The position numbers and the translations under genes were made by a program. The notes under the pieces were generated by a model. That model was given only the letters and a program-made list of their open reading frames with translations, did no database searches and was not told where the DNA came from. Shown piece after piece: positions 1 through 64,000 of a stretch of DNA of 64,000 nt; the first letter of the stretch is position 1; each line of letters starts with the position of its first letter. Source of the stretch: Betaproteobacteria bacterium Ga0077527 (GTDB taxonomy: Bacteria; Pseudomonadota; Gammaproteobacteria; Burkholderiales; SG8-41); NCBI GenBank assembly GCA_001464815.1, contig LNDW01000005.1:1-64000 (forward strand), written 5' to 3'.

Positions 1-140
1 GATCCGTGTGCTTGTACGGAGACGGACGTTTGCTGCTCGTCGGAATGGCACAAGACTGGCATAAGCGCTGTTGCCAGACCCTGCAGAGGCAGGACCAGCA
101 GCAGCACCGCAAACACGATATGTTTGAGTCGATTGTGCAT
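1..140 (-). CDS. small secreted Cys/His-containing protein, CzcI-like (partial, runs off window edge)
   Basis: Reverse-strand translation MHNRLKHIVFAVLLLVLPLQGLATALMPVLCHSDEQQTSVSVQAHG: signal peptide followed by a Cys/His segment, as in small proteins heading metal efflux operons. Confidence 0.5.
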   Translation of the reverse strand, partial: MHNRLKHIVFAVLLLVLPLQGLATALMPVLCHSDEQQTSVSVQAHG

Positions 141-231
141 ATGTCGCAAGTCTATAAGAAAACGCTCACAAACCGCAATTAAGACTGGCAGTTTGACAAA
201 AAGTGCCAGTATTTTTTTAGAGAAAGGGACT

Positions 232-1569
232 TCATGCCGGTTTTTGCCGGGTATCAGTCCCTAGCTCAAAAGGGAAACTCACCACGGCAGTCAATCCCGT
301 TCCAGTTCGCCCGTCTTCCAGGCTCAGCCGGGCGCCAAGACGCTCAGCAGCCCGGTGGGCGATGGCAAGCCCAAGGCCGGTTCCGGAGGTTTCGGAGACA
401 TTGTCGCCCCTGTAAAAACGGGCAAAGGCTTTGTGGCGCACGTCCTCGGACATCCCGGGGCCGGTATCTGAAATCGTGATTTCCGCGCCCTTGTCCGATG
501 TGCTCAGTTCGATGGTTATCGCCCCATTTACAGGGGTATACCGGATCGCGTTATCGACCAGATTACGCAGCAATGCACGCAAGCTGGTCGCATCTCCACT
601 GATGGATGCCGGGGTATTGGCATTCAAGGTTAATCTGAGCGATTTGGCTGTCGCATGTGGTTGCAGCTCCTCGTATATTCCCGTGATGAATTCCTGAAGC
701 CGGATCGTTTCGGTTGGCGCCCCGTAATCCGGGTCCAGCCGGGCGAGGGTAAGGATTTGTTCTATCAGCCGGCTGATGCGGCTTACACCCTGACGGATGT
801 CGGCAATCAACTCTGCCCGTCCGGACTCTTCACGGGTGGATTCCAGCAGTTCCAGTTGTAATTGCAGTGCGGTGACCGGTGAGCGCAATTCATGGGAGGC
901 ATCGGCTATGAATTCGCGTTCAACCTTGAGCGCTCGATCCAGCCTGCCCAGAAGGTCGTTCAGTGAGTAGACCAGAGGCATGATCTCTGAAGGGCGGCCG
1001 GACAGGCTCAGCGGAAGCAGCACCTTGGGATCCCTGGACTCCACTTCCCGTGCTATCGAACGCAGCGGTGCGAGTCCGTATCCCAACAGCAGCCAAATGA
1101 GTGCGCCACCGATTGGAACGATAGCCAAGATCGGCAGCATGGCATTCAGGGCGATGTCGGTGGCCAGTTTGCGGCGCAGCGTTTGCGGATGCGCGGCCTG
1201 CAGTACGTAGTTGCCGCCCCCGGTCGTGAACGTACGCCAGCCGGTCGATCCGCCGAAATCCGAGAAACCGTTTTCCAGAATGGTGACGGGGCCCGTGCCC
1301 GGCTTGGAGGAGAACAGCAGTTTGCCGCTTTTGTTCCAGACTTGGGTCACGAAGTCGTGCTCAATACGCAGCAGAGGCTCTTCGGTCAGCTCCGGGTGTG
1401 ACGCAATGTGCATTGCCAGGGCATAGACCATTTGCTCCATTTCGTAATCGAACAGCTTGTTGACATCCGACCTGGCGCGCATATAGGTCACGCTGCTGGC
1501 GCCTACGGCGAGGACCAGCAACGTGGACAGCATTGTCCACAAGAGGCGTTTTCTGATGGAAAAACTCAT
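232..1569 (-). CDS. two-component sensor histidine kinase
   Basis: HAMP/HisKA/HATPase motifs (FIADASHELRSPVTALQLQLELL, NLVDNAIRYTP, SDTGPGM, GTGLGLAIAHRAAERLGA); likely start MSFSIRKRLLW overlaps the upstream regulator stop by 4 bp. Confidence 0.93.
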   Translation of the reverse strand: MSFSIRKRLLWTMLSTLLVLAVGASSVTYMRARSDVNKLFDYEMEQMVYALAMHIASHPELTEEPLLRIEHDFVTQVWNKSGKLLFSSKPGTGPVTILENGFSDFGGSTGWRTFTTGGGNYVLQAAHPQTLRRKLATDIALNAMLPILAIVPIGGALIWLLLGYGLAPLRSIAREVESRDPKVLLPLSLSGRPSEIMPLVYSLNDLLGRLDRALKVEREFIADASHELRSPVTALQLQLELLESTREESGRAELIADIRQGVSRISRLIEQILTLARLDPDYGAPTETIRLQEFITGIYEELQPHATAKSLRLTLNANTPASISGDATSLRALLRNLVDNAIRYTPVNGAITIELSTSDKGAEITISDTGPGMSEDVRHKAFARFYRGDNVSETSGTGLGLAIAHRAAERLGARLSLEDGRTGTGLTAVVSFPFELGTDTRQKPA

Positions 1570-2225
1570 TGTTCGGAAAGCTTGTAGCCGACACCACGGA
1601 TGGTCTTGATCAGTTTCGGGGTCAGCTTTTTGCGCAGATTTGATATGTGCACTTCGACAGCATTGCTTTCCACCTCCTGTCCCCAGGCGTAAACGCTCTG
1701 TTCGAGGCTGGCTCTGGATATCACCGTGCCTGGATGCCGTATCAGGCTTTCCAGAATCGCGAATTCCCTTTGGGACAAGGTAACCTCTTTTCCCTTGCAC
1801 AGCACTTCCCGGGTAAGCGGGTTCAGCTCCACTCCGCCATTCCGGAACACCGGATCGGCTTGGCCAGCGCTGCGCCTGAGTAAGGCACGCACTCTGGCGG
1901 CGAGTTCGGACATGCTGAAAGGCTTGACCAGATAATCGTCGGCACCGGCATCAAGACCGTTGACCCTGTCTTCCACACCGTCTCGTGCGGTGATGATCAA
2001 CACTGGCACCTTTTTGCCTTTTTGACGGACATTCTTCAAGACCTGAAGACCATGCACCCGCGGCAATCCCAAGTCCAGGATCAGCAGATCGTAATCCGTG
2101 GCGATCAGGGACTGCTCGGCGGCCCAGCCGTCACGTACCCAGTCAACACCATAGCTTTCTCGACGCAAGCCCTCACGGATGCTTTTGCCGATCATTTCAT
2201 CATCTTCAATCAACAGCAGTCGCAT
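1566..2225 (-). CDS. OmpR-family response regulator
   Basis: MRLLLIEDDEMIGKSI receiver with LLILDLGLPRVHG and winged-helix C-terminus (EVHISNLRKKL...IKTIRGVGYKL). Confidence 0.94.
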   Translation of the reverse strand: MRLLLIEDDEMIGKSIREGLRRESYGVDWVRDGWAAEQSLIATDYDLLILDLGLPRVHGLQVLKNVRQKGKKVPVLIITARDGVEDRVNGLDAGADDYLVKPFSMSELAARVRALLRRSAGQADPVFRNGGVELNPLTREVLCKGKEVTLSQREFAILESLIRHPGTVISRASLEQSVYAWGQEVESNAVEVHISNLRKKLTPKLIKTIRGVGYKLSEQ

Positions 2226-2334
2226 TGTCGCGCTTCTTGAGAAATTGCTACATTAGATAGGTGTAAAAAAATAATCATCCGCAATGCCCCGGGATGCGGA
2301 GCAAGGCGGATGATTGAGCGAACCCGGCCGAAAA

Positions 2335-2730
2335 TCAAGCGATGACGCCGGCTTCGGGCGCCGAAGGAGGAAACGGGTCGGTGCCGCCTTCGTGGTAGGC
2401 GAGGATCTTTGCGTCGCTATCGCGAACTTCTGGAGCCGAGGTCGGGAACGGATCGTTACCGCCTTGGTCATAGGCGATTACTGATGGGCTATCGGATATC
2501 GCTTCCGGGGCTGAAGTCGGGAAAGGATCCGTTCCGCCCTCGTGATAGGCAATGACCGTCACGCCGCTGGTACCCGCTTCGGGTGCCGAGGTCGGGAAGG
2601 GGTCATTACCGCCTTGATCATAGGCGATTGTCGAGGGGAACTTGAAGACCGCCGGAGCGGCATTTACTGCGGAAACGGTGCTGATGCTCAGCGCAACTGC
2701 GATAAGCATTTTCAGAGAAGTGGTTTTCAT
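2335..2730 (-). CDS. small secreted repeat protein, four 25-aa repeats AY(DQ/HE)GG(N/T)DPFP(T/P)SAPE
   Basis: Signal peptide MKTTSLKMLIAVALSISTVSAVNA followed by four near-identical repeats alternating DQ..N and HE..T types. Confidence 0.85.
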   Translation of the reverse strand: MKTTSLKMLIAVALSISTVSAVNAAPAVFKFPSTIAYDQGGNDPFPTSAPEAGTSGVTVIAYHEGGTDPFPTSAPEAISDSPSVIAYDQGGNDPFPTSAPEVRDSDAKILAYHEGGTDPFPPSAPEAGVIA

Positions 2731-2844
2731 GGTGTCATTCCTTTCAGGGTTTAATTAACAGAGGCATCGTTCACGAGGCCACGAAATCATTATCGACATC
2801 CAAGCTGAAGGATTTCTGAAGGGGCAGGAAGAGCGTTTCTGCAA

Positions 2845-2873
2845 TAAAAACGGGCGCCTTGGCGCCCGTTTAA
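2845..2873 (-). terminator. Rho-independent terminator of porin gene
   Basis: AAACGGGCGCC-AA-GGCGCCCGTTTTTATT on the minus strand just after the porin stop. Confidence 0.85.
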
Positions 2874-2889
2874 AGGTGTATCAAGTGCT

Positions 2890-4062
2890 TCAGAAATTAT
2901 GTCGCAACCCTACGCCCCAGCCATCCTGTTTGTTGCCGTTGGATGCACCCGAAAGTCCTCCCAAGGTATATGCGGCCCTGGCATCGTTGTTCAGTCTTGC
3001 ATAGCCAGCAAAGGTCTGTGTTCGTTTTGAGAACTGATAGCGATAACGGAGCGTCCACAGTTCCGCGCCGGTATCTCCCGATACCAGAACACCGTTGACC
3101 AGGTTCAGCGCCGCAGGTCTGGTTGCGCCACTGCCGGCAAGGGCTATCAAGCTGTTTCCCTTGACGTCACCGGTTGCGGTATACGAAGCAAGCAGGCTGT
3201 GTGGACCCGCGATGTTCCAGTCCATGCCGAGTTGCCATGCATTGATCTTGGATTCCGTGGTTGCGGATGTTTCGAGGTTTTGCTGGGTATAGAAGGCTGC
3301 CAGCTTCATCTTGCCCATGAACGTGTATGCGGCACCCAGATGCCAGCCAGTGTCGTCATTGGCGCCTCCGATTGCGCCGAACTGACTGTGTTTTTCGTAA
3401 GCCCCGGAGATGTAAAGAGGTCCTGACGTATATTGCGCCCCCAACGACCACAATCTTGGTTTGGCTGCTGTTGCTGCCACGGTGGCCGAAGTGGCACCGT
3501 TGGTGGAACTGACTGCTGCCATTACCTGAAAACCGTTCCACACCGGGCTGTCGTAGTTGATGGTGTTGGACTGGCGGCGCTGAAACAGGGCGCGGCTGGA
3601 ACCGTCCAGAGTGCTTGTGGATCCCGCTGTCAGCAGGAACGTGGAGCCCCAGAGGCCGACCACGTTGGCGCCAACGAATGAGGTTGGTAGCATGGTGCGC
3701 TTGAATGGCGTATCCCACCGGCCCATGAAAATGTTACCCACGGGGCCCTTGAGGCCGATGGCACTGTTGCGGCCGCAAAATCCGTCTTGATTGACCCCGC
3801 GAATATCTGCTGTACTTTCGCATTGGAACCATGCCGACAGTCCGCCGCCAAGCTTCTCCTCTCCCTTGAAACCGATATTACTCAAGGGCACCTGCATCAT
3901 GTCGACGCTTGGGCGGGGCCCGTTTGTACCAATTCCCTGATCCAGATAGCCGTACTCCAGATCAATCGTGCCGTAAAGCTGTACGGTGCTTTGTGCGAAA
4001 GAAGCCGCAGCCTGAAAACCAAAAACTCCGGCCACTGCCGTTGCAATCAGCTTGATTTTCAT
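2890..4062 (-). CDS. Gram-negative porin
   Basis: Signal peptide, SSTVQLYGTIDLEYGY-type start, ends in aromatic residue (VGLRHNF); burkholderial porin family. Confidence 0.93.
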   Translation of the reverse strand: MKIKLIATAVAGVFGFQAAASFAQSTVQLYGTIDLEYGYLDQGIGTNGPRPSVDMMQVPLSNIGFKGEEKLGGGLSAWFQCESTADIRGVNQDGFCGRNSAIGLKGPVGNIFMGRWDTPFKRTMLPTSFVGANVVGLWGSTFLLTAGSTSTLDGSSRALFQRRQSNTINYDSPVWNGFQVMAAVSSTNGATSATVAATAAKPRLWSLGAQYTSGPLYISGAYEKHSQFGAIGGANDDTGWHLGAAYTFMGKMKLAAFYTQQNLETSATTESKINAWQLGMDWNIAGPHSLLASYTATGDVKGNSLIALAGSGATRPAALNLVNGVLVSGDTGAELWTLRYRYQFSKRTQTFAGYARLNNDARAAYTLGGLSGASNGNKQDGWGVGLRHNF

Positions 4063-4125
4063 CTGTTTCTCCTGAGTCTGTTTGTTGGGATAAACCCCCG
4101 GCAGAGCCGGGGGTTCTTGATGCGC

Positions 4126-5310
4126 TTAGAAACGGTGATCTACAGAGATGCCGTAAGCGTTCTGTGAATTGCCTCTGGCTGAGCCGGAAAGACCACCCAG
4201 GGTGTATTGCGCTTGGCCGTCGTTCTTGAGGCGGCCGTAGTTAAGGAGCGCTACGGTACGTTTGGAGAGGGTGTGACGGTAGTGAAGCGACCAAAGGCTG
4301 GCCCCCGTGTCGCCTGACGCAAGCGCCCCTCCAACGAGATTCAGAGCCGCAGGTCGTGTTGCACCGCTACCAGCGATTGCGACTGTACTGTTTCCCTTAA
4401 CGTCGCCTGTGGCTGTGTATGATGCAAGCAGGCTGTGCGGCCCGGCAATATTCCAGTCCACACCCAAATGCCAGGCATCAATTTTCGACTCAGTGGTAGC
4501 TGATGTTTCGAGTTTTTGCTGGGTGTAAACACCGCCAATCTTGACTTTGGGGGTCACGGGGTAAATGGCGCTTACATGCCATGCGTTGTCGGTGTTGGCT
4601 CCCCCGGCGGCGCCGAACTGGCTGTGCTGTTCATAACCGGCGCCGAAATCCAGTGGACCTGCCTTGTAGCTGGCGCCGAGCGACCAGATGCGGGGTTTTG
4701 CGGCTGTGGCGCCAGTTGTCGCGGATGTTGCGCTGTTTGCGGAACTTACGGCGGCCATGATCTGCACACCGTTCATTACCGGTGTCTCATAGTTGATCAC
4801 GTTTGCCTGGCGACGCATGAATGACGCACGCGCGGAGCCGTCGAGTGTACTGGTTGAACCACCCATGAGCAGGAAAGAATCGCCCCAAAGTCCAGTTACT
4901 CTCGATGTGCCGACGCCTGCAGCAGTGACCATGGTGCGCTTGAAGGGTGTGTCCCATCGGCCCAGGAAGATGTTGCCGTAACTGCCTTTGAGTCCGATGG
5001 CGCTGTTACGCCCGCAGAATCCTTCCTGATTAACGCCCCGGACATCGGCAGTGCTTTCGCACTGGAACCATGTGGACATGCCTCCGCCGAGTTTTTCTTC
5101 TCCTCTGAAGCCAATGTTTGATCCGGGGGTTTGCATGACGTCGACGTTGACACGCGGGCCATTGGTGCCGGTTCCCTGGTCCGCAAAGCCGTATTCGTAG
5201 TAAATCCGCCCGTACAACTGCACGGAACTTGTGGAACTTGTTTGTGCCCACGACGTGGCCGGTACGCCCAAAGCTCCTATGACTGCGAGGGCCATCATTT
5301 TTTTCTGCAT
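4126..5310 (-). CDS. Gram-negative porin (paralog of upstream/downstream neighbour)
   Basis: SSVQLYGRIYYEYGF, GRWDTPFKRTM, C-terminal SVDHRF; strongly similar to 2890..4062. Confidence 0.93.
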   Translation of the reverse strand: MQKKMMALAVIGALGVPATSWAQTSSTSSVQLYGRIYYEYGFADQGTGTNGPRVNVDVMQTPGSNIGFRGEEKLGGGMSTWFQCESTADVRGVNQEGFCGRNSAIGLKGSYGNIFLGRWDTPFKRTMVTAAGVGTSRVTGLWGDSFLLMGGSTSTLDGSARASFMRRQANVINYETPVMNGVQIMAAVSSANSATSATTGATAAKPRIWSLGASYKAGPLDFGAGYEQHSQFGAAGGANTDNAWHVSAIYPVTPKVKIGGVYTQQKLETSATTESKIDAWHLGVDWNIAGPHSLLASYTATGDVKGNSTVAIAGSGATRPAALNLVGGALASGDTGASLWSLHYRHTLSKRTVALLNYGRLKNDGQAQYTLGGLSGSARGNSQNAYGISVDHRF

Positions 5311-5627
5311 GTTCTGCTCCTTGTGGATTTGAGTTGTCCAGCAATTTCCGGGAGTTAATCGCTCCCGTAAGCAGAGTTATAGAGAGGCGTTTCTGACATC
5401 AGGCAGTCATTGCGATTACATTGTTGCAATCAAAATGTTCGAAGCGCTGTCGGACGAGACATTACATTTATTCATATGTCATTGATTGCGATTAAGAAAT
5501 GCAGTCATCAATTACGAATTGTTTTTGCTGAATTCGGAGTAACTCTCGATGGATATCGATGTTGTGAAAAAGCAACGTCGATTATTGATTGCTGCTGAAG
5601 AGGAAGACGCTGGTAAGGGTAGCTTTC

Positions 5628-5655
5628 AAAAAAAAAGCCGGCCTTGCGGCCGGCT
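5628..5655 (-). terminator. Rho-independent terminator without an obvious upstream gene
   Basis: AGCCGGCC-GCAA-GGCCGGCT followed by a nine-T run on the minus strand. Confidence 0.75.
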
Positions 5656-5839
5656 AAAATCTATAGGAGATATTACGCAGAATGAGTGCTTCGCAATCGT
5701 CGGCAACGGCGATCAGCCTGCTCACTCAACCAGGCTTTACTCACACCAGCCGTGATGCCAGCTCTCGGAGAAGCAGGCGCGATTTTGATGCTTGAGGAAT
5801 TTATACGCCTGCGTCCGTAACCCCGTTATGACCCGATCG

Positions 5840-5853
5840 TTACATTTCTGTAA
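5840..5853. promoter_or_regulatory. candidate response-regulator box TTACA-N4-TGTAA
   Basis: Perfect inverted repeat TTACATTTCTGTAA upstream of the metal-type response regulator. Confidence 0.5.
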
Positions 5854-6028
5854 TCACACCCCTGTATGCACGGTGACAAGCTTAAGAAATCGTTAAGCTT
5901 TCCCTTGTTCATGTGGATTAGCCTTCGGTAGCGGCAAATTAGTTGCTTGAGGATTACATGGAGATTGCCAACTCGACATGGCCGCACTTTGCTGTCGTGT
6001 TTGCCAAAGACAGTTATAAAGGAAAACA

Positions 6029-6700
6029 GTGCGCATCCTGGTAGTCGAAGATGAGATCAAGGCGGGGGAATACCTGAGGAAGGGATTGAGTGAATCCGGC
6101 TATATTGTGGATTTGGCTCGTACCGGTTTTGACGGAAAGCATATGGCTCTCTCTGAAAACTACGAGCTGATTGTGCTGGACATCATGCTTCCCGGTATGG
6201 ATGGCTGGCAGGTACTGCGTGAAGTCCGATCCGAGAAGGATACACCGGTACTCTGCCTGACTGCGCGTGATGCCGTGGAGGAGAGGGTCAAGGGCCTCGA
6301 GTTCGGGGCTGATGATTACCTCGTCAAACCGTTTGCGTTTGCTGAGTTGCTGGCTCGTGTCAGGACGTTGCTTAGGCGGGGGCCGCTTCGAGGCGAGGAT
6401 TTGATTCAGATTTCGGATCTGGAAGTTGACGTGCTTAAACATCGTGCAAAGAGATGCGGCGAACGCATCGATCTCACTGCCAAGGAATTTTCGCTACTGC
6501 ACTTACTCGCAACGCACCAGGGAGAGGTTTTGTCCCGATCACTCATTGCATCCCTTGTGTGGGATATGAATTTTGACAGCGACACGAACGTTGTCGATGT
6601 GGCCATTCGCAGGCTGCGTGCCAAGATTGATGAGCCTTTTTCAAAAAAACTCATCCAGACGGTGCGTGGAATGGGATATGTGCTTGAGGACAGGGGATAG
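6029..6700 (+). CDS. czcR: heavy-metal response regulator (CzcR/CopR/CusR type)
   Basis: GTG start; [61 protein letters not shown]. Confidence 0.9.
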
Positions 6701-6702
6701 GT

Positions 6703-8130
6703 TTGTCGCAAGGGATATCGCTGGCCGCCAGGCTGACATTGTTTTTTTCGGCGGCTACGATTTCAATTTATATTGTGGCAGGAATCCATTTGTATCATTC
6801 CTTGTCCGAGCAACTCAGGTCACAGGACGATGCCGCCATCATCAACATTATAAATTTGCTTCGTCATCAACTTGAGCTTTTCTCCGATACTGAAGCCGTC
6901 AGGAACGATCCTCATCGGTTGCTGGATGTCTTTCTCGGTCGTCAAGGAATGCTGCTGTCAGTATATGACGCCTCTGGTGCCTTGATCGTGGCTAATGCCG
7001 GTGGCGACATGTTGTTACCCTCAAACTCGCCTGTCTCGGAAGACCACCGTCTCGAACTGGCTGCAGTTCGTGACTGGCGCCTGAATGACGCCTGGCGAGG
7101 CCGTATGATCAGTGCGTGGGGGCGGGTCGGACGAACGCATGGCGCTCGGGTGCAACTGACTGTTGCTTATGATGGTGCTGAAAGCGCAGCAGTGCTTGAA
7201 GAACATTTACAGCATGTTCTGTGGACCATGGCTGTTGGCGTATTGGCAACATTTGTCTGCGGTTATTTAATGGTTCGTCGTGGTCTGCGACCTTTGCGTG
7301 TCGCCGCACAAGCTGCGGGGGAAATCACAGCTACCCGTCTCGGCGGGCGTTTGAGGTTAGAGGATGCCCCTGCAGAGCTTGCTGACATGGTGAACGCATT
7401 CAACCAGATGCTGGATCGACTGGAGGAGTCATTCCGGCGGCTTACGCAATTCTCCTCAGATATCGCACATGACCTTCGTACGCCAATAAACAATCTGATG
7501 ATCGAAACACAGGTAATTCTCAGGAATCCACGCGAGGCGAGCGAATACGAGACACTCTTGGCTTCAAATATTGAGGAATACGAGCGCCTCAACCGGATGA
7601 TTGAAAGCATGCTGTTTCTGGCGCGTGCCGACAATGCACAGATTTCACTTTCTCATGATGCGATATCCATGGGGCAGGAATTAAAGCGCATTGCAGAGTA
7701 TTTTTCCGGGATGGCTGAGGAGCAACAACTGTTCATCGACGCTGAAGGAAGTGACACTTTGATGGCTGACCCGGTCTTGCTGCGACGCGCCATCAGCAAT
7801 CTGGTGATGAACGCGATTCAGCATTCACCTCGTGGCGGGAGAATAACTTTGCGCGGCGCAGAGAAAAACGACGGCAAAATCGTCATCTCGGTGACGAATG
7901 TCGGCGTTGGTATTTCTCGCGAGCATTTACCAAAGATTTTTGACCGGTTTTATCGCGCAGACAATGCGAGGGCCGGTTCGCGCGCATCCTCCGGTCTTGG
8001 CCTTGCAATAGTTAAATCGATAGCCCATCTGCATGGGGGTGATGTCAGAGTTGAAAGCGTGCAGGGCGGGTTGACGACGTTTTATCTTGAATTACCGAAG
8101 GATCACGAGGTCCCGAACAAGCCCATCTGA
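6703..8130 (+). CDS. czcS: heavy-metal sensor histidine kinase (CzcS/CusS type)
   Basis: TTG start; HAMP, FSSDIAHDLRTPINNLMIETQ, IFDRFYRADNAR, SGLGLAIVKSIAHLHGG. Confidence 0.9.
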   Translation: MSQGISLAARLTLFFSAATISIYIVAGIHLYHSLSEQLRSQDDAAIINIINLLRHQLELFSDTEAVRNDPHRLLDVFLGRQGMLLSVYDASGALIVANAGGDMLLPSNSPVSEDHRLELAAVRDWRLNDAWRGRMISAWGRVGRTHGARVQLTVAYDGAESAAVLEEHLQHVLWTMAVGVLATFVCGYLMVRRGLRPLRVAAQAAGEITATRLGGRLRLEDAPAELADMVNAFNQMLDRLEESFRRLTQFSSDIAHDLRTPINNLMIETQVILRNPREASEYETLLASNIEEYERLNRMIESMLFLARADNAQISLSHDAISMGQELKRIAEYFSGMAEEQQLFIDAEGSDTLMADPVLLRRAISNLVMNAIQHSPRGGRITLRGAEKNDGKIVISVTNVGVGISREHLPKIFDRFYRADNARAGSRASSGLGLAIVKSIAHLHGGDVRVESVQGGLTTFYLELPKDHEVPNKPI

Positions 8131-8293
8131 GAAAAACTTGTTCTAATTCAGGTTTTATATTGAAACAGAGGTGATTTACTTCTGCTGTGTTGCCACTTCG
8201 TAATGGTCGAGCCATCATCTGGTCAGCGCCTGTTTCCTACGATATTCACGCAACAACAATTGTTGTGTCTATCCACGGAAAAGGAGCTTTGTC

Positions 8294-8653
8294 ATGAAAT
8301 CGAAAAAAATATCTTCCGCACTGTTTTTGTCAATTTTATCTATAGCCGCCGCTCCTGCAATTGCAGTCGATCAGCAAGATTTTCAGACTTTGATGAAAAG
8401 GGGTGACCTAGGAACCCTTTCGCAACCAGCGGCTGCGCAGAGATCACTAAAGATCAAAAGCTCGCAACGCTACCTTAATGTCGAGCGCAACGAGACCGTA
8501 AATCTCGAAGATGGCGGAGGGCAAAGCTTTACATGGAGGTTTGATACCTTGGGTGAGCGTAGCTTTCCTTTGCAAGTGATTGCTCCAAAAGGTTTTAATG
8601 CTGGGCAGGTGTTGGTGTACGTTGGTAATCCGTACACTTATAACGCTGATTAA
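8294..8653 (+). CDS. czcE: CzcE-like periplasmic heavy-metal protein
   Basis: Signal peptide plus SSQRYLNVERNETVNL...SFTWRFDTLGERSFPLQVIAPKGF; directly downstream of czcRS-like genes, as in czcDRSE loci. Confidence 0.7.
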   Translation: MKSKKISSALFLSILSIAAAPAIAVDQQDFQTLMKRGDLGTLSQPAAAQRSLKIKSSQRYLNVERNETVNLEDGGGQSFTWRFDTLGERSFPLQVIAPKGFNAGQVLVYVGNPYTYNAD

Positions 8654-8872
8654 CAACTCCTGCATGCTTAGCGCCATCTTGCATCTGTAAGGATGTATCG
8701 ACGGGTGCCCGGTGTTTTCCTATCGCGTGTTTCGCGGCAAGGTGCGTGAGGCCTTGTATAAATAAATGACCTTGCGCGAATTTAATATAAGTTATTGATT
8801 TTAAAAATATTTGTAATTTATTCGGAGTGACCCCTGTGCCGCCCCGGTATCTACAAACGCCTGCATGGGTAA

Positions 8873-9913
8873 TCAATGCGGGTGTCGATGGTGGATGTCA
8901 GGGAAATGCGGGTGTTTGTGAGTAATGGCGGCGTGGCGGTGCAGATGATCATGGGGTTCGCTGCCATCCCACTCAAAATCATGCGAATGCTGGTGGTGTT
9001 CGTCATGAGAATGGTCGTGGACATGTTCGAGGGGTTCATGCACATGTTCATGTTCGTGATGCTCGGTAAGATGCAGCCACACGCCGCAAGCCATCAAGCC
9101 GGCGGCACCCCAGAATGCCGGGGAAGTGGATTCGCCAAGCAGAGCCAATGCCACGGCGGCGCCGACGAACGGGGCGATGGAAAAATAGGCTCCGGTGCGC
9201 GCTGTTCCGAGCCCGCGCAGCGCAAGCACAAATAACACCAGGCTCACGCCATAACCCAGCAATCCAATACCCAGAGTGGCCAGCATAAACATAGCACTCG
9301 GCAGCATTGCGCCCAGTGACAAGGCCAGAACACTGTTGAATGTGCCGGCTATCAAGCCTTTGCAGGCGGTGATGAACAAGGCGTCCGAAGCGGATACCCT
9401 GCGCGTCAAATTGTTGTCGATGGCCCAGCAAAGGCAGGCGGCAGTGACCAAAAGAGGGCCGATCCAGCCGGTCCAGCCTGTTTCCCCGTCGGGCAAGGAC
9501 AACACGACACCACCTGCGACTATGGCTGCCATACCCAGCACGATGCGCCGTCCGGCATTTTCCCTGAATACGATCCATGCGATAAGGGCGGTAAGCACGG
9601 CTTCCAGATTGAGCAGCAGGGACGCGGCCGAGCCGGTCGTATGGGTCAAGCCGAACAGCAGGGCCACGGGGCCAAGAACACCGCCGAACAGGATTGCGCC
9701 CAGAAGCCATGGCCACTCGGCACTAGTGAGACCGGACGGCTTCCAGCCCCGGTCGCGGATCAGCCTGACAACCGCCAGGCCAAGCCCGCTGCCGAGATAA
9801 AGCAGGCCGGCGAGCAGAACAGCAGCTATCTCGCCGGTCAGCAATTTGGCAAACGGCGTGCTGGCCCCGAACAGGGCTGCAGCCGACAAGGCGTAAAGAA
9901 CGCTGGTGTTCAT
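8873..9913 (-). CDS. EamA/DMT-family transporter with long His-rich C-terminal tail
   Basis: Ten-TM EamA pattern (ALFGASTPFAKLL; YFSIAPFVGAAVALALLGE) then HHEHEHVHEPLEHVHDHSHDEHHQHSHD...HKHPHFPDIHHRHPH. Confidence 0.88.
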   Translation of the reverse strand: MNTSVLYALSAAALFGASTPFAKLLTGEIAAVLLAGLLYLGSGLGLAVVRLIRDRGWKPSGLTSAEWPWLLGAILFGGVLGPVALLFGLTHTTGSAASLLLNLEAVLTALIAWIVFRENAGRRIVLGMAAIVAGGVVLSLPDGETGWTGWIGPLLVTAACLCWAIDNNLTRRVSASDALFITACKGLIAGTFNSVLALSLGAMLPSAMFMLATLGIGLLGYGVSLVLFVLALRGLGTARTGAYFSIAPFVGAAVALALLGESTSPAFWGAAGLMACGVWLHLTEHHEHEHVHEPLEHVHDHSHDEHHQHSHDFEWDGSEPHDHLHRHAAITHKHPHFPDIHHRHPH

Positions 9914-10019
9914 TGGTTATTCTTTGGTTACCCAGAAAAATGAAATCTAGTCGTCCCACGCAAACGTCGCACCCATTGAGCGCATTCGGGAAAAACAAGA
10001 GCAAGTTTGGTAAATTTTA

Positions 10020-10436
10020 TTACTGCTTGACACGATACAAGGCGATTTCCTTGCCATTAACTGTTTTGCAGCGCAGGCGCCAGTCATCCCCATGTTTTAA
10101 ATGGTCGCAGCTTAGCTTCTCACCATCACCGGCTGTCAGCGTAGTCGAGCCGAAGACGAAACTCATTTCCTGCTTGATGTTCGGGTGCTTATGGTCGGGC
10201 GCCCATTCGAAGCGACGCACTTGCTCATCGGTTGTTTCGTCATTTAACTCTCCTGCCACGCCTGTGTATTCCTTGTTGTCGAGTACCACGGCTATTTGAG
10301 TGGCACCCCAAAGAATGGGGTATGTAACCGTGGCAGAAGCGGAGTTCCCCGACATTGGCTTGAGAAGTGAGGTCTGGCAGCCAGCCAAGCCTGCGCTTGC
10401 TGCGATCAGGGTGAGAGCAGCTATGGCGGTTTTCAT
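10020..10436 (-). CDS. small lipoprotein, unknown function
   Basis: Lipobox LAGCQ after MKTAIAALTLIAASAG. Confidence 0.7.
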   Translation of the reverse strand: MKTAIAALTLIAASAGLAGCQTSLLKPMSGNSASATVTYPILWGATQIAVVLDNKEYTGVAGELNDETTDEQVRRFEWAPDHKHPNIKQEMSFVFGSTTLTAGDGEKLSCDHLKHGDDWRLRCKTVNGKEIALYRVKQ

Positions 10437-10485
10437 GCATGAACTCCTTAAACATTAAAATGACTGCGCTTGGCGTTTCAGCGAT

Positions 10486-13644
<3,159 letters not shown>

Positions 13645-13986
13645 TTATACGGCGGCTTCGCCGCGTTCACCGGTGCGGATGCGCACCACTTCGGAAACTT
13701 CGCTGACCGTAATGACGCCGTCACCGGGGCGGCCGGTGTGAGCGGCGCCGCGGATGGCATCGACTGCACGGGAAACCAGTTCGTCCGAGCAGATGACAAA
13801 CATCATCACGTTGTCGTGTTCCTCGATATCCCATTCGACGGGTTCATAGGCATGACCAGCGGCCCGCCCGCGGCTCTCGCCGCGAACCTGAAACAGGGTA
13901 AGTCCCGGGAAATGGCCCAGTTCATGCATTGCATGTTCCACCGGTTCAACCGCAGACGGCCTGATGATGGCGATGATCTGTTTCAT
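13645..13986 (-). CDS. P-II-like signalling protein embedded in czc operon
   Basis: MKQIIAIIRPSAVEPVEHAMHELGHFPGLTLFQVRGESRG...GDGVITVSEVSEVVRIRTGERGEAA; P-II fold signature, lacks the YRGAEY T-loop motif. Confidence 0.82.
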   Translation of the reverse strand: MKQIIAIIRPSAVEPVEHAMHELGHFPGLTLFQVRGESRGRAAGHAYEPVEWDIEEHDNVMMFVICSDELVSRAVDAIRGAAHTGRPGDGVITVSEVSEVVRIRTGERGEAAV

Positions 13987-13997
13987 GTCTTTCCCCC

Positions 13998-15515
13998 TCA
14001 GTGGGCGTGGCTGGCGCCGGCTTTGCCGATGTCAGCTTTCAGCACAAAGCTGTTGGTAGTGGCGTAACGTATTCCAGGAGTCAGGCCCTTGACGATTTCA
14101 ACCGACTCGCCGTCGCTGCGGCCCAGTTCCACCGGTCGCGCTTCGAATACATCGCCAAAACGGGCAAATACAACTTTCCCTTCGCCCATGGTTTGAATGG
14201 CGGTCAATGGCACAGCGACGGCTACTTCCGTTTCGTCCTGCACCACGTCGATGCTGACGAACAGCCCCGGTCGCCAGCGCTGGTCAGGGTTACGCAGCGT
14301 CACACGCGCCTTCGCGGTTCGGGACTGCTCGCCGATCAGCGCGCCGACATGGGAAATCACGCCGTCAGCTTCTGCGCCGAGTGCCGCGGCCTTGACCTTG
14401 ACCTTCTGACCGACTTTGACGCGGTTCAGATCGGCGGGGAAGATCGTCATGTCTGCCCAGACTGTGGCCAGATCGGCGATGACATACATGCCGGCATCGG
14501 CACTGACTGCTTCACCAGCGGAGATTTTTTTCTCAATCACCACGCCGTCGATCGGTGCGCGGATCTCCAGCCGGGTCAGTCCTTCCAGTTTCTGGCGCTG
14601 CATTGCGTCGCGGGTGAATCCCAAGCCGATCAGTTTCTGTTCCGCGTTGCGATAAGTGATCTCGGCTTCACTCAAGGCCTGCCGGCTGGCGAGGTAATCC
14701 TGCTCCGCGGAAATCTTTTCTTCCCACAGCTTTTTTTCGCGGTCGAAAGTCGTGCGGGCCAGAGTCAGCCGTTGTTGCGCGGCCAGATATTCGCCTTTCA
14801 GGCCGCCGAGGTCCTGGCTCTCAAGAATTGCGAGTAAGTCACCCCGTTTGACGCGGTCGCCGAGGCTGGTACTTGCGCTGACGATAACGCCACCGAGGCG
14901 CGGCACAACACGGACGACGCGATCCTGATTGAACTGAATTTCACCCTGCAGTTGCAGCGTTGAGCGGATACGCGCCGGCGCAGCGGTGCCAATCCCGATA
15001 CCTGCCGCTTTGGCGACGACATCATCCATGGTGATGCGACCTTCTGCTTGCTCGTAGGTCCAGTTGTGTCGCTTGCCTTGGTATTCGGCAGCCACCTGTA
15101 CTGCGAAAGAGTGTGGTTCTTCGATCGTCTTGTCGCTGCGCAGGTAGTCTTTTTGGCCGGTAAATAAAACGGATTCCGGGTCAACACCCAATCTGTTGAT
15201 TATTAATGATAATTTAACGTCATTGGGCGGAACCGATTTGCCATCGACGGAGGGATAGATGCGGAATTCCGGCGGCACATCCTGCTCGAAAATAGTGACT
15301 TCGACCGCAAAACTGCCACTGGTCAACAGTCGGCCGCCATGCGCACCTTTACCAGGTTCAGGTTTTTTTTCGGTGTCGGAATGTGCTGCTGCTTTTTCAT
15401 CATGGCCGTGTTCGTCTGCGCCCTTTAAAGACGGACCGCCGAACATGATGAGCAGGCCGATTAATGCGCTTGCAGCGATGATGCCCAGTGTCAATACGGT
15501 GGATTTTCTGTTCAC
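13998..15515 (-). CDS. czcB: CzcB-family RND periplasmic adaptor
   Basis: 505 aa; membrane-fusion-protein motifs (GVIVSASTSLGDRVKRGDLLAILESQDLG; IRAPIDGVVIEKKISAGEAV). Confidence 0.9.
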   Translation of the reverse strand: MNRKSTVLTLGIIAASALIGLLIMFGGPSLKGADEHGHDEKAAAHSDTEKKPEPGKGAHGGRLLTSGSFAVEVTIFEQDVPPEFRIYPSVDGKSVPPNDVKLSLIINRLGVDPESVLFTGQKDYLRSDKTIEEPHSFAVQVAAEYQGKRHNWTYEQAEGRITMDDVVAKAAGIGIGTAAPARIRSTLQLQGEIQFNQDRVVRVVPRLGGVIVSASTSLGDRVKRGDLLAILESQDLGGLKGEYLAAQQRLTLARTTFDREKKLWEEKISAEQDYLASRQALSEAEITYRNAEQKLIGLGFTRDAMQRQKLEGLTRLEIRAPIDGVVIEKKISAGEAVSADAGMYVIADLATVWADMTIFPADLNRVKVGQKVKVKAAALGAEADGVISHVGALIGEQSRTAKARVTLRNPDQRWRPGLFVSIDVVQDETEVAVAVPLTAIQTMGEGKVVFARFGDVFEARPVELGRSDGESVEIVKGLTPGIRYATTNSFVLKADIGKAGASHAH

Positions 15516-15530
15516 GGTTCAAGCTCCTGG

Positions 15531-16880
15531 CTATGGTTTGCCGGTGACCGGCGTCGTTGTACTCAGCGGACTGCCGATCAGGCGTTCGATTTCGTTATGG
15601 CCGCGGTGGTAGTCCGTCAGCGCTTTCAGGTATTGGGTGCGCGCCTGGAACAAGGTGCGCTGTCCATCGAGCACATCGAGAATGCCGAATTTGCCCAGTT
15701 GGTAACCTTTGGTAGCGCCTGCATAAGCGCTATTGGCGCCGGGCAGGATGTCGGTGCGCAGCGTTTCGATCTCGCTGCGTATCGCACTCAATCGCTGAAA
15801 AATTTCGGAAAGGGCGGTGAGCAGCCGGCTTTCTGCGGCACGCTGTTCGTCACCCGCCTTGTCGAGGCGGCGATTGGCTTCAAGGATGCCGCCACGATTC
15901 CGGTCGAAGAGCGGGATTGGAATTGAAACTCCCAGCATGTAGGCATGGTCTTCGAACTGACTGAACCGGGTCCTGCCGACACTGAGGGTCACGTCCGGTA
16001 CCGCTTTGGCTTTTTCAGCATCGACAGTCGCTTGGCGGCGAGCGATTTCGGAATTCCATCGGGCGAGGTCAGGGTTGTCACGGATGCGGGCGGTGAGCTG
16101 CGGATAGGCGGGCAATGCCGGCAGGGTTTCGAGATTCCCGGTCACACGTTCGAACGAGGGCTCCTGCTCGGCCCACATGGATGCCAGGTTTTTGCGTGCG
16201 GTCGTGAGCTGACGCTTGATCTGCTCCATTTCGATCTGGGCCGCTGATAGGGCCAGGCGTGCCTTGGTTTCCTCTATAGGTGAGACCTTGCCCGCAAGCA
16301 CGCGTTTACCGACAGCCCCAGCGACATCCTGTGCCAGCTTCAATGATTCGTCGGCAAGCTGTGCCGCCTGTTGTGCAGCCATCGTGTCGATGAAATATTG
16401 CGACGTCTGCATTAGCACGTCGATGCGTTTCGCCTCGTAGTCCCAGTTCGCGAGGTCACGACCGGTTTCGGCGATCCGGATGCGGGCGGATCGTTTGCCG
16501 CCGAGTTCGATCAGTTGCCCGATCTGGATTGACGTGGTGCGATCACCATCCTGCCGCAGGCGCGAGTTGTTGAGGCCGTCACCCGTCAGATCCAGCACCG
16601 GGTTAGGCAACGCGCCCGCTTGCAGGACGGTGCCCTCGTTTGCACGAAGTTCGTGCGAAAACACCGACAGTTCCGGGTTGTGTTTCATTGCCAGGGCGAG
16701 TGCCTGGGCCAAAGTCAGCGACGCTGCGGATTTATTTTCCGCTTCGCCGATGCGCACGGGTGCTGTGTCCGGCTTTGTGGTCATGACCGTATCGGCAGCG
16801 ATTACCAGTCCGCTGTTAATCGACAGGCAAGCCATGGCTGCTACGGTCGCGATGAGCGACCATGTGATGCGAAAATTCAT
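15531..16880 (-). CDS. czcC: CzcC/TolC-family outer membrane protein
   Basis: LTLAQALALAMKHNPELSVFSHELRANEGTVLQAGALPNPVLDL; in czcCBA order; probable start MNFRITWSL. Confidence 0.9.
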   Translation of the reverse strand: MNFRITWSLIATVAAMACLSINSGLVIAADTVMTTKPDTAPVRIGEAENKSAASLTLAQALALAMKHNPELSVFSHELRANEGTVLQAGALPNPVLDLTGDGLNNSRLRQDGDRTTSIQIGQLIELGGKRSARIRIAETGRDLANWDYEAKRIDVLMQTSQYFIDTMAAQQAAQLADESLKLAQDVAGAVGKRVLAGKVSPIEETKARLALSAAQIEMEQIKRQLTTARKNLASMWAEQEPSFERVTGNLETLPALPAYPQLTARIRDNPDLARWNSEIARRQATVDAEKAKAVPDVTLSVGRTRFSQFEDHAYMLGVSIPIPLFDRNRGGILEANRRLDKAGDEQRAAESRLLTALSEIFQRLSAIRSEIETLRTDILPGANSAYAGATKGYQLGKFGILDVLDGQRTLFQARTQYLKALTDYHRGHNEIERLIGSPLSTTTPVTGKP

Positions 16881-17028
16881 GCTAATCCCTTCCAAAAGCA
16901 TCCGGCGGCATGGGTCGGATGCGTAGAACAGTGGAAAACGGAATGGCTGCGACAGACGGTGAATAGACCGGCTTGCACCGACGGCCGGGATTACCGGCGT
17001 GGTGCGTGTGGCGCAGCGGGATCAGCGA

Positions 17029-17502
17029 TTACCGAGGGGGTCTGAAAGGGGCTTCGGTTGCGCCCTGAGGCGCGGCGAGTGCCAGATAGGAGACTATAGG
17101 CAAGGACGAGGGAGCTCGTGAAAATATCAGCGGTTCTTTAGCCACATGGCACTGAAAAAAATGGCTGGCATGACAATCGTGTTTGTTTTGCGTCTTGCCG
17201 GTGGGTTGGTCCGGCGCAGATTGCGGGCTGTCTGGCGATTCTGCGTCGTGCAATGCGGCGAGATGGCTTTTTTCGTGCTCCCGCCAATCCGTGGACGCGG
17301 TTAAGCCGGCGCCTGCCGTCAGAATGTTGGCGATGAAAACCGCAAGCAGCATGTAAACGAGCCGCGATTTGATGCGTAGCAGATGATGTAAGCCGTTCAC
17401 GATGCACCGCACTTTAGCACAGTTGACAGCAGTGGTAGAACAAACGATGTGGTTGTGGCGACGAACCGGTGTCGGGACTCGGCAGGGATTTGTCTGGTAC
17501 AA
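17029..17502 (-). CDS. small CzcI-like protein heading the czc operon (start uncertain)
   Basis: Hydrophobic segment MLLAVFIANILTAGAGLTA then Cys/His segment KHDCHASHFFQCHVAKEP; divergent from dsbB. GTG at ~17400 is a plausible alternative start. Confidence 0.5.
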   Translation of the reverse strand: MYQTNPCRVPTPVRRHNHIVCSTTAVNCAKVRCIVNGLHHLLRIKSRLVYMLLAVFIANILTAGAGLTASTDWREHEKSHLAALHDAESPDSPQSAPDQPTGKTQNKHDCHASHFFQCHVAKEPLIFSRAPSSLPIVSYLALAAPQGATEAPFRPPR

Positions 17503-17532
17503 AATCCGGAAAACAATCTCATCGGACAGATC

Positions 17533-17565
17533 TTGACTCTTTGGTTGGTACAGGGTTTAGGTTAT
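17533..17565 (+). promoter_or_regulatory. candidate MerR-family-type promoter upstream of dsbB
   Basis: TTGACTCTTTGGTTGGTACAGGGTTTAGGTTATA; shares TTGACTCT and GGTACAGGGTTTA with the merR-like promoter at ~25385-25414. Confidence 0.45.
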
Positions 17566-17651
17566 AAAAAAATGTAACATCTCAACTCAAATTTTCTCAG
17601 TTTGTTGAAGTCAGATACTCGTCTTTGCAGGGCCATGGAGGGGGTTTTCCT

Positions 17652-18095
17652 ATGACAAACAGACCGGTGAACGCGCCCAGCAGTCCGGCATGGGGGTTTC
17701 TGTTCGTCGCATGGATCATTGCGCTCGCAGCAACGCTGGGCGCACTCTTCATTGGCGAGATCATGGGGCAGACGCCGTGCAATCTGTGCTGGCACCAGCG
17801 GGTTTTCATGTTTCCTCTCGCGGTCATGCTGGGGGTGGCGAGTTTTCGTGGCGATGCCGGCGTCTGGCGCTACGCGCTGCCCGTCGTCGCGCTGGGCTGG
17901 TTGGTTGCGGCCTTCCATACGATGCTCTATATCGGCGTCATTCCCGAGACGATCAAGCCCTGCACCCAGGGTATTTCCTGTTCGGGCGCCGACATGACCA
18001 TATTCGGCGGCCTGCCGCTGCCTTTACTATCACTCGCGGCCTTCACTGGCATCGCCATATTTCTTGTGCTCGCCCAACGGAGGATTTCTTCATGA
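17652..18095 (+). CDS. dsbB: disulfide bond formation protein B (DsbB/BdbC-like)
   Basis: TPCNLCWHQRVFMFPLAVMLG, IKPCTQGISCSG; four TM segments. Confidence 0.9.
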   Translation: MTNRPVNAPSSPAWGFLFVAWIIALAATLGALFIGEIMGQTPCNLCWHQRVFMFPLAVMLGVASFRGDAGVWRYALPVVALGWLVAAFHTMLYIGVIPETIKPCTQGISCSGADMTIFGGLPLPLLSLAAFTGIAIFLVLAQRRISS

Positions 18096-18751
18096 CCAGG
18101 CGTTCCATCGTCATCACCACGACGCTCATCGCGGTTATCGTTTTCGTTGTTTTCACTTTCCTTTATGAGCGCAACAGTGCCAATCGCGCCCCCGCGCCCG
18201 CACAGGCTTCAGGAAACACGCTGGTGCGACCGCATTCTCCGATCTTCGGACCCGCCGATGCGCCAGTCACCATCGTCGAGTTCTTTGATCCGTCGTGTGA
18301 GGCATGCCGGGAATTCCATCCGGTCGTGAAACGACTCCTTACCGCCTATCCGAAAGAGGTTCGCTTAGTTTTGCGGTATACCCCGTTCCATGAAGGATCT
18401 GAAGAAGCAGTGAGAATTCTTGAGGCTGCCCGGTTACAAGGGAAGTTCGAACCGGTTCTCGAAGCATTGTTGGAGAAGCAACCGGTATGGGCATCTCACA
18501 GCGCCCCCGACCTGGCCAAGGCATGGGAGTTTGCCCGGGCAGCAGGCCTTGATGTCGAGCGTGCGCGCGGTGATGCGCTTTCATCCAGCATCGATCTTGT
18601 GCTCAAGCAGGATATGGCGGACGTCAAGGCCAACAATGTGCGGCAGACGCCGACCTTTTTCGTGAACGGCAAGCCGCTGCCTTCTTTCGGTCCGCAGCAG
18701 TTGGGCGATCTAGTGCGCAGCGAGGTGCGGCGCGTCAGGGACGGGTCGTGA
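18092..18751 (+). CDS. membrane-anchored DsbA-family thioredoxin-fold protein
   Basis: N-terminal TM, EFFDPSCEACREFHP CxxC, NNVRQTPTFFVNG cis-Pro motif; 4-bp overlap with dsbB. Confidence 0.9.
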   Translation: MTRRSIVITTTLIAVIVFVVFTFLYERNSANRAPAPAQASGNTLVRPHSPIFGPADAPVTIVEFFDPSCEACREFHPVVKRLLTAYPKEVRLVLRYTPFHEGSEEAVRILEAARLQGKFEPVLEALLEKQPVWASHSAPDLAKAWEFARAAGLDVERARGDALSSSIDLVLKQDMADVKANNVRQTPTFFVNGKPLPSFGPQQLGDLVRSEVRRVRDGS

Positions 18752-18951
18752 CGGCCTTATCTAAATTGATCTCTCGACATAGTATTTCTTTAAGTCGTAT
18801 AACATTTATTAAAAATATCAAATCAGTACTCGATCCTGCCCTGGATTGGCTCCCCAAGCAGGGCAAAACGGAGAGCTCTTGGTTACTGAGAATGTTACAG
18901 GCGTAATGTTTGAGATCAACGGCAGCCAAGGGTGCTCTTTGGGCTGAACTT

Positions 18952-19329
18952 TTAGGGATTTTCACGATATTCCGGGTGCTCGCGTAGTCGAGCTGCCACG
19001 AAATCAACAATCTCTTTAGGCACTTCCTTCGAGACAGCCAAGAACTGATCTAGCACTTGCTTGGCTTTAAAAGCGCCATCAGGATGAAGAATGGCCGCCT
19101 CCTTTCCCATGCCGCTTTTTTCACCATCATCAACCTGATAGTGAGTGAAGCCTCGGCCAGCCTTCCATCGAATAGCCTTCTCATCGCGATATTTGCTGTA
19201 AGCCAATTGAAACGCTTCCGGCTGGCCGTCATCCCCAAACCAAACCAAGAAATCCTGCTCATGCGAAAAAAACCAGCGGCGCGGAGATTCGCCAGGAACT
19301 TGCTGAGTATTTCTGATTTCTCTGAGCAT
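18952..19329 (-). CDS. conserved-looking hypothetical protein
   Basis: 125-aa ORF MLREIRNTQQVPGESPRRWFFSHEQDFLVWFGDDGQPEAFQLAYSKYRDE...; soluble protein composition. Confidence 0.6.
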   Translation of the reverse strand: MLREIRNTQQVPGESPRRWFFSHEQDFLVWFGDDGQPEAFQLAYSKYRDEKAIRWKAGRGFTHYQVDDGEKSGMGKEAAILHPDGAFKAKQVLDQFLAVSKEVPKEIVDFVAARLREHPEYRENP

Positions 19330-19477
19330 TTCGAGGATGCTTAACTTTAATTTAGAGCGGCAGTTTTGCCGGATAACTCAGCTCTGCGGGCATGTGCAAA
19401 TCTGGGCACTTACGCGAGGTTATATCCGTATCCTGAACCAACTAAATGCGAAACGCGACACTTTGTATTGTTCTTTC

Positions 19478-19942
19478 TTAGGACTTGCCGGCACGGACGC
19501 CGCTATGCACCCCACGCAGATGTCCAACCCCTTTCGTTGGACCATCGTGAGGAATCTGTGACAACTCGTTCAGAATGCCGCAGTGAGCTGCGTCCCGCAC
19601 CTCGCGGCATCGTTCGCGCAAGCTCTTGAGCTGTTTCTTCAGCGCGTGAAGTTCGCGGATGCGAGCAGCCACATGCCCGATGTGCGCGTCGAGCAGTTTG
19701 TTCACATTGTCACAATTCTCTGTGGGCGCGTCTTTGAAGTGCGCCAGCGCCCGAATCTCGTCGAGAGCCATGTCCAGCGATCGGCAGTGGCGGATGAACG
19801 AAAGCCGTTCGGCGTGTGCATCCAAGTAGATGCGGAAATTACCCTCGGTACGCGCGGGCGCGGCCAGCAGCCCTTCTCGTTCGTAATAGCGGATGGTCTC
19901 TATCGGTGTACCGGTGATATTGGAAAGTTCGCCAATCTTCAT
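19478..19942 (-). CDS. pbrR: Cd(II)/Pb(II)-responsive MerR-family regulator (CadR/PbrR)
   Basis: MKIGELSNITGTPIETIRYYEREGLLAAPARTEGNFRIY, RALAHFKDAPTENCDNVNKLLDAHIGHVAARI; divergent from metal P-type ATPase. Confidence 0.92.
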   Translation of the reverse strand: MKIGELSNITGTPIETIRYYEREGLLAAPARTEGNFRIYLDAHAERLSFIRHCRSLDMALDEIRALAHFKDAPTENCDNVNKLLDAHIGHVAARIRELHALKKQLKSLRERCREVRDAAHCGILNELSQIPHDGPTKGVGHLRGVHSGVRAGKS

Positions 19943-19989
19943 GTGTTCTCTCTCGTGAAGGAGTAGGTAATTCTTATAATTTTAACTGC

Positions 19990-20020
19990 TTGACTCTGTA
20001 GTAGCTACAGGTTGTTTAAT
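19990..20020 (+). promoter_or_regulatory. CadR/PbrR-type operator-promoter
   Basis: -35 TTGACT, 19-bp spacer containing perfect dyad CTGTAG-TAG-CTACAG, -10 TTTAAT. Confidence 0.8.
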
Positions 20021-20050
20021 CACTGCTACAGCTAACTTAGAGAATCAAAT

Positions 20051-22453
20051 ATGAGCGAATGCAAAACCAGCGGGTGCGGTGGTTCATCTGCATCACCCAA
20101 TCTGATGGATTCATCCCCCGTGGACGCGGGGAGGGTGCGTTACCGCATCGACAACATGGATTGCCCAACCGAAGAGACATTGATCCGTAACAAACTTGGG
20201 GCTCTCGACGGCGTGACGGGGCTGGACTTCAATTTGATCCAGCGCACGCTGTCAGTGAGACATCGGCTCGATTCGCTTGCGCCGATCGAAGACGCCTTGC
20301 GCGCAATCGGTATGCAGGCACAACGTATAGACACGCCGATCGATCAGAAGCGAACGGTGCTGGCCATCGTCAACATGGACTGCCCGACCGAGGAAGGGTT
20401 GATCCGGAACAAGCTCACCGGGATGGACGGTGTAGTAGCGCTGGAGTTCAACCTGATGCAGCGTAGTCTGACTGTGACGCACGGCCATGAGGCTCTGGAC
20501 TCGGTCTTGGTGGCCCTTCAGTCCATTGGTTTTGAAGCGAAGGTTGTGTCAGACAGCACAGCGGATGCGGTCGCGCCAGCGGAAGCATTATCCAAGCCAA
20601 TCTGGTGGCCGTTGGTGCTTGCCGGGGTGACTGCAACACTGGCCGAGACCGTGTACTGGATCAACGGCGGCAATCACTGGGCTGTTGTGCTGCTCGCGTT
20701 GGTATCGATTGGCAGCGGTGGCCTGTCCACATACAAGAAGGGCTGGATTGCGCTCAAGAACGGCAATCTGAACATCAATGCACTCATGTCTATCGCTGTA
20801 ACGGGTGCGATGGCCATCGGAAGCTGGCCGGAAGCTGCGATGGTGATGTTCCTCTTCACTCTGGCAGAGGTGATTGAGGCGAAATCACTAGATCGGGCCC
20901 GCAACGCCATACGTGGCTTGATGGAACTTGCACCTGAAACAGCTACGGTGCGCCAGGAAGACGGAAGCTGGGTGCAAATGCCCGCTAAGGGCGTGACCTT
21001 GGGGGCGGTGGTCCGTCTACAACCCGGTGAGCGCATCGCACTGGATGGCGTCGTAACCAGTGGGCGTTCGACAGTGAATCAAGCCCCTATCACAGGTGAG
21101 AGCCTGCCTGTGGACAAGGCGGAAGGAGACAGCGTGTTCGCGGGAACGATCAACGAGACCGGGTCATTTGAATATCGGGTGACGGCTGAAGCGAGTCATT
21201 CCACTCTTGCTCGAATCATTAATGCCGTCGAGTCAGCCCAGGGAAGCCGAGCTCCAACACAGCGTTTTGTGGATCAGTTTGCCCGCGTTTACACACCTGC
21301 CGTATTCGTGGCCGCGCTGCTGGTTATCGTCGTACCGCCTCTGTTCTTTGGCGGCGCATGGATGGATTGGGTCTACAAAGCCCTGGTGCTGCTGGTGATC
21401 GCCTGTCCGTGCGCACTGGTGATCTCGACTCCTGTCACCATTGTCAGCGGTCTCGCAGCGGCGGCTCGCAAAGGAATATTGGTTAAAGGCGGCGTGTATC
21501 TAGAAGAGGGGCGCAAGCTGATAGCGCTGGCACTCGATAAGACCGGAACAATTACACACGGCAAGCCTGTGCAGACCGACTTCATTTCGCTGAGCAATGA
21601 TGCCAACCAAACCCGCGTACTGGCAGCAAGTCTCGCCACGCGCTCCGACCATCCAGTCTCATTGGCCATCGCCCGTGCGGCAACCGATGAGGGAGTGGTG
21701 CTGCGAGAGGTGGCCGATTTTGCCGCCCTTCCTGGTCGGGGGGTGCGGGGGCGCATTGACGAATACCTGTATCAACTAGGCAACCATCGACTGATCGAGG
21801 AACTGGGGCTGTGTTCAGCGGAAATTGAGGTCAAGCTCACCGCGCTGGAACGCCAAGGCAAGTCAGTGGTGCTGCTGGTTAACCAAGTCAAGGTACTGGC
21901 AATTTTCGCGGTCGCCGACACGGTGCGTGAAACGAGCCGCCAGGCTATCGCTGAGCTTCATGCTTTAGGCATAAAAACAATAATGCTCACTGGCGATAAT
22001 GCGCACACTGCCGAAGCCATCGCCCGAGAAGTGGGCCTCGATGAGGCAAAAGGAAACTTGCTACCCGAAGATAAATTAAAAATTATCGAAGATCTCCTGG
22101 CGAGCGGGAATGGAGGCAAGGTTGGCATGGTGGGCGATGGCATCAACGACGCCCCCGCGTTGGCCCGCGCGGACATTGGCTTTGCCATGGGGGCCGCTGG
22201 CACGGACACCGCCATTGAGACAGCAGACGTGGCCTTGATGGACGACGATCTGCGCAAAATCCCCGCTTTCGTGCGCTTGTCCCGGGCTACAGCTGCGGTG
22301 CTGATCCAGAATATCGTGCTCGCACTCGGTATCAAGGCGGTGTTTCTGGTGCTGACGTTCACTGGACAAGCCACGATGTGGATGGCGGTGTTTGCCGACA
22401 TGGGCGCGAGTTTGCTGGTGGTGTTCAACGGCTTGAGGCTACTGCGTCGATGA
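20051..22453 (+). CDS. pbrA: Pb/Cd/Zn-translocating P1B-type ATPase with two N-terminal HMA-like domains
   Basis: Two MDCPTEE(T/G)LIRNKL motifs, CPCALVISTPV, DKTGTITHGKPV, GDGINDAPALA. Confidence 0.93.
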   Translation: MSECKTSGCGGSSASPNLMDSSPVDAGRVRYRIDNMDCPTEETLIRNKLGALDGVTGLDFNLIQRTLSVRHRLDSLAPIEDALRAIGMQAQRIDTPIDQKRTVLAIVNMDCPTEEGLIRNKLTGMDGVVALEFNLMQRSLTVTHGHEALDSVLVALQSIGFEAKVVSDSTADAVAPAEALSKPIWWPLVLAGVTATLAETVYWINGGNHWAVVLLALVSIGSGGLSTYKKGWIALKNGNLNINALMSIAVTGAMAIGSWPEAAMVMFLFTLAEVIEAKSLDRARNAIRGLMELAPETATVRQEDGSWVQMPAKGVTLGAVVRLQPGERIALDGVVTSGRSTVNQAPITGESLPVDKAEGDSVFAGTINETGSFEYRVTAEASHSTLARIINAVESAQGSRAPTQRFVDQFARVYTPAVFVAALLVIVVPPLFFGGAWMDWVYKALVLLVIACPCALVISTPVTIVSGLAAAARKGILVKGGVYLEEGRKLIALALDKTGTITHGKPVQTDFISLSNDANQTRVLAASLATRSDHPVSLAIARAATDEGVVLREVADFAALPGRGVRGRIDEYLYQLGNHRLIEELGLCSAEIEVKLTALERQGKSVVLLVNQVKVLAIFAVADTVRETSRQAIAELHALGIKTIMLTGDNAHTAEAIAREVGLDEAKGNLLPEDKLKIIEDLLASGNGGKVGMVGDGINDAPALARADIGFAMGAAGTDTAIETADVALMDDDLRKIPAFVRLSRATAAVLIQNIVLALGIKAVFLVLTFTGQATMWMAVFADMGASLLVVFNGLRLLRR

Positions 22454-23505
22454 CGTTCAAGCAGTTATTCTACGATTGGGGCGGCCTGAACACTGCGTTG
22501 TTCGAAGCGATTAACCAAGCCACCCCTGATTGGCTTGCGCCTCTTGCCCAAATCGGCAGCACACTCGGCAGTTACTGGGGCGGACCACTCCTGCTGATCG
22601 CGCTGTTATTGTGGTCTTTGTACCTGAATGCAGCTTCCCAACCGGCAATTTCAGCATTCTTAGTGCGAACCCAGGCAATTCACTTCGTGCTTGGGTTCGC
22701 ATTGACTTGGCTTGCGGTCACATTGTTAAAACTGCTCGCAGATTTCCCTCGGCCGTTGGTGCTGTTACCCGATGTAGTGCGAATTATCGGCGAGCCGGTG
22801 CTGCAATACAGTTTCCCGAGCGGGCACGCAGCTTACGCCATGCTGGTGGCCGTAACCCTGTGGCCACTTGTAACGCGCCGATTTCGAATACTGTTGCTGA
22901 CGTGGCTGGTATGGGTGGGATGGTCACGAATCGCAGTCGGAGCACACTTCCCGGCGGACATATTTTTTGGTTTTTTGATGGGTGGGCTATCGGCGGGAAT
23001 TGTGCGTTTTTTCGCTGTCAGACCATTTTTTTGGTGGGGCGTGGCAATAGGAATCGCTTTGCTCGATCAGATATCCAAGCAGATCGTTCACAGTCGGTTG
23101 GAGTATGCTCAAGTCATTCCGGTGACGCCTTTTTTTAACCTTGTACATGTATGGAATACAGGGGCAGCTTTCAGCTTTCTGGCTGAAGCGGGTGGTTGGC
23201 AGCGTTGGCTCTTCATTGCGCTTGCGACCGGGGCTTCGTTGTGGCTTGCATGGGCATTACTTAAGCCGCGCATACAACTGGAAGCGGCTGCGTACTGCTT
23301 GATTCTTGGCGGCGCACTGGGAAATCTGGCCGACCGCGTGTTTCGTGGTTACGTGGTAGATGCACTCGACTTCCATTGGGGTGGCTGGCACTGGCCGGCT
23401 TTCAATCTGGCCGATGTGGCGATTTTTTGCGGCGCCGCACTATTAATTTTCGCATCATTCATGGTGACCCAGTCGTCGAGGACGCGAGGTACGGTTGGTG
23501 TTTAG
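22450..23505 (+). CDS. pbrBC: PbrBC-type fusion: PAP2-like phosphatase plus signal peptidase II
   Basis: PAP2 motifs (FPSGHAAYAML, SRIAVGAHFPADI) followed by LspA motifs (DQISKQIV, NTGAAFSFL, GGALGNLADR, FNLADVAI); ATGA overlap with ATPase. Confidence 0.9.
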   Translation: MTFKQLFYDWGGLNTALFEAINQATPDWLAPLAQIGSTLGSYWGGPLLLIALLLWSLYLNAASQPAISAFLVRTQAIHFVLGFALTWLAVTLLKLLADFPRPLVLLPDVVRIIGEPVLQYSFPSGHAAYAMLVAVTLWPLVTRRFRILLLTWLVWVGWSRIAVGAHFPADIFFGFLMGGLSAGIVRFFAVRPFFWWGVAIGIALLDQISKQIVHSRLEYAQVIPVTPFFNLVHVWNTGAAFSFLAEAGGWQRWLFIALATGASLWLAWALLKPRIQLEAAAYCLILGGALGNLADRVFRGYVVDALDFHWGGWHWPAFNLADVAIFCGAALLIFASFMVTQSSRTRGTVGV

Positions 23506-23556
23506 GCTGATTAACAGCCCAAGAGGTCGATATGTTTGGCAGTAAATCAGAATATT

Positions 23557-23576
23557 GATCGATTGATCAATCGATC
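23557..23576. repeat. 20-bp perfect palindrome GATCGATTGATCAATCGATC
   Basis: Self-complementary sequence read directly. Confidence 0.9.
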
Positions 23577-23932
23577 GCATCGCGGATCTCATTAAGTTAA
23601 GCACTCCACGCCGCAACAATCCAATGTCGCCAGAACGGCATATCACGCCAGAATCAAGGCAGAGGAGGCCGCTCAGCTGAAAAGAGTAAGGGAACTGTAG
23701 TGCATCAAATATGAGTAGCTCAAGCGTCTGCAACTCTTTCGAGCAAGCGTGGGGTGTATAAAGCGTAGCGTGCAAACCTATTTATTGTGTTTATGCTGGC
23801 GTTGTCATTTTGGACATAATTCAAGAAGCGCACGTGACGATGAAGGCAAAGTACCTTACCGCTTGGGCACGCTAAGCCCCGAAGGAAGTCCTCTTGGGGG
23901 AAGCTTTGTCCACCGGCTTTCAATATAATGAT

Positions 23933-24205
23933 TTACGTTGGTAACAGCGCACCGATACCTGCCGCACGCAATTGTTGCTCATCCGGACCACGCCCGGCGC
24001 AGCAATCGGCGAGCTTGCCGTCGATGACCACGGCGGGAACGCTCCGAACTCCGTATTGGCCGGCTTTTTTTGCAACTTCCGGCTTGTGCATGTCGAGGAC
24101 AAGCGCCTCGCAGGAAGGGCAGGCGATGCGGTTGATCAGCGCGACGGTGTCGTCGCACACAGCGCATCCTGCGCTGAACACTTCAATTTTCCGGGTTGCA
24201 GCCAT
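23933..24205 (-). CDS. thioredoxin/glutaredoxin-like small protein
   Basis: KIEVFSAGCAVCDDTVALINRIACPSCEALV...VRSVPAVVIDGKLADCC; CxxC and cis-Pro motifs. Confidence 0.8.
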   Translation of the reverse strand: MAATRKIEVFSAGCAVCDDTVALINRIACPSCEALVLDMHKPEVAKKAGQYGVRSVPAVVIDGKLADCCAGRGPDEQQLRAAGIGALLPT

Positions 24206-24216
24206 GTGGTTTTCCT

Positions 24217-24966
24217 TTAAAGTGCTTTGACCGGCAGATTGTTGCCGCCACCAATGCAGGCCGGGCAGGTTGCCGTGTTGGTTGATCGGGTACGGTTGCC
24301 GAGAACAATGGCAATGATCAGCAGGATCACACCAGCGGTTGCCACAGCGGTGGATTCAAAATAAAACTTGCCGGTCAGTACAACGACTGATGCAGCCGCA
24401 CCAGCCAGCAATCCGCGGATATTGCGGGTGCGTCGAGCCTGAAGCGCCAGTACTGCAAGCACGATGGCGAGAAACGTCGCTGTCAGCGGTACCAGGTATG
24501 GCGTGTAATCAATGAATTCCAGCCCCAGCGCACTGAGTATCGCGGCATAAGCCGGGAAGCACAGCGGGCAGACCAGCTTGGGCAGAAACACCACGCCGAG
24601 CGCCGGGAAAGCGGCGGCCAGTGTCTGCCAGCGGCCTTTGGTTGACGGCATTACAGGGGAGGCCTTTGCCAGCAGGGCTGAACAAACAGCTTCCAGCGGC
24701 GGGATGCCGCTCAAGCGCCCTTCGCTGTCGCTGTAAACACGGCAAGCGCCGGATCCCGATACGGCGCCCGCTTCAACAACATCCTGTTCATCAATGAGTA
24801 TGGTCGGCGAGCCATAACGTTTCGCATACCCGGGGCTGTTGGGCGCGGACCGCTCCCATTCCAGCCAGCGCGCTGAAATGCCGGTGCGTGTGTATGCCTT
24901 GATCAGCAGGGCGCGAGCCTTCGTGACATTGGGGCAATCGGCGTCGTAAATCAGTTCGACTTTCAT
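24217..24966 (-). CDS. thioredoxin-fold plus MerC-like transmembrane fusion protein
   Basis: N-terminal MKVELIYDADCPNVTKARALL...SPTILID, C-terminal TM part with PKLVCPLCFPAYAAILSALG. Confidence 0.7.
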   Translation of the reverse strand: MKVELIYDADCPNVTKARALLIKAYTRTGISARWLEWERSAPNSPGYAKRYGSPTILIDEQDVVEAGAVSGSGACRVYSDSEGRLSGIPPLEAVCSALLAKASPVMPSTKGRWQTLAAAFPALGVVFLPKLVCPLCFPAYAAILSALGLEFIDYTPYLVPLTATFLAIVLAVLALQARRTRNIRGLLAGAAASVVVLTGKFYFESTAVATAGVILLIIAIVLGNRTRSTNTATCPACIGGGNNLPVKAL

Positions 24967-25361
24967 GTTGAGTGTTCCGTTTCCAGCGCTTCGAGTATCG
25001 GGCAGTCGGCGGTCGGGCCTTTGCCGCGGCAGGCGGAGGCCAGTGCAGTCAGTGCGTTTTTGATCCGTTCCAGGTCTTCAATTTTCTTTTCGACAGCCGC
25101 TCTGATGTCCGCGCAGGTGGTGCCTGGCTGCATGCGCAGGGACAGCAGGTCCTGGATTTCGGAAAGTGAAAATCCCAGTAACTGGGCTTGCCGGATGAAC
25201 TGCAGGCGCTGCACCGCATCGTCGGCGTAGAGCCGATAGCCGGATGCGCTGCGTGCGGGTGCGGGCAAAAGTCCGCGCCGCTCGTAGTAGCGGATGGTCA
25301 TGATGTTTACGCCACCATGGCGGGCCAGTTTTCCGATGGTCAGTGCATCCGGGTTTTTCAT
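24963..25361 (-). CDS. MerR-family thiol-metal-responsive regulator
   Basis: LTIGKLARHGGVNIMTIRYYERRGLLPAPARSASGYRLY with C-terminal GTTCADIR...ACRGKGPTADCPIL cysteines resembling Hg-MerR. Confidence 0.88.
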   Translation of the reverse strand: MKNPDALTIGKLARHGGVNIMTIRYYERRGLLPAPARSASGYRLYADDAVQRLQFIRQAQLLGFSLSEIQDLLSLRMQPGTTCADIRAAVEKKIEDLERIKNALTALASACRGKGPTADCPILEALETEHST

Positions 25362-25384
25362 GTTGATCTCTACAGTAAGCCCAC

Positions 25385-25414
25385 TATAAACCCTGTACCT
25401 TGGTATAGAGTCAA
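25385..25414 (-). promoter_or_regulatory. MerR-type operator-promoter of the merR-like/MerC-like/thioredoxin operon
   Basis: Minus strand TTGACTCTATACCAAGGTACAGGGTTTATA; imperfect dyad ACTCTATACC-AA-GGTACAGGGT. Confidence 0.7.
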
Positions 25415-25424
25415 CAGGCCGCGT

Positions 25425-28400
25425 TTATTCAGCCGCAACCACACGGTTGCCCGGTTCGGCAGCCGTGTTTTCCCGCACACGCCGCCGCATCAGCAACCAC
25501 GCTGCCGGGATCACCAGCATCGACAGCAGCGGCGCGGTGATCATGCCGCCGATCATCGGTGCTGCAATGCGCTGCATGACCTCTGATCCGGTCCCGCTGG
25601 ACCACATGATCGGTAGCAGACCGGCAATGATCACCGCAACGGTCATCGCTTTCGGGCGCACGCGCAACACCGCACCCTCAGTAATGGCGTCGACCACCAG
25701 TTGCATGCTGATGGGCATGCCGGTGGCGATGCGTTTGTCCAGCGCCTGCCGGAGGTACAGCAGCATGATCACGCCGAACTCCGCCGCGACCCCGGCCAGT
25801 GCGATGAAGCCGATGGCGGACGCCACGGACATGTTGTATCCCAGCAGCCACATCAGCCACAGCCCGCCGCTCAGCGCAAACGGCACGGTCAGCATGATCA
25901 GCAGGGCTTCATCGGCGCGGCCAAAGGTCAGGTAGAGCAATACGAAAATGATGACCAGCGTCAGCGGGATGACCAGCGCGAGGCGTTTTTTGGCGCGTTC
26001 CAGGTATTCGAACTGGCCGGACCACGCCACCGAATAACCGGCGGGCAGTTTGACCTGTTCCCGCACCGCGCGCTGCGCATCGTTGACCACCGATTGCAGA
26101 TCACGGCCGCGCAGATCGACATAGACCCAGCCCGACAGTCGCGCGTTTTCGCTTCTCAGCATCGGCGGGCCGTCAACAACGGCGAGTTTGGCGATCGTGC
26201 CCAGCGTGATCTGCGCGCCGCGTTCGGTGACGATGGGCAGATTGCGCAGTTTGTCGATGGAGTCGCGCAGCTCGCGCGGATAACGCACGCTGATCGGGAA
26301 ACGCTGCAGGCCCTCCACGGTTTCGGCGATGTTTTCGCCGCCGATCGCCGCCGATACGATGTCCTGCACGTCGTTGATGTTCATGCCGTAGCGCGCCGCC
26401 GTCAGGCGGTCGATGGTGACGTCGATGTAGCGCCCGCCGGTGAGGCGTTCCGCCAGCGCCGAGGTGACGCCGGGCACCGTCTTCACTACGCGCTCGATGT
26501 TTTGTGTCACGCTTTCGATCTGCGCCAAGTCAGGGCCGGAGACTTTGATGCCCAGCGGACTCTTGATGCCGGTGGCGAGCATGTCGATGCGGTTGCGGAT
26601 CGGCGGCACCCAGATGTTGGTCAAGCCCGGCACCTGCACCGCGCGGTCGAGTTCCTCGATCAGTTTTTCCTGCGTCATGCCGGCACGCCATTCGCTTTTG
26701 GGTTTGAACTGGATGGTGGTTTCAACCATTTCCAGTGGCGCCGGATCGGTAGCGGTTTCGGCGCGGCCGATTTTGCCGAACACGCGCGCGACTTCGGGCA
26801 CGCTCTTGATCAGGCGGTCGGTCAGTTGCAGGATTTCTGAGGCCTTGCCGGCCGATAAGCCGGGCAGTGCGGTCGGCATGAACAACAGATCACCTTCGTC
26901 GAGCGGCGGCATGAATTCGCCGCCCAGACGCGTGGCCGGGAACAGGCTGATGACCAGCAGCAGCACAGCAATCACCAGTGTGCCGCGCGGAAAGCGCAAC
27001 ACCGCGGCCAGCAGCGGGCGATAGAGGGATATCAGTAATCTATTGATTATATTGTTATTTTCATCGGGTATCCGGCCGCGGATCCAGTACCCCATCAGCA
27101 CCGGCACCAGCGTCACCGACAAACCGGCCGCCGCCGCCATGGCGTAGGTCTTGGTGAAGGCGAGCGGCGAAAACAACCGTCCTTCCTGCGCTTCAAGCGC
27201 AAACACCGGGATGAAGGACAGCGTGATGATCAGCAGGCAGAAGAACAGTGCCGGGCCGACTTCCGCAGCGGCATCGCCGATCAGCCGCCAGCGTTCCTGT
27301 TCCTGCAGCGTTGCGTCGGGATGCGCATGCCGCCATGCTTCCAGATGCTTGTGCGCGTTTTCGATCATTACCACCGCGGCATCGACCATCGCGCCGATGG
27401 CAATGGCAATGCCGCCCAGTGACATGATGTTGGCGTTGACGCCTTGGTAACGCATCACAATGAAGGCGATCAGGATGCCCAGCGGCAGCGTGATGATGGC
27501 GACCAGGCTCGAGCGCAGGTGGAACAGGAAGGCGAAACACACCAGCGCCACCACGATGAATTCCTCGATCAGTTTGTCGCGCAAGTGGGTGATCGCGCGT
27601 TCGATCAGGCTCGAGCGGTCGTAGGCGGGCACGATTTCGACGCCCGGCGGCAGCCCGGGTTTCAGCGCCTCGATTTTGGCTTTTACCGCCTCGATGGTTT
27701 CCAGCGCGTTCTTGCCCTGGCGCATGATGACGATGCCGCCGACGGTTTCACCTTCACCGTCGAGTTCGGCAATGCCGCGGCGCAGTTCGGGGCCGACCTG
27801 GATGCGTGCAACGTCTTTCAGCAGCACGGGGGTGCCGCCATCGCCGGGTGACACCGGTATCGCGCGGAAATCATCGAGCGTTTTCAGGTAACCGCGAACG
27901 CGCACCATGTATTCGGCCTCACCGAGTTCGAGTACGGCGCCGCCGGCTTCGCGGTTGGCGTCGCGCACCGCGGCGATCACCCGCGACAGCGGAATGTTGT
28001 AGGCGCGCAGGCGGTCAGGATCGGGTACGATCTGGTACTGGCGCACCATGCCGCCTACTGAGGCGACTTCGGCGACATTGGGCACCGACTTCAGTTCGTA
28101 TTTGAGAAACCAGTCCTGCAGCGCGCGCAACTGCGCGATGTCGTTGCGTCCGCTGCGGTCGATCAGGGCGTATTCGTAAATCCAGCCCACGCCCGTGGCA
28201 TCCGGACCCAGCGCCGGTTTGGCCTGCGCCGGCAGCCGGCCCTGCACCTGATTGAGGTATTCGAGCACCCGCGAACGTGCCCAGTAGAGATCAGTACCGT
28301 CCTCGAACAATACATAGACAAAGGAATCGCCGAAGAAGGAATAACCGCGTACCGTTTTTGCACCGGGCACCGAGAGCATGGTGGTGGTCAGCGGATAAGT

Positions 28401-28595
28401 GACCTGATCCTCGACGATCTGCGGCGCCTGCCCCGGATAGGTGGTGCGGATGATGACCTGCACGTCGGACAAGTCGGGGATCGCGTCGAGCGGGGTCTTG
28501 AGCATGGACCACAGGCCCCAGGCGGCGACCATGACCGTCGCCAGCAATACCAAAAAACGGTTGGCGATGGACCAGCGGATCAGGCGCGCGATCAT
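25425..28595 (-). CDS. cusA: CusA/SilA-family copper/silver RND efflux pump
   Basis: 1056 aa; [71 protein letters not shown]. Confidence 0.93.
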
Positions 28596-30122
28596 TTTTT
28601 GCCTCCGCTCAAATCAGGCTGGATGCGGGTGATGGTGTAATTGCCGTCTTTGTCCGGCTCACCGCGCATTTCAAAATTGATCTGGTCCCCGGGCTTGAGG
28701 CCCTGCAGCAGGGTCTTGTCTTCGACGCGGAAGCCCATGGTCATCCCCGGCCACTGCATAGAAGGAATGGGGCCGTGGCTGAGGTCAATTTTTCCAGTGC
28801 CGGTGTCCACTGCATTAACCTTGGCCTTGCCGACATGACCGCCGCCGGGCGGATCATTGGCGGTGCTGCCCTGGACTTTTTCCAGCCGGGTTAGCGTGCT
28901 TTTCAGACTGGCTTCGGAATCGATCAGGAATTGCCCGGAAGCAACGACGCGTTGTCCCGCTTTCAGGCCTTTGCGGATTTCGGTCATTCCGCCGCTGTCG
29001 CGCCCGGTTTCGATATCGACCGGGCGGAATTTGCCTTCACCCTCGGCTACGATGGCAACAGCACGTGTGCCGGTATGGATTACCGCTTCCGAGGGCACCA
29101 TCAACGCGGGTTTGTCCGTACTGCCAAAAGTCAGCGTGGCGAACATCCCCGGTTTCAATCGACCGCCGGGATTGGAGAGAACGATGCGCGCCTTGATGGT
29201 GCGCGTAGTGGCATTGACGTCGGGCAGCAGCACGGCGACTTTGCCGTTGAAGGTCTGTTCCGGGAACGCCGCGGTGCGTGACCAGTGCGGCGTCGGTTTC
29301 CGGGATTTCAGCGTTGATCCACACCGAATCGAGGCTGACCAGCCGGAACAGCGTGAGTCCCGGATTGACCGCCATGCCGTCACGTGCGCCGAGTTCCCAG
29401 ACCAGGCCGCCGACGGGCGCCGACAGCGTGACGCGCGCATCGGCTTTGCCGGATTGTTCAATGCGTTTGATCTGCGCCTCGGCGATGCCGAGCAGCGACA
29501 GGCGTTCGCGCGCCGCCTGTGCCAGATCGCTGGCGCCGGTTTGTGCGCTGCGTTTGAGCGCGAGATATTCCTCCTGCGCCGCCAGCCATTCCGGCGCGTA
29601 GATTTCCGCCAGCGGCTGGCCGCGTGCGACGGGATCGTATTGTGCGCGGACATGGAGCTTTTCGATGTAACCGCTGACGCGCGATTGGACCGTCACCATC
29701 GTGCGTTCGTCGATGCTGACTGCGCCGACGGTGGAGAGACCGGTGTTCATGCGTCCCATCGTCACCTCCACCGTGCGGATGCCGAGGTTCTGCACTGTGC
29801 GCGGACTGATGGTGACGCTGCCTTGATCTGCGCCGGCATCGGCATACACCGGCACCAATTGCATGTCCATGAACGGTGACTTGCCCGGCTTGTCGAATTT
29901 GGGGCCCGGGATCATCGGGTCATGCCAGTACAGCGGCGTGCGTTCGCCTGCTGCGGCTTTTTCGCCGCTCGTCGGCGCACTGCTTGCCGCGTCTGCGGTG
30001 GTGGCCGGTTGCGGCGCGGTCATGCTGCTCATGCGCTGCATCGCGTACCAGTAGCCGCCGCCGATGCCGGCGCCGGCGAGGGCGAGTCCGCCCACGATCA
30101 ATAGTGTGGTGTTGCGTTTCAT
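28592..30122 (-). pseudogene. cusB: CusB-type adaptor with C-terminal CusF domain, reading frame disrupted near 29270-29285
   Basis: N-terminal CusB sequence is in the ORF 29037..30122 frame up to VWINAEIPETDAALVT; the continuation TAAFPEQTFNGKVAVLLPDVNATTRTIKARI...CusF-like tail is in the 28592..29653 frame. Confidence 0.8.
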
Positions 30123-31384
30123 TATTGCTTCTCCTGCGGCAGGAAGTAGAGTAATTGCGCATAGGCGCGGCCCTGTTCCGCGGCGAGCTGCAATTGCTGC
30201 AAACGAAGTTCAATTTCGACGCGGCGCGCTTCGAGTGCGCCGGCGAGCATGCCCTGTCCGCCGCGGTAAGCGGCGAGCGCCAGTTGTGCGCGCTCGCGGG
30301 CGAGGGGCAGCAGGGTGTCATCGAAGCGCTGCAGACGCGCGGTGGCCGCCGCCCAGTCCGCCCAGGTCGCCTGGGCTTCGGCCAGATGCTGGCGCAGCGC
30401 GTCTTCCTTCAGCGCGCGCGCCTGTTCCACCTGAGCCATTTTTGCGGCGACGCTTCGATCCTGTCGGTTGGCCTGGAACAGCGGCAGGTCAATCGAGACC
30501 TGCACCGAGAGCATGTTGGAATACTGCGGCCCGCGCTGTGCATATGCCACTTCAAGTCCCCAGTCCGGTTTGTTCGCGGCCCGGGCGAGGTCGGCCTCAT
30601 TGCGCGCGACATCAATCTGCCGCTCCAGCGTCTGCAGATGCGGATGGTTTTCTGCGTGTGTGGCGACATCGCGGTGTTGTGCTGCGAGCAGGCGGTCCGG
30701 CAGCGTGGCCAGCGGTCGCGTGCTTTCCGCGCCCAGCCAGCGCGACAGCAGGGCGGTGGAGCGCGCCGCTTGTCGCCGGTATTCCGCGCGGCGGTCCAGC
30801 AGCGATTGCAGGCTGACCTGCAGCGCAAGCAGATCCGCGGGTTGTGCCTTGCCCGCGCGCAATCCCGCCTGCAGGGATTCCCGTTGCAGATCCGTTTCCG
30901 CGTATTGCTCGTCGACCACAGCCGCCATGCGTTCAGCAAAGTAGCGTTCCAGCCAAGGCAGCGCGACATCCCGGCGCAGAGCCGCGCGTGCGTCGCCGAG
31001 CATCGCCTGTTCCCGCTGCAGTTCATTCTCCGCGCGCCGGCCCTTGATTTCGCGTTTTTCGCCGCGCACGAACTCCTGCGCCACGCCGATTTTGCGCATG
31101 GTCATGAAGTCGCGCGTCAGGCTGTAGCGGTCGGGGCCGTCCGCTGGCAGGTTGTCGATGCCGAGCTTAAGCTTGGGATCGGGCAGTTCGCGCGCTGATG
31201 CGGTGGTTTCTTCAGCAGCAGAAATGGCCGAGCGCTGCGCCGCGAGCAACGAAGATTCGCGGTCGGCGATGGCCAGCGCTTCAGTGAGGCTGAGGGGCGC
31301 TGACGCAGCCTGCGCCGATAAGGGCCAGCCGGATGCCGCAAGTATGAACAGCAGTACTGCTGATGCAGGAAAACGGGTACGCAT
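30122..31384 (-). CDS. cusC: CusC-type TolC-family outer membrane protein
   Basis: LSLTEALAIADRESSLLAAQRSAISAAEE...RELPDPKLKLGIDNLPADGPDRYSLTRDFMTMRKIGVAQEF; adjacent to cusBA. Confidence 0.88.
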   Translation of the reverse strand: MRTRFPASAVLLFILAASGWPLSAQAASAPLSLTEALAIADRESSLLAAQRSAISAAEETTASARELPDPKLKLGIDNLPADGPDRYSLTRDFMTMRKIGVAQEFVRGEKREIKGRRAENELQREQAMLGDARAALRRDVALPWLERYFAERMAAVVDEQYAETDLQRESLQAGLRAGKAQPADLLALQVSLQSLLDRRAEYRRQAARSTALLSRWLGAESTRPLATLPDRLLAAQHRDVATHAENHPHLQTLERQIDVARNEADLARAANKPDWGLEVAYAQRGPQYSNMLSVQVSIDLPLFQANRQDRSVAAKMAQVEQARALKEDALRQHLAEAQATWADWAAATARLQRFDDTLLPLARERAQLALAAYRGGQGMLAGALEARRVEIELRLQQLQLAAEQGRAYAQLLYFLPQEKQ

Positions 31385-31449
31385 AAATCCTCCGCGTGAC
31401 AATTTTCGGCAGCCGCAAGGCGGCTACCGTCAATACACTGCGCGGAGGA

Positions 31450-31818
31450 TCAGATCAGGAAGCGCTGCAGCCGCAGGATCAGCGGCGGGGATGGGGCGTA
31501 TGCGAGATGGTGCAGCCTGACATCGATTGCGGGAGGCGCAATCACGGTTTGAACAACGAGGTAATGGACTACAGGCGCGGCAATCGCCGTCCATGTGATA
31601 TCGGCTTGCCCGCTGACTTCGCTGCCCGCTTCGCAATGCTTCAGGCAAAGCGCGGAGACCGCGGCGCTGTCCTCGCAATCCGGCATCGCGGCTGCAGCCT
31701 GCGCGATGTCCTGCAGGCTGGTCGTGCAGGCATAGGCCGCGACGGACTGCTGCGCCAGCAGCATGAAGCCGAGGGTGCAGGCGGTGAGCCATTTCCGGAG
31801 GTGTCGGGAGAAACGCAT
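31450..31818 (-). CDS. small secreted Cys-containing protein heading the cus operon
   Basis: Signal-like MRFSRHLRKWLTACTLGFMLLAQQSVAAYA then CTTSLQD...MPDCEDSAAVSALCLKHCEAG; upstream start at 31863 also possible. Confidence 0.6.
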   Translation of the reverse strand: MRFSRHLRKWLTACTLGFMLLAQQSVAAYACTTSLQDIAQAAAAMPDCEDSAAVSALCLKHCEAGSEVSGQADITWTAIAAPVVHYLVVQTVIAPPAIDVRLHHLAYAPSPPLILRLQRFLI

Positions 31819-32127
31819 GTGGTAATGGTACTGTGGTCGACTTACGGACACAAGTGGCATCATCCCGATGTGGCACGCGTTTACATTAGGGGCCTATCGC
31901 TGGAAAACTACGAGATACAGTATATTTCGAGAGGGCTCGCCAATGTCTAGGAACCGGGGGGTGATTCCATGCAGAAAAAAATAATAAGTTAGGGGTGTGT
32001 CACACAAAAACCTGCAACGCTTTTGCAACGGTGCTGTTATGCGCTATACAGCGTGGTAGAGCAAAATGGGCAACGGTCGGTGTTAAATTACATTAATAAA
32101 AACAACAGCCTGAAACTGATACAATGA

Positions 32128-32172
32128 CTACGAACCAAGGGGTAGGGGGTTCGAATCCCTCCGGCCGCGCCA
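32128..32172 (+). other. tRNA-Arg (ACG) 3' fragment, candidate att site / island boundary
   Basis: CTACGAACCAAGGGGTAGGGGGTTCGAATCCCTCCGGCCGCGCCA covers anticodon loop, T arm, acceptor 3' strand and CCA; no 5' half upstream. Confidence 0.8.
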
Positions 32173-32181
32173 GAATCCATC

Positions 32182-32216
32182 AAAAAACCCCGTGACCAGA
32201 GTCGCGGGTTTTTTTT
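32182..32216 (+). terminator. Rho-independent terminator directly after the tRNA fragment
   Basis: CCCGTGAC-cagA-GTCGCGGG followed by eight Ts. Confidence 0.85.
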
Positions 32217-32236
32217 CGGCAGGCAATTTGGCGACC

Positions 32237-32782
32237 TCAGTCGAACTTGTCGACCTCGTTCCAGCCTTTTGCCAGCCGATCCCTTGCTGAAAGCAGCGGT
32301 GGTGCCTGCAATGGCCAAGTGATGCCGAGCCGGGGATCATCCCACCGCAGGCAACGTTCGTGTTGCGGAGCGTAGTGGGTGGTGGTCTTGTAAAGGCAGT
32401 CGACGGTTTCGGAAAGAGCCAGAAAGCCGTGTGCGAGGCCGGGCGGGACCCACAGGGCTTGCGGCTGTCCGGCGTTCAGCTTGAAACCGGCCGACTGACC
32501 GTAGCTGGGTGATGAGCGGCGAAGATCGACTATGACATCGAAAACTTCACCATGAAGTACACGGATCAGCTTGCCTTGCGGTTCATGCACCTGATAGTGC
32601 AATCCGCGCAGTACATTCCGGTGTGAATGCGAAAGGTTGTCCTGAACGAAATCGACGTTCAGTCCGCTGGCAGCCTGAAATTCACGGCGGTTGAACAGCT
32701 CGGTGAAATAGCCCCTCTCGTCGCGGCGCAACATTCCTTCCAGCAACAGGACACCGTTCAGCGCGGTGGTGAAAATTTTCAT
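32237..32782 (-). CDS. rfbC: dTDP-4-dehydrorhamnose 3,5-epimerase
   Basis: LLEGMLRRDERGYFTELFNRREF, VDFVQDNLSHSHRNVLRGLHYQ, WVPPGLAHGFLALSE. Confidence 0.94.
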   Translation of the reverse strand: MKIFTTALNGVLLLEGMLRRDERGYFTELFNRREFQAASGLNVDFVQDNLSHSHRNVLRGLHYQVHEPQGKLIRVLHGEVFDVIVDLRRSSPSYGQSAGFKLNAGQPQALWVPPGLAHGFLALSETVDCLYKTTTHYAPQHERCLRWDDPRLGITWPLQAPPLLSARDRLAKGWNEVDKFD

Positions 32783-32913
32783 GATCGGGTTGCGGTTGAG
32801 GGATGATTGTCAACAAGCTTGTCAACTGGAGTGCCGGGTTTCATTTTACGCCGTGACCTTCACCTGCTAACGTTACGCTCTCAAAAAATCCGATTTTCCG
32901 AAAGGGTTCAACC

Positions 32914-33789
32914 TTGAGTCATCTGCGCCATACCGAGCAACGCCAGCGCTTCCGCGCCATCCTCAGCGGCAGCGAATGCCTGTCGCCGGCCAGTGTCTAT
33001 GATCCGTTGTCCGCCCGTACCGCAGAAAGTGTCGGTTACAAGCTGGGCATCCTCGCCGGCTCGGTGTCGTCGAACACCACGCTGGCGGCGCCAGACCTGA
33101 TCCTGCTCACGCTGACTGATTTCGCCGACCAGGTGCGGCGGATGATGCGCGTGAGCGACCTGTCGCTGCTGGTGGACGCCGACCACGGCTACGGCAATGC
33201 GCTGAACGTGATGCGCACGGTGCAGGAGCTGGAGCATGCCGGCGTGTCGGCGATGAGCATCGAGGACACTGCACTGCCGATCCGCTTCGGCCAGCCGGAA
33301 GGGCGGGATGAGCTGATTTCGATTCCTGAAATGGTCGGCAAGCTGAAGGCGGCGGTGGCCGCGCGGCGTGACCCTGCGACGGTGATCGCCGGCCGCACCG
33401 CGGCGCTGAAGGTGGAAGACCTGCCGCGCACGGTGGAGCGGGTCAAGGCCTATGCCGCCTGCGGCGTGGACTGCATTTTCATCATCGGCGTCGAGACCGC
33501 GGCCGAGGTGCAGGCGGTGCGCGAGGCTTCGGGCCTGCCGGTGATCGTCGGCCCGGGCAAGACCGGCGAAAGCCGCGAGGCCTTTGCCAAAGCCGGTTGC
33601 CGCGTGCTGCTGCAGGGACACCAGCCGGTGGCGGCGGCGGTGAAGGCGCTGCGCGAGGTTTATGCGCACCTGCACGGCGGCGGCAACCCGGCCGAGCTGA
33701 AGGACAAGATCGCCTCGAACAAGGAGATGGATGCCCTGGTATCCGGCGAGGACTACAAGCGTTATCTGCGCGATTTCCTGCGCGGCTGA
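32914..33789 (+). CDS. isocitrate lyase/PEP mutase superfamily protein, oxaloacetate decarboxylase-like
   Basis: TTG start; VDADHGYGNALNVMRTVQELEHAGVSAMSIEDTALP. Confidence 0.88.
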   Translation: MSHLRHTEQRQRFRAILSGSECLSPASVYDPLSARTAESVGYKLGILAGSVSSNTTLAAPDLILLTLTDFADQVRRMMRVSDLSLLVDADHGYGNALNVMRTVQELEHAGVSAMSIEDTALPIRFGQPEGRDELISIPEMVGKLKAAVAARRDPATVIAGRTAALKVEDLPRTVERVKAYAACGVDCIFIIGVETAAEVQAVREASGLPVIVGPGKTGESREAFAKAGCRVLLQGHQPVAAAVKALREVYAHLHGGGNPAELKDKIASNKEMDALVSGEDYKRYLRDFLRG

Positions 33790-33867
33790 ATCCAAGCGAC
33801 TTCATCCAAACGACTTCAATCAAGCGGCCGAATCCCGGCGATATCAGCCGCCCGAGGAGAAATACAC

Positions 33868-35523
33868 ATGCATCGAAAAGACACCGTGGGCGTTGGTAAA
33901 CGCACGCCGGTCGAACGTCGCGGCCTCGACGTGCTGCGCGACCCCATACTCAACCGCGGCACCGCCTTCACGCTGGAAGAGCGCGAGGCCTATGGCCTGA
34001 CCGGCCTGCTGCCGCCGCATGTGCATACCCAGGCCGACCAGGCCGATCGCTTCCTGGCCAGCTTCCGCAAGATGAGCGAGCCGCTGGACAAGTTTGTCGC
34101 CTTGAACGCGCTGCACGACCGCAACGAGGATCTGTTTTTCCAGATCCTCTGCGATCACATCGACGAGATGCAGCCCATTGTTTATACGCCGATCGTCGGC
34201 CTTGCCTGCCAGAAGTTCGGCCAGATTTTCCAGCGGCCGCGCGGCATGTTCATCAGCATCCGCGACAAGGGCCGCATCGCGCAGGTGCTGCGCAACTGGC
34301 CCTATGACCCGGGCATCATCGTCGTCACCGACGGCGAGCGCATCCTTGGTCTCGGCGACCTCGGCGCGCACGGCATGGGCATTCCGGTGGGAAAATTGTC
34401 ACTTTATACCGCATGCGCCGGCATTCATCCGCGGCTGTGCCTGCCGGTGACGCTGGATGTGGGCTGCAACAACGAGGACGTGCGCAACGATCCCTTCTAT
34501 GTCGGCCTGCGCCAGCCGCGGGTCACCGGCGCCGCCTACGACGAATTCATTGACGAGTTCATGACCGCGGTGCAGGAGGTGTTTCCCGGCTGCGTGGTGC
34601 AGTTCGAGGACTTCGCCAACCACAACGCGTTCCGCCTGCTCGAGAAATACCGCGACCGCGTGCCCAGCTTCAATGACGACATCCAGGGCACGGCAGCGGT
34701 GGCGCTGGCGGGCATCTTCTCGGCGCTGCGCATCACCGGCCAGCCGCTGACCGGGCAGCGCGTGCTCTTTCTCGGCGCCGGCGAGGCCGCGACCGGCATC
34801 GCCGACCTGATCGCCTCGGCGATGGTGGCGCAGGGCATGCCGCTGGCCGATGCGCGGCGCAGCTGCTGGCTGGTTGATTCGAAGGGGCTGGTGGTAAAAA
34901 CCCGCCGCGACCTTGCGCACCACAAGCTCAACTATGCCCACGAGCACGCGCCGATCGGCGATTTCCTCAGCGCGATCAAGGACCTCAAGCCGACTGCGAT
35001 CATCGGCGTGGCGGCGGTGGGCGGCACCTTCACCCGCGAGATCATCGAGGAGATGACGAAGCTCAACGAACGGCCGATCATTTTTGCGCTGTCGAACCCG
35101 ACCTCGCAGGCTGAATGCACCGCCGAGCAGGCTTACCGTTTCAGCAAGGGCAAGGCTTTGTTTGCCTGCGGCAGCCCCTTCGATCCGGTCACGCTCGACG
35201 GGCAGACCTTCGTGCCGCGCCAGGGCAACAACAGCTATATCTTCCCCGGCATCGGCCTCGGCGCGATTGCGGCCAAGACCCGCGTGATTACCGACGACAT
35301 GTTCATGAAGTCGGCGCACACGCTGGCGCAACTGGTCACCGAGTCCGACCTTGCGCAGGGCAGCCTCTATCCGGCGCTGCCGCGCATCCGTGAGGTGTCG
35401 GCGCAGATTGCCGCAGCGACTGCGGCCGCAGCGCGTGACAGCGGGATTGCAGGGCGTTTGGCGCAGCAGGAGATGCTCAAGGATATCGAGGCGCAGATGT
35501 ATGATCCCGGCGCACGAAAATGA
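33868..35523 (+). CDS. maeA: NAD-dependent malic enzyme
   Basis: YTPIVGLACQKF, VTDGERILGLGDLGAHGMGIPVGKLSLY, FNDDIQGTAAVALAG. Confidence 0.93.
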   Translation: MHRKDTVGVGKRTPVERRGLDVLRDPILNRGTAFTLEEREAYGLTGLLPPHVHTQADQADRFLASFRKMSEPLDKFVALNALHDRNEDLFFQILCDHIDEMQPIVYTPIVGLACQKFGQIFQRPRGMFISIRDKGRIAQVLRNWPYDPGIIVVTDGERILGLGDLGAHGMGIPVGKLSLYTACAGIHPRLCLPVTLDVGCNNEDVRNDPFYVGLRQPRVTGAAYDEFIDEFMTAVQEVFPGCVVQFEDFANHNAFRLLEKYRDRVPSFNDDIQGTAAVALAGIFSALRITGQPLTGQRVLFLGAGEAATGIADLIASAMVAQGMPLADARRSCWLVDSKGLVVKTRRDLAHHKLNYAHEHAPIGDFLSAIKDLKPTAIIGVAAVGGTFTREIIEEMTKLNERPIIFALSNPTSQAECTAEQAYRFSKGKALFACGSPFDPVTLDGQTFVPRQGNNSYIFPGIGLGAIAAKTRVITDDMFMKSAHTLAQLVTESDLAQGSLYPALPRIREVSAQIAAATAAAARDSGIAGRLAQQEMLKDIEAQMYDPGARK

Positions 35524-35547
35524 AATAAGTATTTGATTTTATTGAAT

Positions 35548-35576
35548 AAAAAAGCAGCCTCGAGGGCTGCTTTTTT
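35548..35576 (+). terminator. Rho-independent terminator after malic enzyme
   Basis: AAAAAAGCAGCC-TCGA-GGGCTGCTTTTTT. Confidence 0.85.
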
Positions 35577-35624
35577 ATGTCCGGGTGTAGTGCGTCCGGC
35601 CTGCAGCCAGAAGCGCCCGGTGTC

Positions 35625-36620
35625 TCAATTACTCCGGCGCAACGGCGGGCGATGGCGGTTGAAGGTGTCGGAGGGCCGTTCGCCAAACATGGCCCTGTAG
35701 TCGGCGGAGAACTGGCCGAGATGCCAGAACCCCCAGTTGACGGCGGCTTCGGTGACCGAGCGCGCCGTCTGCAGCGCAGCACGCACGCCGTTGAGCCGCA
35801 TCGCGCGCAGATACGCGAGCGGACTGATACCGAGCACGTCGCGAAAGCAGTATTGCAGGGTGCGCCGGCTGACGCCGAGATCGGCGCAGAGCGTGGCCAC
35901 CGTGACCGGTTCTTCGGGATGCTCCGCGATGCGTTCGCGGGCACGCTTGACCAGTTGCCAGCGGGCGCGGACTGCCAGCGGCTGAGAGGTGGCATCCTCA
36001 CCAGTGGCGAGCAATTCGACCAGCGTGGCGATGATCGCGTCCTTGGCCTGCGCGCGGGCGTGGTCGCTGTGCAGCAGCGCGGGCGTCTGCGCCGCGGCCT
36101 GCAACAGGCTGACAACGAGTTCGCGGGCCTGGTCGAGGGCTTCCGGCCGCGATATGCGGGTATGGGCATGGCTGACCAGGTCCGCGGTCCGGCGCAGTGC
36201 GGCGGCCTGGGCCGAGAGCAGGGGCAGATCGCTGGCCGCGAGGGCAATCCCGGCGACCTGGTGGTCGGCGGGCGAGCAGAATTCGAAACCGGCGTCGCCG
36301 GAATAGACATACAGCTGGTCCAGGGAGCAGGGCCGGCCGCAGAAGCGCGCCTCGCCCGCCAGGTGCAGCGGCACCGCAACGCCCAGCGCCCCCGGCGCCA
36401 GGGCGCCGCGCTGCAGCAGGGTACGGTTGGCCGACTCCAGGAACACGTAGGCGCCGTCAATATCCAGCGCTTTGACCCGGCCCTCGAAAGCGCCGCGGGA
36501 CAATTGCCAGTAGCGCTGGTTCCAGCCCTGGAGCACGCCGGCCTGTTCCTGTGCATCCATGCACCGATACGAGGCATAGGGGACATCAGGCGGCGCCGCT
36601 GCTTCGACCCTCATCCTCAT
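35625..36620 (-). CDS. AraC-family transcriptional regulator (EutR-like)
   Basis: C-terminal HTH PVTVATLCADLGVSRRTLQYCFRDVLGISPLAYLRAMRLNGVRAAL...WGFWHLGQFSADYRAMFGERPSDT. Confidence 0.88.
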   Translation of the reverse strand: MRMRVEAAAPPDVPYASYRCMDAQEQAGVLQGWNQRYWQLSRGAFEGRVKALDIDGAYVFLESANRTLLQRGALAPGALGVAVPLHLAGEARFCGRPCSLDQLYVYSGDAGFEFCSPADHQVAGIALAASDLPLLSAQAAALRRTADLVSHAHTRISRPEALDQARELVVSLLQAAAQTPALLHSDHARAQAKDAIIATLVELLATGEDATSQPLAVRARWQLVKRARERIAEHPEEPVTVATLCADLGVSRRTLQYCFRDVLGISPLAYLRAMRLNGVRAALQTARSVTEAAVNWGFWHLGQFSADYRAMFGERPSDTFNRHRPPLRRSN

Positions 36621-36963
36621 TGATGCTTCCCCCTGTTGCAGTGGCAGTGCCACGGTATTGAACGCAACGCGCGATGTTGGCGCCTGAAGGTAACAGGCGT
36701 GTGACAACTGTTCGGCTGCGGCTGTACTGGAGCAACTCCGCACCCTCCCGGATCCGGTGCCCCCTCGCTGACCTGAGCAAACCCCGTACCACCGCGCACC
36801 TGATTGACACCCGACAGCCTCACGAGGCCGGGCGCGGTGATCCGGGCTTGCCGAAATTTGATAGTAGCGCTTTTGCCACCGGTCTAGATTCCGGAGGCAT
36901 GCAGCAAGCCGTGCCCGTCAAACCGTTTTTTATCCATTTCTTTTTCGACTTTCAGGAGGTTTT

Positions 36964-37659
36964 ATGTCCGCCAGTCCCTGGATTCACCGTCTGCTGTTCT
37001 GCGTCCTCGCTGTTGCCACGGCCGCACCGGCCATCGCGCAGGACGGCGTATTGCGTGTCTACATCGCCCGTCATGGCATCACTGACTGGAATGTGGCGAT
37101 GCGCGTGCAGGGTTCCACCGACAATTCGCTCAATGAAACCGGCCGCAAGCAGGCGGCGGCGTTGATTGAGCGCATGAAGGGCGTGCATCTTGATCACATC
37201 TACACCGCGGGTCTGGTGCGTACTCGCCAGACCGCCGAGGGATTCACCAACGTCAAGCAGACCGCGATCCCCGGCCTCAACGAACGCAATCACGGCAAGT
37301 TCGAGGGCATCGTGGATGACCCCAAAAACAATGCTGAAATGTCCGCCGAATACCGCAAGCGTATTCGTATCGTCGATGATTCACTGGACGGCGGCGAGTC
37401 GCTGGGCGACCAGCACAAGCGTGTCGGTGCCGCGACCCGTGACATCCTGTCGCGCCACAAGAAGGGCGGTTCGATCCTGATCGTCGGCCACGGCGGCAGC
37501 AATCCGCAGATCATGGCCGAGCTGCTCGGTCTTGCCCCGGACGTCGCGCTGAACCGCGTGCGCCAGGCCAATGACGAGGTCTACATGATTGAACTGCGCC
37601 CCGGCCAGGCGCCGATGATCTGGAAAAACATCACCATGGCGACGCTCGAAGAGCTGTGA
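36964..37659 (+). CDS. secreted histidine phosphatase family protein
   Basis: LRVYIARHGITDWN, ERNHGKFEG, ILIVGHGGSN. Confidence 0.88.
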   Translation: MSASPWIHRLLFCVLAVATAAPAIAQDGVLRVYIARHGITDWNVAMRVQGSTDNSLNETGRKQAAALIERMKGVHLDHIYTAGLVRTRQTAEGFTNVKQTAIPGLNERNHGKFEGIVDDPKNNAEMSAEYRKRIRIVDDSLDGGESLGDQHKRVGAATRDILSRHKKGGSILIVGHGGSNPQIMAELLGLAPDVALNRVRQANDEVYMIELRPGQAPMIWKNITMATLEEL

Positions 37660-37692
37660 TCCGGAAGCATCGAATCCAATCAGGGAGTTAAA

Positions 37693-39051
37693 ATGAAAAC
37701 AACACTGCTCGCCGCCGTGGCCCTGCTTGCCGCGGCAACGGCTGCGCAGGCTGACCAGCGCTTTCCGGCAACCCTCGCCGGACATGCGCTGCTGCCGGCG
37801 GAATCGTTCCTCAAGCCGCCATCGGATGCGCCGGCGAGCCTCTCGGTTTCGGGCCGCTACACCCATGCCGACGGCCGCCGCCGCGACCAGATCGGCGCAG
37901 TGCAAGGCATTTCTTTCCTGTCCGATCCGAAGGCGCCACGGCCGACGGGAGTCAATACACCGTTCAACGGCCAGCCGCTGCAGGGTTTTTCCGGGATCAA
38001 GTGGATGAAGGACGGCACCGCTTGGGCCACCACCGACAACGGCTTCGGCACCCGCGCCAATTCGCCGGATGCAATGCTGACCTTCCATCATGTCCGTTTC
38101 GACTGGAAGACGCAGCAGATGGTGATTCTGCGCAGCATTTTTCTGCATGATCCCGACGGTATTTTGCCATTCAACATCGTCAACTCGGCGACCACCAAGC
38201 GTTACCTGACCGGTGCCGACCTCGACATCGAGTCGATCCAGGTCATCGGCGACACTTTCTGGTTTGGTGACGAACTGGGTCCGTACCTGATCCGCGCCGA
38301 TCGCAACGGCAAGGTCACCGGCCTGTTCGAAACTGTTGTTGACGGCCAGTTGATTCGCTCGCCCGACCATTTCAGCGTGACCACGCCGTCGGTGCCGGGG
38401 CAGTTCAACACCACGGCGCGCCGTTCGCGCGGCTTCGAAGGCATGGCGGCCTCGCCCGACGGACGTTTCCTGTATCCGATGCTGGAAGGCCCGCTGTGGA
38501 ATGCCGAAAGCAAGGGCTGGGAAAACCGCGAAGGCAAGGAAGTGGTCAGGATCCTCGAATTCGACGTGCAAAAAGCCGCATACACCGGCCGCTCCTGGCG
38601 CTACCAACTGGAAGTCAACGGCAACAACATCGGCGACTTCAACATGATTGATGCGACAACCGCGCTGGTGGTCGGGCGTGACAACGGGGAAGGGGTGCCC
38701 GAACTCGCCTGCAACGGCCCGGCGCGGGCGGACTGCTTCAACAATCCGGCGCGCTTCAAGCGGGTGTACAAGATCGACATGGGTGTCGAGCCCGGCGCCT
38801 TCGTGCGCAAGATCGGACACATCGACCTGATGGATATCGCCGATCCAAGCGGGCGCGCCAAACATGGCACGGTTGCCGGCCGCTTCACAATGCCGTTCTG
38901 GTGCATCGAGAATGTCGATATCGTTGATGCCGAGCACATCATCGTCGGCAATGACAACAATCTGCCGGTGGGTGGCGGCCGTACCATCGGCCGCCATGAA
39001 GATACCGAGTTCGTGCTGCTACGCGTGCCCGAGTTTTTGCGCGCCCGCTAA
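37693..39051 (+). CDS. esterase-like activity of phytase family protein
   Basis: Signal peptide; GFSGIKWMKDGTAWATTDNGFGTRANSPDAMLTFHHVRFDW, RSRGFEGMAASPDGRFLYPMLEG. Confidence 0.82.
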   Translation: MKTTLLAAVALLAAATAAQADQRFPATLAGHALLPAESFLKPPSDAPASLSVSGRYTHADGRRRDQIGAVQGISFLSDPKAPRPTGVNTPFNGQPLQGFSGIKWMKDGTAWATTDNGFGTRANSPDAMLTFHHVRFDWKTQQMVILRSIFLHDPDGILPFNIVNSATTKRYLTGADLDIESIQVIGDTFWFGDELGPYLIRADRNGKVTGLFETVVDGQLIRSPDHFSVTTPSVPGQFNTTARRSRGFEGMAASPDGRFLYPMLEGPLWNAESKGWENREGKEVVRILEFDVQKAAYTGRSWRYQLEVNGNNIGDFNMIDATTALVVGRDNGEGVPELACNGPARADCFNNPARFKRVYKIDMGVEPGAFVRKIGHIDLMDIADPSGRAKHGTVAGRFTMPFWCIENVDIVDAEHIIVGNDNNLPVGGGRTIGRHEDTEFVLLRVPEFLRAR

Positions 39052-39075
39052 ACCGCCAAACCTTGCCCCGGAACG

Positions 39076-39105
39076 GCGGCACCGGACCTCAGTGTCCGGT
39101 GCCGC
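39076..39105. repeat. perfect 12-bp-stem hairpin between the phytase-like and permease genes
   Basis: GCGGCACCGGAC-CTCAGT-GTCCGGTGCCGC. Confidence 0.85.
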
Positions 39106-39131
39106 AGCCCTGTTGCCCTGACTGATACCGC

Positions 39132-40514
39132 ATGAGCGCTTCAACATCCTCGCCGCAACTGCTGAAGACCCTGAGCACCTTTCAGCTGTGGGGTATCGCG
39201 GTCGGTCTGGTCATCTCAGGCGAATATTTCGGCTGGAGCTTTGGCTGGGCTTCCGCCGGCACTCTGGGTTTTCTGGTGACAACGCTGTTTGTCGCCGCGA
39301 TGTACACCACCTTCATTTTCAGCTTCACCGAGCTGAGCACGTCAATCCCGCATGCCGGCGGCCCCTTTGCCTATGCCCGGCGCGCGTTCGGGCCGACCGG
39401 TGGTTATTTCGCCGGCGCGGCGACGCTGGTCGAGTTCGTGTTCGCGCCGCCGGCGATTGCGCTGGCCATCGGCGCTTATCTGAACGTGCAATTTCCCGCC
39501 GTGGATCCAAAAATCGCGGCGGTGGGTGCCTATGTCGTGTTCATGTCCCTGAACATCGCCGGCGTGAGGACCGCGGCCACTTTCGAGCTGGTGGTGACCC
39601 TGATCGCGGTGTTTGAACTGCTGGTGTTCATGGGGGTGGTGGCGCCGGCATTTTCGGCCGCCAATTTCACCGCTGGGGGGTGGGCTGGATCGGATGTATT
39701 CAGCGCCGCGGCGATTCCGGGCATGATTGCCGCGATTCCGTTTGCGATCTGGTTTTTTCTTGCCATCGAGGGCGTGGCGATGGCGGCCGAAGAGACGCGT
39801 GATCCGAAGCGGTCGATACCAATCGCCTATATCAGCGGCATTCTGACCCTGGTTATGCTGGCGCTGGGGGTGATGGTCTTTGCCGGTGGTGTCGGCGACT
39901 GGACGCGGCTCGCCAACATTAACGATCCACTGCCACAGGCGATGAAGGCAGTGGTTGGCGAGTCCAGCGGCTGGCTGACCATGCTGGTCTGGCTGGGCCT
40001 GTTCGGTTTGATCGCTTCTTTTCACGGCATCATCCTCGGCTATTCCCGGCAGTGGTTTGCGCTGGCCCGCGCCGGCTATCTGCCGGCCTGTTTCGCCGCG
40101 CTGCATCCGCGGTTTCATACCCCTCACCGTGCAATCCTGGCCGGCGGTGTGGTCGGTATTGCCGCAATTTTCAGTGATCAGTGGATCCAGTTTGGTGGCC
40201 AGACCCTGACCGCCAATATCGTGACCATGGCCGTGTTCGGGGCGCTGACGATGTACATCATCAGCATGCTGGCCTTGTTCCGCCTGCGCCGCGCCGAGCC
40301 CGGATTGGAGCGTCCGTTCCTGGCGCCTTGTTACCCCTGGTTTCCGGGATTCGCGGTGCTTGCCGCCGCCGCCGCGCTGCTGGCAATCATCTGGTTCAAC
40401 CCGATGATTGCGCTGCTCTACGCCGGCATTCTTGTGCTGGGTTATGTGTACTTCCGGCTGACGCCGCAGCGGCGTGAGGCACATATCGACCCCTTGCTCG
40501 AGCGTGAGGCATGA
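39132..40514 (+). CDS. APC-family amino acid/ethanolamine permease
   Basis: 12-TM APC protein; LWGIAVGLVISGEYFGWSFGW, HAGGPFAYARRAFGPTGGYFAG. Confidence 0.88.
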   Translation: MSASTSSPQLLKTLSTFQLWGIAVGLVISGEYFGWSFGWASAGTLGFLVTTLFVAAMYTTFIFSFTELSTSIPHAGGPFAYARRAFGPTGGYFAGAATLVEFVFAPPAIALAIGAYLNVQFPAVDPKIAAVGAYVVFMSLNIAGVRTAATFELVVTLIAVFELLVFMGVVAPAFSAANFTAGGWAGSDVFSAAAIPGMIAAIPFAIWFFLAIEGVAMAAEETRDPKRSIPIAYISGILTLVMLALGVMVFAGGVGDWTRLANINDPLPQAMKAVVGESSGWLTMLVWLGLFGLIASFHGIILGYSRQWFALARAGYLPACFAALHPRFHTPHRAILAGGVVGIAAIFSDQWIQFGGQTLTANIVTMAVFGALTMYIISMLALFRLRRAEPGLERPFLAPCYPWFPGFAVLAAAAALLAIIWFNPMIALLYAGILVLGYVYFRLTPQRREAHIDPLLEREA

Positions 40515-41308
40515 GCCGGGTTGCAGCAGACGGTTATGAGAGCCCGGTGGAAGTGATCAACCCGGCGGGCCGCGGCCGCGTGGTGCTGGTATGCGAGCAC
40601 GCAAGCAGCCTGGTTCCCCCCCACCTGAACGGCCTCGGCTTGCCGCGCGCGGAAATCGAGCGCCACATCGGCTGGGACATCGGCGCGCTGGGGCTGGCAC
40701 TCGAGTGTTCGCGACTGCTCGATGCGCCACTGGTGTATGCGCGGTATTCGCGGCTGGTGCTGGACGTGAATCGCCCGGTCGATGCGCCGGATTCGATCGT
40801 CGAATCCAGCGAGGACACGCAGATTCCCGGCAATCGCAGACTTGATTCAGCCGAACGAGAGCTGCGCCAGCGGGCGATTTATGCACCCTTTCACGCCGCG
40901 CTGGCCAGTGTGGTGGCCGCACGCAGTGCGACGGATGCCGATCTCGCGGTGATCAATATCCATTCCTTCACGCCGGTGTATCGCGGCGTGGCACGGCCGT
41001 GGCAGGTGGGCGTGTTATCCGACACCGACCGCAGGCTGGCCGATGGCCTGCTGCGTGAGCTGGGTTTCGAGGCAGGCCTGGTGGTCGGTGACAATCAGCC
41101 TTATTCGCCACGTGATCGTGTTTATCACACACTTGAGCGCCACGCACAGTCACAGGGCCTGCTCAGTGCCATGATCGAGATACGCAATGACGGCCTCGGC
41201 AGCAGTGCTGATCAGCACGCATGGGCACAGCGGCTGTGCCGCGCGCTGCGCGCGGCGCTGGCCCTGGTCCAGCGGCATCCAGTCCAACAACCCAGTGGAG
41301 CCCGGTAA
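40511..41308 (+). CDS. N-formylglutamate amidohydrolase family protein
   Basis: VVLVCEHASSLVPPHLNGLGL, HIGWDIGALGLAL, INIHSFTPVYRG; ATGA overlap with permease. Confidence 0.88.
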   Translation: MSRVAADGYESPVEVINPAGRGRVVLVCEHASSLVPPHLNGLGLPRAEIERHIGWDIGALGLALECSRLLDAPLVYARYSRLVLDVNRPVDAPDSIVESSEDTQIPGNRRLDSAERELRQRAIYAPFHAALASVVAARSATDADLAVINIHSFTPVYRGVARPWQVGVLSDTDRRLADGLLRELGFEAGLVVGDNQPYSPRDRVYHTLERHAQSQGLLSAMIEIRNDGLGSSADQHAWAQRLCRALRAALALVQRHPVQQPSGAR

Positions 41309-42663
41309 TGACTCTTGAAGAACTGCGCCGCCTCGCCGCGGAAGGCCGCGTTGATACCGTGGTGGCCTGTATGGTGGACATGCAGGGGCGTCTGATCGGC
41401 AAGCGCTTCCAGGTCGAGTTTTTCCTCGACAGTGCCCACCAGGAGACGCACTGCTGCAATTACCTGCTCGCCAATGACATCGACATGGAGCCGGTGCCGG
41501 GGTACGCCGCGGCAAGCTGGGGCCAGGGTTATGGCGATTTTGTGCTCAAGCCCGATCTGGCGACGCTGCGGCTGACGCCCTGGCTGGAGGGCACCGCGCT
41601 GGTGCTTTGTGATGTGCTGGATCAGCAACACACCGACCTGCCGCACAGCCCGCGCGCGATTCTCAAGCGCCAGATCGCGCGCCTGGAGCAGCGCGGCTGG
41701 CGCGCGATGTTTGCCTCGGAGCTCGAGTTCTACCTGTTTGACGAGCCGTACGAGGCGATCCACGCCCGCAATTACGCCCATCCCAAAACCGCAAGTCTGT
41801 ATCCCGAGGACTACCATGTGCTGCAGACCACCCGCGAGGAGCCGGTGATGCGGGCGATCCGCAGGAATCTGCAGGCTGCCGGAATCCCGGTCGAGAACTC
41901 GAAAGGCGAGTGGGGGCCGGGACAGGAGGAAATCAACGTCCGTTACTGTGATGCGCTGGAAATGGCCGACCGCCACAGCATCATCAAGAACGCCTGCAAG
42001 GAAATCGCCATGCTGCAGGGAAAATCCATCACCTTCATGGCGAAGTGGCGCTACGACTATGCCGGGTCGAGCAGCCATGTGCACAATTCGCTGTGGGATG
42101 CCGCGGGCAAGACCCCCTTGTTCCACGACCCGCAGGCCGAATTCGGCATGTCGCCGCTGATGCGCGCCTGGGTCGCCGGGCAGGTGCAGTACGCCGGGGA
42201 CTTTACCTACTTTCTGGCGCCCTATATCAACTCGTACAAGCGCTTCCAGAGCGGCACCTTCGCGCCGACGCGGGCGATCTGGAGCCGTGACAACCGCACT
42301 GCCGGATTCCGTTTGTGCGCCGAGACGGGCCGCGGCATCCGCATTGAATGCCGCATCGGCGGCGCCGACCTCAATCCCTATCTCGCGTTTGCGGCACTGA
42401 TCGCGGCGGGTCTCGCCGGTATCGATGAACAGCTCGAATTGCCGCCACCGTACTCGGGTGATGCCTATCACCAGGCAGGTCTGGCTGAGATTCCGAAGAC
42501 TTTGCGAGAAGCCAGCGCAGCCTTGCGCTCGTCGCGCATGCTGCGGGCCGCCTTCGGTGATGAGGTGGTCGAGCACTACGCGCATACCGCCGACTGGGAG
42601 CAGAAGCAATATGACAGCCGCGTGACCGACTGGGAGCTGCGGCGCGGGTTTGAGCGTTACTGA
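41308..42663 (+). CDS. glutamine synthetase-like gamma-glutamylamide ligase
   Basis: VACMVDMQGRLIGKRF, ASELEFYLFDE, SHVHNSLWD, RIECRIGGADLNPYLAFAA; overlaps preceding stop. Confidence 0.9.
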   Translation: MTLEELRRLAAEGRVDTVVACMVDMQGRLIGKRFQVEFFLDSAHQETHCCNYLLANDIDMEPVPGYAAASWGQGYGDFVLKPDLATLRLTPWLEGTALVLCDVLDQQHTDLPHSPRAILKRQIARLEQRGWRAMFASELEFYLFDEPYEAIHARNYAHPKTASLYPEDYHVLQTTREEPVMRAIRRNLQAAGIPVENSKGEWGPGQEEINVRYCDALEMADRHSIIKNACKEIAMLQGKSITFMAKWRYDYAGSSSHVHNSLWDAAGKTPLFHDPQAEFGMSPLMRAWVAGQVQYAGDFTYFLAPYINSYKRFQSGTFAPTRAIWSRDNRTAGFRLCAETGRGIRIECRIGGADLNPYLAFAALIAAGLAGIDEQLELPPPYSGDAYHQAGLAEIPKTLREASAALRSSRMLRAAFGDEVVEHYAHTADWEQKQYDSRVTDWELRRGFERY

Positions 42664-42701
42664 GATGAACGTTATTGAGATGAACGTTATGAGCTGGAGC
42701 C

Positions 42702-44099
42702 ATGGATACTGAAGTAAAGCTGATTTCCCCGGTCGATGGCCGGGTCTATGCCGAGCGGCGTCATGCCACGGCGGCGGAAGTGGCGCTGGCGCTGGATGCG
42801 GCTGCTGCTGCGCAGAGGTCGTGGAAACACAGCGCCATCGCCGAGCGCGCGGCGTATTGCACTGCGGCGGTGGAGGCTATGCTGGCGATGCGTGATGAGA
42901 TCGTGCCGGAACTGGCCTGGCAGATGGGACGGCCGGTGCGTTACGGCGCGGGCGAGCTGCGCGGCTTTGAGGACCGTGCCCGTTACATGATCGGGATTGC
43001 GGGAGAGGCGCTGGCGCCGATTGCCATTGAGCCGAAGGCGGGCTTCCGTCGTTATATCCGCCGCGAGCCGCTGGGCGCCGTGCTGGTGATCGCACCATGG
43101 AACTACCCGTATCTGACCGCGGTGAATTCGGTGATTCCGGCGCTGATGGCGGGCAACAGTGTGCTGCTCAAGCACGCCACCCAGACGTTGCTGGTGGGCG
43201 AGCGTTTTGCCGAGGCCTTCCGCCGCGCCGGACTGCCGCAGGGCCTGTTCCAGAACCTGCTGATCGATCATGCGCAGGCCGCGCGGGTCATCGCCTCCGG
43301 CCGGGTGCAGCAGGTCAATTTCACCGGTTCGGTGGCCGGAGGAAAGGCCATCGAAGCGGCTGCGGCAGGGCATTTTCTGGGGGTCGGACTTGAGCTGGGC
43401 GGCAAGGATCCGGCCTATGTTCGTGCCGATGCCGACATTGGCCATGCCGTCGAGAATCTGGTGGATGGCAGTTTTTTCAATTCGGGCCAGAGCTGCTGCG
43501 GCATCGAACGCATATATGTCGAGCGCGCGGTGTATGACGAATTCGTTGAACGTTTTGCCGTACTGACGCGCGCTTACGTGCTGGGCAATCCGCTGGAGCC
43601 CGAAACCACCTTGGGACCGGTAATCAAATCTTCGGCGGCCGCGTTCGTGCGCGGCCAGATCGCCGAAGCGGTGTCGATGGGGGCAAAAACGCTGATCGAT
43701 CCGCGCAGCTTTCCGGCGGATCAGCCGGGCAGCGCCTATCTGGCGCCGCAGTTGCTGGTCGATGTCGACCACCGCATGTCGGTGATGCGCGAGGAGAGTT
43801 TCGGTCCGGTGGTGGGCATCATGCCGGTGTCCGGTGACGATGAGGCGCTGGCGCTGATGAACGACAGCGAATTCGGGCTGACCGCTTCGGTGTGGACGCA
43901 GGATATCGAAGCCGCGGAACGCATTGGCGATGGCATCAACACCGGCACCGTGTTCATGAACCGCTGTGACGCGCTGGACCCGGCGCTGGCCTGGACCGGC
44001 GTCAAGAACACCGGTCGCGGCACCACGCTGTCCCGCGTCGGCTACGAGACGCTGACACGACCCAAATCATTCCATCTTCGATACGACCTGAAATCATGA
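42702..44099 (+). CDS. aldehyde dehydrogenase
   Basis: VIAPWNYPYLTAVNSVIPALMAGNSVLLKHA, LELGGKDPAYVRADAD, FNSGQSCCGIERIYV. Confidence 0.93.
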   Translation: MDTEVKLISPVDGRVYAERRHATAAEVALALDAAAAAQRSWKHSAIAERAAYCTAAVEAMLAMRDEIVPELAWQMGRPVRYGAGELRGFEDRARYMIGIAGEALAPIAIEPKAGFRRYIRREPLGAVLVIAPWNYPYLTAVNSVIPALMAGNSVLLKHATQTLLVGERFAEAFRRAGLPQGLFQNLLIDHAQAARVIASGRVQQVNFTGSVAGGKAIEAAAAGHFLGVGLELGGKDPAYVRADADIGHAVENLVDGSFFNSGQSCCGIERIYVERAVYDEFVERFAVLTRAYVLGNPLEPETTLGPVIKSSAAAFVRGQIAEAVSMGAKTLIDPRSFPADQPGSAYLAPQLLVDVDHRMSVMREESFGPVVGIMPVSGDDEALALMNDSEFGLTASVWTQDIEAAERIGDGINTGTVFMNRCDALDPALAWTGVKNTGRGTTLSRVGYETLTRPKSFHLRYDLKS

Positions 44100-45262
44100 G
44101 TGTGCAAGCCAACTGGAATTATCCGACAGCTGTCCGCTTCGGCGCCGGCCGCGTCGGGGAACTGGCAGCAGCCTGTCGCGCCGAGGGCATCGAGCGCCCG
44201 CTGCTGGTGACGGACAGGGGGCTTGCCGCCGCGCCGATCACGCTGAAGGCGTTCGAAGTGCTGCGTGCAGCCGGGCTCGGAGCGGCGCTGTTCGCCGAGA
44301 TCAAACCCAATCCGGTGGCGGCGAATCTGGAGGCCGGTCTTGCCGCGTACCGCTCAGGCCACCATGACGGCGTGGTCGCCTTTGGCGGTGGTAGCGGACT
44401 CGACATGGGCAAGCTGATCGCCTTCATGAGCGGCCAGACCCGCCCACTGTGGGATTTCGAGGATATCAGCGACTGGTGGACCCGTGCAGATCCGGCTGGC
44501 ATCGCACCGGTGATCGCGGTGCCGACGACGGCAGGCACCGGCTCCGAGGTCGGCCGCGCCGGGGTGATCACTGATGAACGCACGCATACCAAACGTATCA
44601 TCTTTCATCCGAAAATGATGCCGCGCCTGGTGATCTGCGATCCCGAACTCACCGTGGGGATGCCGGCCCGCATCACCGCCGGCACCGGCATGGACGCGTT
44701 TTCGCATTGCCTCGAGGCATACTGCGCGCCCGGATTCCATCCGCTGGCCGACGGCATAGCGGTCGAAGGCATGCGGCTGGTCGCAGCAGCGCTGCCGCGC
44801 GCAGTGCGTGATCCTGGCGATCTTGAAGCAAGGGGGCAGATGATGGCCGCCGCGGCGATGGGCGCCACCGCCTTCCAGAAGGGGCTCGGCGGCATGCATG
44901 CGCTGTCGCATCCGGTTGGTGCTTTATACGACACGCATCACGGCATGACCAACGCCACCTTCATGCCCTATGTGCTGCAGTTCAACCGCCCGGTCATCGA
45001 GCAGCGCATCAGCCGGCTTGCTGCCTATCTGGAACTGCCAGAACCGGGCTTTGCCGGCTTCCTGTCGTTTGTGCTGCGCCTGCGGGCGGAGGTCGGTGTG
45101 CCGCACACGCTGCCGGAACTGGGTGTCGATAACCGGCAGGCGCAGAGGATTGCGGAAATGGCCGAAGCCGATCCCTCGGCTGGCGGCAATCCACTGCCGT
45201 TCAAGCGTGAAGCCGCGGCTGCGGTGTTTGCTGCGGCTCAATCCGGATCAATGGACCGCTGA
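44096..45262 (+). CDS. iron-containing alcohol dehydrogenase
   Basis: FGGGSGLDMGKLIAFM, VPTTAGTGSEVGRAGVIT, HALSHPVGALYDTHHG; ATGA overlap with aldehyde dehydrogenase. Confidence 0.93.
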   Translation: MSVQANWNYPTAVRFGAGRVGELAAACRAEGIERPLLVTDRGLAAAPITLKAFEVLRAAGLGAALFAEIKPNPVAANLEAGLAAYRSGHHDGVVAFGGGSGLDMGKLIAFMSGQTRPLWDFEDISDWWTRADPAGIAPVIAVPTTAGTGSEVGRAGVITDERTHTKRIIFHPKMMPRLVICDPELTVGMPARITAGTGMDAFSHCLEAYCAPGFHPLADGIAVEGMRLVAAALPRAVRDPGDLEARGQMMAAAAMGATAFQKGLGGMHALSHPVGALYDTHHGMTNATFMPYVLQFNRPVIEQRISRLAAYLELPEPGFAGFLSFVLRLRAEVGVPHTLPELGVDNRQAQRIAEMAEADPSAGGNPLPFKREAAAAVFAAAQSGSMDR

Positions 45263-45362
45263 AGCCTATGGCCTTTGTCGATAATTTGACTTAAGTAATT
45301 GATTTAATTAATAAAAATTATTTTTCAAGTTTTTGCTGCGCTGGCGCTGCTGCCGGTGGCGC

Positions 45363-45805
45363 TCAGAAGAACAGTGGTGGAGGGCTGATCAGACAGCCAA
45401 TAACCAGGCGCGACAGCACACCGGCAAGGCTCAGGTTCATTTCAAGTGCCACCGCGACCTGAGCGAGGTTGGCCGAGGTAAAGGCGATGTGGCGGATGTC
45501 CAGCGGCAGGCCGATGCCGGCGCTGATGGTGCCGGTCATGCAGAGAATGAAGCCGAAGACTCGGTTGCCGGCGGGGCAGCCGAGGTTTTTGTTGATACGG
45601 TGGCCCAGCACTGCAAGGGTCAGGATCCGGCTGGTGCGTGCAGATCGCGCAGGTGGGCGACGGGGCGCCGATGTGGTCTCAAGCGGCCTTGTTGTCGAAA
45701 TAGCCCGAGATCAGCCCGGCGTGGAACAACCACGCTCCGGCGATCGCGGCATGGAGCAGAGCGGAGTTTTGCAGCGGGTCGGGGTCGCGCAGCAGTCATT
45801 CTGCA
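45363..45805 (-). pseudogene. degenerate C-terminal remnant of site-specific recombinase-family (Gcr-like) gene
   Basis: NKNLGCPAGNRVFGFILCMTGTISAGIGLPLDIRHIAFTSANLAQVAV matches DRNLGGLAGNFFFGFMLGMTGTFGHLLGLPLDIRHITFSTANLAYGAV of the intact gene 51732..53756; similarity continues in other frames (GGCCTTGTTGTCGAAATA..). Confidence 0.85.
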
Positions 45806-45824
45806 GCGATGTCGATGATCCGCT

Positions 45825-47276
45825 TCAGCGCGGTCCGGCGGCCGAGGGCGACGGTGGCATCTGCACCGGGGCGGCACCTCCGGCGGACACCTGAATTTCC
45901 GGGCTCCAGCCGCCGCCCAGGGCGCGATACAACTGCACCACCGAGGCATAGGCGTCGCGCGTGGTCTGCACCAGGGCAAGTTCCGAGGAGAACGACTGCC
46001 GCTCGGCATCGAGTACCTCGAAATAGCTGGATACGCCGCCGCGATATCGCGAAGTGACCAGGCGCAGCCGCTTGGCATCGGCATCGGCAATGCGCTGCTG
46101 GCTGTCGCGCTGCTCGCGCAGGCGCTGGTAGGCCACGAGGGCGTCTTCAACTTCACGCAAGGCGTTCTGGATCGCCTGGCGGTACTGCTCAAGCGCAATG
46201 GCCTGCTGGGCCTTGGCGGCATCCACGCCGGCACCGATGGCGCCGGCGGTGAAAATCGGCAGCGTCAGCGCAGGGTTCAACGAATAGGCACGGCGGTTGC
46301 CGTCGAACAGCGTGCTCCCCTCGGGGCTGATGAAGCCGAGAAAGGCGGTCAGCGACACGGTGGGCAGGTAGGCCTTGCGCGCGGCGTTGACGTTGGCCGC
46401 CGAAGCGGCCAGCCCCTGCTCAGCAGCACGCACATCGGACCTGCGCTCGATCAGTTGTGACGGCAGTCCGGCCGGAAGCACGGGCGGCAGGGCGTAGTCG
46501 CTGAGTTTCGACTGTCTGGCGATCGGGCCGGGGTTGCGGCCGATCAGGATGGACAGCGCGTTCTCGGCCTGGACACGGCGACGTTCGAGGTCGGAAATGG
46601 TGTTTTCGGCGCCGGCCAGCAGCGATTCGGCCTGGTGCAGGTCCACTGCCGAGACTACGCCGTTGTCGAAACGCAGCTTGACCAGGCGCAGCGAATCGCG
46701 GCGCGTCGCGGCAGTGCGGTTGGCAATGTCGAGCTGCGAATCGGTGACCAGCAGGTCGAGGTAGGTCAGGGTGACCTGGGCGATCAGGCTGGTTTCCAGC
46801 GCGCGGCGGTTTTCCTCGCTGGCGATGAAGCTGCGGTAGGCGGCCTCGTTGAGCGAGCGCAGGCGGCCCCAGAGATCGATTTCCCATACCGGCATGGCCA
46901 GACCGAAGCTCTGTATTTCAGTGCTGCGGTTCTCGGTGGTGCTGGCTGCCGAGGGCTGGCGCGAGCGGTCAAAGGCGGCGTCGCCAAAGACGTTCGGATA
47001 CAACGTAGAGCGCTGGATGCCGTATTGGGCGCGGAACAGTTCGACGCGGGCCGCGGCAATGCGCAGGTCGCGGTTGTCCCTGAGTGCGGCGTTGATCAGC
47101 GCCTGCAGCTCCGGCATCCGGAACAGTTCACCCCAGGGCCGGTCAGCGAGCGATTCCGTGCCCGCCGGGCTGGACCGCCAGGCCTGTGGCAGTCCGGGGT
47201 CGGGCCGCTGGAATTGCGGGGTGCTGCAGGCGGAGAGCAGCAGTGTGAGGGCGACGGCCGGGGCGGATCTGATCAT
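45825..47276 (-). CDS. OprM/NodT-family efflux outer membrane lipoprotein
   Basis: LLSACSTPQFQRPDPGLPQAW lipobox; IGRNPGPIAR, GLPSQLIERRSDVRAAEQGLAAS. Confidence 0.92.
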   Translation of the reverse strand: MIRSAPAVALTLLLSACSTPQFQRPDPGLPQAWRSSPAGTESLADRPWGELFRMPELQALINAALRDNRDLRIAAARVELFRAQYGIQRSTLYPNVFGDAAFDRSRQPSAASTTENRSTEIQSFGLAMPVWEIDLWGRLRSLNEAAYRSFIASEENRRALETSLIAQVTLTYLDLLVTDSQLDIANRTAATRRDSLRLVKLRFDNGVVSAVDLHQAESLLAGAENTISDLERRRVQAENALSILIGRNPGPIARQSKLSDYALPPVLPAGLPSQLIERRSDVRAAEQGLAASAANVNAARKAYLPTVSLTAFLGFISPEGSTLFDGNRRAYSLNPALTLPIFTAGAIGAGVDAAKAQQAIALEQYRQAIQNALREVEDALVAYQRLREQRDSQQRIADADAKRLRLVTSRYRGGVSSYFEVLDAERQSFSSELALVQTTRDAYASVVQLYRALGGGWSPEIQVSAGGAAPVQMPPSPSAAGPR

Positions 47277-50200
47277 GGCTTGACCTTCGTCTCCGGGGCT
47301 GACGTCCTGCGCTTGTCGCCGCCGAGGTAGGTCATCGCAATGAAGTAGAACAGCGGGGTGAAGAACACGCCGACCAGCGTGGCGGCGAGCATGCCGCCGA
47401 GGATGCCGGTGCCCACCGAATGCTGGGTGGCGGCGCCGGCGCCGGAGGCCTGAACCAGCGGCAATACGCCGAGGATGAAGGCCAGTGAAGTCATCACAAT
47501 CGGCCGCAGACGCAATCGCGCCGCGTCGAGTGCCGCATCGATGACCGACAGCCCTTCCTCGTGGCGCTGTTTGGCGAATTCGACGATCAGGATGCCGTTT
47601 TTGCCGGCGAGGCCGACCAGCGTGATCAGGCTGACCTGGAAGAACACGTCATTGGGTGAATGGCGCAGGAACAGCGCGATCAGCGCGCCGAGAATGCCGA
47701 TGGGCACGATCATGAACACCGATATCGGGAGCGTCCAGCTCTCATAGAGTGCGGCGAGGAACAGGAACACGAAGATGAAGGACAGCAGGAAGATGAAACC
47801 GGCCTGGCCGCCGGAAATCTTCTCCTGCAGCGACTGCCCCGACCACTGGAAGCCCATGCCCTGGGGCAGCGCGGCAGCGGATATTTCCTCCATCGCGGTG
47901 AGTGCCTCGCCGGAACTGCGTCCCGGCGCCGCGTTGCCGCTGATCTGGACTGCGGGATAGCCGTTGTAGCGTGTCAGCGCGATCGGCGCGGAGCGGTATT
48001 CGACCGCGGCCAGTGCCGCAATCGGCACGATGTTGCCGCCGGCATTGCGCACGTAGAAACGCTGCAGATAGGCCGGATCCGAACGGAATTTTTCATCCGC
48101 CTGCATTTTCACCTTGAGGTTGGTGCCGAAGGCGCTGAACTGGTTGACGAAGCTGGAGCCGAGCAGGGTGCCGATCGTGGCGTAAACGTCGGACAGCGGA
48201 ACGCCCAGCGCCTTGGCCTTGTTGCGGTCAACGTCGACAAACAGCGTCTGCACGTTCGGTGAGGCCACGTTGCGTGCTCCGGCAAGCCGTTCGTCCTTGG
48301 CTGCTGCGGCGATCACATCACGAGCGGTCTTGTCGAGCTTTTCCCGGTCGCCGTCGAGGGCCAGCAGCCGGTAATCAAAGCCGGCGATATTGCCCATGCC
48401 CGAAATCGGCGGTTCGTTGATGGCGAATACGCGGGCCTCGGGGATGCCCAGATAGAACTTGGCGTTGAGGCGCTGGATGATGCGCCGGACATGCTGTTGC
48501 CGATCGGCGCGCTCCTCCCAGGGTTTGAGGGTGACGTAGAGGAAGCCCTGGTTGGCGTAGCGGTAGAAAATCGAAAATCCCGGAATGCTGATGATGTCCT
48601 TCACACTGGTTTCGGTGCGCACGATTGCTTCACTGCGCTTCATCACCTCGGCGACCCGTTCCGGAGAGGCGCCGGCGGGGAGGTCGACTGCGACGAACAG
48701 CGTGCCCTTGTCTTCTTCCGGCACGAAACCACCGGGGATCATCTTGAACAGGAACACAACACCGGCAAGAATCACGGCATAGATCAGCATGGAACGAACG
48801 CCGCGCTTGATCACCACGCCGACGATGCCGACGTAGCGGCTGGTGACTTTTTCGAAAAGGCGGTCAAAGGCGAGGATGGGTTTGGGCTTGTGCACCCCGG
48901 GTTTCAGGATCAGTGCGCACAGTGCCGGTGTCAGCGTCAGGGCGGTGACCGCGGACAGCAGTGTCGACACGGTGATGGTGACGGCAAACTGCTTGTAGAG
49001 GGTGCCGGTAACACCGCCAAGGAATGCGATGGGCACAAACACCGCGCAGATCACCGCAGTGACGCCGATGATCGCGCCGCCGATGCCGTCCATGGCCTTG
49101 CGCGCAGCTTCGGCCGGCGGCAGCTTGTCGTCATGCATGATTTTTTCAACGGATTCGACCACCACGATGGCATCGTCGACCACGATGCCGATGGCCAGGA
49201 CCATCGCGAACAGCGTCAGCATGTTGATCGAGAAGCCCATCAGCAGCATGCCGGCCAGGGTGCCGACCAGCGACACCGGGATGGCGATCATCGGGATGAT
49301 CGTGGCGCGGACGCTGCCGAGGAAGAGGTAAACCACCAGCAGCACCAGGATGAAGGCTTCAACGAAGGTGTGCAGCACCAGTTCGATGGAGGCGTTGACG
49401 AATACCGTGGTGTCGTAAGGCACGTCCCAGACGATGCCTTGCGGTATCGTCGGCGCCAGCTCAGCCATCTTGGCACGCACTGATTTGGCGACTTCCAGTG
49501 CGTTGGCGCCGGCCCGCAGGTAGACGCCGATGCCGGTGCCCGGCTTGCCGTTCATGCTCAGGCTGATCTGGTAGTCCTCGGCACCGAGTTCAACGCGCGC
49601 GACGTCGCGCACCCGGACCACCGACCCGTCGGCAGCGGCGCGAACGATGATGTTGGCGAACTGTTCCGGCTGGTTGTAGGTGCCGGTGGTCTGGACCGGG
49701 AAGGTCAGGACCTGGCCGCGCGGCGTCGGCGAATTGCCGATCTCGCCGACGGGGTAGTTCTGGTTTTGCTCACGAATGGCGTTGGAGACATCGGTTACGG
49801 TGAGACGGTATTTGGCCAACTGGTCGGGGTCGAGCCAGACGCGCATGGCATAGGGGTAGCCGAACAGCGTCGCTTCGCCGACGCCGCCGAGGCGCTTGAG
49901 TTCCGGAATGATGCTGGCGTTGGCCATATTGGCCAGGTATTCGCGGTCGAAGCGCGGGTCTTCGGAATACATGGTGACGATCTGCAGCATCTGCGGATTC
50001 GTCTGGTCGACGCGGATGCCGTTCTGCAGCACTGGCTGCGGCATCAGGGCTTCGACGCGCTTGACCCGGTTGTTGACTTCAACGGCGGCGATGGCGGTAT
50101 CGGTTCCGGCCTCGAATACGACATAGAGGTCCATCAGCCCGCTCGAGGAACTGGTCGAATACATATAGAGCAGGCCGTTCACACCGTTCATTTCGCGCTC

Positions 50201-50392
50201 CAGCGGCGCGGCGACCGTGCTTTCGAGAATCTCCGGGCTGGCACCGGGGTAGACCGCGGTGACTTTTACCTGGGGCGGTGCGACGTTCGGGTACTGCTCG
50301 ATGGCGAGCTGGCGCGAAGCCAGGGCCCCCACCAGGGTGAGGATCAGCGCGATGACGGTCGCGAGGACAGGGCGGTCGACGAAAAATCGCAT
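47273..50392 (-). CDS. acrB: AcrB/MexB-type RND multidrug efflux pump
   Basis: MRFFVDRPVLATVIALILTLVGALASRQLAIEQYPNVAPPQVKVTAVYPGAS; 1039 aa HAE1 family. Confidence 0.94.
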   Translation of the reverse strand: MRFFVDRPVLATVIALILTLVGALASRQLAIEQYPNVAPPQVKVTAVYPGASPEILESTVAAPLEREMNGVNGLLYMYSTSSSSGLMDLYVVFEAGTDTAIAAVEVNNRVKRVEALMPQPVLQNGIRVDQTNPQMLQIVTMYSEDPRFDREYLANMANASIIPELKRLGGVGEATLFGYPYAMRVWLDPDQLAKYRLTVTDVSNAIREQNQNYPVGEIGNSPTPRGQVLTFPVQTTGTYNQPEQFANIIVRAAADGSVVRVRDVARVELGAEDYQISLSMNGKPGTGIGVYLRAGANALEVAKSVRAKMAELAPTIPQGIVWDVPYDTTVFVNASIELVLHTFVEAFILVLLVVYLFLGSVRATIIPMIAIPVSLVGTLAGMLLMGFSINMLTLFAMVLAIGIVVDDAIVVVESVEKIMHDDKLPPAEAARKAMDGIGGAIIGVTAVICAVFVPIAFLGGVTGTLYKQFAVTITVSTLLSAVTALTLTPALCALILKPGVHKPKPILAFDRLFEKVTSRYVGIVGVVIKRGVRSMLIYAVILAGVVFLFKMIPGGFVPEEDKGTLFVAVDLPAGASPERVAEVMKRSEAIVRTETSVKDIISIPGFSIFYRYANQGFLYVTLKPWEERADRQQHVRRIIQRLNAKFYLGIPEARVFAINEPPISGMGNIAGFDYRLLALDGDREKLDKTARDVIAAAAKDERLAGARNVASPNVQTLFVDVDRNKAKALGVPLSDVYATIGTLLGSSFVNQFSAFGTNLKVKMQADEKFRSDPAYLQRFYVRNAGGNIVPIAALAAVEYRSAPIALTRYNGYPAVQISGNAAPGRSSGEALTAMEEISAAALPQGMGFQWSGQSLQEKISGGQAGFIFLLSFIFVFLFLAALYESWTLPISVFMIVPIGILGALIALFLRHSPNDVFFQVSLITLVGLAGKNGILIVEFAKQRHEEGLSVIDAALDAARLRLRPIVMTSLAFILGVLPLVQASGAGAATQHSVGTGILGGMLAATLVGVFFTPLFYFIAMTYLGGDKRRTSAPETKVKP

Positions 50393-50401
50393 GATCGTGC
50401 T

Positions 50402-51607
50402 TTATTTTTGTGCAGCAGGCTTGCTGGCGGCTTTGTCACCCGGTTTTGCCGGGGGCTCCCCTTTGGCCGGTGCGCCAAACGGAGTGGGTTTCACGGGGCC
50501 GCCCGGCTGCACTTTCTGGATGCCGTCAACAATCACCCTGTCGCCGGCAGCAAGGCCTTTTTCAATGATCCAGCCGTCATTGACCCATTCCCCGACCACC
50601 AGATCCCGTCGTTCGGCCTTGTTGTCTTCGGTGACGACAAACACGGCATGTCCTGCCGGCGTTTTCATGACGGCGCGTTGCGGCACCACGATGGCACCGG
50701 CACGCTGTCCGGCGGTCATATGCACGTGCACGAACATTCCGGGCAGCAGATTGGGGTAGCCCCGGTTCGGCAACACTGCACGCAGCGTGATGGTCCCGGT
50801 TTCGCGGTTGATCTGGGCGTCGGCAACGTCAATGCGGCCGGCCTGGCCGAATTCACTGCCGTCGGGGAGGACCATGCGCACGTTTTCGCCGCCCTGTTGC
50901 TTGATCGCGCCGCTGCGGAAAGCGCGCTGCAGTACCAGCGCGTCGCGGTCCGGCATTGTGAAGTTGACATAGATCGGATCGAGTTTTTCGATGGTGGCGA
51001 GCAGTGTCGGTTCACCTTTGCCGACCAGCGCGCCTTCCGGTACCTGGGAAAAGCCGATACGTCCGGTTTCTGCTGCGCGGATCTGCGTGTAACCCAGATT
51101 CAGTCTGGCGCGGTCGAGTTGGGCGCGCGCCGACTGCACTGACGATTCGGCCTGACGCAGTTGAGTCACGGCATCGTCGTAATCCTGTTTGCTGATCGCG
51201 TCTTCCTTGGCGAGCGGGGCATAGCGGCCTTCGCGGGCTTTGGCATTGGCCAGGTTGGCTTCGGCCTGGGACAGCGCGGCCTGGGCATCGCGCTGCGCAG
51301 CTTCGTAATTGTCCGGATCAATAGAGTAGAGGAGTTGCCCCACTTGGACGTTGGTGCCTTCCCTGTAGTGGCGTTTGGTCAGCACGCCTTCCACGCGCGC
51401 GCGCACCTGCACCGAGCGGTAGGCAACGACGTTGCCGACGTATTCACGCACGACCGGAACCGTGGTGGCTTCAGCAATGATGAATTTGACTTCCGACGGC
51501 GGAATAACCTGTGCTGCGGGTTTATCGCCCCCGCAACCGGCCAGTCCGGCGGACAAAAGGGCGCTGATCAGGATGGTGTGTCGGATGGGAGGCGGGTAGA
51601 GGCGCAT
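50402..51607 (-). CDS. acrA: AcrA/MexA-type RND periplasmic adaptor
   Basis: Lipobox LAGCGG; VQVRARVEGVLTKRHYREGTNVQVGQLLYSIDP. Confidence 0.93.
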   Translation of the reverse strand: MRLYPPPIRHTILISALLSAGLAGCGGDKPAAQVIPPSEVKFIIAEATTVPVVREYVGNVVAYRSVQVRARVEGVLTKRHYREGTNVQVGQLLYSIDPDNYEAAQRDAQAALSQAEANLANAKAREGRYAPLAKEDAISKQDYDDAVTQLRQAESSVQSARAQLDRARLNLGYTQIRAAETGRIGFSQVPEGALVGKGEPTLLATIEKLDPIYVNFTMPDRDALVLQRAFRSGAIKQQGGENVRMVLPDGSEFGQAGRIDVADAQINRETGTITLRAVLPNRGYPNLLPGMFVHVHMTAGQRAGAIVVPQRAVMKTPAGHAVFVVTEDNKAERRDLVVGEWVNDGWIIEKGLAAGDRVIVDGIQKVQPGGPVKPTPFGAPAKGEPPAKPGDKAASKPAAQK

Positions 51608-51731
51608 GATTGAAATAATCTGATTGAATTGAATTTGTTCTGAATCGCAGATGCTGTAAGCCGCTGTTCAATGATGCATTCTCGCGTACTTGCCGGTGAA
51701 GCTCATGCCAATTCCGGCGCAGCGCCGCCGG

Positions 51732-53756
51732 TCAGGATCCGCCGTCTGCTGTCTTCCTGGGCGGAAAAAAGAACTGCATCGGTGAGTTGACGAATTTCGT
51801 GCCGACATGGCGAAGCAATGCACCGGCATGCGAGATGCGCACGCCGTGCGCCTTTAGCGCGGTCCACAGCGCCAGCGCAAAACTGACGGTCAGGTTGATA
51901 ATTCCGATCAGGGTGACCCCCAGTATGCAGTGCAGCCACAGGCCGGCGCTCATCGCGAAGTCCAGACCGACTGCGCCGTAGGCCAGATTCGCAGTGGAAA
52001 AGGTGATGTGGCGGATGTCCAGCGGCAGGCCCAGCAGGTGACCGAAGGTGCCGGTCATGCCGAGCATGAAGCCGAAGAAAAAATTGCCGGCAAGGCCGCC
52101 GAGGTTGCGGTCGACGTAACCGCCCAGTGCGTCGGCACGCCGTTCACCTGCCAGACGCCGCAGCCAGGACAGGCGGGCCACGCGCAGTCCGATGCGGTCG
52201 TAGGCGGCCTTGTTGTCGAAATAACCGGAAATGAGTCCCGAGAGAAAAAGCCATATGCCGGCGATGGCGGCGTGCAGAAGTGCCAGGCTGTGCAAAGGAC
52301 TGAGGTCCCGCAGCAGAACCGCGGCTTTTTCAGGAGATACCGGATTGCCAACGGAATGGGACAGCCAAAGTGCGATGCAGAGGGCAACCGGGAACGCGAC
52401 CAGCACATTGCCGCAGATGGCGGCGAACTGGCTGCGCATCACGTCGATCACCAGCTGGCCGAGGCGCTCGACCTCACGCAGCCGTCCGCCGGCCTCGCTG
52501 ACCGTTTCGGCAATCGCTGCCGCAGTCATCGCCGGCTGCTTGGTGGCGATGGTGAAATGCAGCACATGCACCAGCATGAAGCCGATTGCGTAGTTCAGGC
52601 TGAATGCAATGCCTTCGATCAGCGGGGGAAGGTTCAATTTGGCGGTCATGATCTTGATCAGCGCCATCACGCCGATCAGCAGTCCGGCACCCATCGCCGA
52701 GCGCCACATGCCGAAATAGCCTGCGCGGTCCGAGGTGATGTAGTGCCCGCCGGTGCGGCTGGCATTCTTGGTCACCCGCAGCGCGAGGATGCCGAGCAGC
52801 TGCGAAAAATGCAGGCGCAGGCTGCCGCGGCTGTTCTCGCTGCAGATGGCGTTGCGCACCAACCCGGCCCAGGACTGCACGGCCTCCTGAGCCGGAGCCT
52901 CGCGGAAACGCGCGGCGAGCAGTTGGAGCAGGGTTTCCATGCGCCCGATGTGCTGGTTGAGCCGCACCAGCAGATAGCTCAGCCGCAGATTGGTGCCTCG
53001 GGTAAGTGCTGCGGTCTGCACCCGGCGCAGCGTTTCGCGGCACTGGTCGAGCAACACCAGCAGATGGCGCTCGTCGATCACCGGGTGCTGCGGATCTTCG
53101 AGGCTGGCGCGATAGGCCTGCACGAAGCAGGCAAGCTCTTCAGTCTGGGCGAGAAAAGGTGACTCGCCCTCATGCTCTTGGGGGAGCACTTGGCGGATTT
53201 CGGCGTCGAGCCCCATGCCTGCGATACGCACCGATAATACGCGGCAAGCCTCGAGAATGCTGTCGAGCAGCCTGCGCATCGCTGGTGTGCTGTGCGCTTG
53301 CTGCATGTCGAGACAACGCCAGAATTCCAGCGCCAGCTCGCCAGGCATCTCTGCCAGCCAGCGGTGGTCGTTGCGGTTGTGGAAGATCACCGATACCAGA
53401 CCACGCAGGCTGGCTGTGTCAGGAACACGTGGCAGCAGACGGTCGGTGATCTTGCGCCACAATTCGCTGAAAAAGCCGGTGGGTGGCAACAGTCCGCTGT
53501 CGGAGAAAAAACCGCGCAACTCAACCTCGCCACAAAGCCTGAGGAAGGCCTCGCGGACGGTGCCGCAGTGTCCGGGATGTGCCGCAAGAAAATCAAGCAG
53601 TTGCCGGTAACGCAGCGCGGCTTCGTCGCTGTCGGTGATCGGCCGCGGCCTGACCGAGTCAAACAGCGTGGTGAGCAGTTGTGCGGCATCGGCCCCGGAA
53701 GCCTGGGGGCGGCTGAACGCAGCCTCCAGCGTTTCCGGTTTGCCGTTGCCGGACAT
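51732..53756 (-). CDS. site-specific recombinase family protein (Gcr-like)
   Basis: 674 aa with multiple hydrophobic segments; GHYITSDRAGYFGMWRSAMGAGLLIGVMALIKI, GLPLDIRHITFSTANLAYG. Confidence 0.85.
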   Translation of the reverse strand: MSGNGKPETLEAAFSRPQASGADAAQLLTTLFDSVRPRPITDSDEAALRYRQLLDFLAAHPGHCGTVREAFLRLCGEVELRGFFSDSGLLPPTGFFSELWRKITDRLLPRVPDTASLRGLVSVIFHNRNDHRWLAEMPGELALEFWRCLDMQQAHSTPAMRRLLDSILEACRVLSVRIAGMGLDAEIRQVLPQEHEGESPFLAQTEELACFVQAYRASLEDPQHPVIDERHLLVLLDQCRETLRRVQTAALTRGTNLRLSYLLVRLNQHIGRMETLLQLLAARFREAPAQEAVQSWAGLVRNAICSENSRGSLRLHFSQLLGILALRVTKNASRTGGHYITSDRAGYFGMWRSAMGAGLLIGVMALIKIMTAKLNLPPLIEGIAFSLNYAIGFMLVHVLHFTIATKQPAMTAAAIAETVSEAGGRLREVERLGQLVIDVMRSQFAAICGNVLVAFPVALCIALWLSHSVGNPVSPEKAAVLLRDLSPLHSLALLHAAIAGIWLFLSGLISGYFDNKAAYDRIGLRVARLSWLRRLAGERRADALGGYVDRNLGGLAGNFFFGFMLGMTGTFGHLLGLPLDIRHITFSTANLAYGAVGLDFAMSAGLWLHCILGVTLIGIINLTVSFALALWTALKAHGVRISHAGALLRHVGTKFVNSPMQFFFPPRKTADGGS

Positions 53757-53765
53757 GGTTCGCGC

Positions 53766-56462
53766 TCAGGCGGCGGCGAGCAGGTCTCTTAGCACGTAAG
53801 GCAGGATGCCACCGTGCTTGAGGTAATCAACCTCGATGCCGGTGTCGATGCGCAGTGTCAGCGTGACTTTTTTGCTGCTGCCGTCGGCTTTGGTGACGGT
53901 CATCGTGACATCCTGCATCGGCTTGACGTTGCCGCCTTCGAGGCCGTCGATGCTGAAGCTTTCAGTGCCGTCGATGCCCAGCGTTTTCACATCCTCGCCC
54001 GGCTTGAACTGCAGGGGCACCACACCCATGCCGATCAGGTTGGCGCGATGGATACGCTCGAAGCTCTTGACGATGACCGCCTTGACGCCGAGCAACTGCA
54101 CGCCCTTGGCCGCCCAGTCACGCGATGAGCCCATGCCGTAGTCATCGCCGCCGAAGATCACCAACGGGGTGTTTTTCGCACGGTAGATTTCCGAGGCTTC
54201 AAAAATGGTCATCTGCTCGCCAGTCGGCTGAACCTTGGTGACCGGGCCTTCGGTGCCGGGGGCGATGGCATTGCGCAGGCGCACGTTGGCGAAGGTGCCG
54301 CGCACCATCAGCTCGTGGTTGCAGCGCCGCACGCCGAAGTGGCCCCATTCCGCGGGAGGGGTGCCGTAGGGCTCCAGCCACTTGCCGGCGGGGGTGCCCG
54401 GCTTGATCTTGGTCGAGGGGCTGATGTGGTCGGTGGTGATCGAGTCGCCAAGGATCGCCAGCGCGCGGGCGCCCTTGATGTTCTCGACCTTGCCCGGGGT
54501 GCGGGTCACACCGTCGAAGAACGGCGGTTCCTTGATGAAGGTCGACTTAGGATCCCACTCGTACACCGCCCCCTTGATGGTGGGGATGGCTTCCCACAGC
54601 TTCTTGTTGCCTGACAGGTCGCCGTATTCACGACGGAAATGTTCGGCGTTGGCGGCGAACTTCATCAGCGCCGCGACTTCGGCATCCGAAGGCCAGACGT
54701 CCTTCAGGAAGACCGGCTTGCCATCCTTGTCCTTGCCCAGCGGCTGTTGGGTGAGATCGGTGCGCACGGTGCCGGCAATCGCGTAGGCAACGACCAGCGC
54801 CGGGCTGGCGAGATAGTTGGCGCGCAGGTTGGGGTGGACGCGTGCTTCAAAGTTGCGGTTGCCCGAGAGCACGGCACAGGTGACGAGGTCCTGCGACACC
54901 ACGGCTTCCTCGATCCTGGCATCCAGCGGGCCGGCTGCCCCCATGCAGGTGGTGCAGCCGTAGGCGACCACACCAAAGCCCAGCTTCTCCAGCGAAGGCA
55001 GCAGTCCGGCGTCACGCAGGTAGGCGGTGACCACTTTGGAGCCTGGCGCCAGTGAAGTTTTCACCCGCGGGTTGACGGTGAGGCCCTTGTCGGCAGCTTT
55101 CTTGGCGAGCAGTCCGGCGGCGAGCAGCAGTGCCGGGTTGGAGGTGTTGGTGCAGGAGGTGATCGAAGCAATGAGCACGTCGCCGTGGCCGACGTCGAAC
55201 TCCGGATGGCCCGAGGGCACGCGGCGGTTGAGGTCGGCGGCGGGGCGGCCGTAGCCGTTTTTCTCCGGCGGCGCGGAGAACAGCGCGTCGAATCCGCTGC
55301 CGAGCTCGGGCAGGTTGACGCGATCCTGCGGGCGTTTCGGGCCCGAAAGGCTGGGGACGATGGAACCCAGGTCCAGTTCGATGATCTGGGTGTAGTCGAT
55401 CTCGCCGGGCTTGGGCATGCCGAACATGCCCTGCGCCTTGTAATAGGCTTCGATTGCCGACACCAGCTCCGGCTCGCGGCCGGTCATGCGGAAGTAGTCC
55501 AGCGTCTTGTCGTCGACCGGGAAGTAGCCCATGGTCGCGCCGTATTCCGGCGCCATGTTCGCCACCGTGCAGCGGTCGGCGGCGGTCAGCGCGGCCGCAC
55601 CTTCACCGTAGAACTCGACGAACTTGCCGACGACCTTGGCCTTGCGCATCAGTTCGGTGACGGTCAGTGCGAGATCGGTCGCCGTGACGCCTTCGCGCAG
55701 CTTGCCGGTCAGGTGGCAGCCGACCACATCCGGCGTGAGGAAGGCATTGGGCTGGCCGAGCATGCCCGCTTCAGCCTCAATGCCACCCACCCCCCAGGCA
55801 ACAATACCGATGCCGTTGACCATGGTGGTGTGCGAGTCGGTGCCGAACACGGTGTCGGGGAACCACAAGCCGTCTTTTTCCCAGACGCCGCGCGATAGGT
55901 GTTCCATGTTGATCTGGTGGATGATACCGTTGCCGGGGGGCACCACGCGCACGGTGTTGAACGCTCCCTGCGCCCATTTCACGAAGCGGTAACGCTCGGC
56001 ATTGCGCTTGAATTCGATTTCCTGGTTGCGCTGCACCGCGTCCGGGGTGTTGTAGACATCGATCTCCACCGAGTGGTCGACCACCACATCCACCGGCACC
56101 AGCGGCTCGATCTTGCCCGGTGCGACACCGAGGCGTTCGGCCGCGGCACGCATCGCCGACAGGTCATTCAGCGTGCCAAAGCCGATCAGGTCCTGCAGCA
56201 CGATACGCACGACGATGAACGGAATTTCGGAAGTGCGTTTGCCATTGGCCTGCCAGGAGGCGAGTGCCTTGACGTGCTCCTCGCTGACACGCTTGCCGTC
56301 GCAGTGGCGCACCAGGGCCTCAAGCACGACGCGAATCGAACGCGGCAGCCGCGAGACCTTGCCCAGGCCAGCGGCTTCGAGCGCGGCGAGGCTGTGGTAT
56401 TTGCCGGTCTTGCCGGGAGAGGGAGTGAATTCCTTGAGGGTCTTGAAGGTGTCTTGGGCCAT
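53766..56462 (-). CDS. acnA: aconitate hydratase
   Basis: FGTDSHTTMVNGIGIVAWGVGGIEAEAGMLGQP, SCTNTSNPALLLAAGLLAKKA, YGCTTCMG, GSSRDWAAKG. Confidence 0.94.
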   Translation of the reverse strand: MAQDTFKTLKEFTPSPGKTGKYHSLAALEAAGLGKVSRLPRSIRVVLEALVRHCDGKRVSEEHVKALASWQANGKRTSEIPFIVVRIVLQDLIGFGTLNDLSAMRAAAERLGVAPGKIEPLVPVDVVVDHSVEIDVYNTPDAVQRNQEIEFKRNAERYRFVKWAQGAFNTVRVVPPGNGIIHQINMEHLSRGVWEKDGLWFPDTVFGTDSHTTMVNGIGIVAWGVGGIEAEAGMLGQPNAFLTPDVVGCHLTGKLREGVTATDLALTVTELMRKAKVVGKFVEFYGEGAAALTAADRCTVANMAPEYGATMGYFPVDDKTLDYFRMTGREPELVSAIEAYYKAQGMFGMPKPGEIDYTQIIELDLGSIVPSLSGPKRPQDRVNLPELGSGFDALFSAPPEKNGYGRPAADLNRRVPSGHPEFDVGHGDVLIASITSCTNTSNPALLLAAGLLAKKAADKGLTVNPRVKTSLAPGSKVVTAYLRDAGLLPSLEKLGFGVVAYGCTTCMGAAGPLDARIEEAVVSQDLVTCAVLSGNRNFEARVHPNLRANYLASPALVVAYAIAGTVRTDLTQQPLGKDKDGKPVFLKDVWPSDAEVAALMKFAANAEHFRREYGDLSGNKKLWEAIPTIKGAVYEWDPKSTFIKEPPFFDGVTRTPGKVENIKGARALAILGDSITTDHISPSTKIKPGTPAGKWLEPYGTPPAEWGHFGVRRCNHELMVRGTFANVRLRNAIAPGTEGPVTKVQPTGEQMTIFEASEIYRAKNTPLVIFGGDDYGMGSSRDWAAKGVQLLGVKAVIVKSFERIHRANLIGMGVVPLQFKPGEDVKTLGIDGTESFSIDGLEGGNVKPMQDVTMTVTKADGSSKKVTLTLRIDTGIEVDYLKHGGILPYVLRDLLAAA

Positions 56463-56535
56463 GATGGACTCCGTTCGGAGGGTTGTTCAGCTATAACAAA
56501 TTGACATTATTCACAGCATTTCCCCCGATCAAGCT

Positions 56536-56563
56536 CCCTCTCCCGCCCTGGGACGGGAGAGGG
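56536..56563. repeat. perfect hairpin CCCTCTCCCG-N8-CGGGAGAGGG
   Basis: 10-bp perfect stem in the intergenic region between the two acnA genes. Confidence 0.85.
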
Positions 56564-56590
56564 TTGGGGGGGAGGGGACTTCTTGATTAC

Positions 56591-56610
56591 GCCGCCATCA
56601 TTTCGCGCAG
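56591..56610 (-). pseudogene. fossil acnA 3' end (C-terminal LREMMAA codons) between the two acnA genes
   Basis: GCCGCCATCATTTCGCGCAG identical to 56692..56711 inside the downstream acnA 3' end. Confidence 0.55.
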
Positions 56611-56684
56611 TACGAGCGCAGCCTGACTGCGCGCCGTAAATCCCGGCACCGTCGGTTGTGCTGCGCGCGCACTGCGTTTCGTCA

Positions 56685-59375
56685 TTATGCCGCCGCCATC
56701 ATTTCGCGCAGCACAAACGGCAGGATGCCGCCATGCTTGAGGTATTCGACCTCGATCGGCGAATCCACACGCAACGTGACGGTGACATTCTGCGTGCCGC
56801 CGTCCTTGCGGCGGATGACCAGCGTGACATCCTGCATCGGCTTGACGTTGCCGCCTTCGACGCCGATCAGGTCGTAGGTTTCCTCGCCGGTGATGCCCAG
56901 CGACTGCACGCTGTCGTCACCCTTGAACTGGCAGGGCAGCACACCCATGCCGATCAGGTTGGAGCGGTGGATGCGTTCGAAGCCCCTGGCGACAACCACC
57001 TTGATGCCCAGCATCTGCGTGCCCTTGGCCGCCCAGTCGCGGGAGGAGCCGGTGCCGTAGGCTTCGCCGCCGAACACAAACAGCGGCACGCCGTCTTTCT
57101 GGTAGCGCATGGAGGCATCGAAAATCTGCATCTTGTCGCCGCTCGGCTGGTGCAGAGTGACGCCGCCTTCGCTGCCCGGGATCATCAGGTTCTTGATGCG
57201 CGGGTTGGCGAAGGCGCCGCGTACCATCACCTCGTGGTTGGTGCGGCGCGAGCCGAAGCTCGAGAGGTCGGTGCTGCCGGCTGCGACCAGCCAGTCACCG
57301 GCCAGCGTGCCTTTGCGGATCGGAGCCACCGGGCTGATGTGGTCGGTGGTCAGCTTGTTGCCGAAGATGCCCAGCGCGCGGCCACCTTTGACATCGCTGA
57401 TTTTCGGCAATTCTTTCTTGAAACCTTCGAACAGCGGCGGTTCGAGCATGTAGGTCGATTTCGGATCCCATTGGAAGAGCGCGCCCTTGGCTTCAGGGAT
57501 GGCGTCCCACAGGTCCTTGGCGCCGGAGAGATCGCCGTATTCACGCTTGAAGTTTTCGCTGTTGGTGGCGAACTTCATCACCGCGTCGACTTCCGCCGGG
57601 GTTGGCCACAGGTCCTTCAGGAACACCGGTTTGCCGTCCTTGTCGTTGCCGATCGGGTCGTTGTTCATGTCCTTGAGCACGGTGCCGGCCAGCGCGAAGG
57701 CGACGACCAGCGGCGGGCTCATCAGGAAGTTGGCTTTCAGGCTCTGGTGCACGCGGGCTTCGAAGTTGCGGTTACCGGAGAGGACTGCGGCGGAGATGAC
57801 GTCGTTTTTAACGATCGCATCCTCCAGGTCCTTGTCCAGCGGGCCGGCGAGGCCCATGCAGGTGGTGCAGCCATAGGCAACGACGTTGTAGCCCAGCTGC
57901 TCCAGGTAGGGCAGCAGGCCTGAGTCACGAAGGTAGGCGGTGACCACCTTGGAGCCGGGGGCGAGCGAGGTCTTCACGCGAGGGTGCGGCTTCATGCCTT
58001 TCTCGACGGCCTTCTTGGCGAGCAGGCCGGCGGCCAGAAGCACCCAGGGGTTCGAGGTGTTGGTGCAGGAAGTGATCGCGGCAATGCTGATGTCGCCGTG
58101 GCCGACGTCGCCGACGGCCTTGTTCGCGACCGGGAAGCGCTTGCCGAGGTCGGCGGCGGGCTTGTTGTAGCCGCTTTCCGCGACCGGCTTCGAGAACAGC
58201 TCGGTGAAGCGGGCCTTGATGCCCTCAAGGTTGATGCGCTCTTCCGGCTGTTTCGGACCGGAGACGCTGGGGCGCACGGTTGACAGGTCGAGTTCAACAA
58301 TCTGCGTGTAGTCGATCTCGCCTTTTTTCGGAATGCCGAACATGCCCTGGGCCTTGAGATAGGACTCGATGGCGTCGCAATGCTGTTCGCGTCCGGTCAT
58401 GCGGTAGTACTCGAGGGCTTTTTCGTCGATGGCAAAGAAGCCGCAGGTCGCGCCGTAGTCGGGCGACATGTTGGCGACAGTTGCGCGGTCCGTGGGGGTC
58501 AGTGACGCGGCGCCTTCGCCGAAGTACTCGACGAATTTGTTGACGACGTTGGTCTTGCGCAGCAGCTCGGTGACGGTCAGCACGAGGTCGGTGGCGGTGA
58601 CGCCGGGGTTCAGCTTGCCGGTCATGTGTACGCCGACGACGTCAGGCTCGAGGAAGTAGTAGGGCTGGCCCAGCATGCCGGCCTCGGCTTCGATGCCGCC
58701 GACGCCCCAGGCCAGTACGCCAATGGCGTTGACCATGGTGGTATGCGAATCCGTGCCGACGGTGGAGTCGGGGTAATACACGCCGTCTTTTTCCCAGACG
58801 CCGCGTGACAGGTACTCAAGATTGACTTGGTGGCAGATGCCGTTGCCGGGAGGCACGACACGGATGCCGGAGAAGGCCTGCTTGGCCCACTTCAGGAAGG
58901 TGTAACGCTCGCCGTTGCGCTCGAACTCGATTTCCATGTTCTTGCGCAGCGCGTCTTTCGAGTTGTGCACGTCAACAACCACCGAGTGGTCGACGACCAG
59001 ATCCACCGGCACCAGCGGCTCGATCTTGGTCGGCTCGAATTTCTGGCGCTTGGCTTCGGCGCGCATCGCGGCGAAGTCGTTCAGCGCCGGGAAGCCGGCC
59101 ATGTCCTGCAGCATGATGCGCGCGAGCACAAAGGGCACTTCCTCAGTCCGCTGCGCATTGGGTTTCCAGCCGGCGAGTGCCTTCACGGCGTCCTCGGTGA
59201 TGCGCTTGCCGTCGCAGTTTCGCAATACGGACTCAAGCAGTACGCGAATGCTGATCGGCAGACGCGAGGTTTTGCCGAGACCGGCTTCTTCGAGGGCGGC
59301 CAGCGAATAATATTTTCCGGTCTTGCCGGACTTCAGTTTGAATTCCCGGAGGGAATTGAATGCATTATTGGCCAC
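56685..59375 (-). CDS. acnA: aconitate hydratase (second copy)
   Basis: GTG start VANNAFNSLREFKLKSGKTGKYYSLAALEEAGLGKTSRLP preceded by AGGAG; GTDSHTTMVNAIGVLAWGVGGIEAEAGMLGQP. Confidence 0.94.
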   Translation of the reverse strand: MANNAFNSLREFKLKSGKTGKYYSLAALEEAGLGKTSRLPISIRVLLESVLRNCDGKRITEDAVKALAGWKPNAQRTEEVPFVLARIMLQDMAGFPALNDFAAMRAEAKRQKFEPTKIEPLVPVDLVVDHSVVVDVHNSKDALRKNMEIEFERNGERYTFLKWAKQAFSGIRVVPPGNGICHQVNLEYLSRGVWEKDGVYYPDSTVGTDSHTTMVNAIGVLAWGVGGIEAEAGMLGQPYYFLEPDVVGVHMTGKLNPGVTATDLVLTVTELLRKTNVVNKFVEYFGEGAASLTPTDRATVANMSPDYGATCGFFAIDEKALEYYRMTGREQHCDAIESYLKAQGMFGIPKKGEIDYTQIVELDLSTVRPSVSGPKQPEERINLEGIKARFTELFSKPVAESGYNKPAADLGKRFPVANKAVGDVGHGDISIAAITSCTNTSNPWVLLAAGLLAKKAVEKGMKPHPRVKTSLAPGSKVVTAYLRDSGLLPYLEQLGYNVVAYGCTTCMGLAGPLDKDLEDAIVKNDVISAAVLSGNRNFEARVHQSLKANFLMSPPLVVAFALAGTVLKDMNNDPIGNDKDGKPVFLKDLWPTPAEVDAVMKFATNSENFKREYGDLSGAKDLWDAIPEAKGALFQWDPKSTYMLEPPLFEGFKKELPKISDVKGGRALGIFGNKLTTDHISPVAPIRKGTLAGDWLVAAGSTDLSSFGSRRTNHEVMVRGAFANPRIKNLMIPGSEGGVTLHQPSGDKMQIFDASMRYQKDGVPLFVFGGEAYGTGSSRDWAAKGTQMLGIKVVVARGFERIHRSNLIGMGVLPCQFKGDDSVQSLGITGEETYDLIGVEGGNVKPMQDVTLVIRRKDGGTQNVTVTLRVDSPIEVEYLKHGGILPFVLREMMAAA

Positions 59376-59732
59376 GCTGACTGCTCCTTGAGAGATAGAG
59401 GGTGCTGACGGCTGTATGAGGGTGCTGAAAAATATCGGTGAACTACGGTTTTTGTGGCGGAAGCGGGTTCCGGACAGCCCTAAATTATAAGGTGTCGGGG
59501 GGCAGGAATACACCTCGCCAGAGGTTCAGGGCAAATGTTCGCGATGCGGAATTGATGGCCTGCATCGAGTTTAGTACTGCATCGATGGCGTAGTGCCAAG
59601 CAAGGGATGTATTGCGGCAAGCATCACCTGACGCTGCAAAGAATGACGCCGTGTTGTGACACTTTTCAGCGCCACAACACGGCGAATATTTTTATCAATT
59701 AAAACAATTAGATACAGAATACTCCCGGGTAA

Positions 59733-61175
59733 TCAGATCACCATCAGATCGACAAACTCGTTGACCGGGGTGGCTTCGAGCTTTTTCTGATCACTGCACA
59801 GGGCTTCAATCGCGGCGCGTTGCTTCTCCGGGAAACGCCGCGCCAGATTGGTGCGGAACTTGGCCTCCAGCAGCGGAATGCCGTCCTTACGCCGGCGGCG
59901 ATGGCCGATGGGGTATTCCACCGCGACGTTGCCGGTCTTGCTGCCGTCCTTGAAGAACACCTGGATGGCGTTGGCAATCGAGCGTTTCTGCGGATCGAGG
60001 TAGTCCTGGCTCCAGGGCTTGTGCTCGATACATTCCATCTTGTCGCGCAGCGCATCCACCCGCGGATCATGGGCGACATCGTCCTCGTAGTCGGCCGCGG
60101 TCAGATTGCCCTTGATCAGGCCGATCGCCGCCATGTACTGGATGCAGTGGTCACGGTCGGCCGGATTGTTCAGCGGGCCTTTCTTGTCAATGATGCGGAT
60201 TGCGGATTCGTGGGTGGTGATCACCACCTTGTTGATCTCGTTCAGACGGTCCTTCACCTGCGGGTGTAGCTGGATTGCACATTCCACCGCGGTCTGGGCA
60301 TGGAACTCCGCCGGGAAGGAGATCTTGAAGAGCACGTTCTCCATCACATAGGAGCCGAACTTGCGGGTGAACTTGAAGGGCTGGCCCTTGAACAGCACGT
60401 CGTAGAAACCCCAGCCCTTGGCACTGAGTACGGAGGGGTAGCCCATCTCGCCCTTGGCCGCCATCAGCGCCAGGCGCACGGCGCGGCTGGTGGCATCCCC
60501 GGCAGCCCAGGACTTGCGGGAGCCGGTATTGGGGCTGTGGCGGTATGTGCGCAGCGACTGGCCATCGACCCAGGCATTGGATACGGCATTGATGATCTCG
60601 TCGCGGGTCAAGCCGAGCATGCTGGCGACCACGGCGGTGGAGGCGACCTTGACCAGCACCACGTGGTCCAGACCCACGCGGTTGAAGCTGTTCTCCAGCG
60701 CAATGACGCCCTGGATTTCATGGGCCTTGATCATGCCGGTGAGCACATCGCGCATCACCAGCGGTTTTTTGCCGGCAGCGACGGCCTGGCGCGACAGGTA
60801 ATCTGCCATCGCGAGGATGCCGCCGAGGTTGTCCGAGGGATGGCCCCATTCCGCGGCAAGCCAGGTGTCGTTGAAATCGAGCCAGCGGATCATGCAGCCG
60901 ATGTTGAAGGCAGCCATCACCGGGTCGAGCTGGAAGGAGGTGCCCGGCACCTTGGCGCCACCAGCCATCGTTGCCCCCGGCACCACCGGCCCCATCAGCT
61001 TGGTGCAGGCGGGGTAGGACAGGGCTTCAAAGCCGCAGCCCAGGGTGTCGATCAGGCACAGCCGGGCGGTGTTGTAGGCCTCGGCGCTGCTGATTTTTGC
61101 CTTGCTGGCGTAGTCGGCGATGTCGACGAGGACGGCGTCGGGTTTGGGGCGGATGTTGGAGATGGGGGCGGACAT
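59733..61175 (-). CDS. prpD: MmgE/PrpD family 2-methylcitrate dehydratase
   Basis: [70 protein letters not shown]. Confidence 0.92.
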
Positions 61176-61211
61176 GGATCGACTCTCTATAAAATAATTG
61201 ATTTACAGGAT

Positions 61212-61311
61212 GGGCCTGATACACAGGATAAAAACCATCAGGCCCTGAAGGTTCGAGGTTTTATCCTGATTATCCTGTCCTACCTGTTAATTCCTGTTAA
61301 TGGCTGTTAAT
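61212..61311. repeat. intergenic hairpin plus 10-bp-period tandem repeat (CCTGTTAATT-like)
   Basis: GGGCCTGAT...ATCAGGCCC hairpin (61212-61245), then CTGTTAAT at 61284, 61294 and 61304. Confidence 0.8.
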
Positions 61312-62273
61312 CAGGGTTTGATGCCGAGGCGCCGCGCGATGGGTACCCAGCGCGCGAGGTCGGCCTTGATCACCGCGGCGAACTGTTCGGGTGTGCCGCC
61401 ACGCGCCTCGACGCCGTCGGCCTGCAGGCGGGTCTGCATGTCGGGATCCTGCAATGCCTTGTTCAGCGTGCTGTTGATGCGCTCGGTGGCCTGTCGAGGG
61501 AAGTTTTTCGGCGCGATGAGGCCGTGCCAGAGAATGGTCGAAAATTCCTTGTAGCCGGACTCGGCGATGGTCGGCAGTTCGGGCGAGGTCTTGATGCGCT
61601 CGGTAGTGGTCACCGCGATCGCGCGCAGGCGTCCGCTCTTGACGTGGGGCAGGGTTACCGTGGGGCTGCCGAACAGGAACTGGGTGTGACCGGCGATGGT
61701 GTCGGTCAGTGCCGGGCCGGTGCCCTTGTACGGCACATGCACCGCCTTGATCTTGGCGGTATCCAGGAAAAATTCGGTCGACAGGTGGACGATGCTGCCC
61801 GAACCGCTGGTGGCGAAGTTCAGTGCATCAGGCTTGCTGCGCGCAATGTTGACGAACTCCTTCACGGTTTTTGCCGGCAGCGAGGGATGGATCGCAAAAA
61901 TCAGCGGGCCCTGCGAGATCTGGATCACCGGGGTGATGTCGTTCAGCGGGTCATAGGGCAGCTTGTAGATGCCCGGGTTCACCGTGTAGCTGGTGGCAAT
62001 CACCGTCATCGTGTAGCCGTCGGCCGGTGCCTTGACGCCGAATTCGGCGCCGATGGTGCCGCCGGCCCCGGGCCGGTTCTCGACGATGAACTGCTGGCCG
62101 AGGGCTTCGGTCAGTTTCTGTGCCGCACTGCGCGCGATGAAGTCGGTACCGCCACCGGGGGCGAAGGGGGCGACGATGCGCACCGGTTTTACCGGGTAGG
62201 CCTGGGCGGCGGCGAGGCCGGATGCCGCGGCCAGCGTGGCGGCAAGGGTGACGTTGGCGAAATTTTTGTTCAT
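61311..62273 (-). CDS. Bug/TctC-family tripartite tricarboxylate transporter substrate-binding protein
   Basis: YPVKPVRIVAPFAPGGGTDFIARSAAQKLTEALGQQFIVENRPGAGGTIG. Confidence 0.94.
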   Translation of the reverse strand: MNKNFANVTLAATLAAASGLAAAQAYPVKPVRIVAPFAPGGGTDFIARSAAQKLTEALGQQFIVENRPGAGGTIGAEFGVKAPADGYTMTVIATSYTVNPGIYKLPYDPLNDITPVIQISQGPLIFAIHPSLPAKTVKEFVNIARSKPDALNFATSGSGSIVHLSTEFFLDTAKIKAVHVPYKGTGPALTDTIAGHTQFLFGSPTVTLPHVKSGRLRAIAVTTTERIKTSPELPTIAESGYKEFSTILWHGLIAPKNFPRQATERINSTLNKALQDPDMQTRLQADGVEARGGTPEQFAAVIKADLARWVPIARRLGIKP

Positions 62274-62314
62274 GGCGTTCCTCCCTGGGTTGTGTGTTGT
62301 TTTTTTGATGCGTT

Positions 62315-63502
62315 CTAACTGCGTTGCGCCAGCGGCACAAAGTTGCGGTTTTCAGGGCCGGTGTAGACGGCGGTGGGGCGGATGATCTTGTTGTCGATGC
62401 GCTGCTCGATCACGTGCGCCGACCAGCCGCTGGTGCGCGAGATGATGAACAGCGGCGTGAACATCGGCGTCGGCACCCCCATGCGGTGGTAGGACACCGC
62501 CGAATACCAGTCGAGGTTCGCGAACATCTTCTTCTCGCGCATCATCACCTGTTCGATGCGCTCGGCGACGCTGAACATCCGCAGGTCACCGGCTTCCTGC
62601 GACAGTTGAAGGGCAACGCCCTTGATCACCTTGTTGCGCGGATCGGCAATGGTATAGACCGGGTGGCCGAAGCCGATCACCACTTCCTTGTTGGCGATGC
62701 GGGTGATGATGTCGTTCTCGGCGGCATCCGGGGTTTCGTAGCGGTTCATCACCTCGAAGCCGACTTCGTTGGCACCACCGTGTTTGGGGCCGCGCAGCGC
62801 GCCGATGCCGCCGGTGATTGCGGAGTGCATGTCGGAGCCGGTGCCGGCGATGACGCGGCAGGTGAAGGTTGAGGCGTTGTATTCATGCTCGGCGTAGAGG
62901 TTGAGCGAGGTGTGCATCGCACGCACCCAGGAGGCCGGCGCGGGCTTGCCGTGGAGCAGGTGCAGGAAATGCCCGCCGATGGAGTCGTCGTCGGTTTCGA
63001 CGTCGATGCGCCGGCCGTTCTGGCTCCAGTGATGCCAGTAAAGCAGCATCGAGCCGAAGGAGGCCATCAGCCGGTCGGCGATGTCGCGGGCACCGGGCTG
63101 GTTGTGGTCTTCGCGCTCGGGCAACGCCGCACCCAGTGCGGAGCAGCCGGTGCGCATGACGTCCATCGGATGCGCTCCCGGTGGCAGTTGTTCGAGCACC
63201 TTGCGCACCGCTGCAGCCAGGCCGCGGAGAGATTTGAGCTTCGCCTTGTAGGCGGTGAGTTCGGCGGCGGTGGGCAGCTTGCCGTGAACCAGCAGGTGGG
63301 CGATTTCCTCGAATTCGCAGGTCTCGGCGATGTCTAGGATGTCGTAACCCCGGTAGTGCAGGTCGTTTCCGCTGCGGCCAACCGTGCACAGTGCGGTGCT
63401 GCCCGCTGGCACGCCGGAGAGGGCGACTGATTTTTTGGGTTTCGGGCCGGTGGCAGACGCTTCGCTCATTGCGGTTTCCTCGATTTTCGACTCGTTAGGC
63501 AA
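62315..63502 (-). CDS. prpC: 2-methylcitrate synthase/citrate synthase family
   Basis: [55 protein letters not shown]. Confidence 0.93.
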
Positions 63503-63503
63503 T

Positions 63504-63540
63504 AAAAAAGCGGACGCTGCGCGAGGGCAGGGTCCGCTTT
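63504..63540 (-). terminator. Rho-independent terminator of mdh
   Basis: Minus strand AAAGCGGAC...GTCCGCTTTTTTATT. Confidence 0.75.
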
Positions 63541-63557
63541 GTCCGGGTCATGCCAGC

Positions 63558-64000
63558 TCAGTTGAGCAGGCCAAGGACGGAATCGCGCTCTTCCTGCAGT
63601 TCCTTCAGCGTGGCCTGCATGCGGGCCTTGCTGAATTCGCTCTGATCCAGGCTCTTGACAATCTTGATCTTGCCGTCCTTGCAGGTCACCGGGAAGCCGT
63701 AAATGATGCCCGCAGGAATGCCGTAGCTGCCGTCAGACGGTATACCCATGCTGACCCAGTTGCCGGCCTTGGTGCCCTTGACCCAGTCACGGATGTGGTC
63801 GATCGCGGCATTGGCTGCGCTCGCTGCGGACGACAAGCCGCGGGCGTCGATGATCGCCGCGCCGCGTTTCTGGATTGTGGGAATGAAATCGTTTTCCAGC
63901 CAGGCCTGATCCTTGATCATCGGCCAGATTTTCTTGCCGCCAGCGGTGGCATGGAACAGATCAGGGTATTGGGTGGCGGAGTGGTTGCCCCAAACCGCGA
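63558..64000 (-). CDS. mdh: malate dehydrogenase, C-terminal part (partial, start beyond window)
   Basis: [71 protein letters not shown]. Confidence 0.92.

Follow-up and report, generated by a model that had tools for sequence, protein, structure and literature searches.

PcoE and SilE, the periplasmic copper and silver sponges of the pco and sil systems, bind several ions, and CpxP, encoded beside cpxRA, modulates its kinase. PcoE and SilE alike are disordered, have repeated motifs and contain 10 His and 10–15 Met; the repeated motifs of SilE, a sponge, are of the His/Met kind (PMC5008109). The czcE gene of C. metallidurans, a neighbour of czcRS, is transcribed as a single gene, and its product influences the activity of CzcRS (PMC10127602). 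Overexpression of CpxP inhibits CpxA (PMC11078701).

Here, we compare with these systems a gene for a secreted repeat protein (2335..2730, minus strand) found in a 64,000-nucleotide stretch of DNA from Betaproteobacteria bacterium Ga0077527, hereafter the window. The gene encodes 131 aa from an ATG start, with a Sec-type signal followed by four 25-residue units. Like PcoE and SilE, its product is small and secreted with repeated motifs, and the gene has its own promoter (box, −10 element and terminator), an adjacent response regulator and kinase (RR1 and HK1) and a metal cluster around it. Unlike them, the protein carries 25-aa GGxDPFP units and lacks His/Met-rich metal-binding motifs, and it has no sequence similarity to PcoE or SilE as judged by Pfam/NCBIfam family searching.

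CzcE likewise is a small protein of the periplasm whose gene adjoins a two-component system, and it fills the identical slot behind the same promoter box in one genome (G014). However, CzcE represents a family of folded domains for which Pfam has a model, whereas the repeat protein has no predicted fold and did not match that model, PF16986, in a Pfam search. With CpxP it shares a small periplasmic product and a gene controlled by the adjoining two-component system, putatively so for the repeat gene, but no homology between the two was found. We lean towards reading the repeat protein as a periplasmic metal-stress accessory protein that is induced by the adjacent two-component system and buffers metal or tunes the sensor.

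The repeat protein and its 25-residue units

The Sec-type signal, MKTTSLKMLIAVALSISTVSAVNA^APA, ends VNA^APA and bears out the claim of an earlier note on this DNA that the 131-aa frame encodes a secreted protein; judging from it, the protein would be exported to the periplasm. The mature protein of ~107 aa is acidic, with a pI of about 4.05. The same note had called it rich in D/E/H, of which the acidity stands but the His content does not, as the mature proteins of the family have only 1–5 His, together with no Cys and 0–1 Met.

The repeat protein is small and acidic and probably flexible. AlphaFold2, given an alignment of 7 sequences only, returned a mean pLDDT of 32 without secondary structure, and the charge-hydropathy value is borderline. 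This low-confidence model is consistent with disorder but no proof of it.

Units 1–4 begin at residues 35, 60, 85 and 110, at a strict spacing of 25 aa (75 bp) and with the amino acids that had been listed before, and TRF independently recovers the 75-bp array with a score of 192. All on the minus strand, they are the type-A unit 1 (IAYDQGGNDPFPTS..., 2554..2628), the type-B unit 2 (IAYHEGGTDPFPTS..., 2479..2553), the type-A unit 3 (2404..2478) and the type-B unit 4 (LAYHEGGTDPFPPS..., 2338..2403), whose C-terminus is shortened. Each has the core [ILV]-A-x-[D/H]-[Q/E]-[G/R]-G-[N/T/S]-D-P-F-P-x-S and then a variable linker. Where position 4 is D, position 8 is always N, and where it is H, position 8 is T or S; the alternation of DQ/N and HE/T types that had been described is indeed present in the window.

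That alternation had been taken to imply duplication of a two-unit module of exact repeats. Exactness is confined to units 1 and 3, and there to their cores at the protein level (14/14 aa identical, 90% at the nucleotide level), whereas the remaining pairs are 69–76% identical in core DNA. Duplication of an A-B module to A-B-A-B is rejected on the unit DNA and the orders in relatives. The cores of units 2 and 4 are 71% identical in nucleotides, no closer than those of units 1 and 2 (71%), the linkers do not match up in pairs, and the A-B-A-B order is absent from every homolog. Relatives have A-B-B-B (G019), A-B-A-A (G007:C34) or A-A-A-B (G016), and the others are nearly all B-like.

The units appear old, and their type changes appear to have come by conversion or substitution. 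The cores of units 2 and 4 differ at ~10 of their 10.5 synonymous sites, and in most unit pairs such sites are close to saturation while the protein is almost identical, so selection on the protein is, by these comparisons, what holds the unit cores alike. For the 27 units pooled, pS is 0.67 vs a pN of 0.13 in the cores, and dN/dS is 0.24 between the window gene and its nearest ortholog (G019, 87%). With this selection, and with homologs carrying the same unit in 4 other genomes, the array is, as far as sequence can tell, more than chance.

Direct metal storage is a possible but tentative account, in which each unit is a metal site formed by D/H4, D9 and an acidic residue near position 17, and four units hold about four ions. 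Position 4 is D or H in 27/27 units and D9 is kept in 26/27, the genes for PcoE and SilE are similarly placed and their products are disordered proteins built on repeated motifs (PMC5008109), and CzcE occupies the slot in G014. The residues themselves argue otherwise, since besides the lack of Cys, the few His and the single Met at most, the type-A units are without any His and the G016 protein has one His in all. Metal binding by the repeat protein is thus possible, with weak support from its own residues. Moreover, GG-x-DPFP-x-S is conserved no less than any potential ligand residue and would also suit a structural or partner-binding role.

Tandem peptide precursors, too, have a signal, conserved cores and variable linkers. 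Proteolysis could free secreted peptides of 14–17 residues, for signalling or antimicrobial action, and discard the linkers, which fits the layout and the strong purifying selection on the cores. We consider this very improbable, as the linkers have no constant cleavage site, the neighbours are metal genes, and no gene for peptide export, for a modifying enzyme or for immunity was recognised nearby.

Promoter, terminators and the adjacent two-component system

The PmrA box is defined as CTTAAG-N5-XTTAAT (PMC3973317). A direct repeat in this layout, CTTCAG-AAATC-CTTCAG (2805..2821, minus strand), precedes the repeat gene as a putative response-regulator site, and a putative −10 element, GATAAT (2789..2794, minus strand), follows 10 nt past it. 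As in the PmrA box, two tandem 6-bp half-sites are set 5 bp apart in all copies of the repeat gene, and the adjoining regulator is closest to the PmrA/QseB models. The half-site of the putative box differs, being CTTCAG and not CTTAAG/NTTAAT.

The arrangement of CTTCAG-N5-CTTCAG, 10 nt and GATAAT stands upstream of 8/8 copies of the repeat gene, with the box about 75–90 nt before the ATG. Even the divergent G016:C247 copy retains both half-sites, its box reading CTTCAGATTTCCTTCAG. Among 399 genomes of the order, the full box/−10 pattern without mismatch occurs only before repeat genes, and the box 17-mer is found once in the window's genome at up to 2 mismatches. Box matches with 2–3 mismatches across the order look like chance, and the box-like TTCCAGAAATCCTTCAG matches recur at a single conserved site adjoining a uvrA-like gene, with no secreted-protein gene downstream of them. 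The box conservation may come partly from common descent of one promoter.

Folding revealed terminator hairpins that a simple terminator scan had missed. One, followed by a T-run, lies 3′ of the repeat gene (2273..2315, minus strand; −28.2 kcal/mol, z −6.3), and its arms are present in most relatives too. Another (2848-2871) terminates the upstream porin gene (Porin_4; 2890..4062, minus strand), which is not conserved in all loci, and separates it from the repeat gene. Hence, with a strong terminator after it and another ending the porin gene, the transcript of the repeat gene is probably monocistronic, although transcription may to some extent continue into RR1.

RR1 (1566..2225, minus strand) is an OmpR/PmrA-QseB-like response regulator and overlaps by 4 nt with HK1 (232..1569, minus strand), a QseC/PmrB-like sensor histidine kinase. 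The best-scoring models of RR1 are PmrA and QseB, both below cut-off. It also scores under the cut-off of the heavy-metal regulator model TIGR01387 (CzcR/SilR/CopR; 193.7 vs 279.2 bits), and the neighbouring RR2 scores over it (343). Another 6 loci of the genus have RR1 orthologs, with 89–98% identity. The gene preceding RR1 is the repeat protein in 6/7 loci, G014 being the exception, and all six complete repeat loci (6/6) have the repeat gene, then RR1 and then the kinase where the contig goes on. Regulation of the repeat gene by the adjacent two-component system is, we infer, well supported.

This strict linkage to RR1/HK1 would also suit a protein in which each unit repeats a short motif that docks on the sensor domain of HK1 to damp or prime it, as CpxP does with CpxA or CzcE with CzcS, with strong metal binding unneeded. 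The conserved core is a linear motif between variable linkers, and parallels exist in the influence of CzcE on CzcRS (PMC10127602) and the inhibition of CpxA by overexpressed CpxP (PMC11078701). We hold this sensor-binding account doubtful, though possible, because the repeat protein diverges far faster (about 63–66% identity) than RR1 (89–94%) at the same loci and because RR1 in G014 pairs with CzcE in its stead.

Two further features of the regulators were seen. The sensor of HK1 contains the stretch HIASHPEL, with two His, which is kept in 5/5 HK1 orthologs compared and might be a metal site in the periplasmic sensor. The RR2 gene (6029) comes with a PmrA-like box variant of its own, CTTAAG-N5-(C/G)TTAAG, at 5881-5897 (plus strand) of the window and in L041, so RR1 and RR2 in the same island may be kept apart by one half-site base.

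Distribution, metal islands and the CzcE exchange

Homologs of the repeat protein are present in 4/20 other genomes of the genus, or 5/21 counting the window's own, and G007 has two gene copies on one contig and a third elsewhere. These genomes are drafts, several labelled MAGs, and contig ends cut several loci. The family had gone unrecognised in the earlier note, and it has no relative in Pfam, NCBIfam or PDB. Outside the genus, a search of 399 genomes from the order and 369 from the class found no homolog, phages and viral contigs gave no match and plasmids no true homolog. By these searches the repeat protein is an undescribed family, found in one Burkholderiales genus among the sampled genomes.

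Several matches were rejected. The sole one in the plasmid collection, a Mesomycoplasma variable surface lipoprotein (33%), was judged compositional, that in G565 (L100) was a GC-rich repeat open in several frames, and that in G088 was a chance reading with an internal stop. A secreted protein of G086, from another family of the order (L011 1261-1881, minus strand), has exact 14-aa repeats, REGGDAPYMVAR, and adjoins an ABC-F-like gene; with another unit, length and neighbourhood, it is probably convergent.

The gene had been placed in a metal island, with a two-component system and porins adjoining it, and metal genes do surround it. The window island holds a heavy-metal-type RR2/HK2 pair, czcE (8294-8650, matching PF16986), a CzcA-type RND gene, CadR, a Zn/Cd-type P-ATPase and a second CusA/CzcA. 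This setting is strengthened by the promoter box, the repeat-RR-HK order and the CzcE swap in one genome.

Most neighbours of the repeat genes are copper or Cd/Zn resistance genes. In G016, the repeat gene, RR1 and HK1 are followed by genes for a short secreted protein, OEP, a multicopper oxidase, a cupredoxin, CusF and cytochrome c; judged by N-terminal similarity, G019 repeats this order and G005 the first part of it. The window contig begins within what is apparently the same short secreted gene (1-150, minus strand), so the copper genes may continue off the contig. G007 (G007:C44, L045 2844-7679) has the order repeat 1, CusF, CopA, CopB, cytochrome b561, repeat 2 and RR1. In its copy 1 the fourth unit is cut off by a stop and the terminator hairpin is gone, so the promoter could read into cusF-copA-copB.

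In G014, RR1 is 98% identical to that of the window. As far as the RR1 start codon, the DNA of the two is 96% identical; beyond it, the two are unrelated except for 39 bp, which span the box and the −10 element. The gene in the slot encodes a metal-binding protein of the CzcE family (PF16986, E 1e-20), with the box upstream of czcE. This exchange of the gene, in which just the promoter and regulator are kept, is the strongest functional hint found for the repeat protein.

The G014 island also has an EptA-type phosphoethanolamine transferase gene (L048 2205-3818, minus strand) between the P-type ATPase and CzcE. EptA-type genes are of the sort controlled by PmrA elsewhere.

Metal islands gather unrelated genes, and the repeat protein could be an envelope or surface protein that rides these mobile islands without a metal role. 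Its patchy spread over 5/21 genomes, its fast sequence change and the porins adjoining the gene in the window would agree with such a passenger. We find this unlikely in view of the conserved, dedicated box and regulator and the swap with CzcE.

Proposed role of the repeat protein

The accessory role that we favour draws mainly on the signal with repeats, the common promoter, the repeat-RR1 order, the CzcE swap and the metal neighbours. Weighing against it are the few ligand residues, the score of RR1 below the heavy-metal cut-off, the gathering of unrelated genes in islands, the possible descent of one promoter, and the G016:C191 copy, which lies at a contig end with visible neighbours that are not metal genes. 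On balance, it seems to us the fairly probable reading. The metal-storing and sensor-binding accounts are parts of it and not mutually exclusive, and it is held above either one because the repeat protein lacks His/Met motifs.

Mechanistically, HK1 would sense a periplasmic metal, most likely Cu and possibly Zn/Cd. Phosphorylated RR1 would bind the CTTCAG-N5-CTTCAG box and activate the repeat gene. The units of the exported protein may then serve as several equivalent low-affinity sites that hold metal or contact a partner, for example the HK1 sensor domain. Metal would thereby be buffered, the signal tuned, or both, in a function like that of PcoE/SilE or CzcE beside their two-component systems.

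A bolder proposal, which we put forward with considerable doubt, is a new family of periplasmic metal-handling proteins that would bind or buffer metal through tandem [D/H]-[Q/E]-G-G-[N/T]-D-P-F-P units, with neither Cys, Met nor His-rich motifs; its gene would be the only one in the genome to carry the regulator's box and could be exchanged for CzcE. The repeat protein could reveal a metal-binding or sensor-tuning motif that is absent from present databases. Its setting is unusually clean, with a single conserved box, an own regulator pair and a natural CzcE exchange at the same promoter, and makes the role directly testable.

Metal-resistance islands hold many small secreted proteins without an assigned role. 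Another such product, a small lipoprotein-like protein (GCQTSLLKPMSGNSASATVKYPI...), two members of which gave no Pfam match, recurs in the islands at L048 1616-2032 and 6420-6860 (both minus strand), at 10023-10436 of the window (minus strand) and at L044 10399-10833 (plus strand).
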